Source: Vitis vinifera (Eukaryota > Streptophyta > Magnoliopsida > Vitales > Vitaceae). From it: a stretch of 64,000 nucleotides of DNA. Each line of letters opens with the position of its first letter. Position 1 is the stretch's first letter. The notes under the pieces are model-generated. The model worked only from the letters and a program-made list of their open reading frames with translations, did not search any database and was not told the origin of the DNA. Where the stretch lies: positions 27,913,501 through 27,977,500 of the forward strand of contig NC_081818.1 in NCBI RefSeq assembly GCF_030704535.1. Reading direction: 5' to 3'. Positions 1 through 64,000 of this stretch are shown piece by piece. A program made the translations under genes and the position numbers.

Positions 1-1
1 G

Positions 2-70
2 ACTGGGCATGCCGATGTGGATTTAATTGGGATGGTGAATAAGTTCAAATGGGAGGGTATAAGAATGTAG
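2..70 (+). CDS. Possible 3' end of an off-window gene
   Basis: From base 2 a frame reads 22 residues, ending VNKFKWEGIRM, then TAG at 68-70. The composition is protein-like, unlike the other two frames, and AT-rich sequence of 3'-UTR type follows. I do not recognise the protein. It could equally be chance, since only 23 codons are visible. No splice site or domain can be judged. Confidence 0.22.
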   Translation, partial: TGHADVDLIGMVNKFKWEGIRM

Positions 71-3000
71 CTGTTCACGGAAAGCCCCATTCTTTGGGAA
101 ACTATTGTCCTTTCTAGTCTCAAAAAGTGACAATAAGATGACAACATTCTGTTGAACGTGAGGACCTGTATTTATTTTCTTCTGGAGGGCCTTTTTGCTA
201 GAGAAAAAGTTTTACACGTTTGAGTGGACTAGTATAATTTCATTATTATTATTATTATTTGTCGAATGCCTGTTTCTGAATATTGTTTGATTGTTAAGGC
301 TGCAAAATGATAAGTTGTTCAAACCATTTTGGATGAAATTTTACGTGACTGCGGGTGTAAAAAAGGTAGGGTTCCGACTATCTCAAAAAAATGGTTGAAC
401 AAATATGGTTAATTTATGTGTGGTGTTTGTGTTTGGTAGATCAACTTAATAAATAAAGGAATTTATTAATTTAATTTAAGTAATTAGGTAAATTAAATAT
501 ATTTTATAAAATAATTTAATGATATAATTTAAATATATTTTATAAAATAATTTAGTGATATAATTTAAAATAAAAAATAATTAATTTATTTTTAAATCTA
601 TATCTTCATATTACATTTTTACTTTTTACCATGATTTTTTTGTCATTCTATAACCTTCATTATTATTTAATTTTTTTAATCGTAATTATAATTTATAAAG
701 ATAAATATGTTAATTTAATTATTCAAAATATGTTTTAACCTAATTTTATCAAATAATTTTAATACTTAAAGTAATAATTAAATAATAAGTTTTAACTTAA
801 TAATTAAAATAATTTAATTTAAAGTTAACTTAAGTCATTAAATAATAAGTATTAAGTTTTATCAAATATGCTCTTACAATCGAGTCTAAATGGAACTTTT
901 AATAATAAAGTAAACAAAATGGAATTTGTTTAAATTCAATTTAATTCGGTAATGGGTTTTTAAGTCAATTTTTATAATTCTCAAGTTGAGTAGGTTTTTA
1001 TGATCAGTTTGAATTGATTTGATCAATTGTGATTGGGTTCAATCAATTTTATCAATTTGTTTTTTTTTTCATTTTATTGATTAAGTTGGATGGGTTATAT
1101 GGATCTCTGGATCTTCGCTTACACCTTAAGTAAATTTAGACATGGGTTTTCTAATGAATACAATGCATGTTCATAGCCATCCTGCAGTTGCATACACACT
1201 GGAAAGTATCATTGGCAATGTCGTACAAGAAAAGGGTTGTTTGGAAAATAAAAACTAAGGGTATTTATAAATTTGAAAATAGAAGAAAAGTAAACACTGG
1301 TCACATTTTTAAATTTGTAAAAGAAAGTGGCCCCACGCCACTTGTGGATGAAGTAGAGAATGTCGAAAAGATGACAAACAGATGTTCACATACTTTGAAA
1401 TTTTGATTGCTTCATCCACCCTTTAATTACGTATAAATACCAAAGGTTTCCAATGAACAAAAGCGCCTTACTTACTCTTCTCTCTCTCTCTCTCTCTGAT
1501 CAAGGTCTCCAAACTTCCATTGAGTGAAGCCATATTCTTTCAACTCCACCTCAGAAGGAAGATGAAATATGGCTCCATGATTTCGGTGGTTGCCTTGTTC
1601 AGAAGCTTCTCAGTCACGTTCGTGCAAGGAAATTTTAGGAATTCACTCATCTTTTCTGGGCCACATCGAGCATTTAGTTGCTCAGGTGGGCCATACATGG
1701 CTTGGGTCTAGACTGAGCTTGTTCCTCGAGGCCCAGACCAAGCCGAAGCCCAATTGGAGACCACGCATCATGGCTTCGAATTTGTCACAACTCATCCTCA
1801 ACATGCATGTGGTTGCCCTGGCCTTTTAGCTGCCCTCTCACTGTAGCCATGTTCATGAGAAAACTAATAAGTTAATTATCATGTTTTAGCTGAAATTCAA
1901 GATTATGATTCGTTCACATCATGAGAAAATTTGTTAGCTTCATTGGTTTATTTTATTTTATTTTAATTTATTTTATTTTATTTTAGGCCATAGTTGATAG
2001 TTCAGTGTATGGCAATAAATCAAAATGCTTATGTCTTTGCCCCCAAGAAAAAAAAGAGCCATGGAAACCTGCATACATGGGACCAATAGGACAGTAGAAG
2101 GAATAATGGGCAAGAGAGGGCAGTGAAATCCAGAGTAGAGAAGAGTTGAAGCAGCAGAACCATGTTTTAGGGATAGGGCCTTATCTTTATTATCCAACAC
2201 CCATACTGTCTGTTTCATGTCCACCATCCAATTCCCACCAAGAAACACATGCAGTGCCCACCTCGGCAGCTACCTTTCACAATCCATTAATTGTCTGAAC
2301 CTCCCCCGCACCCCACCCCGTCTTCTCATCTCCAAACACGTGTTACTCCTCCCACATTTTCTAGATGCAGGAGAGGCCTTTTATCAACTTCCATCATAAA
2401 TATTCTGGCCCCTGTCTCTTGTATAAGTTTACACCTTCCATTAAACAATAATCGTATATATCTTCATATATAAGCTCCCTCACTCTCAATAATATTCCAA
2501 TTTTTAGTATAAATACTATTCCAGATTCATAACTAAGAAAGAAAACAGAAGAACAAAGCCTAGAATACTTGAATATTAGACACCCAAAAGGACAAAAGAG
2601 CAAGGTCGTGGAGAACAGTGACTGCATGCAGGTGTGCGTGATGAGAGGGAGGATTAGGGGACGTGAGGGGGGAGATATTGATCAAGTTTTGGTATATATA
2701 TTGATGAGGGATTGGAGGAGAATGAAAGAAATTTTATCTCCAACGTCCAAACCTAATCTGCAAGGGTAGAAGCTGTGGTTTACTGGGCTTTCACTTTCAT
2801 TATCCGGTCACAGGTGATATAAAGCTACTCAACTCCATAGTCTGGTGCAGACCCAATGTCAACTGCTACGATAAACAGTTGGTGTCTCACCTCTCTCTCC
2901 CAAGCCCAATCCCCACAAAACAAAGCTACATTACGCCCTTCCATATCCGCCCGCCTTAACTCTCCTGCTTCTCCTGCTCCACCCAACCTCATCCAAAACA

Positions 3001-4179
3001 AGCCCGTATTTGCTGCTCCTGCTCCTATCATCACTCCCACTTGGGTACCGTTCTCTCTCTCCCTTTTTCCTATGTTTTCTTTTTTTTTAAAAAAAAAGTA
3101 AAAAAAAAATTAACAGCTCTGTCCATTTGCTGTCTATGGTTTTGAATTGTGATAATGATGATGCTAAAGACAAGTTGGGTTTGATACAATGAAGCTAAGG
3201 TCTTAGTCCTGATAATGTGGACAGTGAAGCAAGAATAGTGTGAGAGAGAAGGTGGAGAGTAGTGTAGAAACTCATGAAATTTGACATGCATCTCGTGGTA
3301 GTGTTTCTGTTTCTTTTGTTTTCATTGTTCTTTTTCCTTTTTCTTCTTGAATAGGGTAAAGTTGAGAAGAAGCATGAGAAGAGGGGATTTTAACTTAAAA
3401 GCCATAGCAAATATGAAACCCATGATGGAAGGGCAAACCCAAAAAAGAAAGGAAAAGAACACTTTCTTTGAATTGTTTATTGCCATACGACCATGCTGTT
3501 TCAGTGGGTTGAAGCTTGAAATAGATAATAAATTTATGTTTTTTTCTGAAAGAAACAGGACCAGATGGTCTAAAACTCAACGATTTATCAGATTTTTTTC
3601 TCTCTCTCTTCTTGGTGTCCTAATCATTCTATTTATTGAGGAAAGTCATGGTGCCAAGTGTAAGGTGTAGAGTTGTTTTTGTAACATCCAAATTGTGCTA
3701 GTCCACGTAGCAAGAAAGCCAGAAAGAAGGTTAAACAAACAAATTAAATGTGGGCGTAAAGGGGCCCATTCTTAGGAGGAATCTGAGGAGAAGATTCTTC
3801 AGAGGATAGTCCACTTATATGCAATTTTGTTGCTCTGCATTTGAACACTTCTGCAAGACCCTATTCCAATTTCTCAGATTCAGGTGTGAAAATCTCAGCT
3901 CATTAATCTCTTCTTCAGTTTCTTTTTTGCAAATTTCTCTCACAATAATCAGGAATTCCGGACAAAATCTCAGTTAGAACTGAATCATTCTATTTAGCTA
4001 CTTATTTTCTTCAGAGGATTCTCTTTAGACTTTTGGTATATACTATATAGTTTACAACCATCCCCATCCCTTTCTATGTACAAGTGCTAATTAATAGGCA
4101 ATGGAAAGTGGGGTTTGTTTATGGTTGATTAATATTTGGTGGGGTGTAATCCTTTTGTGGGAATTTGCAGAGAGAAGAT
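71..4179. other. AT-rich spacer upstream of the carbonic anhydrase gene
   Basis: No convincing gene. Bases 420-850 are almost pure A/T with short repeated words (ATATTTTATAAAATAATTTA occurs twice at about 499-552). Bases 900-1100 are degenerate TTGATC-rich sequence. A TATA-like TATAAATA lies at 1432-1439, followed by a CT microsatellite at 1480-1497 and short open frames at 1520-1829 that match nothing I know. A homopolymer block (T9 A9 and A9) lies near 3081-3109. Bases 3800-3883 probably form the 5'-UTR exon of the carbonic anhydrase gene: CAG/GTGTGA donor at 3884, acceptor TTTGCAG at 4164-4170, ten bases before the ATG. Confidence 0.6.
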
Positions 4180-6642
4180 ATGGGAAACGGCTCCTACGAC
4201 GAGGCTGTGGAAGGTCTCAGGAAGCTTCTCCGGTACACACTCGATCTCATCCATACAGTTGTTTTGCAATTTGTCCCTGGTCACTGCTCTTCACTCATCT
4301 CCAAATATTCTTCGTGTCACTGATAAAAGAAAACCCAGTCCCTTTGTCTTCTCTTCTATGCTTTTGTCTACCCCAGCAACGATCATTTTCATGCAAATTC
4401 TCAAATTTTGTACAAAATAGATAGTTATGAGAAAATCTATACCAATTAAACTAACTAGTTTTGGTGATTTGGGTTGCAGTGAGAAGGCAAACCTGGAACC
4501 TGTAGCAGCTGCAAAAATTGACCAGATAACAGCCCAATTGAAATCTAGTGATGGTTCATCATCACCATTTGATCCAGTTGAGAGGATGAAAACAGGCTTC
4601 ATTTATTTTAAAAAAGAGAAATATGAGTATGAAATTTCTTTTCTATCTTACCTTTTTCAGCGACATAATCCTCTATCAATTGGTTTATACTTTCTAGTAT
4701 TCATTTATTAATTTTCTTTTGCAGTAAGAACCCAGCTTTGCACGCTGAGCTCGCCAAAGGCCAGAGCCCCAAGGTACTCAAGTGTTCATTTATTTTTAAG
4801 TGAATAGGCTATGGATGTCATGAGGGTGCATATTACTTTGAATGAGACTATCCCACTTACTTAGGAGCTGTTTGCTAATGTTTAACAAAATTATGTTTGA
4901 AAACTCGATATTAAAAACAGTTTTCTCAACCTATTATTTGTGAAGATAGTTTTCAAACAGACCCTTAATTTCTACATTTACGCGTTTCAGGATGAGTAGA
5001 AAAATTTACAAAATGACAGTTGACTAGTTAATTAACTACAAATTTATGTTGCAGTTCATGGTGTTCGCATGCTCGGACTCTCGGGTTTGCCCATCACATG
5101 TGCTGGACTTCCAACCAGGGGATGCTTTTGTGGTCCGGAACGTTGCCAACATGGTCCCAGCATATGATAAGGTTCCCCATAATGGGCTAATGTTTGAACC
5201 AATACTTAAAAATTTACATTTTTCTAGCTAGTATGCTCAACTGATTTGCAGTACTAACGTTTGTTGTGTTTTATTCTTCCTACAATAGATCAGGTACTCT
5301 GGAGTTGGGTCTGCCGTTGAATATGCAGTTTTGCATCTGAAGGTGAAGCCCATTCACCCTTTTCTTTCTATGTATTTCAATACTTACTAGAACATCAATA
5401 GGTAACAAAATTGATGAATTGTTATGCAACATAGCTATCAAAATGTTGCTCAGTAATGGGGTAGTGTCTTTGTTGAATTCAAATTAAAAGTGCTGATTTT
5501 CCACAGGTGGAGCACATAGTGGTCATTGGTCACAGCAGCTGTGGTGGAATCAAGGGGCTCATGTCATTTCCCTTTGATGGAACAAGCTCTACGTAAGGCC
5601 TTATCATCACACAACTCAATTACTTTTTCAATGCTAATTTGAAGTATCATAGTAGATTAGAGAGGCTAAGCAATTTTATGTCACCCAATGCTTGATCTCA
5701 TATGGTAATAGCCGAGAGAATGAGCTGAATATGGGGATGGGACTTCTTCTAGCTCTGTTTAATTCAACACTTGGGTATGGTAAATTTGGTCATTGACATA
5801 GAATTGCCTGCAGTTTTGGCACCATCTGGAAACATGGACCATGAAATTGACCAAAAATATTAGTAATGCCCATATGCTTTTAGCTAAGAGGAAAATGTTA
5901 TGTTTTACACCTAGCTCTCTTCTTTACTACACATGTTTGATCATCTTCTTATGTAGCTGGCATTTTTCATGAAAAATGCAAAGATTTAAAGACTAATTAA
6001 GCACTTAATGGGACTTAAAAGGAGTAAGAAGTGAATAATATTGATGTTCTAATAATTATTTCCTGTTTTCTTGATTGAGAAATGCAGTGACTTCATAGAA
6101 GACTGGGTGAAAATCGGTTTGCCTGCCAAGTCCAAGGTGGTAGCAGAGTGTGGTGATCTGCCTTTCCCAGAACAATGTGCATATTGTGAAAAGGTAAAGC
6201 CCTCGGCTTCCTCAGCTTAATTGTCAATGAAAATGAGACTCAGCACTGATGCTGAACTCTTTAGCCTATAGAAGTTATAGGTCAAATTCCACAATAGGAT
6301 TAGGACTTCCTCCATGGAATTGTTTCAAAGGAAAGTCCCAGACTGAGTCCTGTACGTAGATTTTTGTGGAGGATGCCCTGAAAAAGCATTATTCCATCTC
6401 TTAGGAATGTTTCCATGAACGATTTAAAAGAGAATAATGCTGTGATTCTAACCATCTATTTGTAAAATGTGATGCAGGAGGCAGTGAATGTCTCACTTGG
6501 AAACCTGCTAAGTTATCCATTTGTGAGAGAAGGCTTGGTGAAGAAAACTCTAACATTGAAGGGTGGTTACTATGATTTTGTTAAAGGGACTTTTGAGCTG
6601 TGGGGGCTTGACTTTGGCCTTTCTCCATCTTTCTCCGTATGA
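4180..6642 (+). CDS. Beta-type carbonic anhydrase
   Basis: Reversible hydration of CO2 to bicarbonate by a zinc enzyme. Coding exons: 4180-4232, 4480-4626, 4725-4773, 5055-5171, 5289-5342, 5507-5592, 6088-6193 and 6478-6642. All introns are GT-AG and phases agree, giving 258 residues. Zinc and active-site motifs are visible: CSDSR in exon 4 (Cys ligand and the Asp-Arg pair) and HSSCGG in exon 6 (His and Cys ligands). The C-terminal stretch [18 protein letters not shown] is the usual plant beta-CA signature. The protein starts [13 protein letters not shown] with no plastid transit peptide, so this isoform is probably cytosolic or membrane-associated, though an upstream alternative first exon could add one. 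The start is supported by a 5'-UTR intron acceptor just before it. Intron 3 holds a small MITE. Confidence 0.93.
4864..4964. mobile_element. Tourist-like MITE (PIF/Harbinger type) in carbonic anhydrase intron 3
   Basis: A 101-bp element. Its left end GGAGCTGTTTG matches the reverse complement of its right end, GGGTCTGTTTG, and TTA stands directly outside both ends (4861-4863 and 4965-4967). A 3-bp TTA/TAA duplication with GG-CTGTTTG termini is the known signature of Tourist-like MITEs. The interior is AT-rich with no coding capacity. Confidence 0.55.
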
Positions 6643-8229
6643 ACACCATCCATTATCAGTGACCCCGTCTTTGTTCTTTTCCTTCCTTTCTGAGAAGTGT
6701 GTATGTTGTATTTGCCTACGATGATAATAAATATAACCGAGATCATCTGTGGATCCTTTAATTATAAGCAAAATACATCTAATCAACTTTTTTCACTACT
6801 GCATTTTCCTCTTTTTCTTTGCTAGGTAAAAGATGTGGCCACAATTCTGCATTGGAAGCTCTAGGGACATGCTTAGAGGCCATGCCTGCAAAAGATGAGG
6901 CTCTCTTCATTTTGTTACATATGGACTGGATTATATAAATGTAGATTAAGTCCATCTTTCTTAGTGTCCTACTTTCGGAGAATCTTTCTTTTTCCAGATC
7001 CACTTCAATCCTTCACATGTTTCTACCATCTTTTTAAGTACCAGTACTGGTCAATATATAATACACAGAGGAGAATCATATGAAAAAAGATCCAGGCAAA
7101 TAATAAAAGCTGCACACCCTCACATTATGTTCCTTGAATTATTTGTTTGGGCTCAGGAAGACTAGCCTCATATAGTTGTTTGAGTGTGTGGAATGCCAGA
7201 TTCTACAATTATAGAGCAATTTGAACCTTTGATGTCTATCCAAATGAAACTATAGTCCCAGGCCATGGCTTGAAGCGAAGCGAACTCATCATCAGTATAG
7301 GAGATGACCCACGATGTGAAGGCCAAGGCTTAGCTTTGTCCTCAGCATTTGGGGTCTTGTGGAATCACTAGGAGAATACCCACGTGGACCCCTTTGAAAT
7401 AGTTCAGGGACAAGGCGCTTAGGCAGAGTCCTGTCTCTATAGTGTCTACACTTAAAACGGCTTAGGAGTTAGGACAAGTTGTGCCCTGCCTTCAGAGTAT
7501 TGTCCACGTTCCACGCTGCTATCCCTGCCAGGCCTTGGGATCTATGCTGATGGTGACTCTTACCTATTGTGCCTAAGGACTGTGCTCATAAATCATACTT
7601 TATTTTGTTTATTTTCTCTTTCTTTCAGTGAGAGATTACATCCCACTGGATCATGCTGAAAGCCCATTCTACCTTTGTCCGGTTTCAGTTCCAAAGTGGC
7701 TTTGAAGACCAAGCTTTTAGAGAATTAGTATGTAATGACCGGTTACTTATTATGTAGATATATCGTTGGCTTTAAGTTTAATGAATCGAAGCCACTACAT
7801 ATACAACATCAAGAATTTCTTCTTCCTTTGGATATCACATTCACTCGGACAAACACCTTTTATAGGGTCACCAGAGTCACATTCCCCATCAATAATAACT
7901 TACTCCTTCCCATATAGATATTTTTCTTTTTATGTTCAATGGACCCTTATGGGTGTAAAATATGTCTACATGATTAAGAGAACGTAATTGTATTAAACTA
8001 CAATAGTATTAAAACTTCATTCATCATATATTTTAGTGAGCTTCTTGTTTCATGATGTATAAAGGTGTGATTTCTATGATAACTTATTTTTTAGTTGAGA
8101 AAATAAAGACAAAAACCCTCCAAGGCTAATTATTCTGGAACAGAAGTGTGTTAATTCAATGAGGAACTAAGAAAATATAACTAGAAGGAAGTACAATTCA
8201 AGATTTGGTCCCAAATGAGAAAAGGTGAA
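6643..8229. other. Spacer between carbonic anhydrase and MYB genes
   Basis: The first 400-450 bases are probably carbonic anhydrase 3' UTR. Bases about 7190-7560 are less AT-rich than the surroundings and read like an old unidentified repeat or gene fragment, but no frame stays open. The last few hundred bases before 8230 are the 3' flank of the minus-strand MYB gene. Confidence 0.5.
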
Positions 8230-9252
8230 TCAGAAACCATGCCGACCAAGATCAAGAGAACACCCATTTAGAAACTCCATTATACTGTCGGTTGTGAGCT
8301 CTAAATCATCATTAATAGCCCAAAAGGAGTCCAAGTAACCCTCCCCAATAACCAGTTGATCATGCCAGTCTGGGGCCTCAAGGCTCTGCTGCAGAGTGCC
8401 TTCATTTGCTTTGGCTTCCGCAGCTCCTCTGCTGCTTCCACAAGAAGGGGATGAACTGGAATTCATGAGTGGCTCGGATCCTTTCTGCATTTCCCTTGTG
8501 TTTGTTAGAGTTGAAGATACATTAGCTCCGTTGTTTTTCTTTTTGATGCCCAGCTTTTTGCTCAAATGAGTGTTCCAGTAGTTCTTCACTTGATTGTCTG
8601 TTCGTCCTGGTACTCGTCCAGCAATTAAAGACCACCTAAAGAGACCAAAATTTCTGATGTTAGTGCCAGAAATTAACTACTAAAAGTTTAGGAACAGTGC
8701 CTTCCCAGAAATGAAATTCTCACAAAAGGGCCAAAATTTGGAGGTTGAAAGAGAAGTATGCAGCATCAGTTTATATATCCAAACACTGCATATACACCCC
8801 CTCTTTCCCAGGAAAAATGGTGTTAGGCTAGAAATTATTCCAGACACGACATAGAAACAATGAAGCCAAAGAAAAGAAAAAGACCTGTTTCCAAGGAGTT
8901 TGTGGAGTCTAATGATGAGGTCTTCTTCCTCTGCAGTAAAATCTCCACGCTTCACATTTGGGCTTAGATAATTGATCCACCTTAACCTGCAGCTCTTCCC
9001 ACATCTCCTCAAACCTGCATATGATCAAACTCATCACAAAACCACCCCATTAAAACCCGTCTTCTCCACTAATTAAACATCAAATTCTATGTCCTTAAAG
9101 GACTATACGGTGAAAAAATGGAAGAAGCCCAGACCTGTTTTCTTAGCAATGCGATTCCACTGCCCTTTCCCATGCTCCTTCACATAATCCATGAGGATCT
9201 TGTCTTCTTCCAATGTCCATAACCCTTTCTTATACTGATTCACTTCCTCCAT
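8230..9252 (-). CDS. R2R3-MYB transcription factor, WEREWOLF/GLABRA1-like
   Basis: DNA-binding regulator. Three exons read on the minus strand: 9252-9135, 9014-8885 and 8635-8230, giving 217 residues. R2 covers residues about 9-60 and R3 about 63-112. The R3 helix has the bHLH-contact pattern DLxxRxxxLxxxxxxLxxxR in full ([20 protein letters not shown]), so partnership with GL3/EGL3-type bHLH proteins is expected. The repeats closely resemble WER, GL1 and MYB23 (subgroup 15), which set epidermal cell fate (root hair or trichome). The two intron positions are the standard ones for R2R3-MYBs. The C-terminal tail is acidic and Ser-rich and ends near a short motif, [13 protein letters not shown], resembling the activation motif of that subgroup. 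Subgroup placement rests on memory of the family; orthology is not tested. Confidence 0.9.
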
Positions 9253-9347
9253 TGCTGCTGTTTCTTGTATGTTGATGAAAAAGAGACAGAGAGATTCGAA
9301 TTTTAAATTCTGAGTGAGCTCAAATTCAGTGGGTAGCTGGATCTCCT

Positions 9348-9354
9348 CTTTATA
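9348..9354 (-). promoter_or_regulatory. TATA box of the MYB gene
   Basis: The minus strand reads TATAAAG about 95 bases upstream of the MYB start codon, in an otherwise unremarkable leader. The distance fits a TSS about 65 bases before the ATG. Confidence 0.5.
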
Positions 9355-11468
9355 AAAGGTGCATGATGAGTTGATGATTGAAATGTACCTTGAAGTCAGA
9401 CTTTATAATTGCAAGACAATACCAGAAAAAATGCTTACTTTGAACAGTCAATATGAAGATTGAATATGAATGTGGGCACGCATCGCAATGTAAGAATATG
9501 AATGTGGGCACTCTCTGTTTATCAACCACTTTGAAAATTAGAAGTTGATTTACGTTCTTTCTGGATGATCTTGGGGTTGTTTACCTAAAGTGAATACAGA
9601 ACTTGCTATGCTGTACTAGAATGTGGAAGGCCTGTGACAAGGGCTTGTCATATGAGAAACTAGAAAGAACTCATATGCCCGAAAGTCCAGGTCTGCCATG
9701 GGGTCAATTCTGGGCAGATAAAGGAGCATTATGCCATTCTTTGAACCCATATGGACCCCATTTTCTTTGTCCATTCCCATACCATAATCATTTGCCAATG
9801 GGTTTTCTTTGCTTCTTTATTTTCACTGCATACACAAAAAGTTAAAGCCATTTAGAGTTGAGATAAAAGAGATAATAATGTAGTAATGGATTTGATCAAA
9901 GGCCACAAGTGGGTCCAAAGTTTCTTTGTGGGATGGGAAAATCATTATCAGAAGATGGGTGATTGAATTTAGTGTTGAAGAGGGTTAAAATTTACAGGGT
10001 TCGGTCAGTCCTAGTCCTGGTCCTACAATCCTACCTACCCTCTAATATCCAGGGCAGTTGAACGGTTGAACCTAATAAAGAGGATCATTATTCTATACAC
10101 CTTCCTCTGATGAAACAATTTATTGGGTATTACTGAATTTCATTACTCGAATCAATGTTCTGTCCTCCTTCCTGGTGCACGCTAACATATCAGCTCCACC
10201 ACATACAGGACATTCAGTTGAAGCTCTTCTCAGTTTACATTCAATGCTATCAGAGTTTACATAATCAGAAATAGGAAATTATTTGAATTTATAATTATAT
10301 TTGTGAAGAAAAATAATCAAATATGGAGATATGGTTGGTCCTTAATTTGGTTTACCTACACCTAAGTCTACACTGGAGTCATTCAATGAATGAATAGGTT
10401 TAAAGGGAGAAACCCAGAAAAAGAAAATTGAACAGTCCTTATCAATTATCACAAGGCTCCAAACATGGGGTCAGAGCAATATTAATGTGTCTTTATTGAG
10501 AGCAAAAAAGACTTCTGTATTCTCACTATCATTCATAATCCTGAAGGAAGAGTTAAAATCTTTTGAATGTAAGGAAAATTGACACTTCAGTTAAGGTTTT
10601 TGCCTATTCTGGTGCCAGATGTTTAAAAAGAGCTTGTACAGAACTTTGGCTCATCCACCGGACCGCAGCAAGCCAGCAACCTTAAGATTAAGAGAGTTCA
10701 GTACCTGAGCTGCTCGACTATTTCCAATGAATGGTTCCTTTCCATGGAGGGAGTGGAGGGGTGGGTAAATTATTGTGGCGGCTTATATTAATAAAAAATG
10801 ACATTTTTAATTTTAATTTAGGTTCCTCGAACATCCAAAAACAAATCCTATCCTCTGGCTCCAGGCATCTGGTGCCACCCTGCATCCACCATTCCCATTC
10901 CTATTAATAAAATTTGAAAAAAAAAAACATATTTTCTAGCATCCTTTTAAAAATATAAAACAAAGAACAACCTTCCATTTTCACCTCTACCCATATCTCA
11001 CTAATAAAAATAATCTCTCCCATGTGCCCTTAGATAATGACTTGCCTTCAAAGAGCATAGTTTAAGGCTAAAGGCTAAAGTTAATTGCTATCTCAAAAAG
11101 ATTATGGCAGTGAGATGATATCCAGCCCGAAGATGATCAATGTTACAGCAATTTCCTAATATCATCTCACCCCCAAAGCTATACTTATGGCAGTGAGGTA
11201 GATTTATTTGAGCTGATTATATCTATGAATGGAAGAAGTCATAAGGTACCAAGGGGTCACTTGAGACAACTTGTTTTTGGCTTCAACAAGAAACTGAAAC
11301 CAAAGCCAAAGTCATAAATTTCAAAGCGCGATTTTGGTATTCTGAAATGGAGATCAAACTATTCAAGAACCATTTTGACGTTTATTCTTACCACAATTCA
11401 TTTTTGCAGAGCATCAGCTCAGCAGCCTGATTAACCAAAAAGAGCTTAAAGAAAGGAACAAATAAAAA
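9355..11468. other. Spacer between MYB promoter and the OM47-like gene
   Basis: No gene found on either strand. The MYB promoter should lie in the first kilobase. The last few hundred bases are the 3' flank of the minus-strand OM47-like gene. I see no repeat with readable ends. Confidence 0.5.
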
Positions 11469-14400
11469 TTACAGAATGTTTCCATAGGGTCTCAATTCCC
11501 TTGGTAAGCCATCAAAGTTTTCAGAATTTAAATCTGATTGTAGCATAGGCCTCTTTCCACTTCTCCAGTGGATGCCTTCTGCTAGGTGCTCCTTGCTTGG
11601 TGTTAACATTACAAAATTTGGATCGGCTCTTTCATAACTGCATTTGAAGATGAACAGATGAGTGAACACTTGCAGACTTAAAAATGAAAACATAAAACCA
11701 AGATGAACTGATGATCAAATGAGCTCAAGCTCATGCAAGCTTCATTAACATATCACAAATCAATTGCCTTAAAATAATTTCTTTTTCCTGATTTTCTGCT
11801 TTTAAACCACAACACTTTCGGTTGTTCTCAAAAACAATGGGCTTCAGGCCATTTGATCACCACTTACAAAAATTTAAAGAAATTTGATAGTTCTAAATAG
11901 AGGTTAGTAAATCAAACAGACCTGGCTTCTCTAATATTCTCAACATGGATGCCAAATCCAAGAGCTGTCTTTCCAACAGTACGATCTCTAGTAGCTGCAA
12001 CACAGTGAGATTAACTTTGAATCCATCACTAATTAAATGATACTACTCCCAGACATGAAAACCATGTGATTAAATGACAAAAACCAACCCATGTCATCCA
12101 GGGCCAATCTGAAGTCAGTCAAACTATGAATGCTGGTCCAGAAGACACATTGATGGAGAAAAGCCTTTTAAAGTTTATTCAAGGAGGAAAGGGAAGATCT
12201 AAGTAAACTTTAAGTATGATTAATATTAATTAGAATTGAATTAGGATTAATATTTGTTTGAGTCTAATTAGGATTAGTTAATTAAGTTATAATATAATTA
12301 GAATTTGAGTCATGATAGGTTATTAGAGTCCAAGCAGACTTGGATGTTATAATTAGAATTAGAGTCATAATATGTTATTAGAATCCTAGTAGACTTTGGA
12401 TTTCTTAGAGAAGTTTATAAATAGGTTAATCAAAAGGATGATTTGACTAATGTTAACAATATTATATATATTTTTTATTGCAATTGTTGCAATCCTCAAT
12501 GGTGAGACTCCATTGATTTTCTTCTAGGTGAGACTCCTAAGCCTTAGTGAGACTTTAAGGTTTTTCATCTTTTCTTCATTGTTTCTTCTTTCTCTCTATT
12601 TCTTATCTTATAATTTTCTCTAACATAAAATTTATTCCTTGTTCCTCTCCTTACACCCTAAAGATAAAAGCCTAGCCCACCTACCCTTGAGTGTAGGCAA
12701 CCATCCTAGGGTTGTCCTACATCACACACACATGGAGGAATTATAACCAGCACCTGTCACTGTTTCTTCTTACACAAAAAGCTTCTTATTTTTAATGTTC
12801 AGATCAATATACCTATTTTTCAGTGTCACATATTGCCAGTTCATCATATAATGCAAATAATTCCAATAATTAGGATGACCTAAGGTAATGAGTATCAAGA
12901 AATCACAGGGAAATCGAATAATTCCATTGAATTTTACATATCCTTTGACCCACACCATAATTTTCCCCTGCATATGCGTAGTTCACAATATGTATCAGAT
13001 TGTCGTTTAAATTTCATGGCTCCCTACCCACCCACCAACACAGAAAATGATAAATAGCAACAAAACCAATTTGCTAGCATATGCCACGATAAACAAGGAA
13101 AATCAGAAAACCTCAATATTTGCATCATATTTTGCAAACGTATGCCACATCATAAAGAGCATACGATTAATTGTCAAGTCTTGTCATCCATCCGCCCTGA
13201 TTTAGGTACATTGATAATTTCATTAGCTAGATCGACCCCTCTGAATTCATCCCTCATGCAAAAGCCTACACTCAAGTTCAACAATTCAACATATTCTCAC
13301 CATTCATCTGTCCTGATCAAGGTGAATCATGGTCAGGAAAATGTCTTGCATAAAATTTTCAATGGCAGGCTAAATATACAGGACAGGAAGGTTCAGATTC
13401 AGACAATCGTTGCCAAATTTTTACCATTAGTAATATTTAGATTCTGGAATAATATGGTGAACATGAAGCATCTATATTTACATAAACTAATACTGAGGTT
13501 AAAAGTTCAATATTCTCAATCCTTAACATAAAGAGAAACTTTAAATATGTAAAATAGTTTTCCGACTAGAAGTACCTGAAATGCTGAAAGTGAAAGAAGG
13601 TTTCCACCATGACTTAAATGCCAAAACTATTGATGAGCTGAGAGGACCTGCCTTTCCCTGCAAAGGTGAAATGCACATATTAATGGAAGTTGATATGATC
13701 CATTAACTAGAAGCATGGGATTGGTCCAAACTCAAAAGCTACCTTCAACAAAAAGTTTTTATTGGCTTGCCATGATGCAGCTACTTGAAATGTAGAATCT
13801 GGAAGGCCATTTGATGTCTCCACATCTTCAACCCTTTAGAACAACATTATGCTAAACTCAGAGCCCATGGTAAACCACATTCTTTACACTCTAATTTTAT
13901 CATTTAAAATACCTTGATTGCAACTCGAAACCAAAGTCAATATAATTTGTAATTCCAACCACTTCGTTTTCTTCCAATGGATTCTTCACCTATATAGATG
14001 AATGAGTTCACAACTCATGAGTAGAGTACCAAGTAATGAACCAAGGTAGAATTAGAATTATCAATACTGGGAAAATAGCAAAGAGAGGCTGAAAAAAATA
14101 ATTGTACAAAATGATTTTATAATAGACTTTTGGACATATTTCTATTAATGCCCTTCAAATATTTTGGATTTTTATAACAGAGAAGGGTTTGCCTTCCAAG
14201 AGTATAATTATTCCCTCAAAACTCCTGGTATCAAAACTCCAGTTGCACTACAATACTGGGGGTTTAATTCAGTAACTCATCAAAGCCTTATACCCTCACT
14301 ATTTGAGATCAGATACACAAATCCATTTTTACACTACAATATCATGGTTTCATAAAGCACAAATGTGAAATATAAGCAGATTAATTTGGTGCACAATGCT

Positions 14401-17400
14401 CTCCCAATATAGAAAATAAAGGAGCTGTAACATCAATCATCACCTGATAGAAATACTGACAACTATAATGACCAAAAGATGGAGGTTTCTATATTCTAAA
14501 TCGAGTGGCAAACTGTCAATGAAAGCAACCTGCATCAAATTACTTTCTCCCATCAGTGTTTACCTGTTAGGAGTGTGATACAATTTATCAAAAATAGATC
14601 CATGCTATATGAACCGCTAGAGCTGTGAATTTCATGTTTTAGAAATGTTGATCAATGTGGAGCATGCATTATTGGCATTGATTTTATAGATCAATTGCGG
14701 AAGCAACTTTCTTTTCAGCAAATATCACATACAAAACAGGCGCACCGAAGTACACATGGCATCTACAAAGGCACCAAAGGGCAAACAAAAAGAGGAGACA
14801 AACAAAACTCCCTTACACCACCTAGAGCTTAACTAATCAACAAAGTCTACCATGGACATTAAGAAATCTCCTATATACACTCCAAAAGAAACCATACATG
14901 AAGGACAATTTGATTTATTGATCCATCCATCCAATATTTTCAAATGACATCCTATTTCTTTCCTTTCATATAATCCAAAATAAGTATAAAGGAGCAACTT
15001 TCAATCCTTTCTTCTGCTTGTTCCCAACAAAGGAACCAAGTGAACTCAAGAGAGCTTCTCTTAATGAAGACCACATTACCCAAAATACACCAAACAAAGA
15101 TAAATCAACTGCTACAAGATTACCACTTTTGAGTACTGAAGTTGTTTCTTCTTCCCCTCAACACATTTACATCTATTCAGAAATATCCATTCCCTCCTTT
15201 TGAAGAGGTCTAATGTCAAGATTATCTCTTAAAATGTTCCCATGAAAAGAAGCCAACCCTCATCAATGTCTATGGGTTCCAAACTGTGCTTGCGTGGAAA
15301 GGCTCTATTCTTCCCGTAAACAAAAAGGATTAGAAAGATCTAATTGAGAATCCACCACTCTTTGATTCCAACTAAACCATTCTATCCTCCTCATCTCATC
15401 ATATCGCCTTTGCTTGCAATCTCCAAAAGAAAGCCTCCACTCCATCAAGCTCCCAATCATTGATCTATCTTGAAATTCTAAAAGCACCCTGCCCCCACCT
15501 ACTCCCACACATTTACCACCCGTTCATCTTTGCCAATGACTATAGAAAACAACGCAGGGAAGGACTCTCCTAATGATAAGTCACCATACCACCTATCCTT
15601 CCAAAATTTAACCCTTCATCTATTATCCACATGTTAAAGGCCTCCCACTTGCTTCTAATTGTCTTCCACAACTCGACACCATACCCTTCCTTCGTGCCCT
15701 TAGAGCACCAGCTCCCCTCTTCTTCCCCAATCTTCCCTACAATCGCCAGTTCCAAACATTTTATGTTCATCTATATTACAATCTTGTTGATTAATGTCAC
15801 AACTGCCACTACTGTGTTGCAAATTGTACCCTTCTAAATCATCATCAGCAATAACAGATTTATAGGGATTGTCTTTATTTATAGGGATTGTTAGTTTATT
15901 TACTTCCTTTAATTTCTCTGTATATATAGGATGTAAACTAGAATTGTAGCAGTTGATTGAAAAAGAATTTAATACCATTTTTTGCCACAATTTCATTGTT
16001 GTTTTAATTGCTTATTACCATTAGCTATAGTCTTTTGTATTCATTTGGTTAAAAATTTACAAAACTAGACCTCACTTAATTCACCCTCTCTCTTGGGTGA
16101 TTAACCTTGGTGAATTAGCTTATTTTCATAGTATAGATGACAAATAAAAGGAGTTTTCACACTTCATGTTCACAATATGATGGATCATGTTTTAAGTCAG
16201 TGATAAATAAAGGGTCTAAATAAGTTTTACACTTTTAAACCATTGAGCTCTTGCTCAGTTCGCTTAAGAAAATGTGGTGAGTTGAGAAAGAGGTTGTGTT
16301 TCCAAGTGTATTTGATAAATCCTTCAATTTATCCAAAGAAAATGCAAAAACAAGGCATGGAAAATATAGAATTGATGCACAACCAGATAGCCTCACATAG
16401 TGCAAGTTTTTAAGAACAATAAATAGTTGCCTGAATTCAAAGAAACTTCACCTTTAGTGGCAGTGGCACATACTACCAACAAAGATATCCAGGTGAAAGA
16501 AGATTCACATAGAAACGTGTGAAAATAACCCATTGATTGAAACTAAAAAGAAGACTAGGACCATACCCGTCTTTGGACAACGACATGTTGATAGAATGAC
16601 GCAATGAACTGCAGTGCAAAATTTGAGTACAATAAGTCAGTAAAGAGTATTACAAATTGCAAATTCACAAGTCATATTTTCACACACAAACCATACAAGA
16701 TGCGCATAATTGGCATGAAATTCTAAAGGCAGTTGGAAAATTAAAAAGCAAGATGATTATATATGATTACTTTTAACTAAACATAAACAAACAATAATAC
16801 AACAGATCAGAAACTTTGATGTGCAAAAAACCTGAGAACTCTTGGCAAGCTCAAGACCAAAAATGAAGGATGGGCTCAAGGGGCTGCCTGTTCCTACTCC
16901 ATAGCCAATTGCACAACTCCAGTTCCTTAAATTCTTAAATCTTGTGTAATCTTTGCTTCCACCTGGTAAGAGCAGCATCAACAAGGAAAAATGAAACACG
17001 ACTTCTATTAATGTCATGTTTTAATTCCTAAATACAACATCACACATGGAGCAAACCTTAAAAGTTCAGCATAATATAATTAGAAAGAGTCGAATTTCCC
17101 TTTTTCCTCTCTCTTTTAAATCTACTGTACAAGCCGTATACTCAATTCATTGCCTATATAGCACATTTAAGTGGGAAGCATTCTCATGGATCAAAACAAG
17201 TCTTTCAAAGATTAATGTAAGGTTTGAAATACTAAGATTATAATATTAAGACCCATAAGAAGACTAACAATTATATCATTGACCAATGGAACAATTTCAG
17301 AGAATGATGTAGCAAGTTAGTGTTATAACTCAATTAACTGAACTTGCATTTGTGCAAAAGGAATTTGGTGTATGAGAAACTTACATTGTGGCTCATATTG

Positions 17401-20400
17401 CACCCCAACGGTCAACCTTCCAATCTTGCTAACCAGCCATGCATTAGTTGGGCATTTATCTGCCGCTGCAAAATATGGTACTTCTATTACAAAGAGATAT
17501 TTCTCACACATTCTTATGTATGTTCAGTTGGTGATTGATCATGCAATGCTCAACTCAGATCCCAATCTACAAAAAACTAATGAAGCAAACATAGGCAGGA
17601 GAAGAATCATAATCTCCTAGTTTCAGTTGAGTCAGACATAATCAAGAGCATTGACAAAATTTTATTTTATTTTTTTGATAAGTAACAAGAGCATTGACAA
17701 AATACAGCCTGGGATCATGATCAATAAAATGTAAAAATCATTCATTATCCTAAGCAACAAAAATAAATAGTATAATAACATAAGAAGGTGTTAAGGTAGA
17801 GATATGGAAAATATAACTCAAGAAAAAGGTTTACAGGTCAACAAAGTAGTCATGACTGCAGAAGAAGAGTAAATTATGAAACATGACTTGTACAGAATGC
17901 AAAAAGGGGTGGACTCATTCATTCTTAGTGAAGGCCACATACTAGAGAAAGGCACAAATGTGGCTCCTAGTGAGAGATTTTCCGAGCTGTGTCTCAATCC
18001 CACAACACCATAATTTTCTGAAGCTATTCTGCAAAAGCGGTAAGTTTTATCAACAAAATTCAATTGATGTGTATATACCTACTAGCTCAAGAAGCATTAC
18101 AAACTTACCTTCTCTTTAATTGCAATGGGAAAATGACAAATGATCCAAATCCATATGTGGGGTAGTAAGAACATGACCTCAAGCGTAAGACCCTAAAGTG
18201 ATAGCATGCACAGCAGGAGTTAAGAAAGGATAGCTCTTAAATTGGGGAAAATGGGCAAATAATGTAGAAGTAAGCAGAAATATTACTTCACAGAAGTGTT
18301 CCTTACGGTTCATAGTTTGATACAAAAAGGTCCACAAATGTATGAGGATCATCAACATCACTGCTCATGTGAGGAAGCATAAGACAAAGGATCAACAACT
18401 TCATCGTCCACCAATTTTAATTAAATTGAAAAATCAAGGCAAATGATGAAAAATTCAGAACTTGCAATACCCTTGCCAGCGAAATAAAGCATTTCCCAAA
18501 ACTTTCCCCTCGGGCTTATTATCGAGTGGACCTGAAACCTGGACAGGTTAAGGGGAACAGAACAATGCCTTCTCTCAAAATCTTTTGTCTTCAATTTTTA
18601 ATGAAGAAAGACAAAATATAGTAATAACAAAAAGTTTCATCACATTTATGTCATTTTCAAACATATAACCACAAAAGACCTCTTTTTTTCCCCTACAACC
18701 AAAAAAAATTCAAAATTATTGTACAAAACAACATTAACAGGTGGTTCAGGTAAAAGGAAACTTGAACATCTTAATAAGCCAATGATATAAATATCATTAG
18801 AAAGATTAATAACTCTTTTATGTAGTCACATGAGTCCTGGATGATTGATAGCTCAGCATAGATGCTCTATGCTAAACTCAATGTGAATCTTAGTAAAAGT
18901 CAAATTCTTAGTTAAGAGTCATCAAAGTATTCACAAAACTGCTTTAGCATTTTCAGCCACTAGGGAGGCTCAGGGGAGTGTGCGGTATCCTGAGGGCGTC
19001 CCACACTGAGATTATCATCTTAGGAAGAGGTCCCAACATAATGGCCATCTCTTTTGTAATACATTCCTCTTCTGTTAGTGGAAGTGCTTAAAAGTGGTAC
19101 TGCTGAAAAGAAAACTTCTTATGACATCATAAAAGTATCATTGAAGTATCTAGAATTGTTTAGAAGAATTTAAATGTGAATAAAACTTACGCATTATAAG
19201 CTAGTACATTATAAGATCAAATATGATGCGTGTCATTGAATACTAATAGAAACATGAGATATTTGGAACTTGTGATAAACTGATAATATAGTGATTACAA
19301 CTTTTAAGTTTTTGTTATTGTACTAAACAAAAAGAAACTAGAAAGAAAAAAATCATTCTTGAACAAACTACCATGCTTATCTTTAGAACATGCAGTATAG
19401 AAAAAACTGTATTTGCAATGCCCACCCTCTAAATTTAAAACCCAAGCATGACAAACATTAATGCGGGTATGCCAAACAAACTATTCATCCACCTATTAAG
19501 ACAATATTTGCACATTTGTGATAGCAAATTCATGATAGATAGTGCGAAGAATAAAAAAAAATTAAAGAAAAAAAAAGGATCAAGATATATGTAAAAACTA
19601 ATAAGTTATTCAATAATAGATGGATACAGTTGCAACCAAATCTACATTAGGGTCGTCAGTTGGCTTCAGCATAATTCTTGTGCTAAAATGCCTGGCTTCT
19701 TCAAAATAATCCTCAAAAAGGCATTTCAAAGCAAGCTTCCCAAATAACAGATTGTATGATGACTCCAACATCCTGCATCCATGATCCACCACATAATCGT
19801 GTTAATTAAACTAGTAACAAATTTCTTAAACAGCCCTGCACAATGATACAACCTAGAAAACAAATTCAAACAGGCAAAAATTTAAGTTCAAAGAACCGTT
19901 CCCACATGTACAACAATTTGATGCATGAGACATGTATAGTCGCCTACCCAAAAAAACCATGTACCATTCATGATCAAGGACGAAGCGCACTGATAGGGCA
20001 CTGTTGATTATAATGCTTGGATCAGCAAAATGGTGAGTTCAGACTCATCTAATAGCATCCCAACTCTAAAAATTGAAAATCACCGATTTGGAAACTTTCT
20101 ACAATACAGTACTTCATTTAACACAGCAAGAACTACCCAACAATTGAAATCTAGTAGCACCAAAGTGATTAGAACCAGACACCATGAACACAAACGAAGA
20201 AATGAATTAAGCAAAACCCATTTATACATGGAACTGAATCCTAAAATCACAATAACTTAATTGGGGAAAAAAGGCGTGACTAAGGAAAATGAAAGATGCG
20301 GTAATGGGAGTGATTGAAGAAACCTGGTTCGGGCAGCGAGAGGAGGAAAGTCGAAGAGAGGCGGAACCAACACCAGTGGCGGTGGTGGCTCCTTGTTGAA

Positions 20401-20412
20401 GTAATTTCCCAT
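11469..20412 (-). CDS. OM47-like mitochondrial outer-membrane beta-barrel protein
   Basis: Fourteen exons on the minus strand: 20412-20324, 19772-19628, 18538-18471, 18360-18307, 18192-18109, 18028-17943, 17465-17385, 16962-16832, 16608-16567, 13989-13913, 13833-13743, 13657-13576, 11994-11922 and 11637-11469. Every junction is GT-AG and phases close to give 423 residues. The start MGNYFNKEPPPPLVLVPPLF is followed by FDFPPLAARTRM. Much of the rest alternates polar and hydrophobic residues with short turns, as in a porin-type barrel. There is no cleavable signal or transit peptide and no hydrophobic helix. From memory it matches Arabidopsis At3g27930 (OM47, about 425 residues), a plant-specific mitochondrial outer-membrane protein described as VDAC-like. 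Function is inferred from that match. Introns 9 and 12 hold old transposon copies. Confidence 0.8.
12151..12728 (+). mobile_element. Solo-LTR-like fossil (Copia type?) in intron 12
   Basis: A 578-bp block begins TGATGG and ends CACA, with CACAT directly outside each end (12146-12150 and 12729-12733). This is the pattern of an LTR with a 5-bp target duplication. It contains a promoter-like TTTATAAATAGG near 12414 and CT-rich sequence after it, as in plant LTRs. No internal retroelement genes are seen, so it looks like a solo LTR. The right boundary lies in a short CA repeat, so the duplication could be chance. Its matching flanks suggest it is not very old. Confidence 0.45.
14690..15790 (-). 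mobile_element. Degenerate LINE (L1-type) 3' fragment
   Basis: Read on the minus strand, 15770-15570 resembles the region after the reverse transcriptase in plant L1 LINEs: GYGVELWKTIRSKWEAF is close to the family pattern G-G-LWK-IRKEW. Further on (15508-15305) MIGSLMEWRLSF recalls the next block (FNDWE). The sequence from about 15000 to 14690 resembles LINE 3' ends. Several frame changes separate the blocks. The 5' part with endonuclease and RT core is absent. It is inserted in the same orientation as the host gene. Confidence 0.5.
15840..16140. mobile_element. LTR-like fossil fragment
   Basis: A TATATATAGG box followed by a TTGATTGAAAAAG-rich stretch resembles the R/U5 part of plant Copia LTRs. 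Ends are not readable and no coding part is attached. It sits beside the LINE fragment in the same intron, so two old insertions may be stacked here. Weak evidence. Confidence 0.25.
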
Positions 20413-22139
20413 CCGTCTCTAGGGTTTCCTCTGTATGGATTGTGAGAGAAAGATAGAGTGGGCGTCTCTGCGAGGAAGTAAAAGCATAAAGCTCCTGGAA
20501 AGCGGAGGTTCCGAAGCCTCCCCGCGCATCTCTCTTCATCCCCGCGACGGTTTCAACTTTCGAGTTTTCCAATTATTTTAAAATCTTTAGAATTTTTTAC
20601 ATCCAATTTTCATTGATTTTTCCTTTTTAAAACCGTATTATATCTCTTTCTCTTTATATATTCATATAACGACTCTGAAAAATATATTAAAATTAATAAG
20701 AAAAATATGCAAATAAAGATTTTATTAAAATTAATTATCGTAAAATACAAACTCAAATATAATATTCTTTACAAATTCTTTCGTTTTGATTATGATTCAA
20801 AAAATGATGATTAAAATGTTTTTTTAGATTTGAAAATCAATTGATGGTATAATTTGATTTTTTTTCTCGAATGAACGTGTTGAATGATAAAAAAATATAG
20901 GTATGTAGCACTTTTGTCATTTTTATACCATGTGTTACTTTCATAGTTACATGCCATGTGTCATTTCTAATTTTTTATTATTTAAATATCTAATTTATTA
21001 GTCTTTCGGATTTTGTCACATGTTATTTTTCGACTTGCAAACCATGTGTCAAACAAGTCCAAATTTTGTTGAATAAATTACAATTTTGAAGGTCAAATTT
21101 AATGGTAATTTAATCCACTAAAATTTGTTCAGATACGAATGTTAATAGTGCACCGTATTCAATATTTAAATATGTTTTAAAGAAGGATATAGTTCTTAAA
21201 AAAATGTGCAAATATTATCGTTAAATAATCAAAATTATCTTGCCCCAGCTGAGCGGGCAGCCCAGGTCCAGTTGGCGATGTGGGCTTGAGATAGCAGAAA
21301 GCTCACACCATACAAATGTGAGTCTTCAGTTTTTACTTTTTATTTTGAATGATGCTAATACTTCTCTGATTAGGATCTGTACACATATTCTGTGAAAGTC
21401 TCAATCTTTCTGAGAGTCAAGATAAGCTTGGGTCCAACTAAAATGGACCAGAGCCCAAAACTAGTCGGTGGGCTTAACCACCCTCTAGCATTAGGCCATA
21501 ATTAGACTAGGCCTTAGCCCAAGGGGCTGCTTCACCCTTGATCCTGCATTAAAAATTGGTATGGGATGACGTTTAGAAAGTGAGTGGGTCACCCGACTCT
21601 CTCCCCCCATGCCCCAAAAAGGACGGATGCAAATAGTAGTGGACCAGCCAATGCCATGTGAGGCCATCGTTATGGTAGTGGTATTTTACACAATTAATTA
21701 TGGGAGGTGGCCCCAATCCAACTACCAATTAAAAAAAAAAAAGAGAGAGGGGAAGTGGGGTTTGACAAATGATGAGGACTAGAATTCTGGAATCCAATTC
21801 ATTCATTCAAGTATTCAACAACAATCAGTGACAAGGTTGAAAAGTCCTTTCCTTTTTGTTTCCTTCCGTCGTCATTCTTGAAAAGCGTGTGCAGATTCGT
21901 TTTCCTTCTTTTCTTTTCTTGAAAGCAAAAGCAACCCTAGTATTTATATCATCCCTGGGTGCGGACCTGCGGTTAACTTATCATGAGGTAAATATATGCT
22001 TTCCCAAGGTAAAGGAGCCCTTGACCTCTGGAGCCTTGAAGGACAGACCTTTCTTTGTGGCAATTCCGATAAGATCACTTCATTAGGAGGTCATCCTTAT
22101 TGCAAATATGTTAAAGAAGATGAATAAAAACCCATTTAC

Positions 22140-22860
22140 TTTAATCTACATTTGGTTTGTAGAATAGAATATGATAGAATATATATATATATATATATTT
22201 CCATGATGATACAATATCCTTTTATATATATATATATATATGTATTATATGGATATGATATTTTAAGATAGCGTATCCAATGAAATATACAATATTATAT
22301 TTATATTTAATTTGTAAAACGAATAAAAACTGATATAAAATATATATTATTTTTAATATTTAAAATAAAATTTTATCATATTCAAATATTTTTATTTAAA
22401 AAAATAAAAATTTTATTATGTTAATGATTAAAATATTTAAACTTTATAAATAAATTTTTTATATTATGTTATTTAATATATAAAAATAATTAATACATCA
22501 TATATTAATATTATTTTATAAATATTTTTTTAATTTTTTTTAATCATAAATTTAATTTATAATAAAAAAATTATTTTATAAAATTAGTATATCAAAAAAC
22601 AAATATTTGATTTAAAAGAGAAAAAAATAAAATAAAAATAAAAAGAATTTTTGATACGTGGAATATGTATATCACATATTTTACTAAGAGATTAACATAT
22701 CTTATGTGAAATGAATGAAAAAAAAGAGGAATGAAAAAAAGAGAGTAGATAATATATCCCGAGATAACTTATCATATTCTATTACCAGTCAAATTTAGGA
22801 CATAAGATAATATCTCATTTTTTATCCTATTATCATATCCGATCAATCAAACATGGTCAT
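22140..22860. mobile_element. MITE-like AT-rich element
   Basis: The left end reads TTTGGTTTGTAGAATAGAATATGATAG. The reverse complement of the right end reads ATGTTTGATTGATCGGATATGATAATAGG, the same theme in opposite orientation, so the block has imperfect inverted ends. The interior contains two TA microsatellites and long A/T runs. A related end occurs at 48745-48920. Family not assigned; no clear target duplication. Confidence 0.35.
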
Positions 22861-22866
22861 AAGGGT

Positions 22867-23066
22867 TTACCCTTTTTATGGAGTGGAACCATTTAGTACC
22901 AAACACAAGTAGAAACACCTCACCTTCTTGGTGGGAGGAATGCATGCAAAAGTAATGAAACAACATGGATTAAACCCTTCTTATGGAGTGGAACCATTTA
23001 GTACCAAACACAAGTGAAAACACCTCACCCTCCTAGTGGGACGAATGTATGCAAAAGCAATGAAAA
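22867..23066. repeat. Tandem direct duplication, about 98 bp x 2
   Basis: Bases 22867-22960 and 22970-23066 are near-identical copies, each reading TTATGGAGTGGAACCATTTA and ending with a GCAAAAG-AATGAAA block. They are separated by about nine bases and differ at roughly ten positions. No coding meaning is visible. Confidence 0.8.
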
Positions 23067-24340
23067 TTAGATTGACAGTCATATATTCACTTTTATAAGT
23101 CAAATAAACACTTTTATAAGTCAAAGAAATCAAACCGAATTAACCATATTTGAAGTAAAAAATCAAAACAAATTAAATTAAGCTTTTGAAGGTCGGTTTG
23201 GCTCAATTTTCATGAATAGGTTACAACCCAACTTAATAGTCCTTTTTAATTCTTAATCCAATTATAAATTTGTGTTTTCTTTGAACCTAAAACCCATTAA
23301 TTTGTGATTATATTAGACTTTAAGTCTAATTTATTTAAAATTAATTAAAACCAACTTGAATTTAATGTTAAAAATATATGGAATCTATTTAAAATTATTT
23401 TAAAAATAATAGAAAAACATAAATTACTTTAATGGAATCTAATGTAAAAACATTTATTAAATATCAAATAGTTATATATAAATTTTAAAATGTCAATTTG
23501 GTTTAGTTTTTATAAATTAGTTGGGCCGATTTTTAAAATTCTTAAACTCAATTAACCTTTTTTATTGTTGAAAATTGAATCAACACAATCCATTTTGATT
23601 GGTTTAAATTAATCTATCGATTTTTATTTTATTTTTTATTTTTCTTATATCCATAATCATCGAATAACAATTTTGACTTAAAAAAAATATAAGAGGTAAT
23701 TTTTTTTTATGGGTTAATTTCATTCATCTCATAATGTTTTGGTTAAATACATCTAATTGTTATGGATTTGAAAATTTATTATATATGTTGTTTATTTTGA
23801 GTGAGCGAAAAAGTGAATGAAAATAAGAAACGATAAAAATAAAGAAGATATTTTATAAAATTTTAAATGGATGTGAAAAACTTGTATGATTATAAATTTC
23901 AATATTTTCAACAAATAACGGCATTAACAATGACATAGGCATTAATGATAACTGAGACGGCGATGATGGGAAGGGCCGAATGGGTGTCGTGTTGCAGTGG
24001 TGAAGTTCGTGGGATGAAGAGGCGTGGGAGGAGCTTCTCTCTTGTTGGCCTCAAATTCCACACTAGTGGAATGGACCACTCCACCTAGTCCTCTACCTCT
24101 CCCCACTCCTTTTTCAGAAAAGATGCTGCCTCTTTTATGCCTGCTCACCAAAATTTTTGTACTAATGCTCCCACAAACTTCTGAATCCTTTTCAGCCCCA
24201 TCTTTCCTTTCTTCCAAATTTTGTCCTCCTGTTACCATTTTAAGTAAAAGTCCAATTTCCCAAATAATAATATCAATAACAATGGACTTTTTTTTATGAA
24301 GTCATGTTAAAATAAATATATAAACTCTTATTAAAAATTC

Positions 24341-24479
24341 GTTAGGTAGTTCAATTGGTCAAGATGAATATTGAGAAGTGTGATCCCAATAAATAATGCA
24401 TAGTTCTGAATTCAAATTCTATATCTTAAATTTATCTGGTACTCCGAGGTTTAAGTTCCCATCATGCTATTAAAAAAAA
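24341..24479 (+). mobile_element. tRNA-derived SINE-like copy
   Basis: GTTAGGTAGTTCAATTGGTC near 24341-24360 resembles a polymerase III A box. TTCTGAATTCAAATTCTAT at 24403-24421 resembles a decayed B box (GGTTCAAATCC). The unit ends in a short A-rich tail at 24472-24479. Spacing and tail fit a tRNA-derived SINE. The call rests on two degenerate boxes only. Confidence 0.4.
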
Positions 24480-25944
24480 GAAATCTTTGTTAAAAAAATT
24501 TCAAAAAGATGCTTTAATAATTTAAATAGGGTAAAAGCAAAAATGCCCAAGCAAAAGAAGAGAAGGAAAATTTGGAAAAGGTACAAGGGGCTGCTCTACT
24601 ACACAAAAGTTTGAACCCCACCACCAGTGGTCTCACTTATGAAGATTTGGGTGCTTGATGGCAACCTTTTTTGAGGACTTTGGACCCATTATTGGTACAA
24701 GGGTCCAATCCAAATGGTTCATGAACCAAGAATCTTGTATCTTGTTAGTGCATTTCCCTTCTTTTTAATGCCTTTTCTTTCTATTTTTCCACAACCACCT
24801 CCTCAGCCTTTGAATGGGCAGGGATCGATTTCATTGATGTCATCATCACATCAATGAAAATGAGTTGATTTGACCAACAAAAAGGAAAAAAGTGAAGTGG
24901 GATTTCATTCAACATTTTCAAACCTAGATCTGCTATCATGTTTGTTTCCTAACCCAGTCATAATAATAATAATTATTATTATTTTTTAATTTCCATATCA
25001 ATTGGGCAAAGGTGTAAAAGTTGAAGTTTGCTTTGAACACTCAGGTCAACCATGACTCATGACATCAGCTAACTACCTTCCTGTTTTTTTCCTTTCAATT
25101 TGACATATGGTAAACATTTAAATTAGACTTAGGTGAGAGAAAGCCCACCAAATTATATCCTTCTAGAAGCTAACCAATGATGTGGAAATTTAGAAAATCT
25201 TGACAGATCATACTATGATAGTTGGTATATTAAATACCTCCTCTACAAATTACTATAATTACTTCAAAATTAGGAGAAATACCTATTGTATTTTATTGAA
25301 AAATAGAAAGAAAAAGAAAATTAATTAATTTAATTAAATGGGTTTTTTTATAATTAGTTTAGGACATATTTAGAATGCTAAAAAAATACCATTTTTAGAT
25401 TATGGTGGGTTTCCGAAAAAAATGAGAGGAGATAAAAGAAAATTAAAATTAATAAATTATTTTGAAATGTTTATTTAAATTTATTTTATTTATTATTTTT
25501 TTATTTTTTAAATATTAAATAATTTTAAAATACATCAAATTTTAATTATATTTGATTTTACCTGGTATTACATCTTTCGCAACCGAACATAGAAAAATAA
25601 TAATAAAGAAAGTTGGACAAAAATGGACGGCGCTCGTAAGGATGGCGCGAAGTTGAAGGATGGCTGAGAGGAAAGTCGGGTGTGGGCCGTGTGGCGCCTC
25701 GAAAACGTAGGCTCTTTCACCCCCTCAGCTGCTTTGCCCCCTCTCTCTTTTTCAACCCATCTTCATTTTTTTTATCGTTTATTTATTAATTTAATAAAGA
25801 CTGATATAATATTCTCAGAATCTTTGTGATTTGGTTCATTGGTTGGTTGGTTAGTTTTGCGCTCAGGATCCGTTGAATAGAGTGAGGAAGGAGGAGACCC
25901 ATAGCTCTGCTTCGACTATTGAGTATCTGAAACCCAACCCTTTT

Positions 25945-26569
25945 GTGAGTTCTGGTTTTTTCTCAGCCGGCTATTCTGTTTAATGCCCGACTCGTAGTTT
26001 TTTGTCAAAATAATTTGAGGGTTCCTTTGTTTTTTGTGATGTTGGCACTCATGATTGATGGGGTTGTTTCGAAGAAGCAAGATTGTTCCTTTTTTGTTTT
26101 GAGATCATGTGTTATTCTATTGTCTTTGATTCCAAACGAGGGAGCTGGCGGACATGATTGTTTTTAGTTTTGCCTTTTTGTTGTATTTGTGAACCATGCC
26201 CTCAAAGCTTTTCTGCTTTGTGGGTCACCCAATACTAATTTTTATTATTCAAGATTTAGTTTAATTCTCTTTTCCCCCCAAGTTTTCTCAGCAGCCAAAC
26301 ATAGCTTTCCTTTAGTCTGTTTAGTTTTTGTTCAATCATGACTCATGAATACACGTTTTGAAATTTGGGATTTTCATTCATGCTCTTTTAGTTTAGATCT
26401 TTGATTAGGAAACTGGGTAACATTTGCATTCCATTTTTATCTGTTAGTGCCTTTTCGCCTTATATTAGTTCATGTAGTTGTTGGTAATTTGATGTCTATT
26501 CAATTCTCAGAAAGGAAAGAAAAAGTGAATTACTAATTTTTCTTTTCTCCTCTTGCTCTTGTCCCTCAG
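25945..26569 (+). other. Probable 5'-UTR intron of the L-aspartate oxidase gene
   Basis: A GTGAGT donor at 25945 follows a 5'-UTR-like exon (about 25860-25944). A pyrimidine-rich acceptor ending CCCTCAG at 26569 stands 13 bases before the ATG. The intron would be 625 bp and contain no coding sequence. T-rich introns in this position often raise expression in plants; that role here is inference. Confidence 0.5.
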
Positions 26570-26582
26570 TAGAGGGATTGCA

Positions 26583-29500
26583 ATGACAACTGCTGTAGCT
26601 GCAGGAAGCAGCAAACTGCATTTCAGAGAGACAGTGTGCAGGGGACAAAGTTGTGGCCAGGCTTCTTGGGTTTCCGGTGTAACATTCAAAGGATGCCCAC
26701 AGAAAGGGCTTTCAGGGTATTTATTTGGGATCTCTTTCCTAGTATTATCCGAGTCTTCATATGAATTTGATGCCACTGCAACTACTATGTACCTTATCAT
26801 TTAAAGAAAGGAACACCGATTAGAAGTTTACTTTTGAGTACAAGAGATACTTGAGATGTACTGAAATTCCATATTTTTTTCCTGGGTTTGTATAGAAAAA
26901 AATTGCATATATCATTTCTATTACTGGAAGATTTACAACTTGCCATTGGTTGGTCTCAATTTCCTTATGCTTTCATATCTTACATATGCTCAAATCATGT
27001 AGCATCTCAAAATAATTTTGTCTGTTTGCTGCATTAATATAGAGCTTTTCTGTATATTCTTACCCTTGTGCTAAATGCTTTATTTGTTTATTTATTTTTG
27101 TATGATTTCCCAGGTCTTCTTGGGTATCCAAAGTCCTTCAGATCCAGCGACGTAATTTTCGCCAATCTTCAATTAATGACAATTGGAAACCCCTAAGAGC
27201 AGTCAGTGCATCATACTTGAAAGATGGCTCTGTAAAGTATTTTGATTTTGCTGTAATTGGCAGTGGAGTTGCTGGTCTTCGCTATGCTCTTGAAGTTGCA
27301 AAGCATGGTTCTGTTGCAGTGATAACTAAAGCAGAGCCTCATGAAAGCAACACAAACTATGCTCAAGGTGGTGTTAGTGCTGTATTATGCCCTTTGGATT
27401 CCGTGGAGAGTCATATGCGAGACACTATCATAGCAGGAGCTTATCTATGTGATGAGGAGACTGTTAGAGTAAGCTTCTAGACTGATAATTTCGCTCTGTC
27501 ATTCATTCATTCATCATCTTTGCGATTTGGTAAGAGAATTGATTGCCATTCATTTTTTTCATGGGCTTCACATCCTGCTTAGTTGATCAAACTTGAAAAA
27601 TTTGTGTGCTGTGCCAAACCCATAAAATTTTAATGTGCACTCCTCCAGGCGTGGGTACCATTTAGGAGGAAGTTTGGTAGGAAAGGGGAAAAATATGGGG
27701 TATCGGGAAATCAGGTTAACAATATAGCTTGGAATAAATATTTTCGTTCTTATAATTCTAGGAATTTTCATGGTGGAATGTAACTCAAAAATGCTTTGAA
27801 AAAGGTTAAGAGAAGAATCTTTTCCTGAAATGCAACAGTTAATATTAGATGCATATATCTGATATACGTGATACCTCCAAATTCAATCCTCTGTACAGGA
27901 TAAGATTTGATTATAGTAAATGTACTAGCAAAAAATACTGTAGTACATTATCATGGGTGTCTTCCTTGAGTTACTTCTCAACAAGTCTGGATTGGGGATT
28001 TTTCATTTTTCTTTATAGTTCCCTCCTTGTGTTCTGTTCACGGCATGTTGAGACTTAATTATACTATTAAGTTCTGAGAAATTAGAAATAAGAACGCTTT
28101 TTTGCACCTATACCTGTTCTTACATTGTGTCAGAAATTCCAGATAAATATTATTCAATTAGCATCATTAACAATTTTCTTATGAGTCATCGAGCTTCTCC
28201 TCAAGTTTGTTATTATTCTCTAGGTGGTTTGTACAGAAGGACCTGACCGAATTAGAGAATTGATTGCCATGGGTGCATCATTTGATCATGGGGAAGATGG
28301 AAATTTGCATCTAGCGAGGGAGGGAGGGCATTCTCATCACCGAATTGTTCATGCCGCTGATATGACTGGAAGGGAGATTGAACGGGCTCTGTTGGAGGCA
28401 GTTGTCAATGATCCTAACATCTTCATGTTTGAACATCATTTTGCAATAGATTTGCTGACTTCTCAGGTTCACTTCTTCTCATGTTCTAATCCCATTCCAT
28501 ACAAAAATATAAAGTTCTACTGCCAAGTATATAGTCTACATTGGTATTTAGCTTTTACATAGTGTATAAAAATGTTTAGGGACAAGTGAATATTGCCAAG
28601 GTCTTCATAAGATCTTTGTAGTATAGATTTAGTGCTGTCAGTTTTGGTATTCAGGGGTAGTGCTAATAGTTTACAGGGTTCACACTTAACATATTTAATA
28701 CTGGGCTTGCAGGATGGTTCTGACACAGTTTGTCATGGTGTTGACACTTTGAATACTGAAACACAAGAGGTAAAAGCAATGGTCCTTAAACCTTTTTTCT
28801 TCTGTTTATTATGGTCCTCATTTTTCCTTCTACTCAAAACTTTATTCTGTCCTGTACTTCTTCTAGGTGGTACGATTTATTGCAAAAGTGATTTTACTTG
28901 CTTCAGGTGGAGCTGGACACATCTATCCAACAACCACGAATCCTCTGGTATCATATTGGTTTTTTTTTTTTCAAAAAAATTAATTGACTATATAACCTCT
29001 ACCTTGGAAACACTTTTGCATCTTGGCAGCAGACTAGCTTATTTGGAGAGCTGCAAACTCCTGTCGATGAATTTGCAGTATGCTGCTTCAAGATTGCTAC
29101 AATGCTTTGCATGTCTCAACATTTACAAAATGAATCAGTATTTGATTAGTAAAAATAAAAATCAAATTACCCAAAATTGAACCTGGATGGCTCCTTACTT
29201 CTAAAGTTCAATGTAAAAAGAGAATTCAAATCTCTCTCTCTCTCTTTCTCATATTCATTCCCTTCCTTCTTTAACAAAGTATTACACATCTAATCTTCTG
29301 CTTTTAGTAGACTATGACCAATTCTACTTGGATAGCATACATGTATTTTGTAGGATAAATAATTATTGGAATTGAAAGTTTGATTTTCCCTTTTATTGAT
29401 GTTGTTTTGTTCAAATATATGATAGAACGACAATGGTTGATTGTAGGTCTAATGCTCCTTTATTGAATTCATTGCTGCTATATGCGTATAGGTAGCCACT

Positions 29501-31216
29501 GGAGATGGAATAGCTATGGCACATCGCGCCCAGGCTGTAATTTCCAACATGGAGTAAGTAGAGAACCTTCAGTTTATTGTTAGAAGAATATATACTCTCT
29601 TCTTTTCTATCACCATATCATACTTGTCCTATCAAATAAACAACTATATGGTGCTAGACAGGCTGACATTTTATGATAATGTAAGAGGACCTGGATGTAC
29701 ATCAATTTCGTCATAGCATATGAATGCATAATTTTATCTCCTGTAACGATATAACTACAAAAATATTAATAATCTCCAAAATATGGAGATCAAATCATTT
29801 TTTGAAATCCAAAAATAATTTTATGATGATTTGAGGTCCGAAAATAATTTTATGATAATGAAGCTTGTGAAAAACTAAAGGCCTGTTTGGTATTTTTCAA
29901 CACCATCTTACACACTGGACACATTTCCTCCTGCACATATATACATATATATTTAGAAACAAAACATTTTAGGAATTGCAGTGGTTGGCTGGTTTGACAC
30001 CTGATTAAAAGGTCTCTAGGATGACAACCATCATTTGTATGTGATTAACGCTTCTATTTTGGTCAAGGAATTCTATTAGCTATAGTTTGGGCATAGGTGT
30101 AATAATTTTCCTCTTGCCCAACCAGTTTTCTATTAGAAGATCACATAGTAATTCTGGTTTTGGGGGATTCCTTTTTTTATTATTATTTATTTTTATCTTT
30201 TCAGGTTCGTGCAATTCCATCCAACTGCATTAGCTGATGAAGGTCTTCCCATAACACCAGCCAAAACACGAGAAAATGCATTTCTCATCACTGAAGCTGT
30301 CAGGGGTGATGGAGGCATCCTCTATAATTTAAGCATGGAAAGGTTCATGCCCTTGTATGATGAGAGAGCAGAGCTTGCTCCAAGGGATGTGGTAGCAAGA
30401 AGTATAGATGACCAGCTCAAAAAGCGTAATGAGAAGTATGTGCTACTTGATATAAGCCACAAGCCCAAAGAGAAGATTCTCTCCCACTTCCCTAACATTG
30501 CTGCTGAGTGCCTCAAGTATGGTTTAGACATTACCCGCCAACCAATACCAGTGGTTCCAGCTGCTCATTACATGTGTGGGGGGGTTCGTGCTGGACTCCA
30601 AGGGGAGACAAATGTGAGAGGCCTGTATGTGGCAGGTGAAGTTGCATGCACGGGTTTGCATGGAGCAAATCGACTTGCAAGCAACTCACTGCTTGAGGCA
30701 CTTGTTTTTGCACGAAGAGCTGTGCAGCCCTCAATTGATCACATGAGTAATTCCACTCTGGATCTCAGTGCTTCAAATTGGTGGGCAGAACCTGTTGTGC
30801 CAACTTCACTTGGGAGCAATATAATGAACGATGTTTTAAGTGGGACAAGAAAAGTGAGGAAAGAACTGCAATCAATCATGTGGAAGTATGTGGGAATTGT
30901 TCGTTCAACAAGAAGGCTGAAAACTGCTGAGCAGAGGATTGCTGAGTTGGAGGCTAAGTGGGAGCAGTACTTATTCCAGCAGGGGTGGGAGCCAACAATG
31001 GTGGGACTTGAAGCTTGTGAAATGAGGAACCTCTTCTGTTGTGCAAAGCTGGTAGTAAGCAGTGCCCTTGCTAGGCACGAGAGTCGGGGACTTCACTACA
31101 CCATTGATTTTCCTCACTTGGTGGAAAGCAAGAGGCTGCCAACAGTTATTTTCCCATGTTCCCCTATGAATGGTACTTGGAGTTCACGACAATTGCATAA
31201 TCAGCATATCCATTAG
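26583..31216 (+). CDS. AO: L-aspartate oxidase, plastidial
   Basis: Flavoenzyme that oxidises L-aspartate to iminoaspartate, the first step of de novo NAD synthesis in plastids; quinolinate synthase uses the product. Coding exons: 26583-26716, 27114-27468, 28224-28466, 28713-28769, 28867-28947, 29492-29553 and 30205-31216, all GT-AG, giving 647 residues (plant enzymes are about 650). Exon 1 encodes a Ser/Gly-rich transit peptide. The FAD dinucleotide motif GSGVAGL is in exon 2, and SGGAGHIYPTTTNP in exons 5-6. Residues matching the E. coli NadB active site are present: His in VQFHPTAL, Arg in ELAPRDVVARS, His in PAAHYMCGG and Arg in GANRLASNSL. The C-terminal ARHESRGLHY is typical. The ATG is the first in frame after the 5'-UTR intron acceptor. 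Confidence 0.96.
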
Positions 31217-32895
31217 ATGCACAGGGTTTGTATCCACTCTTCCTGCCAAAACTTGTATTTATAGGATACCCTTTTACCTTTTTATGTCTGGAAATTCACC
31301 TTCAGCAAGAACTGAAGTGTGACTAACTGCAGTTTGGCAGCATTTCGAGAACCTCCATCAGATTACTTTCTTAGTTTTTTCTTTCTTCCTTTTTTACATT
31401 TTGTTTTGTTTTTGTTTTTTTTTTTGGTTTTTTCAATTTGAGATATATATGATTCATTTTTTTCAAATAAAGAAAGAAATTGTGTTCAGGCCAGTATCAA
31501 AATGGTCTTCTCATCCTGCTACTTACATAAATTAGTCTCAGTAACTAGGAATTTGCAAATTCATGATTATGTGGCATAGTATGTTTTAACATGTAAGTTA
31601 CAGTCATTGATCTGTTATATTTAAATTATCATGACTACAATTAGCTGCATTGAGAAAATGTTTCCTATAAATTGTGTTCATATAGTTAAGACATCATTTT
31701 TATTTTTCATCCTAGGAATGTCAATGACATCCACTCCTTTGCACAGGTACTTGAAATCCATTACTTCCTAAGCCAGGTTTCATGCATGACAAACCATTAT
31801 CCCAACTTTTGGGTTGTCTTTGATTTTTCCGAAAGGTTGAAGTGGCCATATTCCATGTACAGTGACTGAAATTCAGTCACAAAGTATCAGGCTTGCAAGA
31901 TATCTCTTCCTCTGGTAGATGATTGCAGTGAGAAAATGCCTTCTCTTCTTCTTAACCCTTCTAGGAAAGGAATAATCTTTATAATGGTTGAGGGAGTGGC
32001 CAATAGTTGAACTCACAACATGGTAGCAGATCTTGTTTCCCTGTTTTACCCTTCCTTGAGTCATTAGCAGCTGGATTTTTAAGAATGGTATGCCCCCCAT
32101 TGCCAAAGAAATTGGTAATTCAAATCATTCCTTTCTTTTTCCACAAAGATCAAGATGGCCTTACAGTTCCTGTGAGCCCAGAAACCAATTACAGAGGAAC
32201 CTAATTCTAAAATGATTTGGCATCTGAAATGTTTAGTTTTACATGAGCAGTGATTTTTTATACAATATCCACTCAATCTGCTGAGAACCCAATTTATTAC
32301 CAAGAAGCAATGAGATTCCAGAATCTTAAAGATGGATCAAAGGCATGAGGCTCAAACAGAGCATCTCCTCCTATCCTTTTCTTCTTAAACCCCAATGCTG
32401 ACTTTGGAATTTTTAACATAATGCCATTATCAATATCAGATAGATTATCAGGCTTTCAAAGTAATCTTCTGTCATAAGCTGCCCCTTCCCTTTCCATATC
32501 CCAAATTATATTCTGTTGTTCTGATTATAAAAAACTAATATATCAATATTTTATAACCCACAAGATTAAAATAGCTTTGGAGGATTATTTGTCCTACTAC
32601 AAAGCAATGGCAGAACCCGACAGAGAATTCCTTATTGTGATTGAAGAAAGCAATTGTAAAGTATTTCTGAGAGTCCAGGACTTGAATATGGTAGTAAGAA
32701 GGAGACAAAGACATGTAACAGGACAATGGATGTGATGCCATTTGAGCTACTGTTTTTAAAGTTGCATATGTTGCCACTTGACCTTGATATCATCCATATT
32801 GGTAGGAGCCCAGAAGCCATGCTATGCTTGTTGGCTTTATTAGAACTCTGGTGGAATCTACATTGTCCAGTTAGCCGAAATAACACTACCTATCC
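31217..32895. other. Spacer between L-aspartate oxidase and the broken GDSL gene
   Basis: The first few hundred bases are probably 3' UTR, with a T-rich stretch at 31370-31430. No exon 1 of a GDSL gene (FGDS motif) can be found here. Bases about 32770-32895 show faint likeness to the start of GDSL exon 2, such as CTCTGGTGGAATCTACATTG and CGAAATAACACTACC, but in shifted frames. Confidence 0.5.
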
Positions 32896-33419
32896 ATTCA
32901 GCCTGGTGATTTTAGTCCTTTCCATCTCGGTGTTCAAGTCTCCCAGTTCATACAATTAAAATCACGCACCACAGAGCTTTATAAGAACCTCAGTGATTCC
33001 GGTCAGTTAAGAATCCTCTCCTTTTCATATCCAGTGCACCTAGAAAATGCTTGATTGTAAGACTGCATTCCTATTCTTTGTTGGGGTTCCCAATTCTGCT
33101 TTCTGTTGCCATATTTCATTTCTTGGCAACTAAACTGAGCTTGAATGATTTGTTGTGCTAACTCTCATGGTTTAACAGATGACATCTTTGGCTCAGGGAT
33201 GATCTCATCATATGCAGCCCGTCTCCCAAAACCTGGTGAATTTTCAAAGGCCTTGTACACAATTGATATTGGCCATAACGATCTTGCATATGCTTTCCAA
33301 AACAAGGACTTTTTACAAGAGTACGGTAATTTAAAAAAATTATTCTTAAATTATTGTAGCAGAAGAAGTTATTCCAAATGTATAATAATTTTTGCCAGGT
33401 AGGAGAGAGGGGGCATAGA

Positions 33420-34777
33420 TAATTTTTTTTTAAAAAAAAAAATTAAATGGAAATCCAAAAAAAAAAAAAAAATCAAAAGGGAAATCGTCTCTTGACATTA
33501 AAAAAAATTAATATTACAAAAAATAAATTTTTTTTTTAAAAATTCCCTTTTAATTTTTTTTAATTTAGTTTGGAAAATCATTTCCAATTTTTGGTAATAC
33601 TATTTTTTTTAATGGGAAATTTTTTTTAAAATTTTCCTTTGACTTTTTTTTTTTTTAATTTAGTTTGGAAAATCATTTCCAATTTTTTGTAATATTATTT
33701 TTTTTTAATGGGAAATCGTCTTTTGATTTTTTTTTTTTAATTTAGTTTGGAAAATCATTTCCAATTTTTGGTAATATTATTTTTTTAATGGGATTTTTTT
33801 TAAAATTTCCCTTTGAATTTTTTTTTTAATTTAGTTTGGAAAATCATTTCCAATTTTTGGTAATATTATTTTTTTTTAATGGGAAATTTTTTTTGAAATT
33901 TCCCTTTGAAATTTTTTTTTAATTTAGTTTGGATTTCCAATTTTGTGTAATATTATTTTTTTTATTTTTTTATTTTGGGACTTTTTTTTCTTTTTTAAAA
34001 ATTTATTTTTTGTAATATTAATTTTTTTTAATGAGAAATCGTCTCTTGAAGAGACGATTTTCTTTTGAGATTTTTTTAAATTTATCTTTTGTAATATTTT
34101 TTTTTTTTAATGGGAAATTGTCTGTTCAAGAGACGATTTCCCTTTTGAATTTTTTTTTTTAAATGGGAAAATCGTCTGTTCAAGAGATGATTTCCCTTTG
34201 ATTTTTTTTTTAAATTAGTTTGGATTTCCAATTTTTTGTAATATTAATTTTTTTTTTAATTTGAGATTTTTTTAAAAAAAATTATTTTTTGTAATATTAA
34301 TTTTTTTTTAAATTTGAGATTTTTTTTATAATAATTTTTTTTCCCTTTGAATTTTTTTTTTTAAATTAGTTTGGATTTCAAATTTTTGTAATATTAATTT
34401 TTAAAAAAAATTAGTTTGGATTTCCCTTTTGATTTTTTTTTTAAAAATTAGTTTGGATTTCCAATTTTTTGTAATATTAATTTTTTTTTAATTTTAGATT
34501 TTTTTAAAAAAATTATTTTTTGTAATATTAATTTTTTTTTTAAATTTGAGATTTTTTTATAATAATTTTTTTTCCCTTTGAATATTTTTTTTTAAATTAG
34601 TTTGGATTTCAAATTTTTGTAATATTAATTTTAAAAAAAAAATAGTTTGGATTTCCCTTTTGATTTTTTTTTTAAAATTAGTTTGGATTTCCAATTTTTT
34701 GTAATATTAATTTTTTTTTTCTAATTTGGGATTTTTTTTAAAAAAAATTATTTTTTGTAATATTCATTTTTTTTTTT
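33420..34777. repeat. AT-rich tandem array with hairpin units inside the transposon
   Basis: Units of roughly 70-110 bp recur many times, built from TTTAGTTTGGATTTCCAATTT, TTTGTAATATTAATTTTT and a CCCTTTGAATTT block. Some carry a near-perfect hairpin: at about 34036-34060 the arm AAATCGTCTCTT, one central G, then its reverse complement. Similar units resume after the nested element (36030-36450). Long T runs make the assembly of this stretch doubtful. Confidence 0.75.
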
Positions 34778-36026
34778 GTTAGAAATATGAGGTTAATCCA
34801 ACCTATGGTAATCACCTTAGAGAGGGGGGGGGGGGGGGGGGGGAGGGGGGGGGGGTGAATAGGGTGATGGTCTCTTTTCGCAAATTTAAACTATGTGAAT
34901 GAAGAAACAATTATATGCAAGTATATAATAAGCAATATAAAGACAATTGCATATAAATTAAAGATTAGGGAAGAGAGAATGCAAACACAAGAGTTTATAG
35001 TGGTTTGGTGCAACCTGGCATACATCCACTCTCTTCTAGCTTCAATCCCAAGCTTGAAGTTCCACTAATTCAAGGCTTCCAAACCAAGCCTTCAAGTAAT
35101 ACAATTGGATTATGGTTCCAATTCACCCTCTTGGACTTTTGGCTCAAAACACCCTTTACATTTCTCAAGAGATATCCCACTCTTAAACAACCCCTCAAGT
35201 GATACCTCACACTTGAGAAACTTTCTTTCAAATGTTTATAAATAAAATGATCTCTCAAAAATCCTAGCACAAGAACTTTAAGCTCAAATGATACAAGAAA
35301 AACTAAGATTGAATTGTGCACTAAAGATATGCAAGTTTTGAAATAATGGTGCACTAAAAAATACTCTTCCAATGCTCAAATATAATAAAAAAAGATTTAG
35401 GAAGGTTAAGTTCTTTAAACAATGAAGATTGTAGCATTTTTATAGAAGAGAAAAACCAAATTAGTCGTTTGGGGGTTCGACCGGTCGAGTTAGGGGTCGA
35501 TCGGTTGACTAGCTGTTAGCATTAAATGCTTGGCAGGTGACCGTTAGCCTCAACCGGACCTCGATCGGACGAGCATAACTGGTCGACCGGTTTCTCATCC
35601 GGTTGAACCGGTTGAGCCATTTTTTGGCTCAACGCCCAACCTTTTTCAACTTTAAAACCTTTTAAAACAAGTTTGAAAGATATTTAACACAAGATTTTAG
35701 TTGAAAAACATAAAATCATCAAATTCTAAAGATATTTAAAACAATATTACTCTTGGAAGATTTTGGTGCATAAATAAAGAATGAAATGTATGAAAGTCCT
35801 AGTGCACCAACAACCTTACAAAGAGATTTTATGAAGCTTGGGTCTTGAAAAACTCTTCTCTTTGAGGTGGTCTTCTTCTTTATGATTTCTTATTGGCTTG
35901 ATTTATCTTTGTGATTGTCACTTTGGAAATCGTCTTGCCTAATTACACTTGAAATATAATTATTAGTTCTAAACCTTGTTTTGTTATCATCAAAATCAAG
36001 ATTAACCAAACCTTGGTTTCACATTT
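34778..36026 (+). mobile_element. LTR-like fossil nested in the transposon
   Basis: An approximately 1.25-kb block begins TGTTAGAAATATGAGG and ends TTGGTTTCACA, giving TG...CA termini. It is flanked by TTTTT on both sides, which is not informative in T-rich sequence. Composition changes sharply at both ends from the T-rich array. It carries a G-tract followed by GTGAATAGGG and a GCAAACACAAGAGTTTATAG stretch that I recall from dispersed plant LTR-type repeats. No coding region is present, so it looks like a solo LTR or non-autonomous element. It is younger than the transposon that it entered. Confidence 0.5.
34824..34855 (+). repeat. G homopolymer tract G20-A-G11
   Basis: Twenty G, one A, then eleven G, inside the nested LTR-like element. 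Such a tract could form G-quadruplexes and is prone to slippage, so its length may be an assembly artefact. Confidence 0.9.
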
Positions 36027-37563
36027 TTAATGGGAAATCATTTTTTTTTAATATTAAGAGACGATTTCCCTTTTGATTCTTTTTTTCCTTTGAATTTTTT
36101 TTAAAATTAATTTGGATTTCCAATTTTTTGTAATATTAATTTTTTTAAAATTAGTTTGGATTTCCTTTTTGATTTTTTTTTTAAAATTAGTTGGATTTTC
36201 AATTTGTTGTAATATTAATTTTTTTTTTAATGGAAATCGTCATTTCAAAAGACATTTCTCTTTTATTTTTTTTTAAAATGGGAAAATCGTCTCTTCAAGA
36301 GACGATTTCCCTTTGAATATTTTTTTTAATTAGTTTGGATTTTCAATTTTTTTTAATGAAGAGATGATTTCCTTTTTGAATTTTTTTTATTTCCATTAAT
36401 TTTTTTTTTAAAAAAAATCGTCTTTTCAAAAGACGATTTTGCTTAAAAATTTTTTTATCCCCGATCCCTTTCTTTTACCTGATAAAAACTATCATATATT
36501 TGGAATAACTTTTTTTTTTGGGATAATTTAAAAATAATTTTTTTAAATCACTATAGTCGTGTCAAAAGTCCTCCTAAACAAGACAGAAGAGCAGGTTCGA
36601 GCAACTATTCCAAACATAGTTAATCAATTCACTCAAGCACTACAGGTAAGCAACAAACACCTGTGAACACACAATTTCATTCACATATAAATATTTTTAG
36701 GCACATTACTGTTAAGTCAGTACCAAACCCAACTAACACATCTAGCTTTTTCAAAAACAAATTCCACAAAATACGGATCTTCACACCTTTTCAACTAATT
36801 CTACTACTAACAAAAGATACAAAAGATTTCTTAAAGTATCTAGAAAATTCTCAAATTCTAACAACACTCCTCTGATTCATTGCCATTTCTTCGGTTGCAT
36901 TTCACGGTCCTGTAATCACCATCTCATTTATGGTAATCCTTGACATTGTAGCAACTTTACGATGAAGGGGCAAGATTCTTCTGGGTGCACAATCCAGGAC
37001 CAATTGGTTGCTTGCCATTAAGTGCTATACCGTACCAAGCCATGAACGGTTCTCTTGACCAGTACGGTTGTATCAAGTACCAAAACGACATTGCTCAGGA
37101 GTTCAACCAGCAGCTAAAGGACGGTGTAACCCAACTTAAGACCCAGCTCCCACTTGCTACATTCACCTACATTGACATCTATTCAGCTAAATTTTCACTA
37201 ATCAGCGATGCAAAGAATCAAGGTAGGCCTGTTTATCAGTCTCATTGTTAACAATATTCCACTGTAATGTGGTGTTCTGGCTCACTCATAATCTGTAGGA
37301 CTGGTCTAAATTGTGTGGTGACGGCAGGCTTTGATGACCCTTTGAACTACTGTTGTGGTAGTCTATTTCCTTATCCAGTCTTCTGTGGCTCTACCATGGA
37401 AGTGAATGAGACAGTGTATGGTAATCCTTGTGATGATCCCTGGGCTCGCATTAGCTGGGATGGCATACACTATACTGAGGCTGCCAATCGATGGGTTGCA
37501 ACCAAGATTATCAGCCGTTCACTGTCTGATCCTCCGGTCCCAATTACAAATGCTTGTTCTTAG

Positions 37564-39123
37564 CCCAAACACATGGTCATTGTTTGCTATCCAACAACTC
37601 AATTGTCTTGGTCCATTGCATATAATTCAGAAGGGTGCATGAGCTATAAGTATGTGGAGGTATTGTTGGTTTAAGACATAGCTGAACTGGTATGAATTTG
37701 AACAAAAATAAATGGATTCCATCAGAGTCATGATAATCTGCCTTGGCCTTGTTCATGGAAAAAAAATAGTAGTAAATAAACTCTGTAATAGAGGATGTCC
37801 TGTTTGACATAATTCAAGTTGTGATTTGAGGGATCTTTGTGGAACATAATAACAAGGCTTAATACCTGATCCCAAAAGTGAGACCAAGTACTTTTGCAAT
37901 GGGTTTGGGTCTAATATGAGCACATCCGCACAGGCATTTCCGAGGTTTCACTGTTAAACAATCCAAGAATAGAAGTCTAATTGCCCGAATTCCAGTCACA
38001 AAAGATTGTTCTTCAGTAGCCGAAGATCGAATGATCCTCCTGGTTTATGATGTGCCATGTATCAATTATCACGTCACGTTTAGAACATATCTGAAAAAAG
38101 GAAAATGGGAAGTCCTCAAAAGAAATAGTTGAACAATAGAACTGAAAATTCTGGAACTAAGTATAAAATAGAAAGGGAGAAGTACAGAAAAAACTGATCC
38201 AACATTAATGTCTGGATGTGATTTGAGTGGACCATGTCCTGGAACTATGATGTAGTCCCCCACTGCATCCAAATGAAGTGCGCGTGGTCCTAAACCAAAT
38301 GAGGAGGGAGGGGGACCAACAGCCAACCCACAAACTCATAAGTCATAGGTGACACGCCTTGAGTCTTGTTCTTTACTCCTTCTCATGGAAAACGGTCGAG
38401 GGTCCCTTCATCAACCACAAGCCCATTCTCTCTTTTATCTCACATTTATTACATACTACACATTTCAAACAATCGCCCCCATTAGCTATTAGCTTCAATC
38501 ATTTTATTAACGACTCTCAAACTCTGAAAGCACTAGGAGAAAATTTCTGAAACATCACCTTCTGGATGTGAATATATTCAATTTATAGTCAAATTTTTGT
38601 CACAACCCTTACCATAAATTCAAAATAAGGATAATATACATTAAGGGTCATCATGACTTGGGAAGGACGTGAGATGTAGGGCTTGGGGGCATCATCATGT
38701 GTGGCCTGTGAAGTCACGGACTTGCAGCCTTCATCATATAAACAATGCAGTCCAATTGATGGGTTAATATTTGTTATCTGCAAAATATGGGCTATTTTAT
38801 CCTTTTGATCAAATACCCGGTCATGGTTGATGTAGCATTTCCCTAAAAATAATCAAATATTCTTCAAATGGGTCCAACCCAATTGAATATATGGGATGAT
38901 CACTAAGAAACAAATCGTATCTTTCTCTTATTATTTTATCCTAACTAAGACCAAATTTATTATCTGTCTGCAAATCAACCTACTACCTTTTTAGGTACAA
39001 TCAAACACAGATGACTTCATCATTTTGAACACAACAGATCACATCTCACTTGTCAGTGGCTATAACTCAGTGGAGCGCTGTGAGGATTCTTGTGTTAGCT
39101 GGAGTTGAAGGAAAAGAAAAAAA
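37564..39123. other. Spacer between the two GDSL genes
   Basis: The first few hundred bases are the 3' flank of the broken copy and the last few hundred hold the promoter of the intact copy. No frame of interest and no repeat with readable ends. I find no lost GDSL exon here. Confidence 0.5.
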
Positions 39124-40625
39124 ATGGAGTCTGTAAAGCTGTTTTGGCTGTTTGGCCTATTGATTATAGGATCAGCAGGAGAGTGTATGGGAGTGATGGG
39201 CGGTCATGGTCCACGGAGATGCAGCTTTCCGGCTATTTTCAACTTTGGTGACTCCAATTCAGACACTGGAGGACGGTCTGCAGCCATCAGTGAGGTCTTT
39301 CTGCCCAATGGCGAAACCTTCTTCGGCAAGGCTTCAGGAAGGTTTTGTGATGGTCGCCTAATATTAGACTTCATAAGTAAGTCCATATTTTCTTTATACA
39401 AATATTTCAAGTCGTTGTCTTTCTTCTAAGTTTTATTCAGCGCAGGTGAGACACTGGGCTTACCATATTTGAATGCATATTTGGATTCCATGGGGACGAA
39501 TTTCTGGCATGGAGCAAATTTTGCGACTGGGGGTTCATCCATTAGGCCAGGGGGGTATAGCCCATTCCACCTTGAGATCCAACTCGCTCAGTTCAAACGA
39601 TTTAAATCTCAAACTACAGCTCTGTTTCTGCAGCTGAACCATAACTGTCAGTCTCTTTCTCTATCTTGCATGCGGCCTTTTTGGGCACTGAAATCATACT
39701 AACAGGCCGTGGTTGGTCTTGTTTCTGTCATGTCTAGGCACTACAGCACCTTTCAAAAGCGAAGTCCCAAGGCCCAGGGACTTCTCAAAGGCACTATACA
39801 CCATTGACATAGGGCAGAATGATCTTGCTTATGGTTTTCAGCACACAAATGAGGAAAAAGTGCTTGCTTCCATTCCTGATATCCTCAATGTGTTGTCTGG
39901 AGTAGTACATGTAAGTATTTTGAGTCAGTTTGTCTCCAGTTTGGGCATGATCAAACAGTTATATTCAAGCTTGAAACTTATGGTGGTGTTCCATGTTTCA
40001 GCAACTATATGAGGAAGGTGGAAGAACATTTTGGATACATAACACAGGCCCAATCGGTTGCTTGCCATACAGTGTTATATATTACCAACAAAAACCCCGA
40101 AATCTGGACCGTTACGGCTGCGTGAAGCCTCATAATAAGGTGGCCCAGGAATTCAACAAGCAACTTAAGGACATGGTCATCAAGCTAAGGGCACAGCTTC
40201 CTCATGCAGAATTCACATATGTGGATGTGTATTCGGTTAAATACTCATTGGTTAGCCAAGCAAAAGATCTAGGTAACTCCAGAAAAACCAATCACAATGC
40301 AGTGATATTTCTTAGTTTTTTTCTAAAATTAAACCATGTTTAGGTATCAAGAAGTTCCTAATTATTTGGGTAATGGTGATGGGCAGGTTTTGTTGATCTG
40401 ATGAACTTCTGTTGTGGTAGTTACTACGGTTACCATGTGGAATGTGGGCAGAAAGCAGTGGTGAATGGAACAGTCTATGGTATTCCATGCGAACATCCAT
40501 CCAGGCACATTAGCTGGGACGGCACACACTACTCAGAGGCGGCCAACGAATGGGTTGCAAAAGCCATTCTCAATGGCTCCTTCTCCGACCCACCAATTCC
40601 AGTATCAGAGGCTTGCCATCAGTAG
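39124..40625 (+). CDS. GDSL esterase/lipase (ENOD8-like), secreted
   Basis: Ser hydrolase of the plant SGNH/GDSL family. Exons: 39124-39376, 39446-39646, 39738-39910, 40002-40272 and 40387-40625, all GT-AG, total 378 residues, normal for the family. The N terminus MESVKLFWLFGLLIIGSAGE is a signal peptide, so the product enters the secretory pathway. Block I is FGDSNSDTGG (Ser nucleophile), block II has HGANFATGGSS, block III is GQNDLA (Asn of the oxyanion hole) and block V is SWDGTHYSEAAN (catalytic Asp and His). NGS/NGT sequons suggest N-glycosylation. The substrate cannot be told; relatives act on acylated cell-wall or lipid substrates. The gene lies 1.56 kb downstream of a damaged tandem paralogue in the same orientation. 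Confidence 0.94.
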
Positions 40626-41124
40626 CAGCAGGCCTAGTCACGGTGTAACAAGCCAACCACTGGCGTACTGGTCACAAAAAATATTGGCGGATTGTAGTAC
40701 AATTCAATGAATTTTCGAGGAACATGTTCTTCCATTTAGATGGAATTCTCTATTGATGCAGAAACTGACTTACCAGTATTCTTAACTCTCAGTTCAAGTT
40801 TTCCATCAGGCAGTTTGGTGTACCAAGAAAAGAAAATGAAATCCCACCATTTCTTTATTAAAACATGAGACATACAAACAACAATTTGACTGAGGAATTT
40901 CAACAATTCCTTACACAATTGAATATAAATGCAACTTTTCATGAGGACCCCATATGTAGTATAATCAAGAATTTGGTGCCAAATCCCCTTTGTCACCGTT
41001 ATTCTTTGCGTTTCCCCAATTTTTCCAGCAAGAATCTAAAAATCCGACCAACCACCTAACATGTATTCTTTTCTCTAAAGCATATTTTACAAGAATATAA
41101 TAAATACATCGTTGAATCATTGGC
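40626..41124. other. Tail-to-tail 3' region
   Basis: Convergent 3' ends of the GDSL gene (+) and the KLCR-like gene (-) share this 499-bp gap. No gene or repeat seen. Confidence 0.5.
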
Positions 41125-43890
41125 TTATAATACCTTGATGGCATCATTTATTGTCGTCTGAGGGTTGGTGTCAAGGAAGGTTTGTAGTGATCTGGTTTTC
41201 CTACTCCGAACCCTGCCTGCTTCTGTCAATAACTCTGTCAACCTTCTCTTCTCATCATCTACATCAGGATTTGCTGTCCCCAGCTTCTCCTCTCTTACCC
41301 CAACAACATATTCCAAAATTTCAATGGCATCCTCCAACCTGTGCAAATATGATTTGAAAGCAAGAGATGTTTAATAATCAGAGTTAAAGATAATCCAGTT
41401 CCAATGACAAATTTATATCTAAGTCCTTCTGGTGGCTAAGAAAAAAATATAGGAAAAACTAGAATCCTACTACAACCACTCTAATCCAATAATCCTTTCA
41501 TGTATCTTCTCAACCACCAAACAGGGTGTAAAGGTGTTTAAAAACTCTACTCACAGAACCTTATCTGATGGGAATTTGGACTTCAATATAGCCATCAAAG
41601 ATTGACAACATTTGTCATTGGACAACCTTGTCTTGGCTCGTTTCAAAGTCAAGACAGAACAGACAGAAGAAAAAAAACAGGACTCAAACACAACATTTTG
41701 TAACAAATGATATCTATAATAGACAGGGAAAAGAGCAATGATGCCATACTTTCACCATAAGACATAACCAAAAATTTATGATGACTAGCATTTCTTAAAA
41801 CTATGAAGTATAAACAAGTCAATCACTGAAAAGAAGACTATAGTTAATAACACTAGTGAAGATACTCAGTAGGCAACTCATGCTGATGTTGAAAACATGT
41901 AGTGAAAGGGTTTATACCTGCCCATTGCATCGTAAGTGCCAGCAAGATTACTGTAAATCCCTAATGTGTCAGGGTGGCATGGTCCATATTCCTTTTCCAA
42001 AATACTCCTTGCTTCTTCAAACAGCTCAGCAGCCTCGCCTATTGCATAACGTTGCACGCAGGCAAGGCCCATTTGATTCAGAGCGATCCCAAGGAAAGCA
42101 GATTTCTTCTCTCCACTTGCTCGAAGCTTTGAAATGGCACAGCTGAAGGAGTTGTATGAGGCAGAGTAATTTCCCATCATATAATATATGACCCCCATCT
42201 GGGCCTCAATTCCTGCAATTGTGCTTTGCTGACCTGGGGCATTACCGTATATCTTTAAGGCTTTCTGAAGTAACTTGAGTGCCTGCTCCAGCTCATTCAT
42301 GGATTCAAAGATAGCTGAAATATCAATTAAACCACTGGCAATCTCTTCTGAGGGGATTCCAGGATTGGGCTTTCCATAAAGCCGAAGGGCATTTTCACAG
42401 TAAGATTTGGACTCCCTTAATTTTCCTACCTTGTTGTATAGATCAGCCAAGCGGACAAAAACTGAAGCCACAGTTGGATGATTCTCCCCTTTAGTTGATT
42501 TAAACACAGTGAGAGCTTTCTGATAGGAAAAAACAGCCTCATCATATCGAGCCAGAGATAAATACGTGTCACCAATGCTGCAATCGATGGATGCCGCATC
42601 TATTTCCTGGCCATTTGCTGCCATTGCCATGCCTGCTAAAACATAATGCTCAAGAGCAGCTTCATAATCTCCTTTTGAGTCACAGATAAGCGCCATTAGT
42701 CTCCTGTCTGCTGCTTCTTCAAGAGAAGCAGGTGTGCCATTCTTCTTGTGGATGTTGAGGGCCATCTGGCAAAGCTTCTTGGCCTCATCAAATTGCAATG
42801 CTTGAACATGAGCCTCAGCTAAGTACCTGCAAGTCTCACCAAAACGAGAGTCCATTTCTCCCAAGACTTGTCTTTGGATCTCCAAACCTGCTGTGTAGCA
42901 CAGTATAGAGTTCTCAATCTGCCCTATCATTGCATAAGTATCACCCAACTGCATGCATCCAACAAATTTAGCAAGAGCATGATTCTGCCCCTCCTCTATC
43001 ACAGGAATTTCAATCGAGCGCTCAAGAGAAGGAATTGCCTCATCATACTGGCCTAAGCTGCAGTATATTGCAGCTATGACATGCAGACACATGACCAGCT
43101 CCAAATTGGGTTTCCCATTCCCAGTTATCTCAAATGATTTCACTGCCCGAAGAGCCAGTTCAAGAGCTTTCTGGGGATTTTCCCCTGAAGAAATCAAATC
43201 CCTTGTTTGTTTAAGTAAGAATGGTCCCAAGTCTGGGTTATCTAGTCCCGCCTCAAGGAGATCCTCGGTTCCATTGTGGAACTTCACTCCTGAAGCAAAA
43301 TTCTTTTGCTTCCTAATGGGAATAACCCCATTTGGTTTTCTCAAATTCCTCTCACGCCTTTTATCAATTGGAGGCCTCTCATTAGGATTTGATTTAGGGG
43401 ATCCTTCAGATTCCAAATGCAAATGAGAAGGCCTCTTCCATTGCAGTGAAGGAACAGACTTTTCACTTGCAAATTGGGTCTTATCCTTTATTCCAGTCCT
43501 TCTATCAACAGAACCATTTTCTTTCTCAGAAACCAAATTGCCTTCATTATCCTCTCCTTTATTCTTCATCATTACAACCTCTTTCATTACCTCCGCATCT
43601 CCAAAAAGTCCTCCCACAAGATGGTACAATTCTGAATCAATCCTTGACTCATTGCCGTATGATATAAAGCTGCGTCTAGAGGGTGATTGATCAGAGCTCT
43701 GCATCTCACATACATTGTGATACAGCTGCTCGATGGAGGTATTGATCACACCATCAATAACCAGATCAATAGACCCACTCTCATGACTCTGTGGACTCAA
43801 AGCACTCACTGGAGAATTACTGAAACCCTCTTTAGGAGTGTAATTTGCCATGCCGTCTCTATGCAGTCCATCCATTACAAGTCCAGGCAT
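41125..43890 (-). CDS. Kinesin-light-chain-related TPR protein (KLCR/CMU type)
   Basis: Two coding exons on the minus strand: 43890-41918 and 41338-41125, joined in frame (DAMGR/LEDAIEIL) to give 728 residues. The N-terminal 150 residues are polar and Ser-rich, followed by a basic stretch. From about residue 215 there are ten or so tetratricopeptide units, such as ALELALRAVKSFE, YDEAIPSLERSIEI and YDEAVFSYQKALTVF. A short basic tail (GRVRSRKTRSLQTFL) ends the protein. Plant KLCR/CMU proteins bind microtubules, hold cortical microtubules in place during cellulose synthesis and scaffold IQD calmodulin-binding proteins; that role is taken from the family. A 5'-UTR intron is likely (43902-44466). 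No kinesin motor is present. Confidence 0.93.
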
Positions 43891-43901
43891 CTTTACACCA
43901 A

Positions 43902-44466
43902 CTACAAATCAAGGACAAGTCCTGAAATTAAACAGAATCTTATGTACACAGCAGACTGCCTAAAAACGAATAAAAAAAATAAAAATAAAAAACCCAAATA
44001 AGGACCACAATTATCACATTGAAAAACCTACTCAAACATCTGAAGTATACAATGATTGGGAAACGTCCCCACATCCATAAATAGCAATATCAGAAAATGT
44101 TCCACAAATAAGCAACAGAACTACAATCACTTGTTGCCATAATTTACCATTGTGGCTGAAAAAATCACCATTCTACATTGTCCATGTCCAGGAAAACCAG
44201 TTATTGAACAACCAACCAAAAAAAAAAAAAAAAACACGGGGGAAAACTGGAAAGAAGGAAAACCCAGTACAGATCTCTACAAAAAAATCTAAATCAACAT
44301 TCAATAATGTGATCTAAAATGCCAAAAGAAATCACAAACAACTAATAAGTTAACAAAAAACGCCTCAGAAATTCGGTAGGAGTTTGCAGAAGAGAGGGCA
44401 ACTAGAATGTTCACTGAAAGTGGGAACTGAATTATAAGAAATTAATGACAAGGAAAAAATGTGTAC
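43902..44466 (-). other. Probable 5'-UTR intron of the KLCR-like gene
   Basis: On the minus strand GATAAG/GTACAC at 44466 is the donor and TTGATTTGTAG ending at 43902 is the acceptor, 11 bases before the ATG. A TATA-like sequence upstream at 44564-44573 places a short leader exon at about 44535-44467. Confidence 0.45.
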
Positions 44467-44563
44467 CTTATCAATCTGCCAAGAAAGACAAGGCCAAGAT
44501 ATCACGCTCTCTGGGTTTGATGCATAGAGGGAAATTGTGGCCACATCTCTCTGTAGTGCTTCT

Positions 44564-44573
44564 ATTTATATAT
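44564..44573 (-). promoter_or_regulatory. TATA box of the KLCR-like gene
   Basis: The minus strand reads TATATAAATA in a gene-proximal position, about 30 bases before the presumed start of the leader exon. Confidence 0.4.
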
Positions 44574-44948
44574 ATACAGGCACAGACACAAATGAGAAGT
44601 GAGAGGAGAGGTCAGAGGAGGGGTTGGGGGTTGTAAGAAAATGGTGAGGGCAAAAATGGGTTAGGGAATAAATAAAGGAAAGTAGAGATAATATTTAAAA
44701 ATTGTGGGGTCGCAGAGAGGTGGGATGTTGAAGCAAAAAGGAAGGCGACTTTTCTCCCACTGCCCACTGCCCTCTGGCCTCTGCAACCGACCAGCCCATT
44801 TTCGTAATTATCAACTTCTTTGGGGGTTCTATTTTTTTCATGATATTGAAATTTGGCGCGATTAACGGTTTTTCAACTGGAAAAGACGGCGGAAATGTTT
44901 GCGTGACGGTGTCGATTCCGGACGTGTCTGAAACTGCGTTCAATTTTT

Positions 44949-44958
44949 GCCACGTGGC
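44949..44958. promoter_or_regulatory. G-box palindrome upstream of the KLCR-like gene
   Basis: GCCACGTGGC, a full palindromic G-box (CACGTG core at 44951-44956), lies about 400 bases upstream of the presumed start. It is a known binding site of bZIP and bHLH factors responding to light or ABA. Activity here is inference. Confidence 0.35.
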
Positions 44959-46076
44959 CGTGGAGATGTTTCTGGCTTAGCTGGCGTTGGTACAATGATT
45001 GAGTGGGTGCCTTTGTGGGGCAGTATTACAGCGGTGTCGTTTTGACCTTGGGCCTTGTATTTTTTGAAAAGGCCATTGGACCATAATGTGGGACCAAGCC
45101 CGCCGCAGTATGGCCCACACAACCGTTGAAGTTGAAGAGTAACGGAAGTTTCAGTCATAGGTAAAATATCTGGTTTGGGCCGATTAGGAAAGCCCAAAGA
45201 TGGGCTAGAAACCAGGGACATTAGAAGCCATTACTTTGTAAATCATAATTTGATCTTGAGATTATATATGATTTGATTCACCTTTTTTTTTTTTTTGGTT
45301 TTATATTTTTAAAGTAAAATTTTTTTTCTAGAAAATTATTTTTTAAAAAATAAATAAATAAATGAAATTTTTTTAGAATTAATGTTAACTGTAATATATG
45401 GTGTGGTTATCAACAAAGCCATGGCTTTCAAGGTGGGGGCCAAGCCCAACAGCATGGCACATCTTACCAAATGGCCGGTCACATTATCCATAGCTAAACG
45501 ATATTTCCCAACAAAGTGAAAAAGCGACGGCCCAACCCAATCGGCCCAATGGGCTTATCCACCATCTGAAAGTTACCCCTGATGTACAAATCCGAAGGCT
45601 TGAGTCCAATGAAATGAACTGCCAGGTTGCCAACGTCTCAACAGCAAACAGAATCAATTGATTGAGAAATCCAAAAATAGAAAATTTCCCAATCTGCACA
45701 CTCTCCCTTTGTTTTTTCAATTTTTTTATTTATTAAGTAATGCATCATCCATGAAAGCCCACAAAATAAAGTGATTTATAAGATGCTACCAACAACTACT
45801 TTTGAAATGGACACTTGTATTTATTCTGGTGCTGCAGCCCATTTGGTTGGTGGTTAGGGACCATATTTTTGGAATGTTTAGGTGACGGTGAACTCAATTT
45901 AGACCTTGCCCACTTCAAAGCAACCTGGTCTTATAAAGAAAAATTTAAGAAAATGATTTCAAATATAAGTAAAATAAGTTTGAAAAAGCGTAAAAATAAT
46001 TTATCAACTTTAATATCTCTTTTTTTCAAAATAAGCTTGAAAAAGTATATAAAAATATTTTATCAACTTTAACCTC

Positions 46077-46246
46077 TCTCTCGTTTTTCCTTTAACCTAG
46101 AGAAAGCTCTCTCTCTCGTATAGTATTATCTGTCCTATTTAGATAATCTCAATTAAGCAAATGGTCTCTCGTTTTTCCTCTCTCTCTCTCCCCTTTAACC
46201 TAGAGAAAGTTAGTATTATTTATCGTGATCTCAATTAAGCAAATGG
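46077..46246. repeat. Imperfect tandem duplication, about 85 bp x 2
   Basis: Copies at 46077-46164 and 46165-46246 both start TCTCTCGTTTTTCC, contain TTTAACCTAGAGAAAG and TAGTATTAT, and end ATCTCAATTAAGCAAATGG. They differ mainly in the length of internal CT runs. Confidence 0.75.
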
Positions 46247-46965
46247 TTAGGATATAAAGGCTGGTGCCACACCAATTTCATTGATAAGGATGAATGTGTA
46301 AGTGAAATAGCAACCCACCAACAAATTTTAATTATCTTATAAGCTTTGAATGTGTGATGTCTCCTCTTCACCACTCACCCCAACAACAATGACCAACACC
46401 CACTTGGGACATTGAGATATTTAGCCATATATTACATGTACCAATGAATGAATCACTAAGCCATGTATTGGAATATGCCTTCGTGGGAAAGTCTAGGGAT
46501 GTGAAATGCTAACGATTCCATTTAATATTTCCTTTCAATTACAACTTAGGTTGAGGGCAAATCATTTTAAACAATTTGAAGCTTGAATATAACATAAGTC
46601 TAGGGTTTGGGTGGAATTGCATTGAGGTCAATTTTGGCATTTTGGAAAATGACTCCTTGAAATGGACTAGATATGATCATTTTAGGTTACTATTAGAAAT
46701 TTGAAATTCTTGCGATGTTCATTCTCATTCTAATATTTGATTATTTAAGAATTTTTTTTTTGGAACTTAATGCCTATTATTTTATAAATAAAAACCTTTC
46801 AGTTTATATTAAAAACAATTACCTTTATTTATAAGGGTTCTTTGATTAAAAGGTTCACTAAAAATCTAATTTTTTAAATTTAATTCTTTTTTTTTTGTCT
46901 CATTTTGACAAAAAAACACTTGCTATTTTTTTAATGTAAAAATAACATTTTCTTTGAAAACTTAT

Positions 46966-47180
46966 ATGTAAATACTTGAAATGGTAAATGACATTTATGT
47001 AAAAAAAATATGTTATTTTTCAAGGATTAAATTCATAATTTTGGGAATTTATGTAAATGTTTTTAAAATTCATAATTTTTTTAATGTTACATTTAGGTAT
47101 AAAAAAATACTTGAAATGGTAAAGGGCATTGATGTCTCCTCAAGGATTAAATTCATAATTTTGGGAATTATTTTATCCAT
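46966..47180. repeat. Imperfect duplication with a 130-bp period
   Basis: ATACTTGAAATGGTAAA followed within 60 bases by CAAGGATTAAATTCATAATT and TTTTGGGAATT occurs at about 46972-47051 and again at 47107-47170. A third partial AAATTCATAATTTTTTTAATG lies between them. Confidence 0.65.
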
Positions 47181-48744
47181 TTTAACAAAATATTTCTATT
47201 TATAAAGACATGACAAAAGTTTTTGAATTAGTTTGTATTTAAAAACAAAAAACATACAAAAACTTAAACTCATTGGTATATAAGGCTTATAACCATAACA
47301 TTGCAAAATTTTCAACATATGAAAATTATACAAATATAAATAAATTTATTTAAATATTTTGTCAAAAAAAAATTTTAGTTGTGAGTTATTTAATAAAATG
47401 CTCATGGTGTCCAAATAAATTAAAGTGTTTTGAGCTATATCTTTTTTAACATAATCATGTTGTATTTATATAAATGAAAATTTCACTATGTGAAAAACCC
47501 TAATGAAACAATCGAGTTTCAAAGTTATTAATGTTAACCAAACTTTTATAAACTTTATGCGAAAATAATTATTTTAAAAAAAGATTTAAACTTTACGCAG
47601 AAATAATTATTTTAAAAAACAATTTTGGATGCATAAGACAAAATAAATATAAGTACTAAAATAATGATTATATCCTTATCTTGATCCATGATACCAATAA
47701 CACTTTTGAAGTAAAATTGAGTCACCTTGTGAATTGTATTGTCAAGGTCTTCAATTCACTACTCTCATATAATGGATGAGTTACTTGTGTGGTATATGTT
47801 ATTAAAAATAAAACAACAAAGAACATAAAAATGAGAGTGTGACTTAAGACCTTAACTTATAAAAAGTTGTACATCTCTTAGTCTTTCCATCAAAGACTAT
47901 ATGAAAGTTATTATTTACAACCATTAAGTACAAATTAATGGGTAACGATAGATTATTAACTTGAATGCATCTATATAATTGCATAGGTTATATTTTTCCA
48001 TTTTCCTCCATTACTCATAAACATAATGTACAAATTAAATTTCATAATGATGGGGTTACAAAAGTTGTAACACCACATTCATATAAATTAAATTTTCTAA
48101 CTCCCCATTTATAATTTAAGTTTTCCATACATAAGACTCTTGGATGCCCAATAAATTGATTCACCCATCTATTAATTGATACTCTTAAATAACATTTACA
48201 TAAATATAATTATATATGACCACAAATTATAGGTAAAAAGCTAACAATTAATACCTTATCTTATAAAAATCTTAAAATACTCATTTATTATATGAATTAA
48301 TATTTGATTTCATATTATTTAAGGTATATATCATTCCCAATAATATGTAACCAAACTATTCATCACCATTAATATTAAATACATCTCTATCATTCTCTTG
48401 ACTTTGACAATTGAGTCCTTGTATTCCTCAAATGGATCTCTTAGTTATTGAAAGGGTTGCTTAAAGGTTATATGTAAGGCATATCCGGTAAAACTTATAA
48501 GTAAACCATATATAAAGATAACAACTAAGATTGCTGAATTTCAAAACTATAATGAATTTATGATAAGATCATTTATTTACAACGTGTTCCTCAAATAAAT
48601 CTCTTAGTTGTTGAAACGGTTGCCCAAAGGTTGCATATAAGTAAATTTTACAAGTATACTAGATATAGATGATTATTGGACTAATATTGTATCTCATCGA
48701 TATTGTAGACCAAATTTTAAAAATGCACTAAAAATTAATCTTTT

Positions 48745-48920
48745 GAAGATGATTATTGAAAAGGATATAAAAAAAAATGATGAATAATATTGTATCTCAT
48801 TGATGGAATAATTTATCATATCTTATCACCAATCAAACATAGGATAAGATATAATATGATTAATATTTCATCTCTTATTTTATCTCATATTATATCTGGT
48901 CAACCAAACATGGTATTTGT
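48745..48920. mobile_element. MITE-like fragment related to 22140-22860
   Basis: Ends ATCTGGTCAACCAAACATGGTA and contains TCTTATCACCAATCAAACATAGG. Both recall the right-hand side of the block at 22140-22860 (TATCCGATCAATCAAACATGGTC and ACCAGTCAAATTTAGG) with the same order and spacing. Only one end is clear, so it is probably a truncated or deleted copy. Confidence 0.4.
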
Positions 48921-49226
48921 TATTATTAATTTTTCAATAATTTAACAAAGTCTTTATTATTTTTCAATAATAAAGACTTTTGAAATTTGAATTTGAATTA
49001 TCTCTGATGAAGTATCATATTAAAATCATTTATTTAACTTTTATTGCTTAATGTGAAAAAAAATCTAATTAAACTTCTTGCCTGCTTATAAAAAATGAAT
49101 TATAAAGCATTTGTTGTAGAAAAATAATCAATACAAATTTCAAAATTTAATTGACTATTAATGAATATGAAACTTTATGATGATTTTTTGGTGTCATACC
49201 ATTTAAGTATTGATGTATTGGACTAA

Positions 49227-49503
49227 GGTGGTGTTTGTTTTTTTGGCTTTTTTCTGAAAATCATTTAGTTTTAGAATTTAGGTTGTTTGTTTTTTTGCTT
49301 TTTAATGACTTATTATAAACTTTTTACTAAATAGAAAAAACCAAAATATGTGGCTTTTTCTAAATAGAAAAAATAATATAATGGTTTTTTTTACTTTTTA
49401 ATACTTAATAGAAATAAAATACTACAAAAACAAACAACCTAATATTTAATACTATTAAGTATTAAGGTTCTATTTAGAATTAAGTAAAAGAACAAACACC
49501 ACC
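49227..49503. mobile_element. MITE with GGTGGTGTTTGTT ends
   Basis: A 277-bp element. The left terminus GGTGGTGTTTGTT is the exact reverse complement of the right terminus AACAAACACCACC. TAA flanks both sides (49224-49226 and 49504-49506). A 3-bp TAA duplication points to the PIF/Harbinger superfamily. Interior AT-rich, non-coding. A diverged relative (TTAGTGTTTGTTTTTTTGGC) begins near 49605. Confidence 0.6.
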
Positions 49504-51130
49504 TAAATTTCAATAATTTAAAACTTAAAAACGAACAAATGATATCTAAGTATAAAGAAATGTATATTATGTAACTATAAGATGATTTTTAATTGGTTGT
49601 TATTAGTGTTTGTTTTTTTGGCTAAATAAAATAAGTTAAAATATTTGACTTTTTCTATTTAGTTAAAAGTAACATGTTGATATTAACTAATATAGTTAAA
49701 CTGAACCTATTAATAAGAAATTCATTTTAATTATATTAGTTGATGTTAACAAGTTATTTGTAGTTGAATAGAAAAAAACCAAAATTTTGAATTTTTCCAT
49801 TCAGTCAAAAGACAAGCACATGATTCAAACTTAATTCAAATTAAGCTCAAATTAAGATTGGGATCATTAAGATTGGGATCAACCTGAATCCAACTTGAAA
49901 TCAATATAATGTTTTCATACAATTTATAATTTACATTATCTATACAATATTAATATTTATCTTCTTTTCTCTTTTTAATTATCTCACTATTATTTAAATT
50001 TTAGTCAAAATATATGAATGAAAAAAAAAAAAAAGCTTAGAAAAACATGCATGGTGAGCAACTTAAATCAAATTCAACTTGATTATAACTTGTATAATTT
50101 GATCAATTTGTTCAATTCAAGTTTAAACTAATCAACACAGAATTTGAAAAAAAAAAAAAAGATTATATTGGAAAATGTTCCTTAAATTGGGTTCAATGGT
50201 TGAACCTCTCAAATACTATTTTTCAATTGAATTGTCAAAAGTTCAAAAAAAAAAAAAAAAAAAAAACCTAAAATTTATAGTGAGGAATGAGGATTGATAT
50301 TTAAAATTTTAAGATGGGAAATTGTAGTTTTTATAATGGGGATGATATGAACTTTTGAGATGGTGACATGATGATCAAAAGTTGGTAACGTGTACTATTC
50401 GTTTACGTATTTTTTCGGTGATTTCAATACGTATGTAGATTGGGGCATCGAGAAAAGGGAAAACTTTGGCAGAAAAGAATCTTTCTTTGGTAAAGTTTAA
50501 TGCTCTCTTCCTTTCCTGTTCGGGGTTTAAAGATCAGTTGGGATCTTTTGGATGGTCTGCAGGTAGAGTATAAAAAGCACAGTTTCAAACACTTTGACTT
50601 TCTCCCGACACTCCATGGAAGAATCTCTGTAAGTCAAACACTGGGTTTTCGTCTTTCCCCTACTTTTTTTTGTCTGTTCTTCTTTTAATCTCACCACTCA
50701 AGGACTCTACCGAGAAAAGCTATGGCCTCCCATCTCCCATCTTTTTTCCCCATCAACTGTCACCAAGGTGTTATCAGGGGACTATGAAGACATAAATTCA
50801 GCATAAAATTGCAACATTTTGGGGTATAAACCTAGTTCAAAGACTAAGTTCATCACACTGTGAAGGTGTACAAGGATAAAACTATCGTGATATCGGAAGG
50901 TTTCGATACGATGTATCATAGTGAACATAATATATCATGGTAATATATCGAAAAGAAGAAAATTCAATAAATTCAATAAATATCGTTAGAATATAGATAA
51001 AATATTAAAAAAAAATATTTTAGAGAATAAATTAATTATAATTCATTTAATTGATTATCAAAAATATAAAAACTATCATCATAATTTTTTATAGTGTTTT
51101 TAATATCATTAATAAATTAATTAAATATTT

Positions 51131-51172
<42 letters not shown>

Positions 51173-51708
51173 CATTTATTTTATATTATTTAATGTAATT
51201 AAATTAAATGGACCATAATTTTAATATTAAATATATTTTAAAATTAAACATATTACAATTAAATATCACAATATTATTATGAAATATAATAAAGATATAC
51301 TTATAAAATACATATTTTTTATCCATACATATTACATACAATATTATCATTAAATATAATAAATCATATATATATATATATATCACAATTTTCAATAAAA
51401 TAATTTAAAAATATTTATTATAGTTTTAATTATATTTTCATGAGATTTTGTTTATATTTTCATGAATTGCTTATCAGAATTTCTTCTTTTTTTTTTAAAT
51501 ATCTATCGAAATAAATTCAATATATCCATAAAATCGAAACATTAATATATATACACGTTATTATCAATATTTTCATCTCCTCGTCATCATATCCTCCAAC
51601 TTACTCAAAAACAGCCAAGAAATATTATTGGATTTCCCACACAAAGACCAAAAATCCAAGTCCCACCACACACACAGAGACACGTGTTTCATGGTTCATT
51701 GAATTAAT

Positions 51709-51826
51709 GCTTTTCCTTTTTGTGTGCAGGTGCATTTTTAAAAGGTGGCATGGCTTCTTCCTGGACTCTTTTTGAGGTTCATAGAATCAAAGCTTTTCAT
51801 TTTTGTGGGCAGGTGCATATTTTAAT
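51709..51826. repeat. Short direct repeat, about 34 bp x 2, carrying GCAG/GTGCAT
   Basis: TTTTGTGTGCAGGTGCATTT at about 51717-51736 recurs as TTTTGTGGGCAGGTGCATAT at about 51800-51819, each preceded by GCTTTTC-TT. The two copies sit in one short open frame (51720-51917) that I cannot assign to any protein. Confidence 0.5.
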
Positions 51827-53470
51827 GGCGTATGTTTTAGAGATCGAGGCACAGGCCTCTGTTGGGAAAAGTGTGGTGCAATCATATGATCTCTTTGTTT
51901 TGACTATACCCAACTGATCCTCGGGGGCTGAGGAAAGGCGTAATGATCCTCTGCATATTCAACTCAAAATCCCCACTAGGCCACCAATGTCACGTACGTC
52001 CACCCAAATGGCAAGGGCATTTCAGTGGGTTGAGTTCTGAAGAAAGGCCCAAGAAAAAGGGGGAGCGACACTCTGGCTCAAAAGACTTGTGGTTGTGGTA
52101 CGCTCTTGCCTTCTGGGTTGAGATTCCAAACAGTGACCCACGAAATGGAGCGATGGAAAATGGTAGTGGACCAGAATCAATAAAAATGGAATGAAAGAAG
52201 ATGTTCTCAGCTTTTCTTTTGGGGTATCTTCAAAGCAGGAATCAATGGGGGACCTGTCACAGTCAAAAGCGGGTCCTGCTGACATTCTTTGCCATGTTTC
52301 AAAAGTCAAACCCCTATTGCCTTTCTGCATCTCTCTCTCCATAACCATGCAATGCCTGAGGAACAAAGCTTCAAAGCCTTATCTAAGTCTCCATTCTCCC
52401 TTTGCCGAAAGTTAATTTGTACGGAAGATTAAACCACCTTGGTGAACCGTTTATACTTGAAACAACTTTATCTCTTTGCCCACCACTCACATGTAATATT
52501 ATCTGTCCATTCTGTCACATATGTAGCAATTGCGTTTCCTTTCTATCTGAAGGAATGTCAACATAATCAAGCACAACTTGTTTAAATTTTAGGTCTATAG
52601 CTAACCAAAAAGGTGTAGGACAAAAATGGAAAAAAAATATTAAAGTAGGACTAGGACTATACAATTTCGGTCAAAAAAAAGTATTATGAATCGGTTTTGT
52701 TGCACTTTGCCCTACTCAAGATGCAGGGGTTAAGTTCATATTATATATTTAACCCTTTTATATTTTAGGATTTTATTTTTTTGAAGAGTGCGACCAAACT
52801 TGAGAGTATTTGAGAGTTTTATCATTATAACCCTTCTTGATCATTTTGATTAATAAAGATCACATTAATCATCGAATCGTGTTAAAAAATTTATGTTCGA
52901 TCTCCTTTATTTTATGTTCATGTGTGTTATCTTTTTCTTTATTTTCTACTCGTGTGTATGCGTGATTTGATGAACAATATATGTTGTTGAGTTTTTCTAG
53001 CCATACCCAAGAGTTGAACCTGAAGATTCTAATAGCGAATACCTTTTAAAGAGCGATCTATTGCTTATGAATATCAAATATCGATCTATATGATTTTTAG
53101 TTGACAAATTCTTCTGCAATTCGCTACCCATGAGATGCACTAATTTTATTCGGCCCTTTATAGGAATGGAGATGATAATAACCAGTCAGTGCGTAGGATT
53201 CTTCTTGATGGAGATCGAGAGCGCAGTAGCAAGGGCTCCATTAAAACTTAATTTGGTGTAACTAGAGGTCATCTTGGCAAGAGAAAAATTCTAGTTGGAT
53301 GGTGGGCCAGCGGAAATTCAGATTACTACGAATGTCCGATGTTAGGCTTTAGGACAAAGCGATTTGTAGAGACAGATAGGCTCCAAAATTGAAGTAAATG
53401 AAGAGGGCCTTAAGGCATCACCTCCTTACACAACTTGGGCAGAAATGATACTTGCTCTTCCTCAAACTAA

Positions 53471-53478
53471 TATAAATA
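53471..53478 (+). promoter_or_regulatory. TATA box of the exonuclease-like gene
   Basis: TATAAATA lies 98 bases before the ATG at 53569, the expected position for a short leader. Confidence 0.5.
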
Positions 53479-53568
53479 CCTTGCTACCCTCACCATCTTC
53501 TTCAAGCTCTCTCCATTCCCTCTTCGAGTAAAAAAAACTTGTCATCGGCAACTGTTTTCCAGAGCAGG

Positions 53569-55430
53569 ATGGAGTTCTCAGAGTCCCAAAGGTACTCTCT
53601 CACCCACACAACACATGCACGCTATTCTTAGCTGTAAATCATTTTACATTCATTGTAAGAATACTTGGCATAATTTAAATGTTGGGAGTACTACATACAT
53701 GCATGATCCAAAAAATGAAGTTTCTCTATGATTAATCATCACGGCCAGGAACAAGTGTGCAGCTTGCTACAGACAATTCAACAGGTTGGAGCACCTGGTT
53801 GATCACATGAGGACCTCGTATCACTCGGTTCATGAGCCAACCTGTGGAATTTGTAAGAAACACTGCAGATCTTTTGAATCTCTCAGGGAGCATCTCATAG
53901 GTAAAATCCAAGACAACTACATGAAACCCGAACCATATTGCCCTTATGAAGATATATCATTCAAAGGAAGTACTTCTTGTCTTGGGCAGGGCCGTTGCCA
54001 AAAGTGGAATGCGCAAGAATATTCAGTGTCCGCGGATGCAACCTCTGCTTAGATATCCTTGGCAGCCCTAATGCACTTAGGGCTCATCGAGGGACATGCC
54101 AACTTTCACGCGGAAACACCGTATAAATCTTCAGCTTGCATGACAATACAATTTGAAGTTCTAATGACTTTGTCTAGTTTCAAGCATGTCACATGTTACT
54201 GCCCTTTTCTTTTCCAGGGAGCGCTGCTTTCTCGCATGGCTAACCTAGGTATTCAGGATGACCTGAATAGCAGAACAAGAGGCTCAAAGGTGGTTGCACT
54301 GGGCTGCAAAATGGTAGGGGGTGGAACCGATGGCTCGCTGGATCTTTGCGCAAGGGTTTGCCTCATCGATGAATATGAAAACATCATCTTTCATACTTAT
54401 GTCAAGCCCCAAATTCCAGTCACAAACTACAGGTTTGATGAGTCTCTTTAAAGCTAACTGTATTTCCACCCTGGCTGAATTTCAATTCTAAATATAAATT
54501 CTTGAAAACATTGTAGGTATGAAACCACAGGGACAAGGCCCGAATTCTTGAGGGATGCAATGCCAGTGAAGCAAGTCCAAAGAAAAATCCAAGACTTCCT
54601 TTGCAATGGAGAGCCCATATGGAAGATTCGTTCTAGAGGTGGAAAAGCTAGGATTCTCGTGGGTCATGGTTTGGATCATGACCTGGACTGTCTACAAATG
54701 GAGTACCCAACGCTAATGATCAGGTAAAAAGCCCTTCAAATTAAGAAAATCAAAATTGCACCATAGCTTTGAAACTATAACAGTGGGTCTCAAACTAGAA
54801 TCAACCAGCATCATTCATAATTCCATCATGGCTATTATACTCATGTAACAGAAAATCAAGGTATTTTCTGAACAGGTGATTGGTGTCCAGTTCTCTATTC
54901 TCAACAAAAACTCTTAAGGGTGGAGCCTCAAAAAAATAAATAAATAAATAAAAACAATTGCAAAATCAGATGTAATATAATACTGAATTAATCTGAAATG
55001 CATATTGGATCAGGGACACAGCTAAGTATCCTCCATTGATGAAAACAAGCAAGCTCAGCAACTCACTGAAGTATCTGACACAAGCATACCTCGGGTAAGT
55101 ACATCACATGCATTTCAATTTCGAGTTCACTGCCAAAATTTAAATATATATTTCAGGAAAGGAATGAAACTTCTGGTTTCCAGGTATGACATCCAAACTG
55201 GCATACAAGATCCTTATGAGGATTGTGTTGCAACAATGAGGCTTTACATGAGAATGAGATCCCAAAGTCATAAAATAGAGGACTACCCGCTCGCGTCTGA
55301 CCCGCAGAACCGAAACAACTTTGCATCAGGGAGGCAAAGTGAGCTAGAGAGGATGACCCCAGATGAAATGTTGGAAATCTCCAGGTCTGATTACTATTGT
55401 TGGTGCCTGGACACGAAGGAAGGCTCCTGA
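53569..55430 (+). CDS. Zinc-finger protein with a degenerate DEDDh exonuclease (REX4-like) domain
   Basis: Seven exons: 53569-53591, 53749-53900, 53990-54120, 54218-54432, 54517-54723, 55014-55094 and 55184-55430, all GT-AG, 351 residues. The N-terminal 100 residues hold three Cys/His clusters (CAACYRQFNRLEHLVDHM, CGICKKHCRSFESLREH and CNLCLDILGSPNALRAH), probably zinc fingers. Residues about 120-310 match the plant RNA exonuclease 4/ISG20-like fold, with VKPQIPVTNYRYETTG and LVGHGLDHDLDCL. Motif I, normally ALDCEMVGGG, reads ALGCKMVGGG: both metal-binding acids are replaced. The catalytic His before DPYEDC is Gln (IQDPYEDC), while the last Asp is kept. It is therefore unlikely to cleave RNA by the usual mechanism and may bind nucleic acid or protein. 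A closing motif, SRSDYYCWCLD, looks conserved. Family name from memory. Confidence 0.9.
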
Positions 55431-58400
55431 ATATTGAGGCCAGCCAACTTGTTTCAAGGAGCTGGACACATATGTATGGTACTAATGTTGGACGTCAAAT
55501 TCCATGAAGTTTAATGCATGACCTTACCAAATCATAAATAAACATGGGAATGATATATGCCATTTCCATTGAATGATGTTTAAAGTTGTGCTGCATGAAC
55601 AAAACTCATCTAGCATAGTGATACTACATGCAGGTTTCCTTAATGAATAAAATGTTATGTAGTACTGTCCAAATTAATATCTAATAATATTGATTACATG
55701 GTGCTAGGAGCTAGCCTCTCTGCAAGTATCATATGCATTGTTCATCATAGCAACATATATAACATGATCGGTACTGTTCAGGAAAACGGAAATTAATGAG
55801 AAAGGAGATGATATATCTGCTTGAATGTGTCAAAGATCATGTCTTCACCATTCAGCTGATTGTTTTTTTAAGATCAATGTACTAATGGTGCATATTTTGC
55901 TTCAATTGTAATAAAAATGATCGTACAAAATAAGATTCCAGTAGTATTACTTGATTTTTTTTTTTCCTATAATTTTGTTACACTAATTAATTTAAACATC
56001 TTATTTGCAGGGGCACAAAATTAAAATAACACATGTCGCTGAAAGGCTAGTGTCGAGTTAAGACAATACAGTTCAAGATGGATGTCTAGGACACAAATGG
56101 AAAGATGACCCTTAAAGGATGCAATTGAATGCCACACTCATGAGCACCCAAGTATGTATGAACACCCAATTGAATTTTTAAAACCATTAAAAATCTTATC
56201 ACTACCTCAGTATCCTCTAAAAGTTGAGAGTCCATAGAGTATAACAGTTTGGTGAGATCATGATTACCCGATAACCAATATCATGACTTACCATAGGTCA
56301 TGACTAATGTGTAACCATACATACTAGTACACTCACTATAAGAAAACCATCCTGATGACCAAAATAAGTCATTCCTGCAATTAAGAGATCATGCACTATT
56401 ACCTTAAATGGATTGTCTAAGTTCATGAACCAATTATGAACAATTCATCTACTTACAAGAAACACATAATTTGAATCCTCTATATAACTCCTGATGCACC
56501 CAAGCCATATACAATGAAAGAGATGTAAGGCTTGAATGCTCAGAAAGTATAATGCATGAATAGGATAGATAAATTGGAAAATCGAAATCATATTATAAAT
56601 AATAAATTCATTCTTTATTATATCATGTCATACTTTTAAGGGTTTTATCCTAATAGAACCCTTCCCCTATATGACATAGAGGCGACCCCTTAAACTACAT
56701 CTAAAACATTAAATTCTCCATGAGCACCAATATAATTGAGATGACTAAGCATCCATAAAGGTTTGTTACATAACATCTCTTGGAGCAATTGGAAAAAAAG
56801 ACCATGAGGATGGGTGAGTTAAACCTTTTACCGACCCCTAAATAATAATTACTAGGCTACTCTAGAGTCGATGGTTGACTAGAGAGACAACCCTAGGAGT
56901 CGTATGGCAATGGAGTTGCTAGAGTCCATCTCTACCATAGAGGCATTAGAGTCGATCATTGACCACGAAGGTGTTGGAATCCATTACCCTTGGGGAATAA
57001 AAAACCATAATGATTGGGAGCCAATTGACTCAAAACGAGAAAGAAAGTCTAAGAGAGCTGCTAGATGAGTATTAAGATGTCTTCGCCTAGAGAATTGAGA
57101 ATATGCCAAGGATATCTTCTACCTTAGTGCGTGTACAATTTTTCTTTTGATTTTTTTTTCTTTCCTTTGTGTTGTAATCATTGTGAACAATGGTGCTAGC
57201 CTACAAAAAATAGTCAAGTATCCAAGTAAAGAGACTACGATTGTAGTACTTAATGAGGTTTGAGTCTTAGTTATTTTTTATAAGGTTTAGTAGCTTTCCT
57301 AACATTTATTTTTAATCAAAACTAGGGTATGATACATTAATAATTTAGAAAGGAATTTATTTTCGTTGTATTAATAGTGGAGGCAAAATTCAATGACTAG
57401 AAATAAATAAAGCAATACTCGAAATATTAAATGAACAACATAAATTAAATGATGACATTGGAAGGGAGAATTTAGGCTATATTTACTTGAGTGAGTTTTC
57501 ATGCATGTAGTGCAACCCATATCTTAGATAGGTGTCGCATTTTTCTATAGTACTTCATTTCTCCAATTAACTTAGATTATACCATTAGAAGACTTCATCA
57601 CATCTCTTAACTCGCTCCACCTATTCGGATTGCTCTGTTTCTTGGCCTTGGATATTGTAGGATGCATGCATACTATTCTAAGGTTCTCTAAATCTAATGC
57701 AGTAGAAAATAATGGTTTTAAAAACTATAATACAGATTAAATCTAGATATTAAAGTTTCATACATGTGATCTGGATGTTCCTAAATTGATTTCCATCTCA
57801 TGAAGGCTTTGAAACTGTAGTGGTCATCGTAAAACTTGTCTACCTAACAATTTTACGTCTAATCTCTCTCTCCATGGGTCTTAGCATGAGAGAAAGGTGC
57901 ATTTCCCTCTTTCTGTAGAAGGTGGCTAGGGTTCCTCTCTTTGGAATTTCAAAAAATTGAATTGCAAGATTGAAACCCTAACCCCTGAGGGGGTTTATAT
58001 AGGCTTCCTTGTAGGCTTAAGTGACTTGAACCCAAATTGGGTTTAAGTTACTTAATCCAATCCACTTAGGTCCTAATAAACTAATTAACCCTAACAAACT
58101 CTAATGAATTAATTAACCCAAATCCAGATAGTCAATTTATAAGATTTAGTGCAACCTCATATTTTTACCAAAACACCTTTATGCACATTTATGAATTACA
58201 TACCCAAAATACCCTCAAAATGGGCGGTCAAGACAAATCATCTCTCCTATTATAAGGTAATGCATTACAATATCTTTGGATTGCCCAAATGCACAAAACA
58301 TTACCATCATTTAGGTAATTTGTATTTTTTCTTATAAAATATGTTTTTTTGTATTTTATGAAATATACAGAGAAATCTTAATTTCAAACTTATTTGAAAA

Positions 58401-60017
58401 AAAAAATACAAAAAAGTTTTCATCAAGCTTTATCAAAGGAATTAAAAAATAAATTATAAAGACTTGAATCCTCCTATCGTTAAAAGATAAAATGATTTTT
58501 ATTTTTATTTTTTTTATGTTCTAAGTAATTTATCTACTTTATATTGAAATTTAATTTTTACCAATATTTGAAGCATAAAAAAGCTTTTAGTTAATTTCAT
58601 ATTATTTATTTTTATATGAGAAGGTAGAATTAATGATTTGAAAGTGTTGCAATACTACCCCACAAGCAAATTAATTTTTTTATTCATCCAAACGGCTCAA
58701 AGTATAATGAGCATGACCAGAACATAAAGCGGAGGTTACATTGTATCTGTTTGTGAAGAATCGACTCAATTGGTTGAAATAGTTGCTCAATCTAAAAAAG
58801 ACAATCATCGAATTTTGAAACCAATGAAGTAATAAACTTTTGATGGTGGATATATTCCTTATGCAAGCATTTCTCGAAACTTGTGTTTTCTCATCTTTTT
58901 GAACTAGCTAGGGACTATCTTTTTTGCCCTATGGTCGCACAATTGTGGAATCCAATAGGACTACACTGTTATGAAATTAACTTTATATTTCCTATTGAGA
59001 TGAAATCATATTTAGGCATATATTATTGGGATGTCACGGTGATAGAATAGTTGTATATGACAAGGTTCTAAAAACCTCGAAATAGTCATATTTGCATTCC
59101 CCCCTCTTCTGTTCTCCTTATTAATATTTGTTACCTAATAGTGTTTATATTTTTTACTTAATTTTAATTTATTTTTAATTTTTAAAATAAAGAAAAATCA
59201 ACATTTTACTTTTTAATATTTAAAATTTTTATATTCAACCAAATTTTTTAAAAAATAACTAAATAATAAATCAACAAATCTCATTATGTTAATGAAGCAT
59301 TTTTCAAAAAAAAAAAAAAAAAAGTTGATATTACACCTTTATCTCAACAAATTGCTTAAAATTTAAGCAACGATATCAACGGAGCATTGTATGTTTCCAC
59401 AGAGAATTGTTTTTTCTTTGTTATGCTATAATTTTCGGCCACAAGCTTTTAATAATATGATTGTGATCTATCATTACGTGCAACTATCTCCACTATAAAA
59501 AGAAAAAGGAAAAAAATAAAAATAAAAAAGATCAAATCCACTAGTAAATACTAGAAACAAAACGGGCTTTCTACATATTATGCATCGCCCAAAACAACGA
59601 TTTTTAGCAGCTATAATAAAGAAAGAAACTTCATAAAAGTCAAAATGTGAAGAAATAGATATACCTAAATACTTTATTCTATGGATAAAGCATCTATATC
59701 TAATTGATAGAGGAAGCACCATAAAGATCAATTAACGGGGTTTTGGGCTGATACAATAATAACTGCTTACTTATGTCATGATATGAGATAAAAGTTAGGA
59801 ATCAACTTTTGTAATAAAGTTAAAACACTAAAGTATTAAGCAACGACCAGGAGAATTTTCACCTTTTTTATATGGGCATAGTACATAATAATTCCCTAGA
59901 GCAGCATAGTTCCACATTATGTAACAACTATATTTTTTGTACAGAGCTGATAAAATTTTCTTACACTCAATAATTAATCTTTGTTAAGTAAAGGTGGAGG
60001 AGGTATATACTATTTTA
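55431..60017. other. Spacer between the exonuclease-like and CASP-like genes
   Basis: No gene seen. About 55431-55950 is the 3' flank of the exonuclease-like gene. 56030-58200 has the texture of old LTR-retroelement sequence (AAACCCTAACCCCTGAGG, GGGTTTATATAGGC and ACCCAAATTGGGTTTAAGTT near 57970-58055) but I cannot set ends or find coding parts. 58300-59460 is A/T low-complexity sequence, including an A run near 59309-59323. Confidence 0.45.
56030..58200. mobile_element. Probable LTR-retroelement-derived fossil sequence
   Basis: The stretch differs from its AT-rich surroundings. Near its right side it carries a TATATAGG box beside AACCCTAAC- and GGGTTTAAGT-type sequence recalling plant LTR or leader regions. 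No ends, target duplication or coding domain could be recognised, so extent and family are open; it appears old and broken. Confidence 0.2.
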
Positions 60018-61541
60018 TTAGATGGGTCTGAAAGTAAAGAGGAAATATCCAGAGATGAGAGAGCTGGCGGCGAAGGCCACAAAGGCGAGGAAGGACATCC
60101 ATACAGATGCTCTTGCCATCTCCGGGAACTTGTCTTTGCCCCAGTTGGATTGCCAGTCCTCAACCCGGGTGGCAGCCGATGATGATGCCGAAATAAGAAG
60201 ATAAGTCAGTACCTATCATTTTAAATTCAAATAATTACAAAATATTTAGAAAAAATTAATTCTTCATCACATAAATAAGTTTAAAGTAGTATTAAAAAGT
60301 AATTTATTTATTTTAAATTTATTTATTTTTATGTTGGGTAATAACTACTAGGTTTTGGTGAAATTGGGGTTATTGAACAATGTTATGTTGTAAAAACTTT
60401 TTCGGTATCTACAAAAAAAATACATTTGCCTCCTACAGAAAGTGAAGACATGCTGTCCACGTCACGTCCGGGGAAATGGGAAGGAAAAGGTGGGTAAAAG
60501 AAGCCCAACCACCCACAGTCCAGAATAATTGAGTCATTTGAATACGACAATTCCAAATGGGTCCCATCCCAATCACGGCCCACTTGCAAGTCTAGCGTCG
60601 AAAGCAGTGGGCCACATGGTCATAATACCATGAAAGCAACAAGTTAATAAACCCAAATATAATGGATTATACCCTAAACCCAACATGAGCCTGTGGACGG
60701 TGGTTGGTATTAAAATAATTAATATATTAAGATATGGTTGGTAATGTAGTCAAATCAAAAGACAACTTGCCTGATCCATGAAGAAATCCAAGTGATACCG
60801 GAGGTGGTGCCGGAGAGCATGCTGTCCGGTACCCAAATGGAAGGCTAAGTCGCATCCTTGCAGGCCTGAGTACACAAACCCGATCACATTCACTGCCAGA
60901 CAGTATCTGCAAATCACACGAGCATTGATTTTCATTGTCAAAATGCATCATTTTGTGTGGTGAAAGCAACCGCAACGTCCAAACAACTGGATATAGAAGA
61001 AAGGACTGACGCACCTGAATTCCTTGTAGCGATCGAAGGAATCGAGAGTCCAGCCTTGGTTCTTGTCGGAGGCCATAATTGAGAACGACACCAAGCAAAA
61101 TAAAAATCCACAAACTCTAAACCCTAAAGCAGCTCTCTCCACTGCCCTTTCCCTCTTCGGTCTCCTTAGTATCGACAACGACAGCTTCCCTCGCCGAGCA
61201 CTAGCACCGCCGCGTTCTTCCACTCCTATGCTTGCGATGCCGTCAACAGCACCGAGATCCACCTTCGTTACCATCCTCGGCTCGTCTCGTACCGATCGGT
61301 TCACCACCACTACCGGGGAAGGAGACGTCGCAGGCATGTCCGTCGGCGGGGTAGGCGGAGTCTTATATTCTTTGGGGGAGAATCCATTAGAGGTCCGATA
61401 GGAGACGGGAGAATCGGCCGGTGAAGACTCCGGCGGGGGAAGGGAATTGTGTTCTCGGTGGGGATGTGGAGATGGAGGTTCATCCGCAGATGGACTGTCG
61501 GAGGCGGTGTGCTTTTCTTCTTCTTGCTTTTCCATGTTCAT
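60018..61541 (-). CDS. CASP-like protein, subfamily 4A
   Basis: Four-span plasma-membrane protein of the MARVEL-related CASP-like family; CASPs organise membrane scaffolds such as the Casparian strip domain. Exons on the minus strand: 61541-61015, 60906-60771 and 60212-60018, 285 residues. The N-terminal 130 residues are a Pro/Ser-rich cytosolic tail, typical of 4A members. TM1 is [20 protein letters not shown] with the conserved Arg. TM2 is [18 protein letters not shown]3 is [20 protein letters not shown] with the conserved Asp. TM4 is [20 protein letters not shown]. The loop motif [10 protein letters not shown] is the subfamily signature. The second intron uses a GC donor (CAG/GCAAGT). Biological role unknown for this subfamily. 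Confidence 0.93.
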
Positions 61542-61701
61542 GATGTTATGATTTTTGCAGGGATGGCGTGTTTGGAGCGTAGGAAACGGAGCAGAAAAAG
61601 CTACAAGAATGCTTTTGATATTGCCAAGGATGATTTTGGCAGTTTTTCTTTGCTGTACTCAATTTAATTGGAATTCGAAGTTTCAAATTCAATAATTTCC
61701 A

Positions 61702-62018
61702 CTAAAGACTACAGCTCAATAATTCATATAAGAGGTCAGACTTGCCTGCATCAGGGTGCAGCACATTAGACATCCAAGGCATCGACACCATTTGATGCGG
61801 AACGATGTGATCATTAGCTGGTGATGCAGACTGCTGGTGGGCCTGCTGGGCCACAAATAATAATCCCATTTTTCTTGATTTCGAAGTTTGAGAGTTTGGG
61901 CCTGGCCCATTAACATGTTGTGGGTGGCCCTCTGCTTGAAGGCCACTAAATGAGCCCATTGAATTTTGAACCTGCACTCTCTCGTGATCTGCCGTGAGTG
62001 GGCCATCCCTTTAAATGA
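61702..62018 (-). CDS. Unassigned open frame / possible exon between CASP-like and FTB genes
   Basis: On the minus strand an acceptor-like ATTTAAAG is followed by a frame open for over 90 codons, including GSFSGLQAEGHPQHVNGPGP and VSMPWMSNVLHPDAGKSDLL, ending at TGA or TAG near 61702. The Gln/His/Pro/Ser-rich composition is like the tail of a plant nuclear protein. It lies between the farnesyltransferase stop codon (62391) and the CASP-like start (61541), all on the same strand. It may be an alternative 3' exon, a gene fragment or chance. I do not recognise it. Confidence 0.25.
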
Positions 62019-62390
62019 ACAGTGATGAAGAATGCAGAGTGAATTACAGATCAGTCTAAAAAAGGGTATCTGGTATTTTTTATTATCAAGGAACCTTCCA
62101 TGATCAAGTCCTTACTCTCCATGGGACCCAAACCTCAGGTGCTGACCTCGGAAGTATATTGCATGTGATTAAATTTGATCCCAAGGGAAAGACACGTTAC
62201 AAAATACAAAATGGCAATACTTAATAGATGATCCAAAGCAAAATTGTCACGAGCCATATTCAATAACATCACATTGCGATTAGGTGTTTACCTTATGTTT
62301 CTAAACTTAAAACAAACAAACACATAATAGCATCAACGGTTCCAGGGCCCCCTGTCCTGTAAACTTGAGACACCAGTAGAAGATATATGC

Positions 62391-63488
62391 TCATGACGTT
62401 GAGAAGAACTCATGTGCCTCATGATACAGGTCCAAAATGACATTGTAGAGGGGGTGGATGGGTTCTAAGAGATTGGAATAGGGGCCAAATACCGCCCTGG
62501 GCAAAGGTGGAGAGTCAGCATCCTTTGAGTAGCTATACTGGGCCACAGAGAGGCCACTTAGACAATAACATGTGTGATAATAATCTCTATGCTTCCCCGG
62601 TTTGTCTCTGAATCCACCTTCCTGCAACTGCATAAAGTATTTCAGATATCAACCCCTGGCATTTAATGGAATAAAGAAAGAAAGCCATCTCCACGAATTC
62701 ATCAAACAATCTATACATTGTCTGTTGACAAAGCATCTATTCAATGTAGTTTTTATGCTATTAGGTATTCAAGTGGTGCTCCATTAATGGGATATAGCTG
62801 AGAATACTTTTTCTGAGAACTAGCAATTAAAAAATTGTTACAAAAAAATTAGCCAATCAGATTATGACAATTATGTAGAATTAGAATTAATTTCAATCGT
62901 AGAAAAATACCTGAGAGCACAGAATTATATACTGCTGCAATGCTATGCTGTGAAAAAGAGGTTCCATTTCTGCAGGTTCTTTGAGAAAATTAAAGCCAAT
63001 ATTGGAAAATTTTGCAGAACCTGAAGTATCATGTAGGCCTGAGATAATAAGCACAAAATGCAGAAGAAAACATGTAAAATGATATCTTCCATAAAAAGGC
63101 AGTAAGAAAGAATTAGAAGCATCAAGTGACTCAAATTGACAACCCAAAGGAAACAGAGAATAGAGAACCATCCCATACTATCCAAGTCAGCATACCTCTC
63201 TTCCCAGAATGACAAGATATTGAAGCAAGTTGTGGGCTATCTATGGCAGAGCCTCCAGCATCCAACAGCCTCAATTGTTCCTCAATGATTGAATGTAGTT
63301 TTTGTATTAATGCAAAAACACCTCCCTGGTCATTTTTTTATTTAATCCACTATTAATCAAAAGCAATAATAATATGATGGGGTAAAGAAAATGAAAATCA
63401 CCTGCCAAAAGGAATAGCAACCATCAACCAATTTATTGGTTCTGCCCTGGAAACCACCCTCAACACCTTGTCGAAATACCACCCAATC
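62391..63488 (-). CDS. ERA1: Protein farnesyltransferase subunit beta, C-terminal exons (partial)
   Basis: Catalytic beta subunit that, with the alpha subunit, attaches farnesyl groups to CaaX proteins; its loss in Arabidopsis (era1) causes ABA hypersensitivity. Visible exons on the minus strand: 63488-63402 (QGVEGGFQGRTNKLVDGCYSFWQ block, with residues of the active-site pocket), 63325-63196, 63038-62911 and 62621-62391, all GT-AG and in phase. The last exon has RDYYHTCYCLSGLS, where the His is a zinc ligand, and the conserved YSNLLEPIHPLYNV. The region of exons 63325-62911 is the variable plant-specific insert before QQYIILCSQ. The N-terminal half lies beyond base 64000; 63489-64000 is intron. 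Confidence 0.94.
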
Positions 63489-64000
63489 CTGCAAAACAAT
63501 GTTTAAATCAAAAAGAAATTACCAAGCATGGTCATGATCATCATCACAGTAGATTTGTATCAACAAAAATTATAGCATCTAGATAATATTGCTCTTTTTG
63601 GACAAAATTCCTAACCTGGATGCATTCATTTCAAAACCAACAGAAATCATGTTATTCCAGAACAAACAGAATTCACTCTCTTCCCAAAAACATCATTGTT
63701 TATGAGAAAATATAATATTCAAAGTAGCGCTAGCATACATATTCGTCTTTATCAATAAGCATTAGGGTATAATTCATACATCACATGATGAAAGTATTCT
63801 CTAGATAGTAGCATTCTCTAGTTACTACCTTCATTTGCAACATCATCAGTAAACATGTTTCTAACTTTAATTTGATGGACAAGAACATTAATCAATGTTT
63901 AGAGGCCATGAAAGAATCCTCATAGTTAAACGCTGACTAAACAAAACAATAGGGAACAAGCCATTGTTGTTTTTCATTTAAAGCCTGGTAATAAAATATT

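Follow-up and report, generated by a model that had tools for sequence, protein, structure and literature searches.

A DNA transposon interrupts exon 3 of a GDSL gene

The window, a 64,000-nucleotide stretch of Vitis vinifera contig NC_081818.1, carries on its forward strand exons of a GDSL esterase/lipase gene: a remnant of exon 2 (its 3′ half, 32893–32994), exon 3, exon 4 (36952–37222) and exon 5 with the stop codon (37328–37563). Exon 3 is split into an upstream part (33178–33305, the exact 5′ boundary not being certain) and a downstream part (36582–36645) by a 3,266-bp element at 33306–36571 with the ends GGACTTTT...AAAAGTCC. Inverted-repeat detection and family matches placed terminal inverted repeats (TIRs) of about 135 nt at 33306–33440 (+) and 36437–36571 (−), within inverted arms (33305–33440 and 36437–36572) of 136 nt and 74% complementarity. 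The element is flanked by a 10-bp target site duplication, TCCAAAACAA (33296–33305) and TCCTAAACAA (36572–36581), identical at 9/10 positions; element, duplications and the insert described below were annotated without strand. Element and duplication together are beyond chance, and the interruption of the exon by a long-TIR DNA transposon with this duplication stands as an earlier note had described it. When the element was excised in silico, the empty site translated as an open frame (...AYAFQNKTEEQVRATIPN...), and 18 paralogous matches from other loci (14 exon-3-sized and 4 longer, counted from 90 match rows) ran uninterrupted across the insertion site, bearing out the claim that excision restores both reading frame and family sequence.

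Inside the transposon, at about 34777–36023, we found the LTR-like element that the note had also reported, a 1,247-bp insert with TG...CA ends and relatives elsewhere in the genome. Among the 40 of 2,364 candidates scored, some relatives form same-strand pairs 3.5–4 kb apart (C16, 4.295/4.299 Mb; C3, 19.489/19.493 Mb). The TG..CA ends, together with one copy here and paired copies elsewhere, make a solo LTR its most likely identity; the insert has a poly-T duplication of its own, which carries no information.

The element belongs to a large, probably Mutator-type family

Family ends with up to two mismatches occurred 306 times in the genome and not once in a reversed control, and left-TIR matches numbered at least 59 (40 of 404 candidates scored). 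Target duplications were counted in 26 of 32 fetched loci, the 6 with a single recovered end being excluded. A 10-bp duplication matching at 8 or more positions flanked 18 of these 26 paired copies; the others had 9 bp in two, 11 bp (8/11) in one and none clear at fixed ends in five, of which two gave 7/8 (L029) and 8/8 (L060) when the ends were free to shift by at most 2 nt. One further copy, at 8/10, brought the count to 19/27. In the excerpted text of PMC6446971, Mutator-like elements (MULEs) are given target duplications of 8–11 bp; the duplication here lies in that range and the TIRs are long, suggesting that the transposon is a non-autonomous element of Mutator type. The grapevine Mutator-like families Mutavine-1 to -18, as far as the consulted part of PMC2528002 describes them, likewise include several with long TIRs and many deleted copies, but show 9-nt duplications whenever these were found, unlike the 10 bp that prevails in this family.

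We considered L061, a 9.8-kb copy that retains the family ends on either side and is flanked by a duplication of 8/10, as an autonomous partner; five of its open reading frames (ORFs) were tested, and none had a Pfam match at E ≤ 0.001. As a sign of MURA-type transposase, PF10551 matches (150 of 791 candidates scored) were compared by eye with the listed TIR places on C5, C8, C13, C15 and C18; none lay nearby, and no autonomous partner emerged from these comparisons. The right-end pattern of the window copy, with up to three mismatches allowed, matched only itself, and Rfam at the gathering threshold gave no match across the whole window.

The candidate donor recurs across the family, the candidate acceptor only in this copy

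The reference for scoring splice sites consisted of 38 introns, all from a single gene family (39 candidates, minus two poor joins, plus one window intron added by hand), a set that is smaller than it appears and yields only rough absolute scores, because two of the introns come from the window gene itself and loci L016, L017 and L018 are near-identical. On this scale the candidate donor in the left TIR (ACG/GTAATT, GT at 33326–33327, +) scored 7.5, within the range of the 38 reference donors, 16 of which scored equal or lower. The note had pointed to this donor, and it proved to be a trait of the family: GT stood at positions 21–22 in 39/54 ends, with the exact TACGGTAATT in 23/54. The candidate acceptor (CACTATAG/TCG, AG at 36555–36556, +) was present in 1/54 ends, that of the window copy, and scored −2.6, below 38/38 reference acceptors; it looks like a later private mutation. 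A stronger acceptor (4.2) lies 38 nt past it, at 36594 in the downstream exon, and would break the frame.

Splicing at 33325/36557 would insert DFLQEYVVSKVLLNK, and the earlier note was correct that this sequence is 45 nt long and keeps the frame. Its weight as evidence is another matter: 87 of 162 virtual insertions yielded some frame-keeping, stop-free GT..AG pair, so that being in frame is not beyond chance and such a pair inside an AT-rich element is weak evidence. The further claim, that the TIRs supply a ready-made intron, was not supported. The acceptor counts led us to reject it as a family property, and at this locus the acceptor score and a host gene truncated at its 5′ end (see below) speak against it as well.

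A broader version would have the family ends built for splicing in either orientation, in the manner of introners. The recurrent donor fits this proposal, and by arithmetic a terminal AAAAG/TCC acceptor together with the 10-bp duplication would leave behind 33 nt, a length divisible by three. However, only 4/54 ends had a YAG of any kind within their final 40 nt, and in the window copy the AAG acceptor at the terminus scored −4.2. Nor, among the copies surveyed, do members appear as introns in many genes. The joined flanks of 26 copies, from a family with hundreds of ends, were surveyed for junction-spanning ORFs of at least 70 aa; six copies gave eight, and among the six submitted to Pfam (the window's and five others, two of three L059 ORFs being excluded) only the window's exceeded the family cut-off, an L059 ORF having one match below it (E 0.072). 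In this survey 1/26 joined copies, that of the window, thus lay in a recognisable exon. Introners share their splice sites or take them from the duplication, whereas here the donor is shared and the acceptor is not. Those of Aureococcus, in the portion of PMC9860276 available, resemble the grape case in that both sites lie within the element and the residual in-frame insert consists of element plus duplication (12 bp there), but they recur as introns in one genome with shared sites, and the same portion reports a survey without introners in land plants. We regard introner-like ends as the least credible of the explanations weighed here.

The host gene has lost its front

Upstream of exon 3, neither exon 1, which encodes the catalytic serine, nor the 5′ half of exon 2 was detectable at this locus. 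Homology to the tandem paralog ends at about 32892, and a genome search with that paralog's exons 1–2 recovered only the exon 2 remnant here. Frameshift-tolerant searches for exon 1 with three probes scored 27–29; the tandem paralog scored 167, and 12 base shuffles reached at most 29. For exon 2 the searches found residues 32–65 only. Nucleotide comparison of the region upstream of the remnant with five paralogs gave scores of 24, 24, 21, 29 and 19, none exceeding the respective maxima of 60 shuffles (29, 39, 28, 29 and 28). Consistently, the window gene matches PF00657 at profile positions 73–207 of 208 (E 3.9e-31), the tandem paralog at 1–208; positions 1–72 are unmatched, and with them block I, the GDS with the catalytic serine. 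The translation retains GHND and DGIHYT, which correspond to the C-terminal GxND and DxxH blocks of GDSL esterases/lipases. The truncation can be placed only approximately, since a gapped alignment to paralog L013 reaches 32867 and thereby extends that of the tandem paralog by up to 25 nt in the upstream direction, a detail that sits less easily with a truncated remnant.

The locus today is therefore a 5′-truncated GDSL remnant without its catalytic-serine exon, and the host gene is probably a pseudogene. The opposite view, which was that of the earlier note, is a working gene in which the element functions as an in-frame intron. The 45-nt product and the open exons 3–5 with both C-terminal blocks accord with it, but stop codons lie immediately upstream of the exon 2 remnant in the same frame, and, with exon 1 and the first part of exon 2 gone, even a transcript spliced in frame would encode a product missing the GDSL esterase serine block. 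We consider a working gene very improbable.

Intact exons leave room for past splicing

Exons 3–5 (696 nt, 232 codons) form an open frame with no lesion, and the two introns between them have sound splice sites, a state of preservation that counts against reading the locus as a remnant. The nested LTR carries private changes at 54/1,047 sites (5%) and 6 indels outside homopolymers. How probable it is that neutral exons would stay lesion-free depends on how much of the LTR branch postdates insertion: 0.006–0.017 if all private changes do, 0.08–0.13 if half do and 0.28–0.36 if a quarter do. Branch dN/dS for exons 3–5 was 0.26 against a background of 0.18, a difference that was not significant (2ΔlnL 1.39), which points to constraint along much of the branch. 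On the side of the remnant reading, the window gene had broken 10/71 otherwise invariant residues, and six paralogs 1 to 6 of 62 to 67. Intact exons beside an LTR of this divergence are one result that favours past splicing, and the sole coding-exon copy found is also the sole copy with an acceptor at that spot.

The lesion-free exons beside an old nested LTR suit a history in which splicing allowed the insertion to be tolerated over a long period, with the TIR donor and an acceptor gained by private mutation after insertion, and the 5′ end was lost only recently. The ordinary donor, the open in-frame product and the constraint over most of the branch agree with such a history, as does a 630-bp repeat just upstream (32028–32658) whose copies are 96–98% identical, suggesting recent change of the upstream region. 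A gap of 234 bp separates the end of the repeat from the truncation point, however, making the timing link a guess; the acceptor is weak, with a stronger frame-breaking competitor downstream; and the lesion probability carries the dependence given above. We hold long tolerance through splicing to be unlikely, well behind the reading we prefer. Slightly less likely still is the full sequence for a Mutator-type insertion in a land-plant exon that long survived as a real intron, in which the donor from the family TIR would have been followed by an acceptor arising through private mutation in the right TIR, harmless uptake of the LTR and recent 5′ loss.

Discussion

We favour, with a probability of about two in three, an old Mutator-type insertion in a now truncated GDSL remnant, any splicing being incidental and inefficient. 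The non-autonomous, long-TIR transposon would have entered exon 3 of a GDSL esterase/lipase gene long ago and later taken up the LTR-like insert; the locus today lacks its catalytic-serine exon. Any transcript could use the family donor near the transposon end; the matching acceptor is weak, peculiar to this copy and would compete with acceptors downstream, such that splicing would not be a built-in property of the element and is probably weak. The insertion may have persisted for a while as a poorly working intron. Since the donor is a family trait and the acceptor appears to be a later private mutation, the gene is probably dead, and the insertion probably no clear-cut case of a transposon that serves as a ready-made intron.

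In a 1994 paper cited by PMC3443670, Giroux et al. reportedly described a maize Ds insertion acting as an intron. Insertions of En/Spm-dSpm and Mu are further cases of this kind, and transcripts back all three. The grape locus resembles them in that a DNA transposon interrupts an exon and has candidate splice sites close to or at its ends; it differs in its truncated host gene and in an acceptor that is no feature of the family. Our search of the literature on transposable-element splicing, intron gain, grape MULE duplications and GDSL surveys returned no title or abstract opening that mentioned the locus, which does not imply its absence from print.

If the element is unspliced, the locus is simply what remains of a gene with an old insertion of an ordinary kind. 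If it is spliced, it would provide a plant example, open to dating, of two-step intron formation from a transposon, through an inherited donor and an acquired acceptor, and would bear on the origin of introns in land plants, where the large survey, in the part of PMC9860276 at hand, found no introners.

The insertion and its family

Direct inspection bore out the element ends, target duplication and restored frame claimed in an earlier note on this DNA: exon 3 of the GDSL remnant gene is split at 33306-36571 by a 3266-bp long-TIR DNA transposon that starts GGACTTTT and ends AAAAGTCC, with 136-nt arms 74% complementary to each other and a flanking duplication (TCCAAAACAA / TCCTAAACAA) identical at 9/10 positions. 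Taking out the element and one duplication leaves an open exon (...DLAYAFQNKTEEQVRATIPN...). When the genome (495.6 Mb, 21 contigs; window at C14:27913501-27977500) was searched with the exon 3-5 protein (90 matches), 14 exon-3-sized and 4 longer matches at other loci crossed the site uninterrupted, so it is an ordinary exon position.

The nested LTR-like element described in that note also stands. The piece at 34777-36023, inside the transposon (start TGTTAGAAAT, end TTTCACA), has many genome relatives (40 of 2364 candidates scored), some of them in same-strand pairs ~3.5-4 kb apart, as expected of two LTRs of one element; with one copy in the window, it is likely a solo LTR. The transposon must predate the LTR insertion. 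Set against three full-length copies, the nested LTR differs privately at 54 of 1047 comparable sites (C>T or G>A at 34 of these), lies at Kimura distances of 0.105-0.110 and carries 7 private indels, 6 of them outside homopolymers. A long G tract with one interrupting A (34824-34855) gives a private 23-nt length difference from the three relatives.

Queries with the left and right ends returned at least 59 and at least 40 genome matches (40 of 404 and 40 of 84 candidates scored), and a 33-base end pattern with up to 2 mismatches matched 164 times forward and 142 times in reverse, against 0 and 0 for a reversed control. Both ends were present at 26 of 32 fetched loci, and the other 6 were excluded. 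Among the two-ended copies, 18 have a 10-bp duplication matching at 8 or more positions, 2 a 9-bp duplication, 1 an 11-bp duplication with 8 matches and 5, with ends fixed, none that is clear; two of the 18 share one identical duplication and look like products of one event. A further copy is a 9.8-kb member (L061:44-9888, duplication 8/10) whose inner ORFs resemble plant gene fragments by eye, and which we take to be a possible Pack-MULE; five of its ORFs were compared with Pfam and none matched at E<=0.001. According to PMC6446971, Mutator-like elements are marked by long TIRs and duplications of 8-11 bp. We infer this class from structure, because no transposase was linked to the family among the 150 candidates scored out of 791, with positions compared by eye on five contigs. 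Duplications in the family are mostly 10 bp, unlike the 9 nt given, whenever one was found, in a grapevine survey (PMC2528002).

Candidate splice sites at the element ends

The earlier note had the TIRs supply a ready-made intron, with a donor GT at 33326 and an acceptor AG at 36556, whose use would insert DFLQEYVVSKVLLNK into the product. As a property of the element this fails, since the donor is a family trait whereas the acceptor is private: GT occupies positions 21-22 in 39/54 family ends (TACGGTAATT in 23/54), and the acceptor change occurs in 1/54, the window copy's own right end. Any YAG lies within the last 40 nt of only 4/54 ends.

Scores came from a small matrix of 38 GDSL introns from the same genome and one gene family. 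The donor, ACG/GTAATT, scored 7.5, with 16/38 reference donors no higher and nearby alternatives at 6.4 (33235) and 6.3 (33398). The acceptor, CACTATAG/TCG, scored -2.6, under all 38 references, in a matrix that penalises TAG harshly because 34/38 introns have C at -3. The top acceptor near the right end (GAGCAG/GTT, 36594, score 4.2) is out of frame when paired with the TIR donor. An open frame is kept by 38/150 donor-acceptor pairs near the element ends, among which the TIR pair ranks sixth. When each of 27 copies was inserted virtually in both orientations and all three frames (162 cases), 87 offered at least one GT..AG pair that kept an open frame, and 6, two of them the window copy, reached both window-pair scores, thresholds set post hoc.

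State of the GDSL gene

The reading frame is open throughout exons 3-5 (232 codons), and the two introns between these exons have sound splice sites. At some stage the gene lost its 5' end. When 31200-33177 was searched by protein-to-DNA alignment that tolerates frameshifts, three probes found no exon 1 (scores 27-29; maximum of 12 base shuffles 29; 167 for exon 1 of the tandem paralog). Of exon 2, only residues 32-65 remain (32893-32994; score 99, shuffle maximum 33), with stop codons immediately upstream in the remnant's own frame. Nucleotide homology with the tandem paralog begins at ~32892, and the best alignment of another paralog, L013, extends, gapped, to 32867; upstream of the remnant, five paralogs scored 19-29 (maxima of 60 shuffles each, 28-39). 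A genome search with paralog exon 1-2 protein (73 matches, not each traced to a complete gene) found only the exon 2 remnant at this locus (query 84-117). The remnant matches PF00657 positions 73-207/208, versus 1-208 in the tandem paralog, a downstream five-exon gene at 39226-40616 with 59% amino-acid identity to it across exons 3-5 (205 codons aligned). With exon 1 and the 5' part of exon 2 missing, the serine nucleophile block is absent, and a working GDSL enzyme is unlikely.

A 630-bp repeat (32028-32658) lies between this remnant and upstream + strand exons seen by eye in translation (27106-31213), which we take to be an L-aspartate-oxidase-like gene. Several copies (C19, C5) are 96-98% identical, so the repeat appears to be a recent arrival, which shows recent change near the remnant; it stops 234 bp before the truncation point.

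Was the insertion spliced?

Splicing of the window insertion alone is possible, and the best hint of it is that exons 3-5 are lesion-free. With the LTR private branch scaled to their 696 nt, the probability of no nonsense change or indel is 0.006-0.017 if the whole branch postdates the insertion, 0.08-0.13 for half of it and 0.28-0.36 for a quarter; the intact exons are only suggestive of past splicing. The window gene, unlikely to encode a working enzyme, also departs from six paralogs at 10 of the 71 residues they hold invariant; the paralogs themselves break 1 to 6 of 62-67. In a branch model its dN/dS is 0.26 against a background of 0.18 (2dlnL 1.39, not significant). Used as foreground, the paralogs other than L016 and L020 gave 2dlnL of 5.7 (L011), 4.5 (L012), 12.5 (L013) and 0.0 (L014); shifts are common among the paralogs, so the branch test is not specific.

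Transposon insertion is among the routes to intron gain listed in a review (PMC3443670), which states that elements may carry splice sites of their own close to the termini and which cites the maize Ds case among its references. In Aureococcus introners both splice sites are internal and the residual insertion is 12 bp, and the survey that describes them reports no introners in land plants (PMC9860276). We rejected introner identity for the family on family-level tests (acceptor in 1/54 ends). The window insertion resembles Aureococcus introners and transposon-derived introns in anatomy, and differs in its family-level pattern; its own splicing is putative. The locus is an exon interrupted by a long-TIR element, with candidate splicing, of a kind already known.
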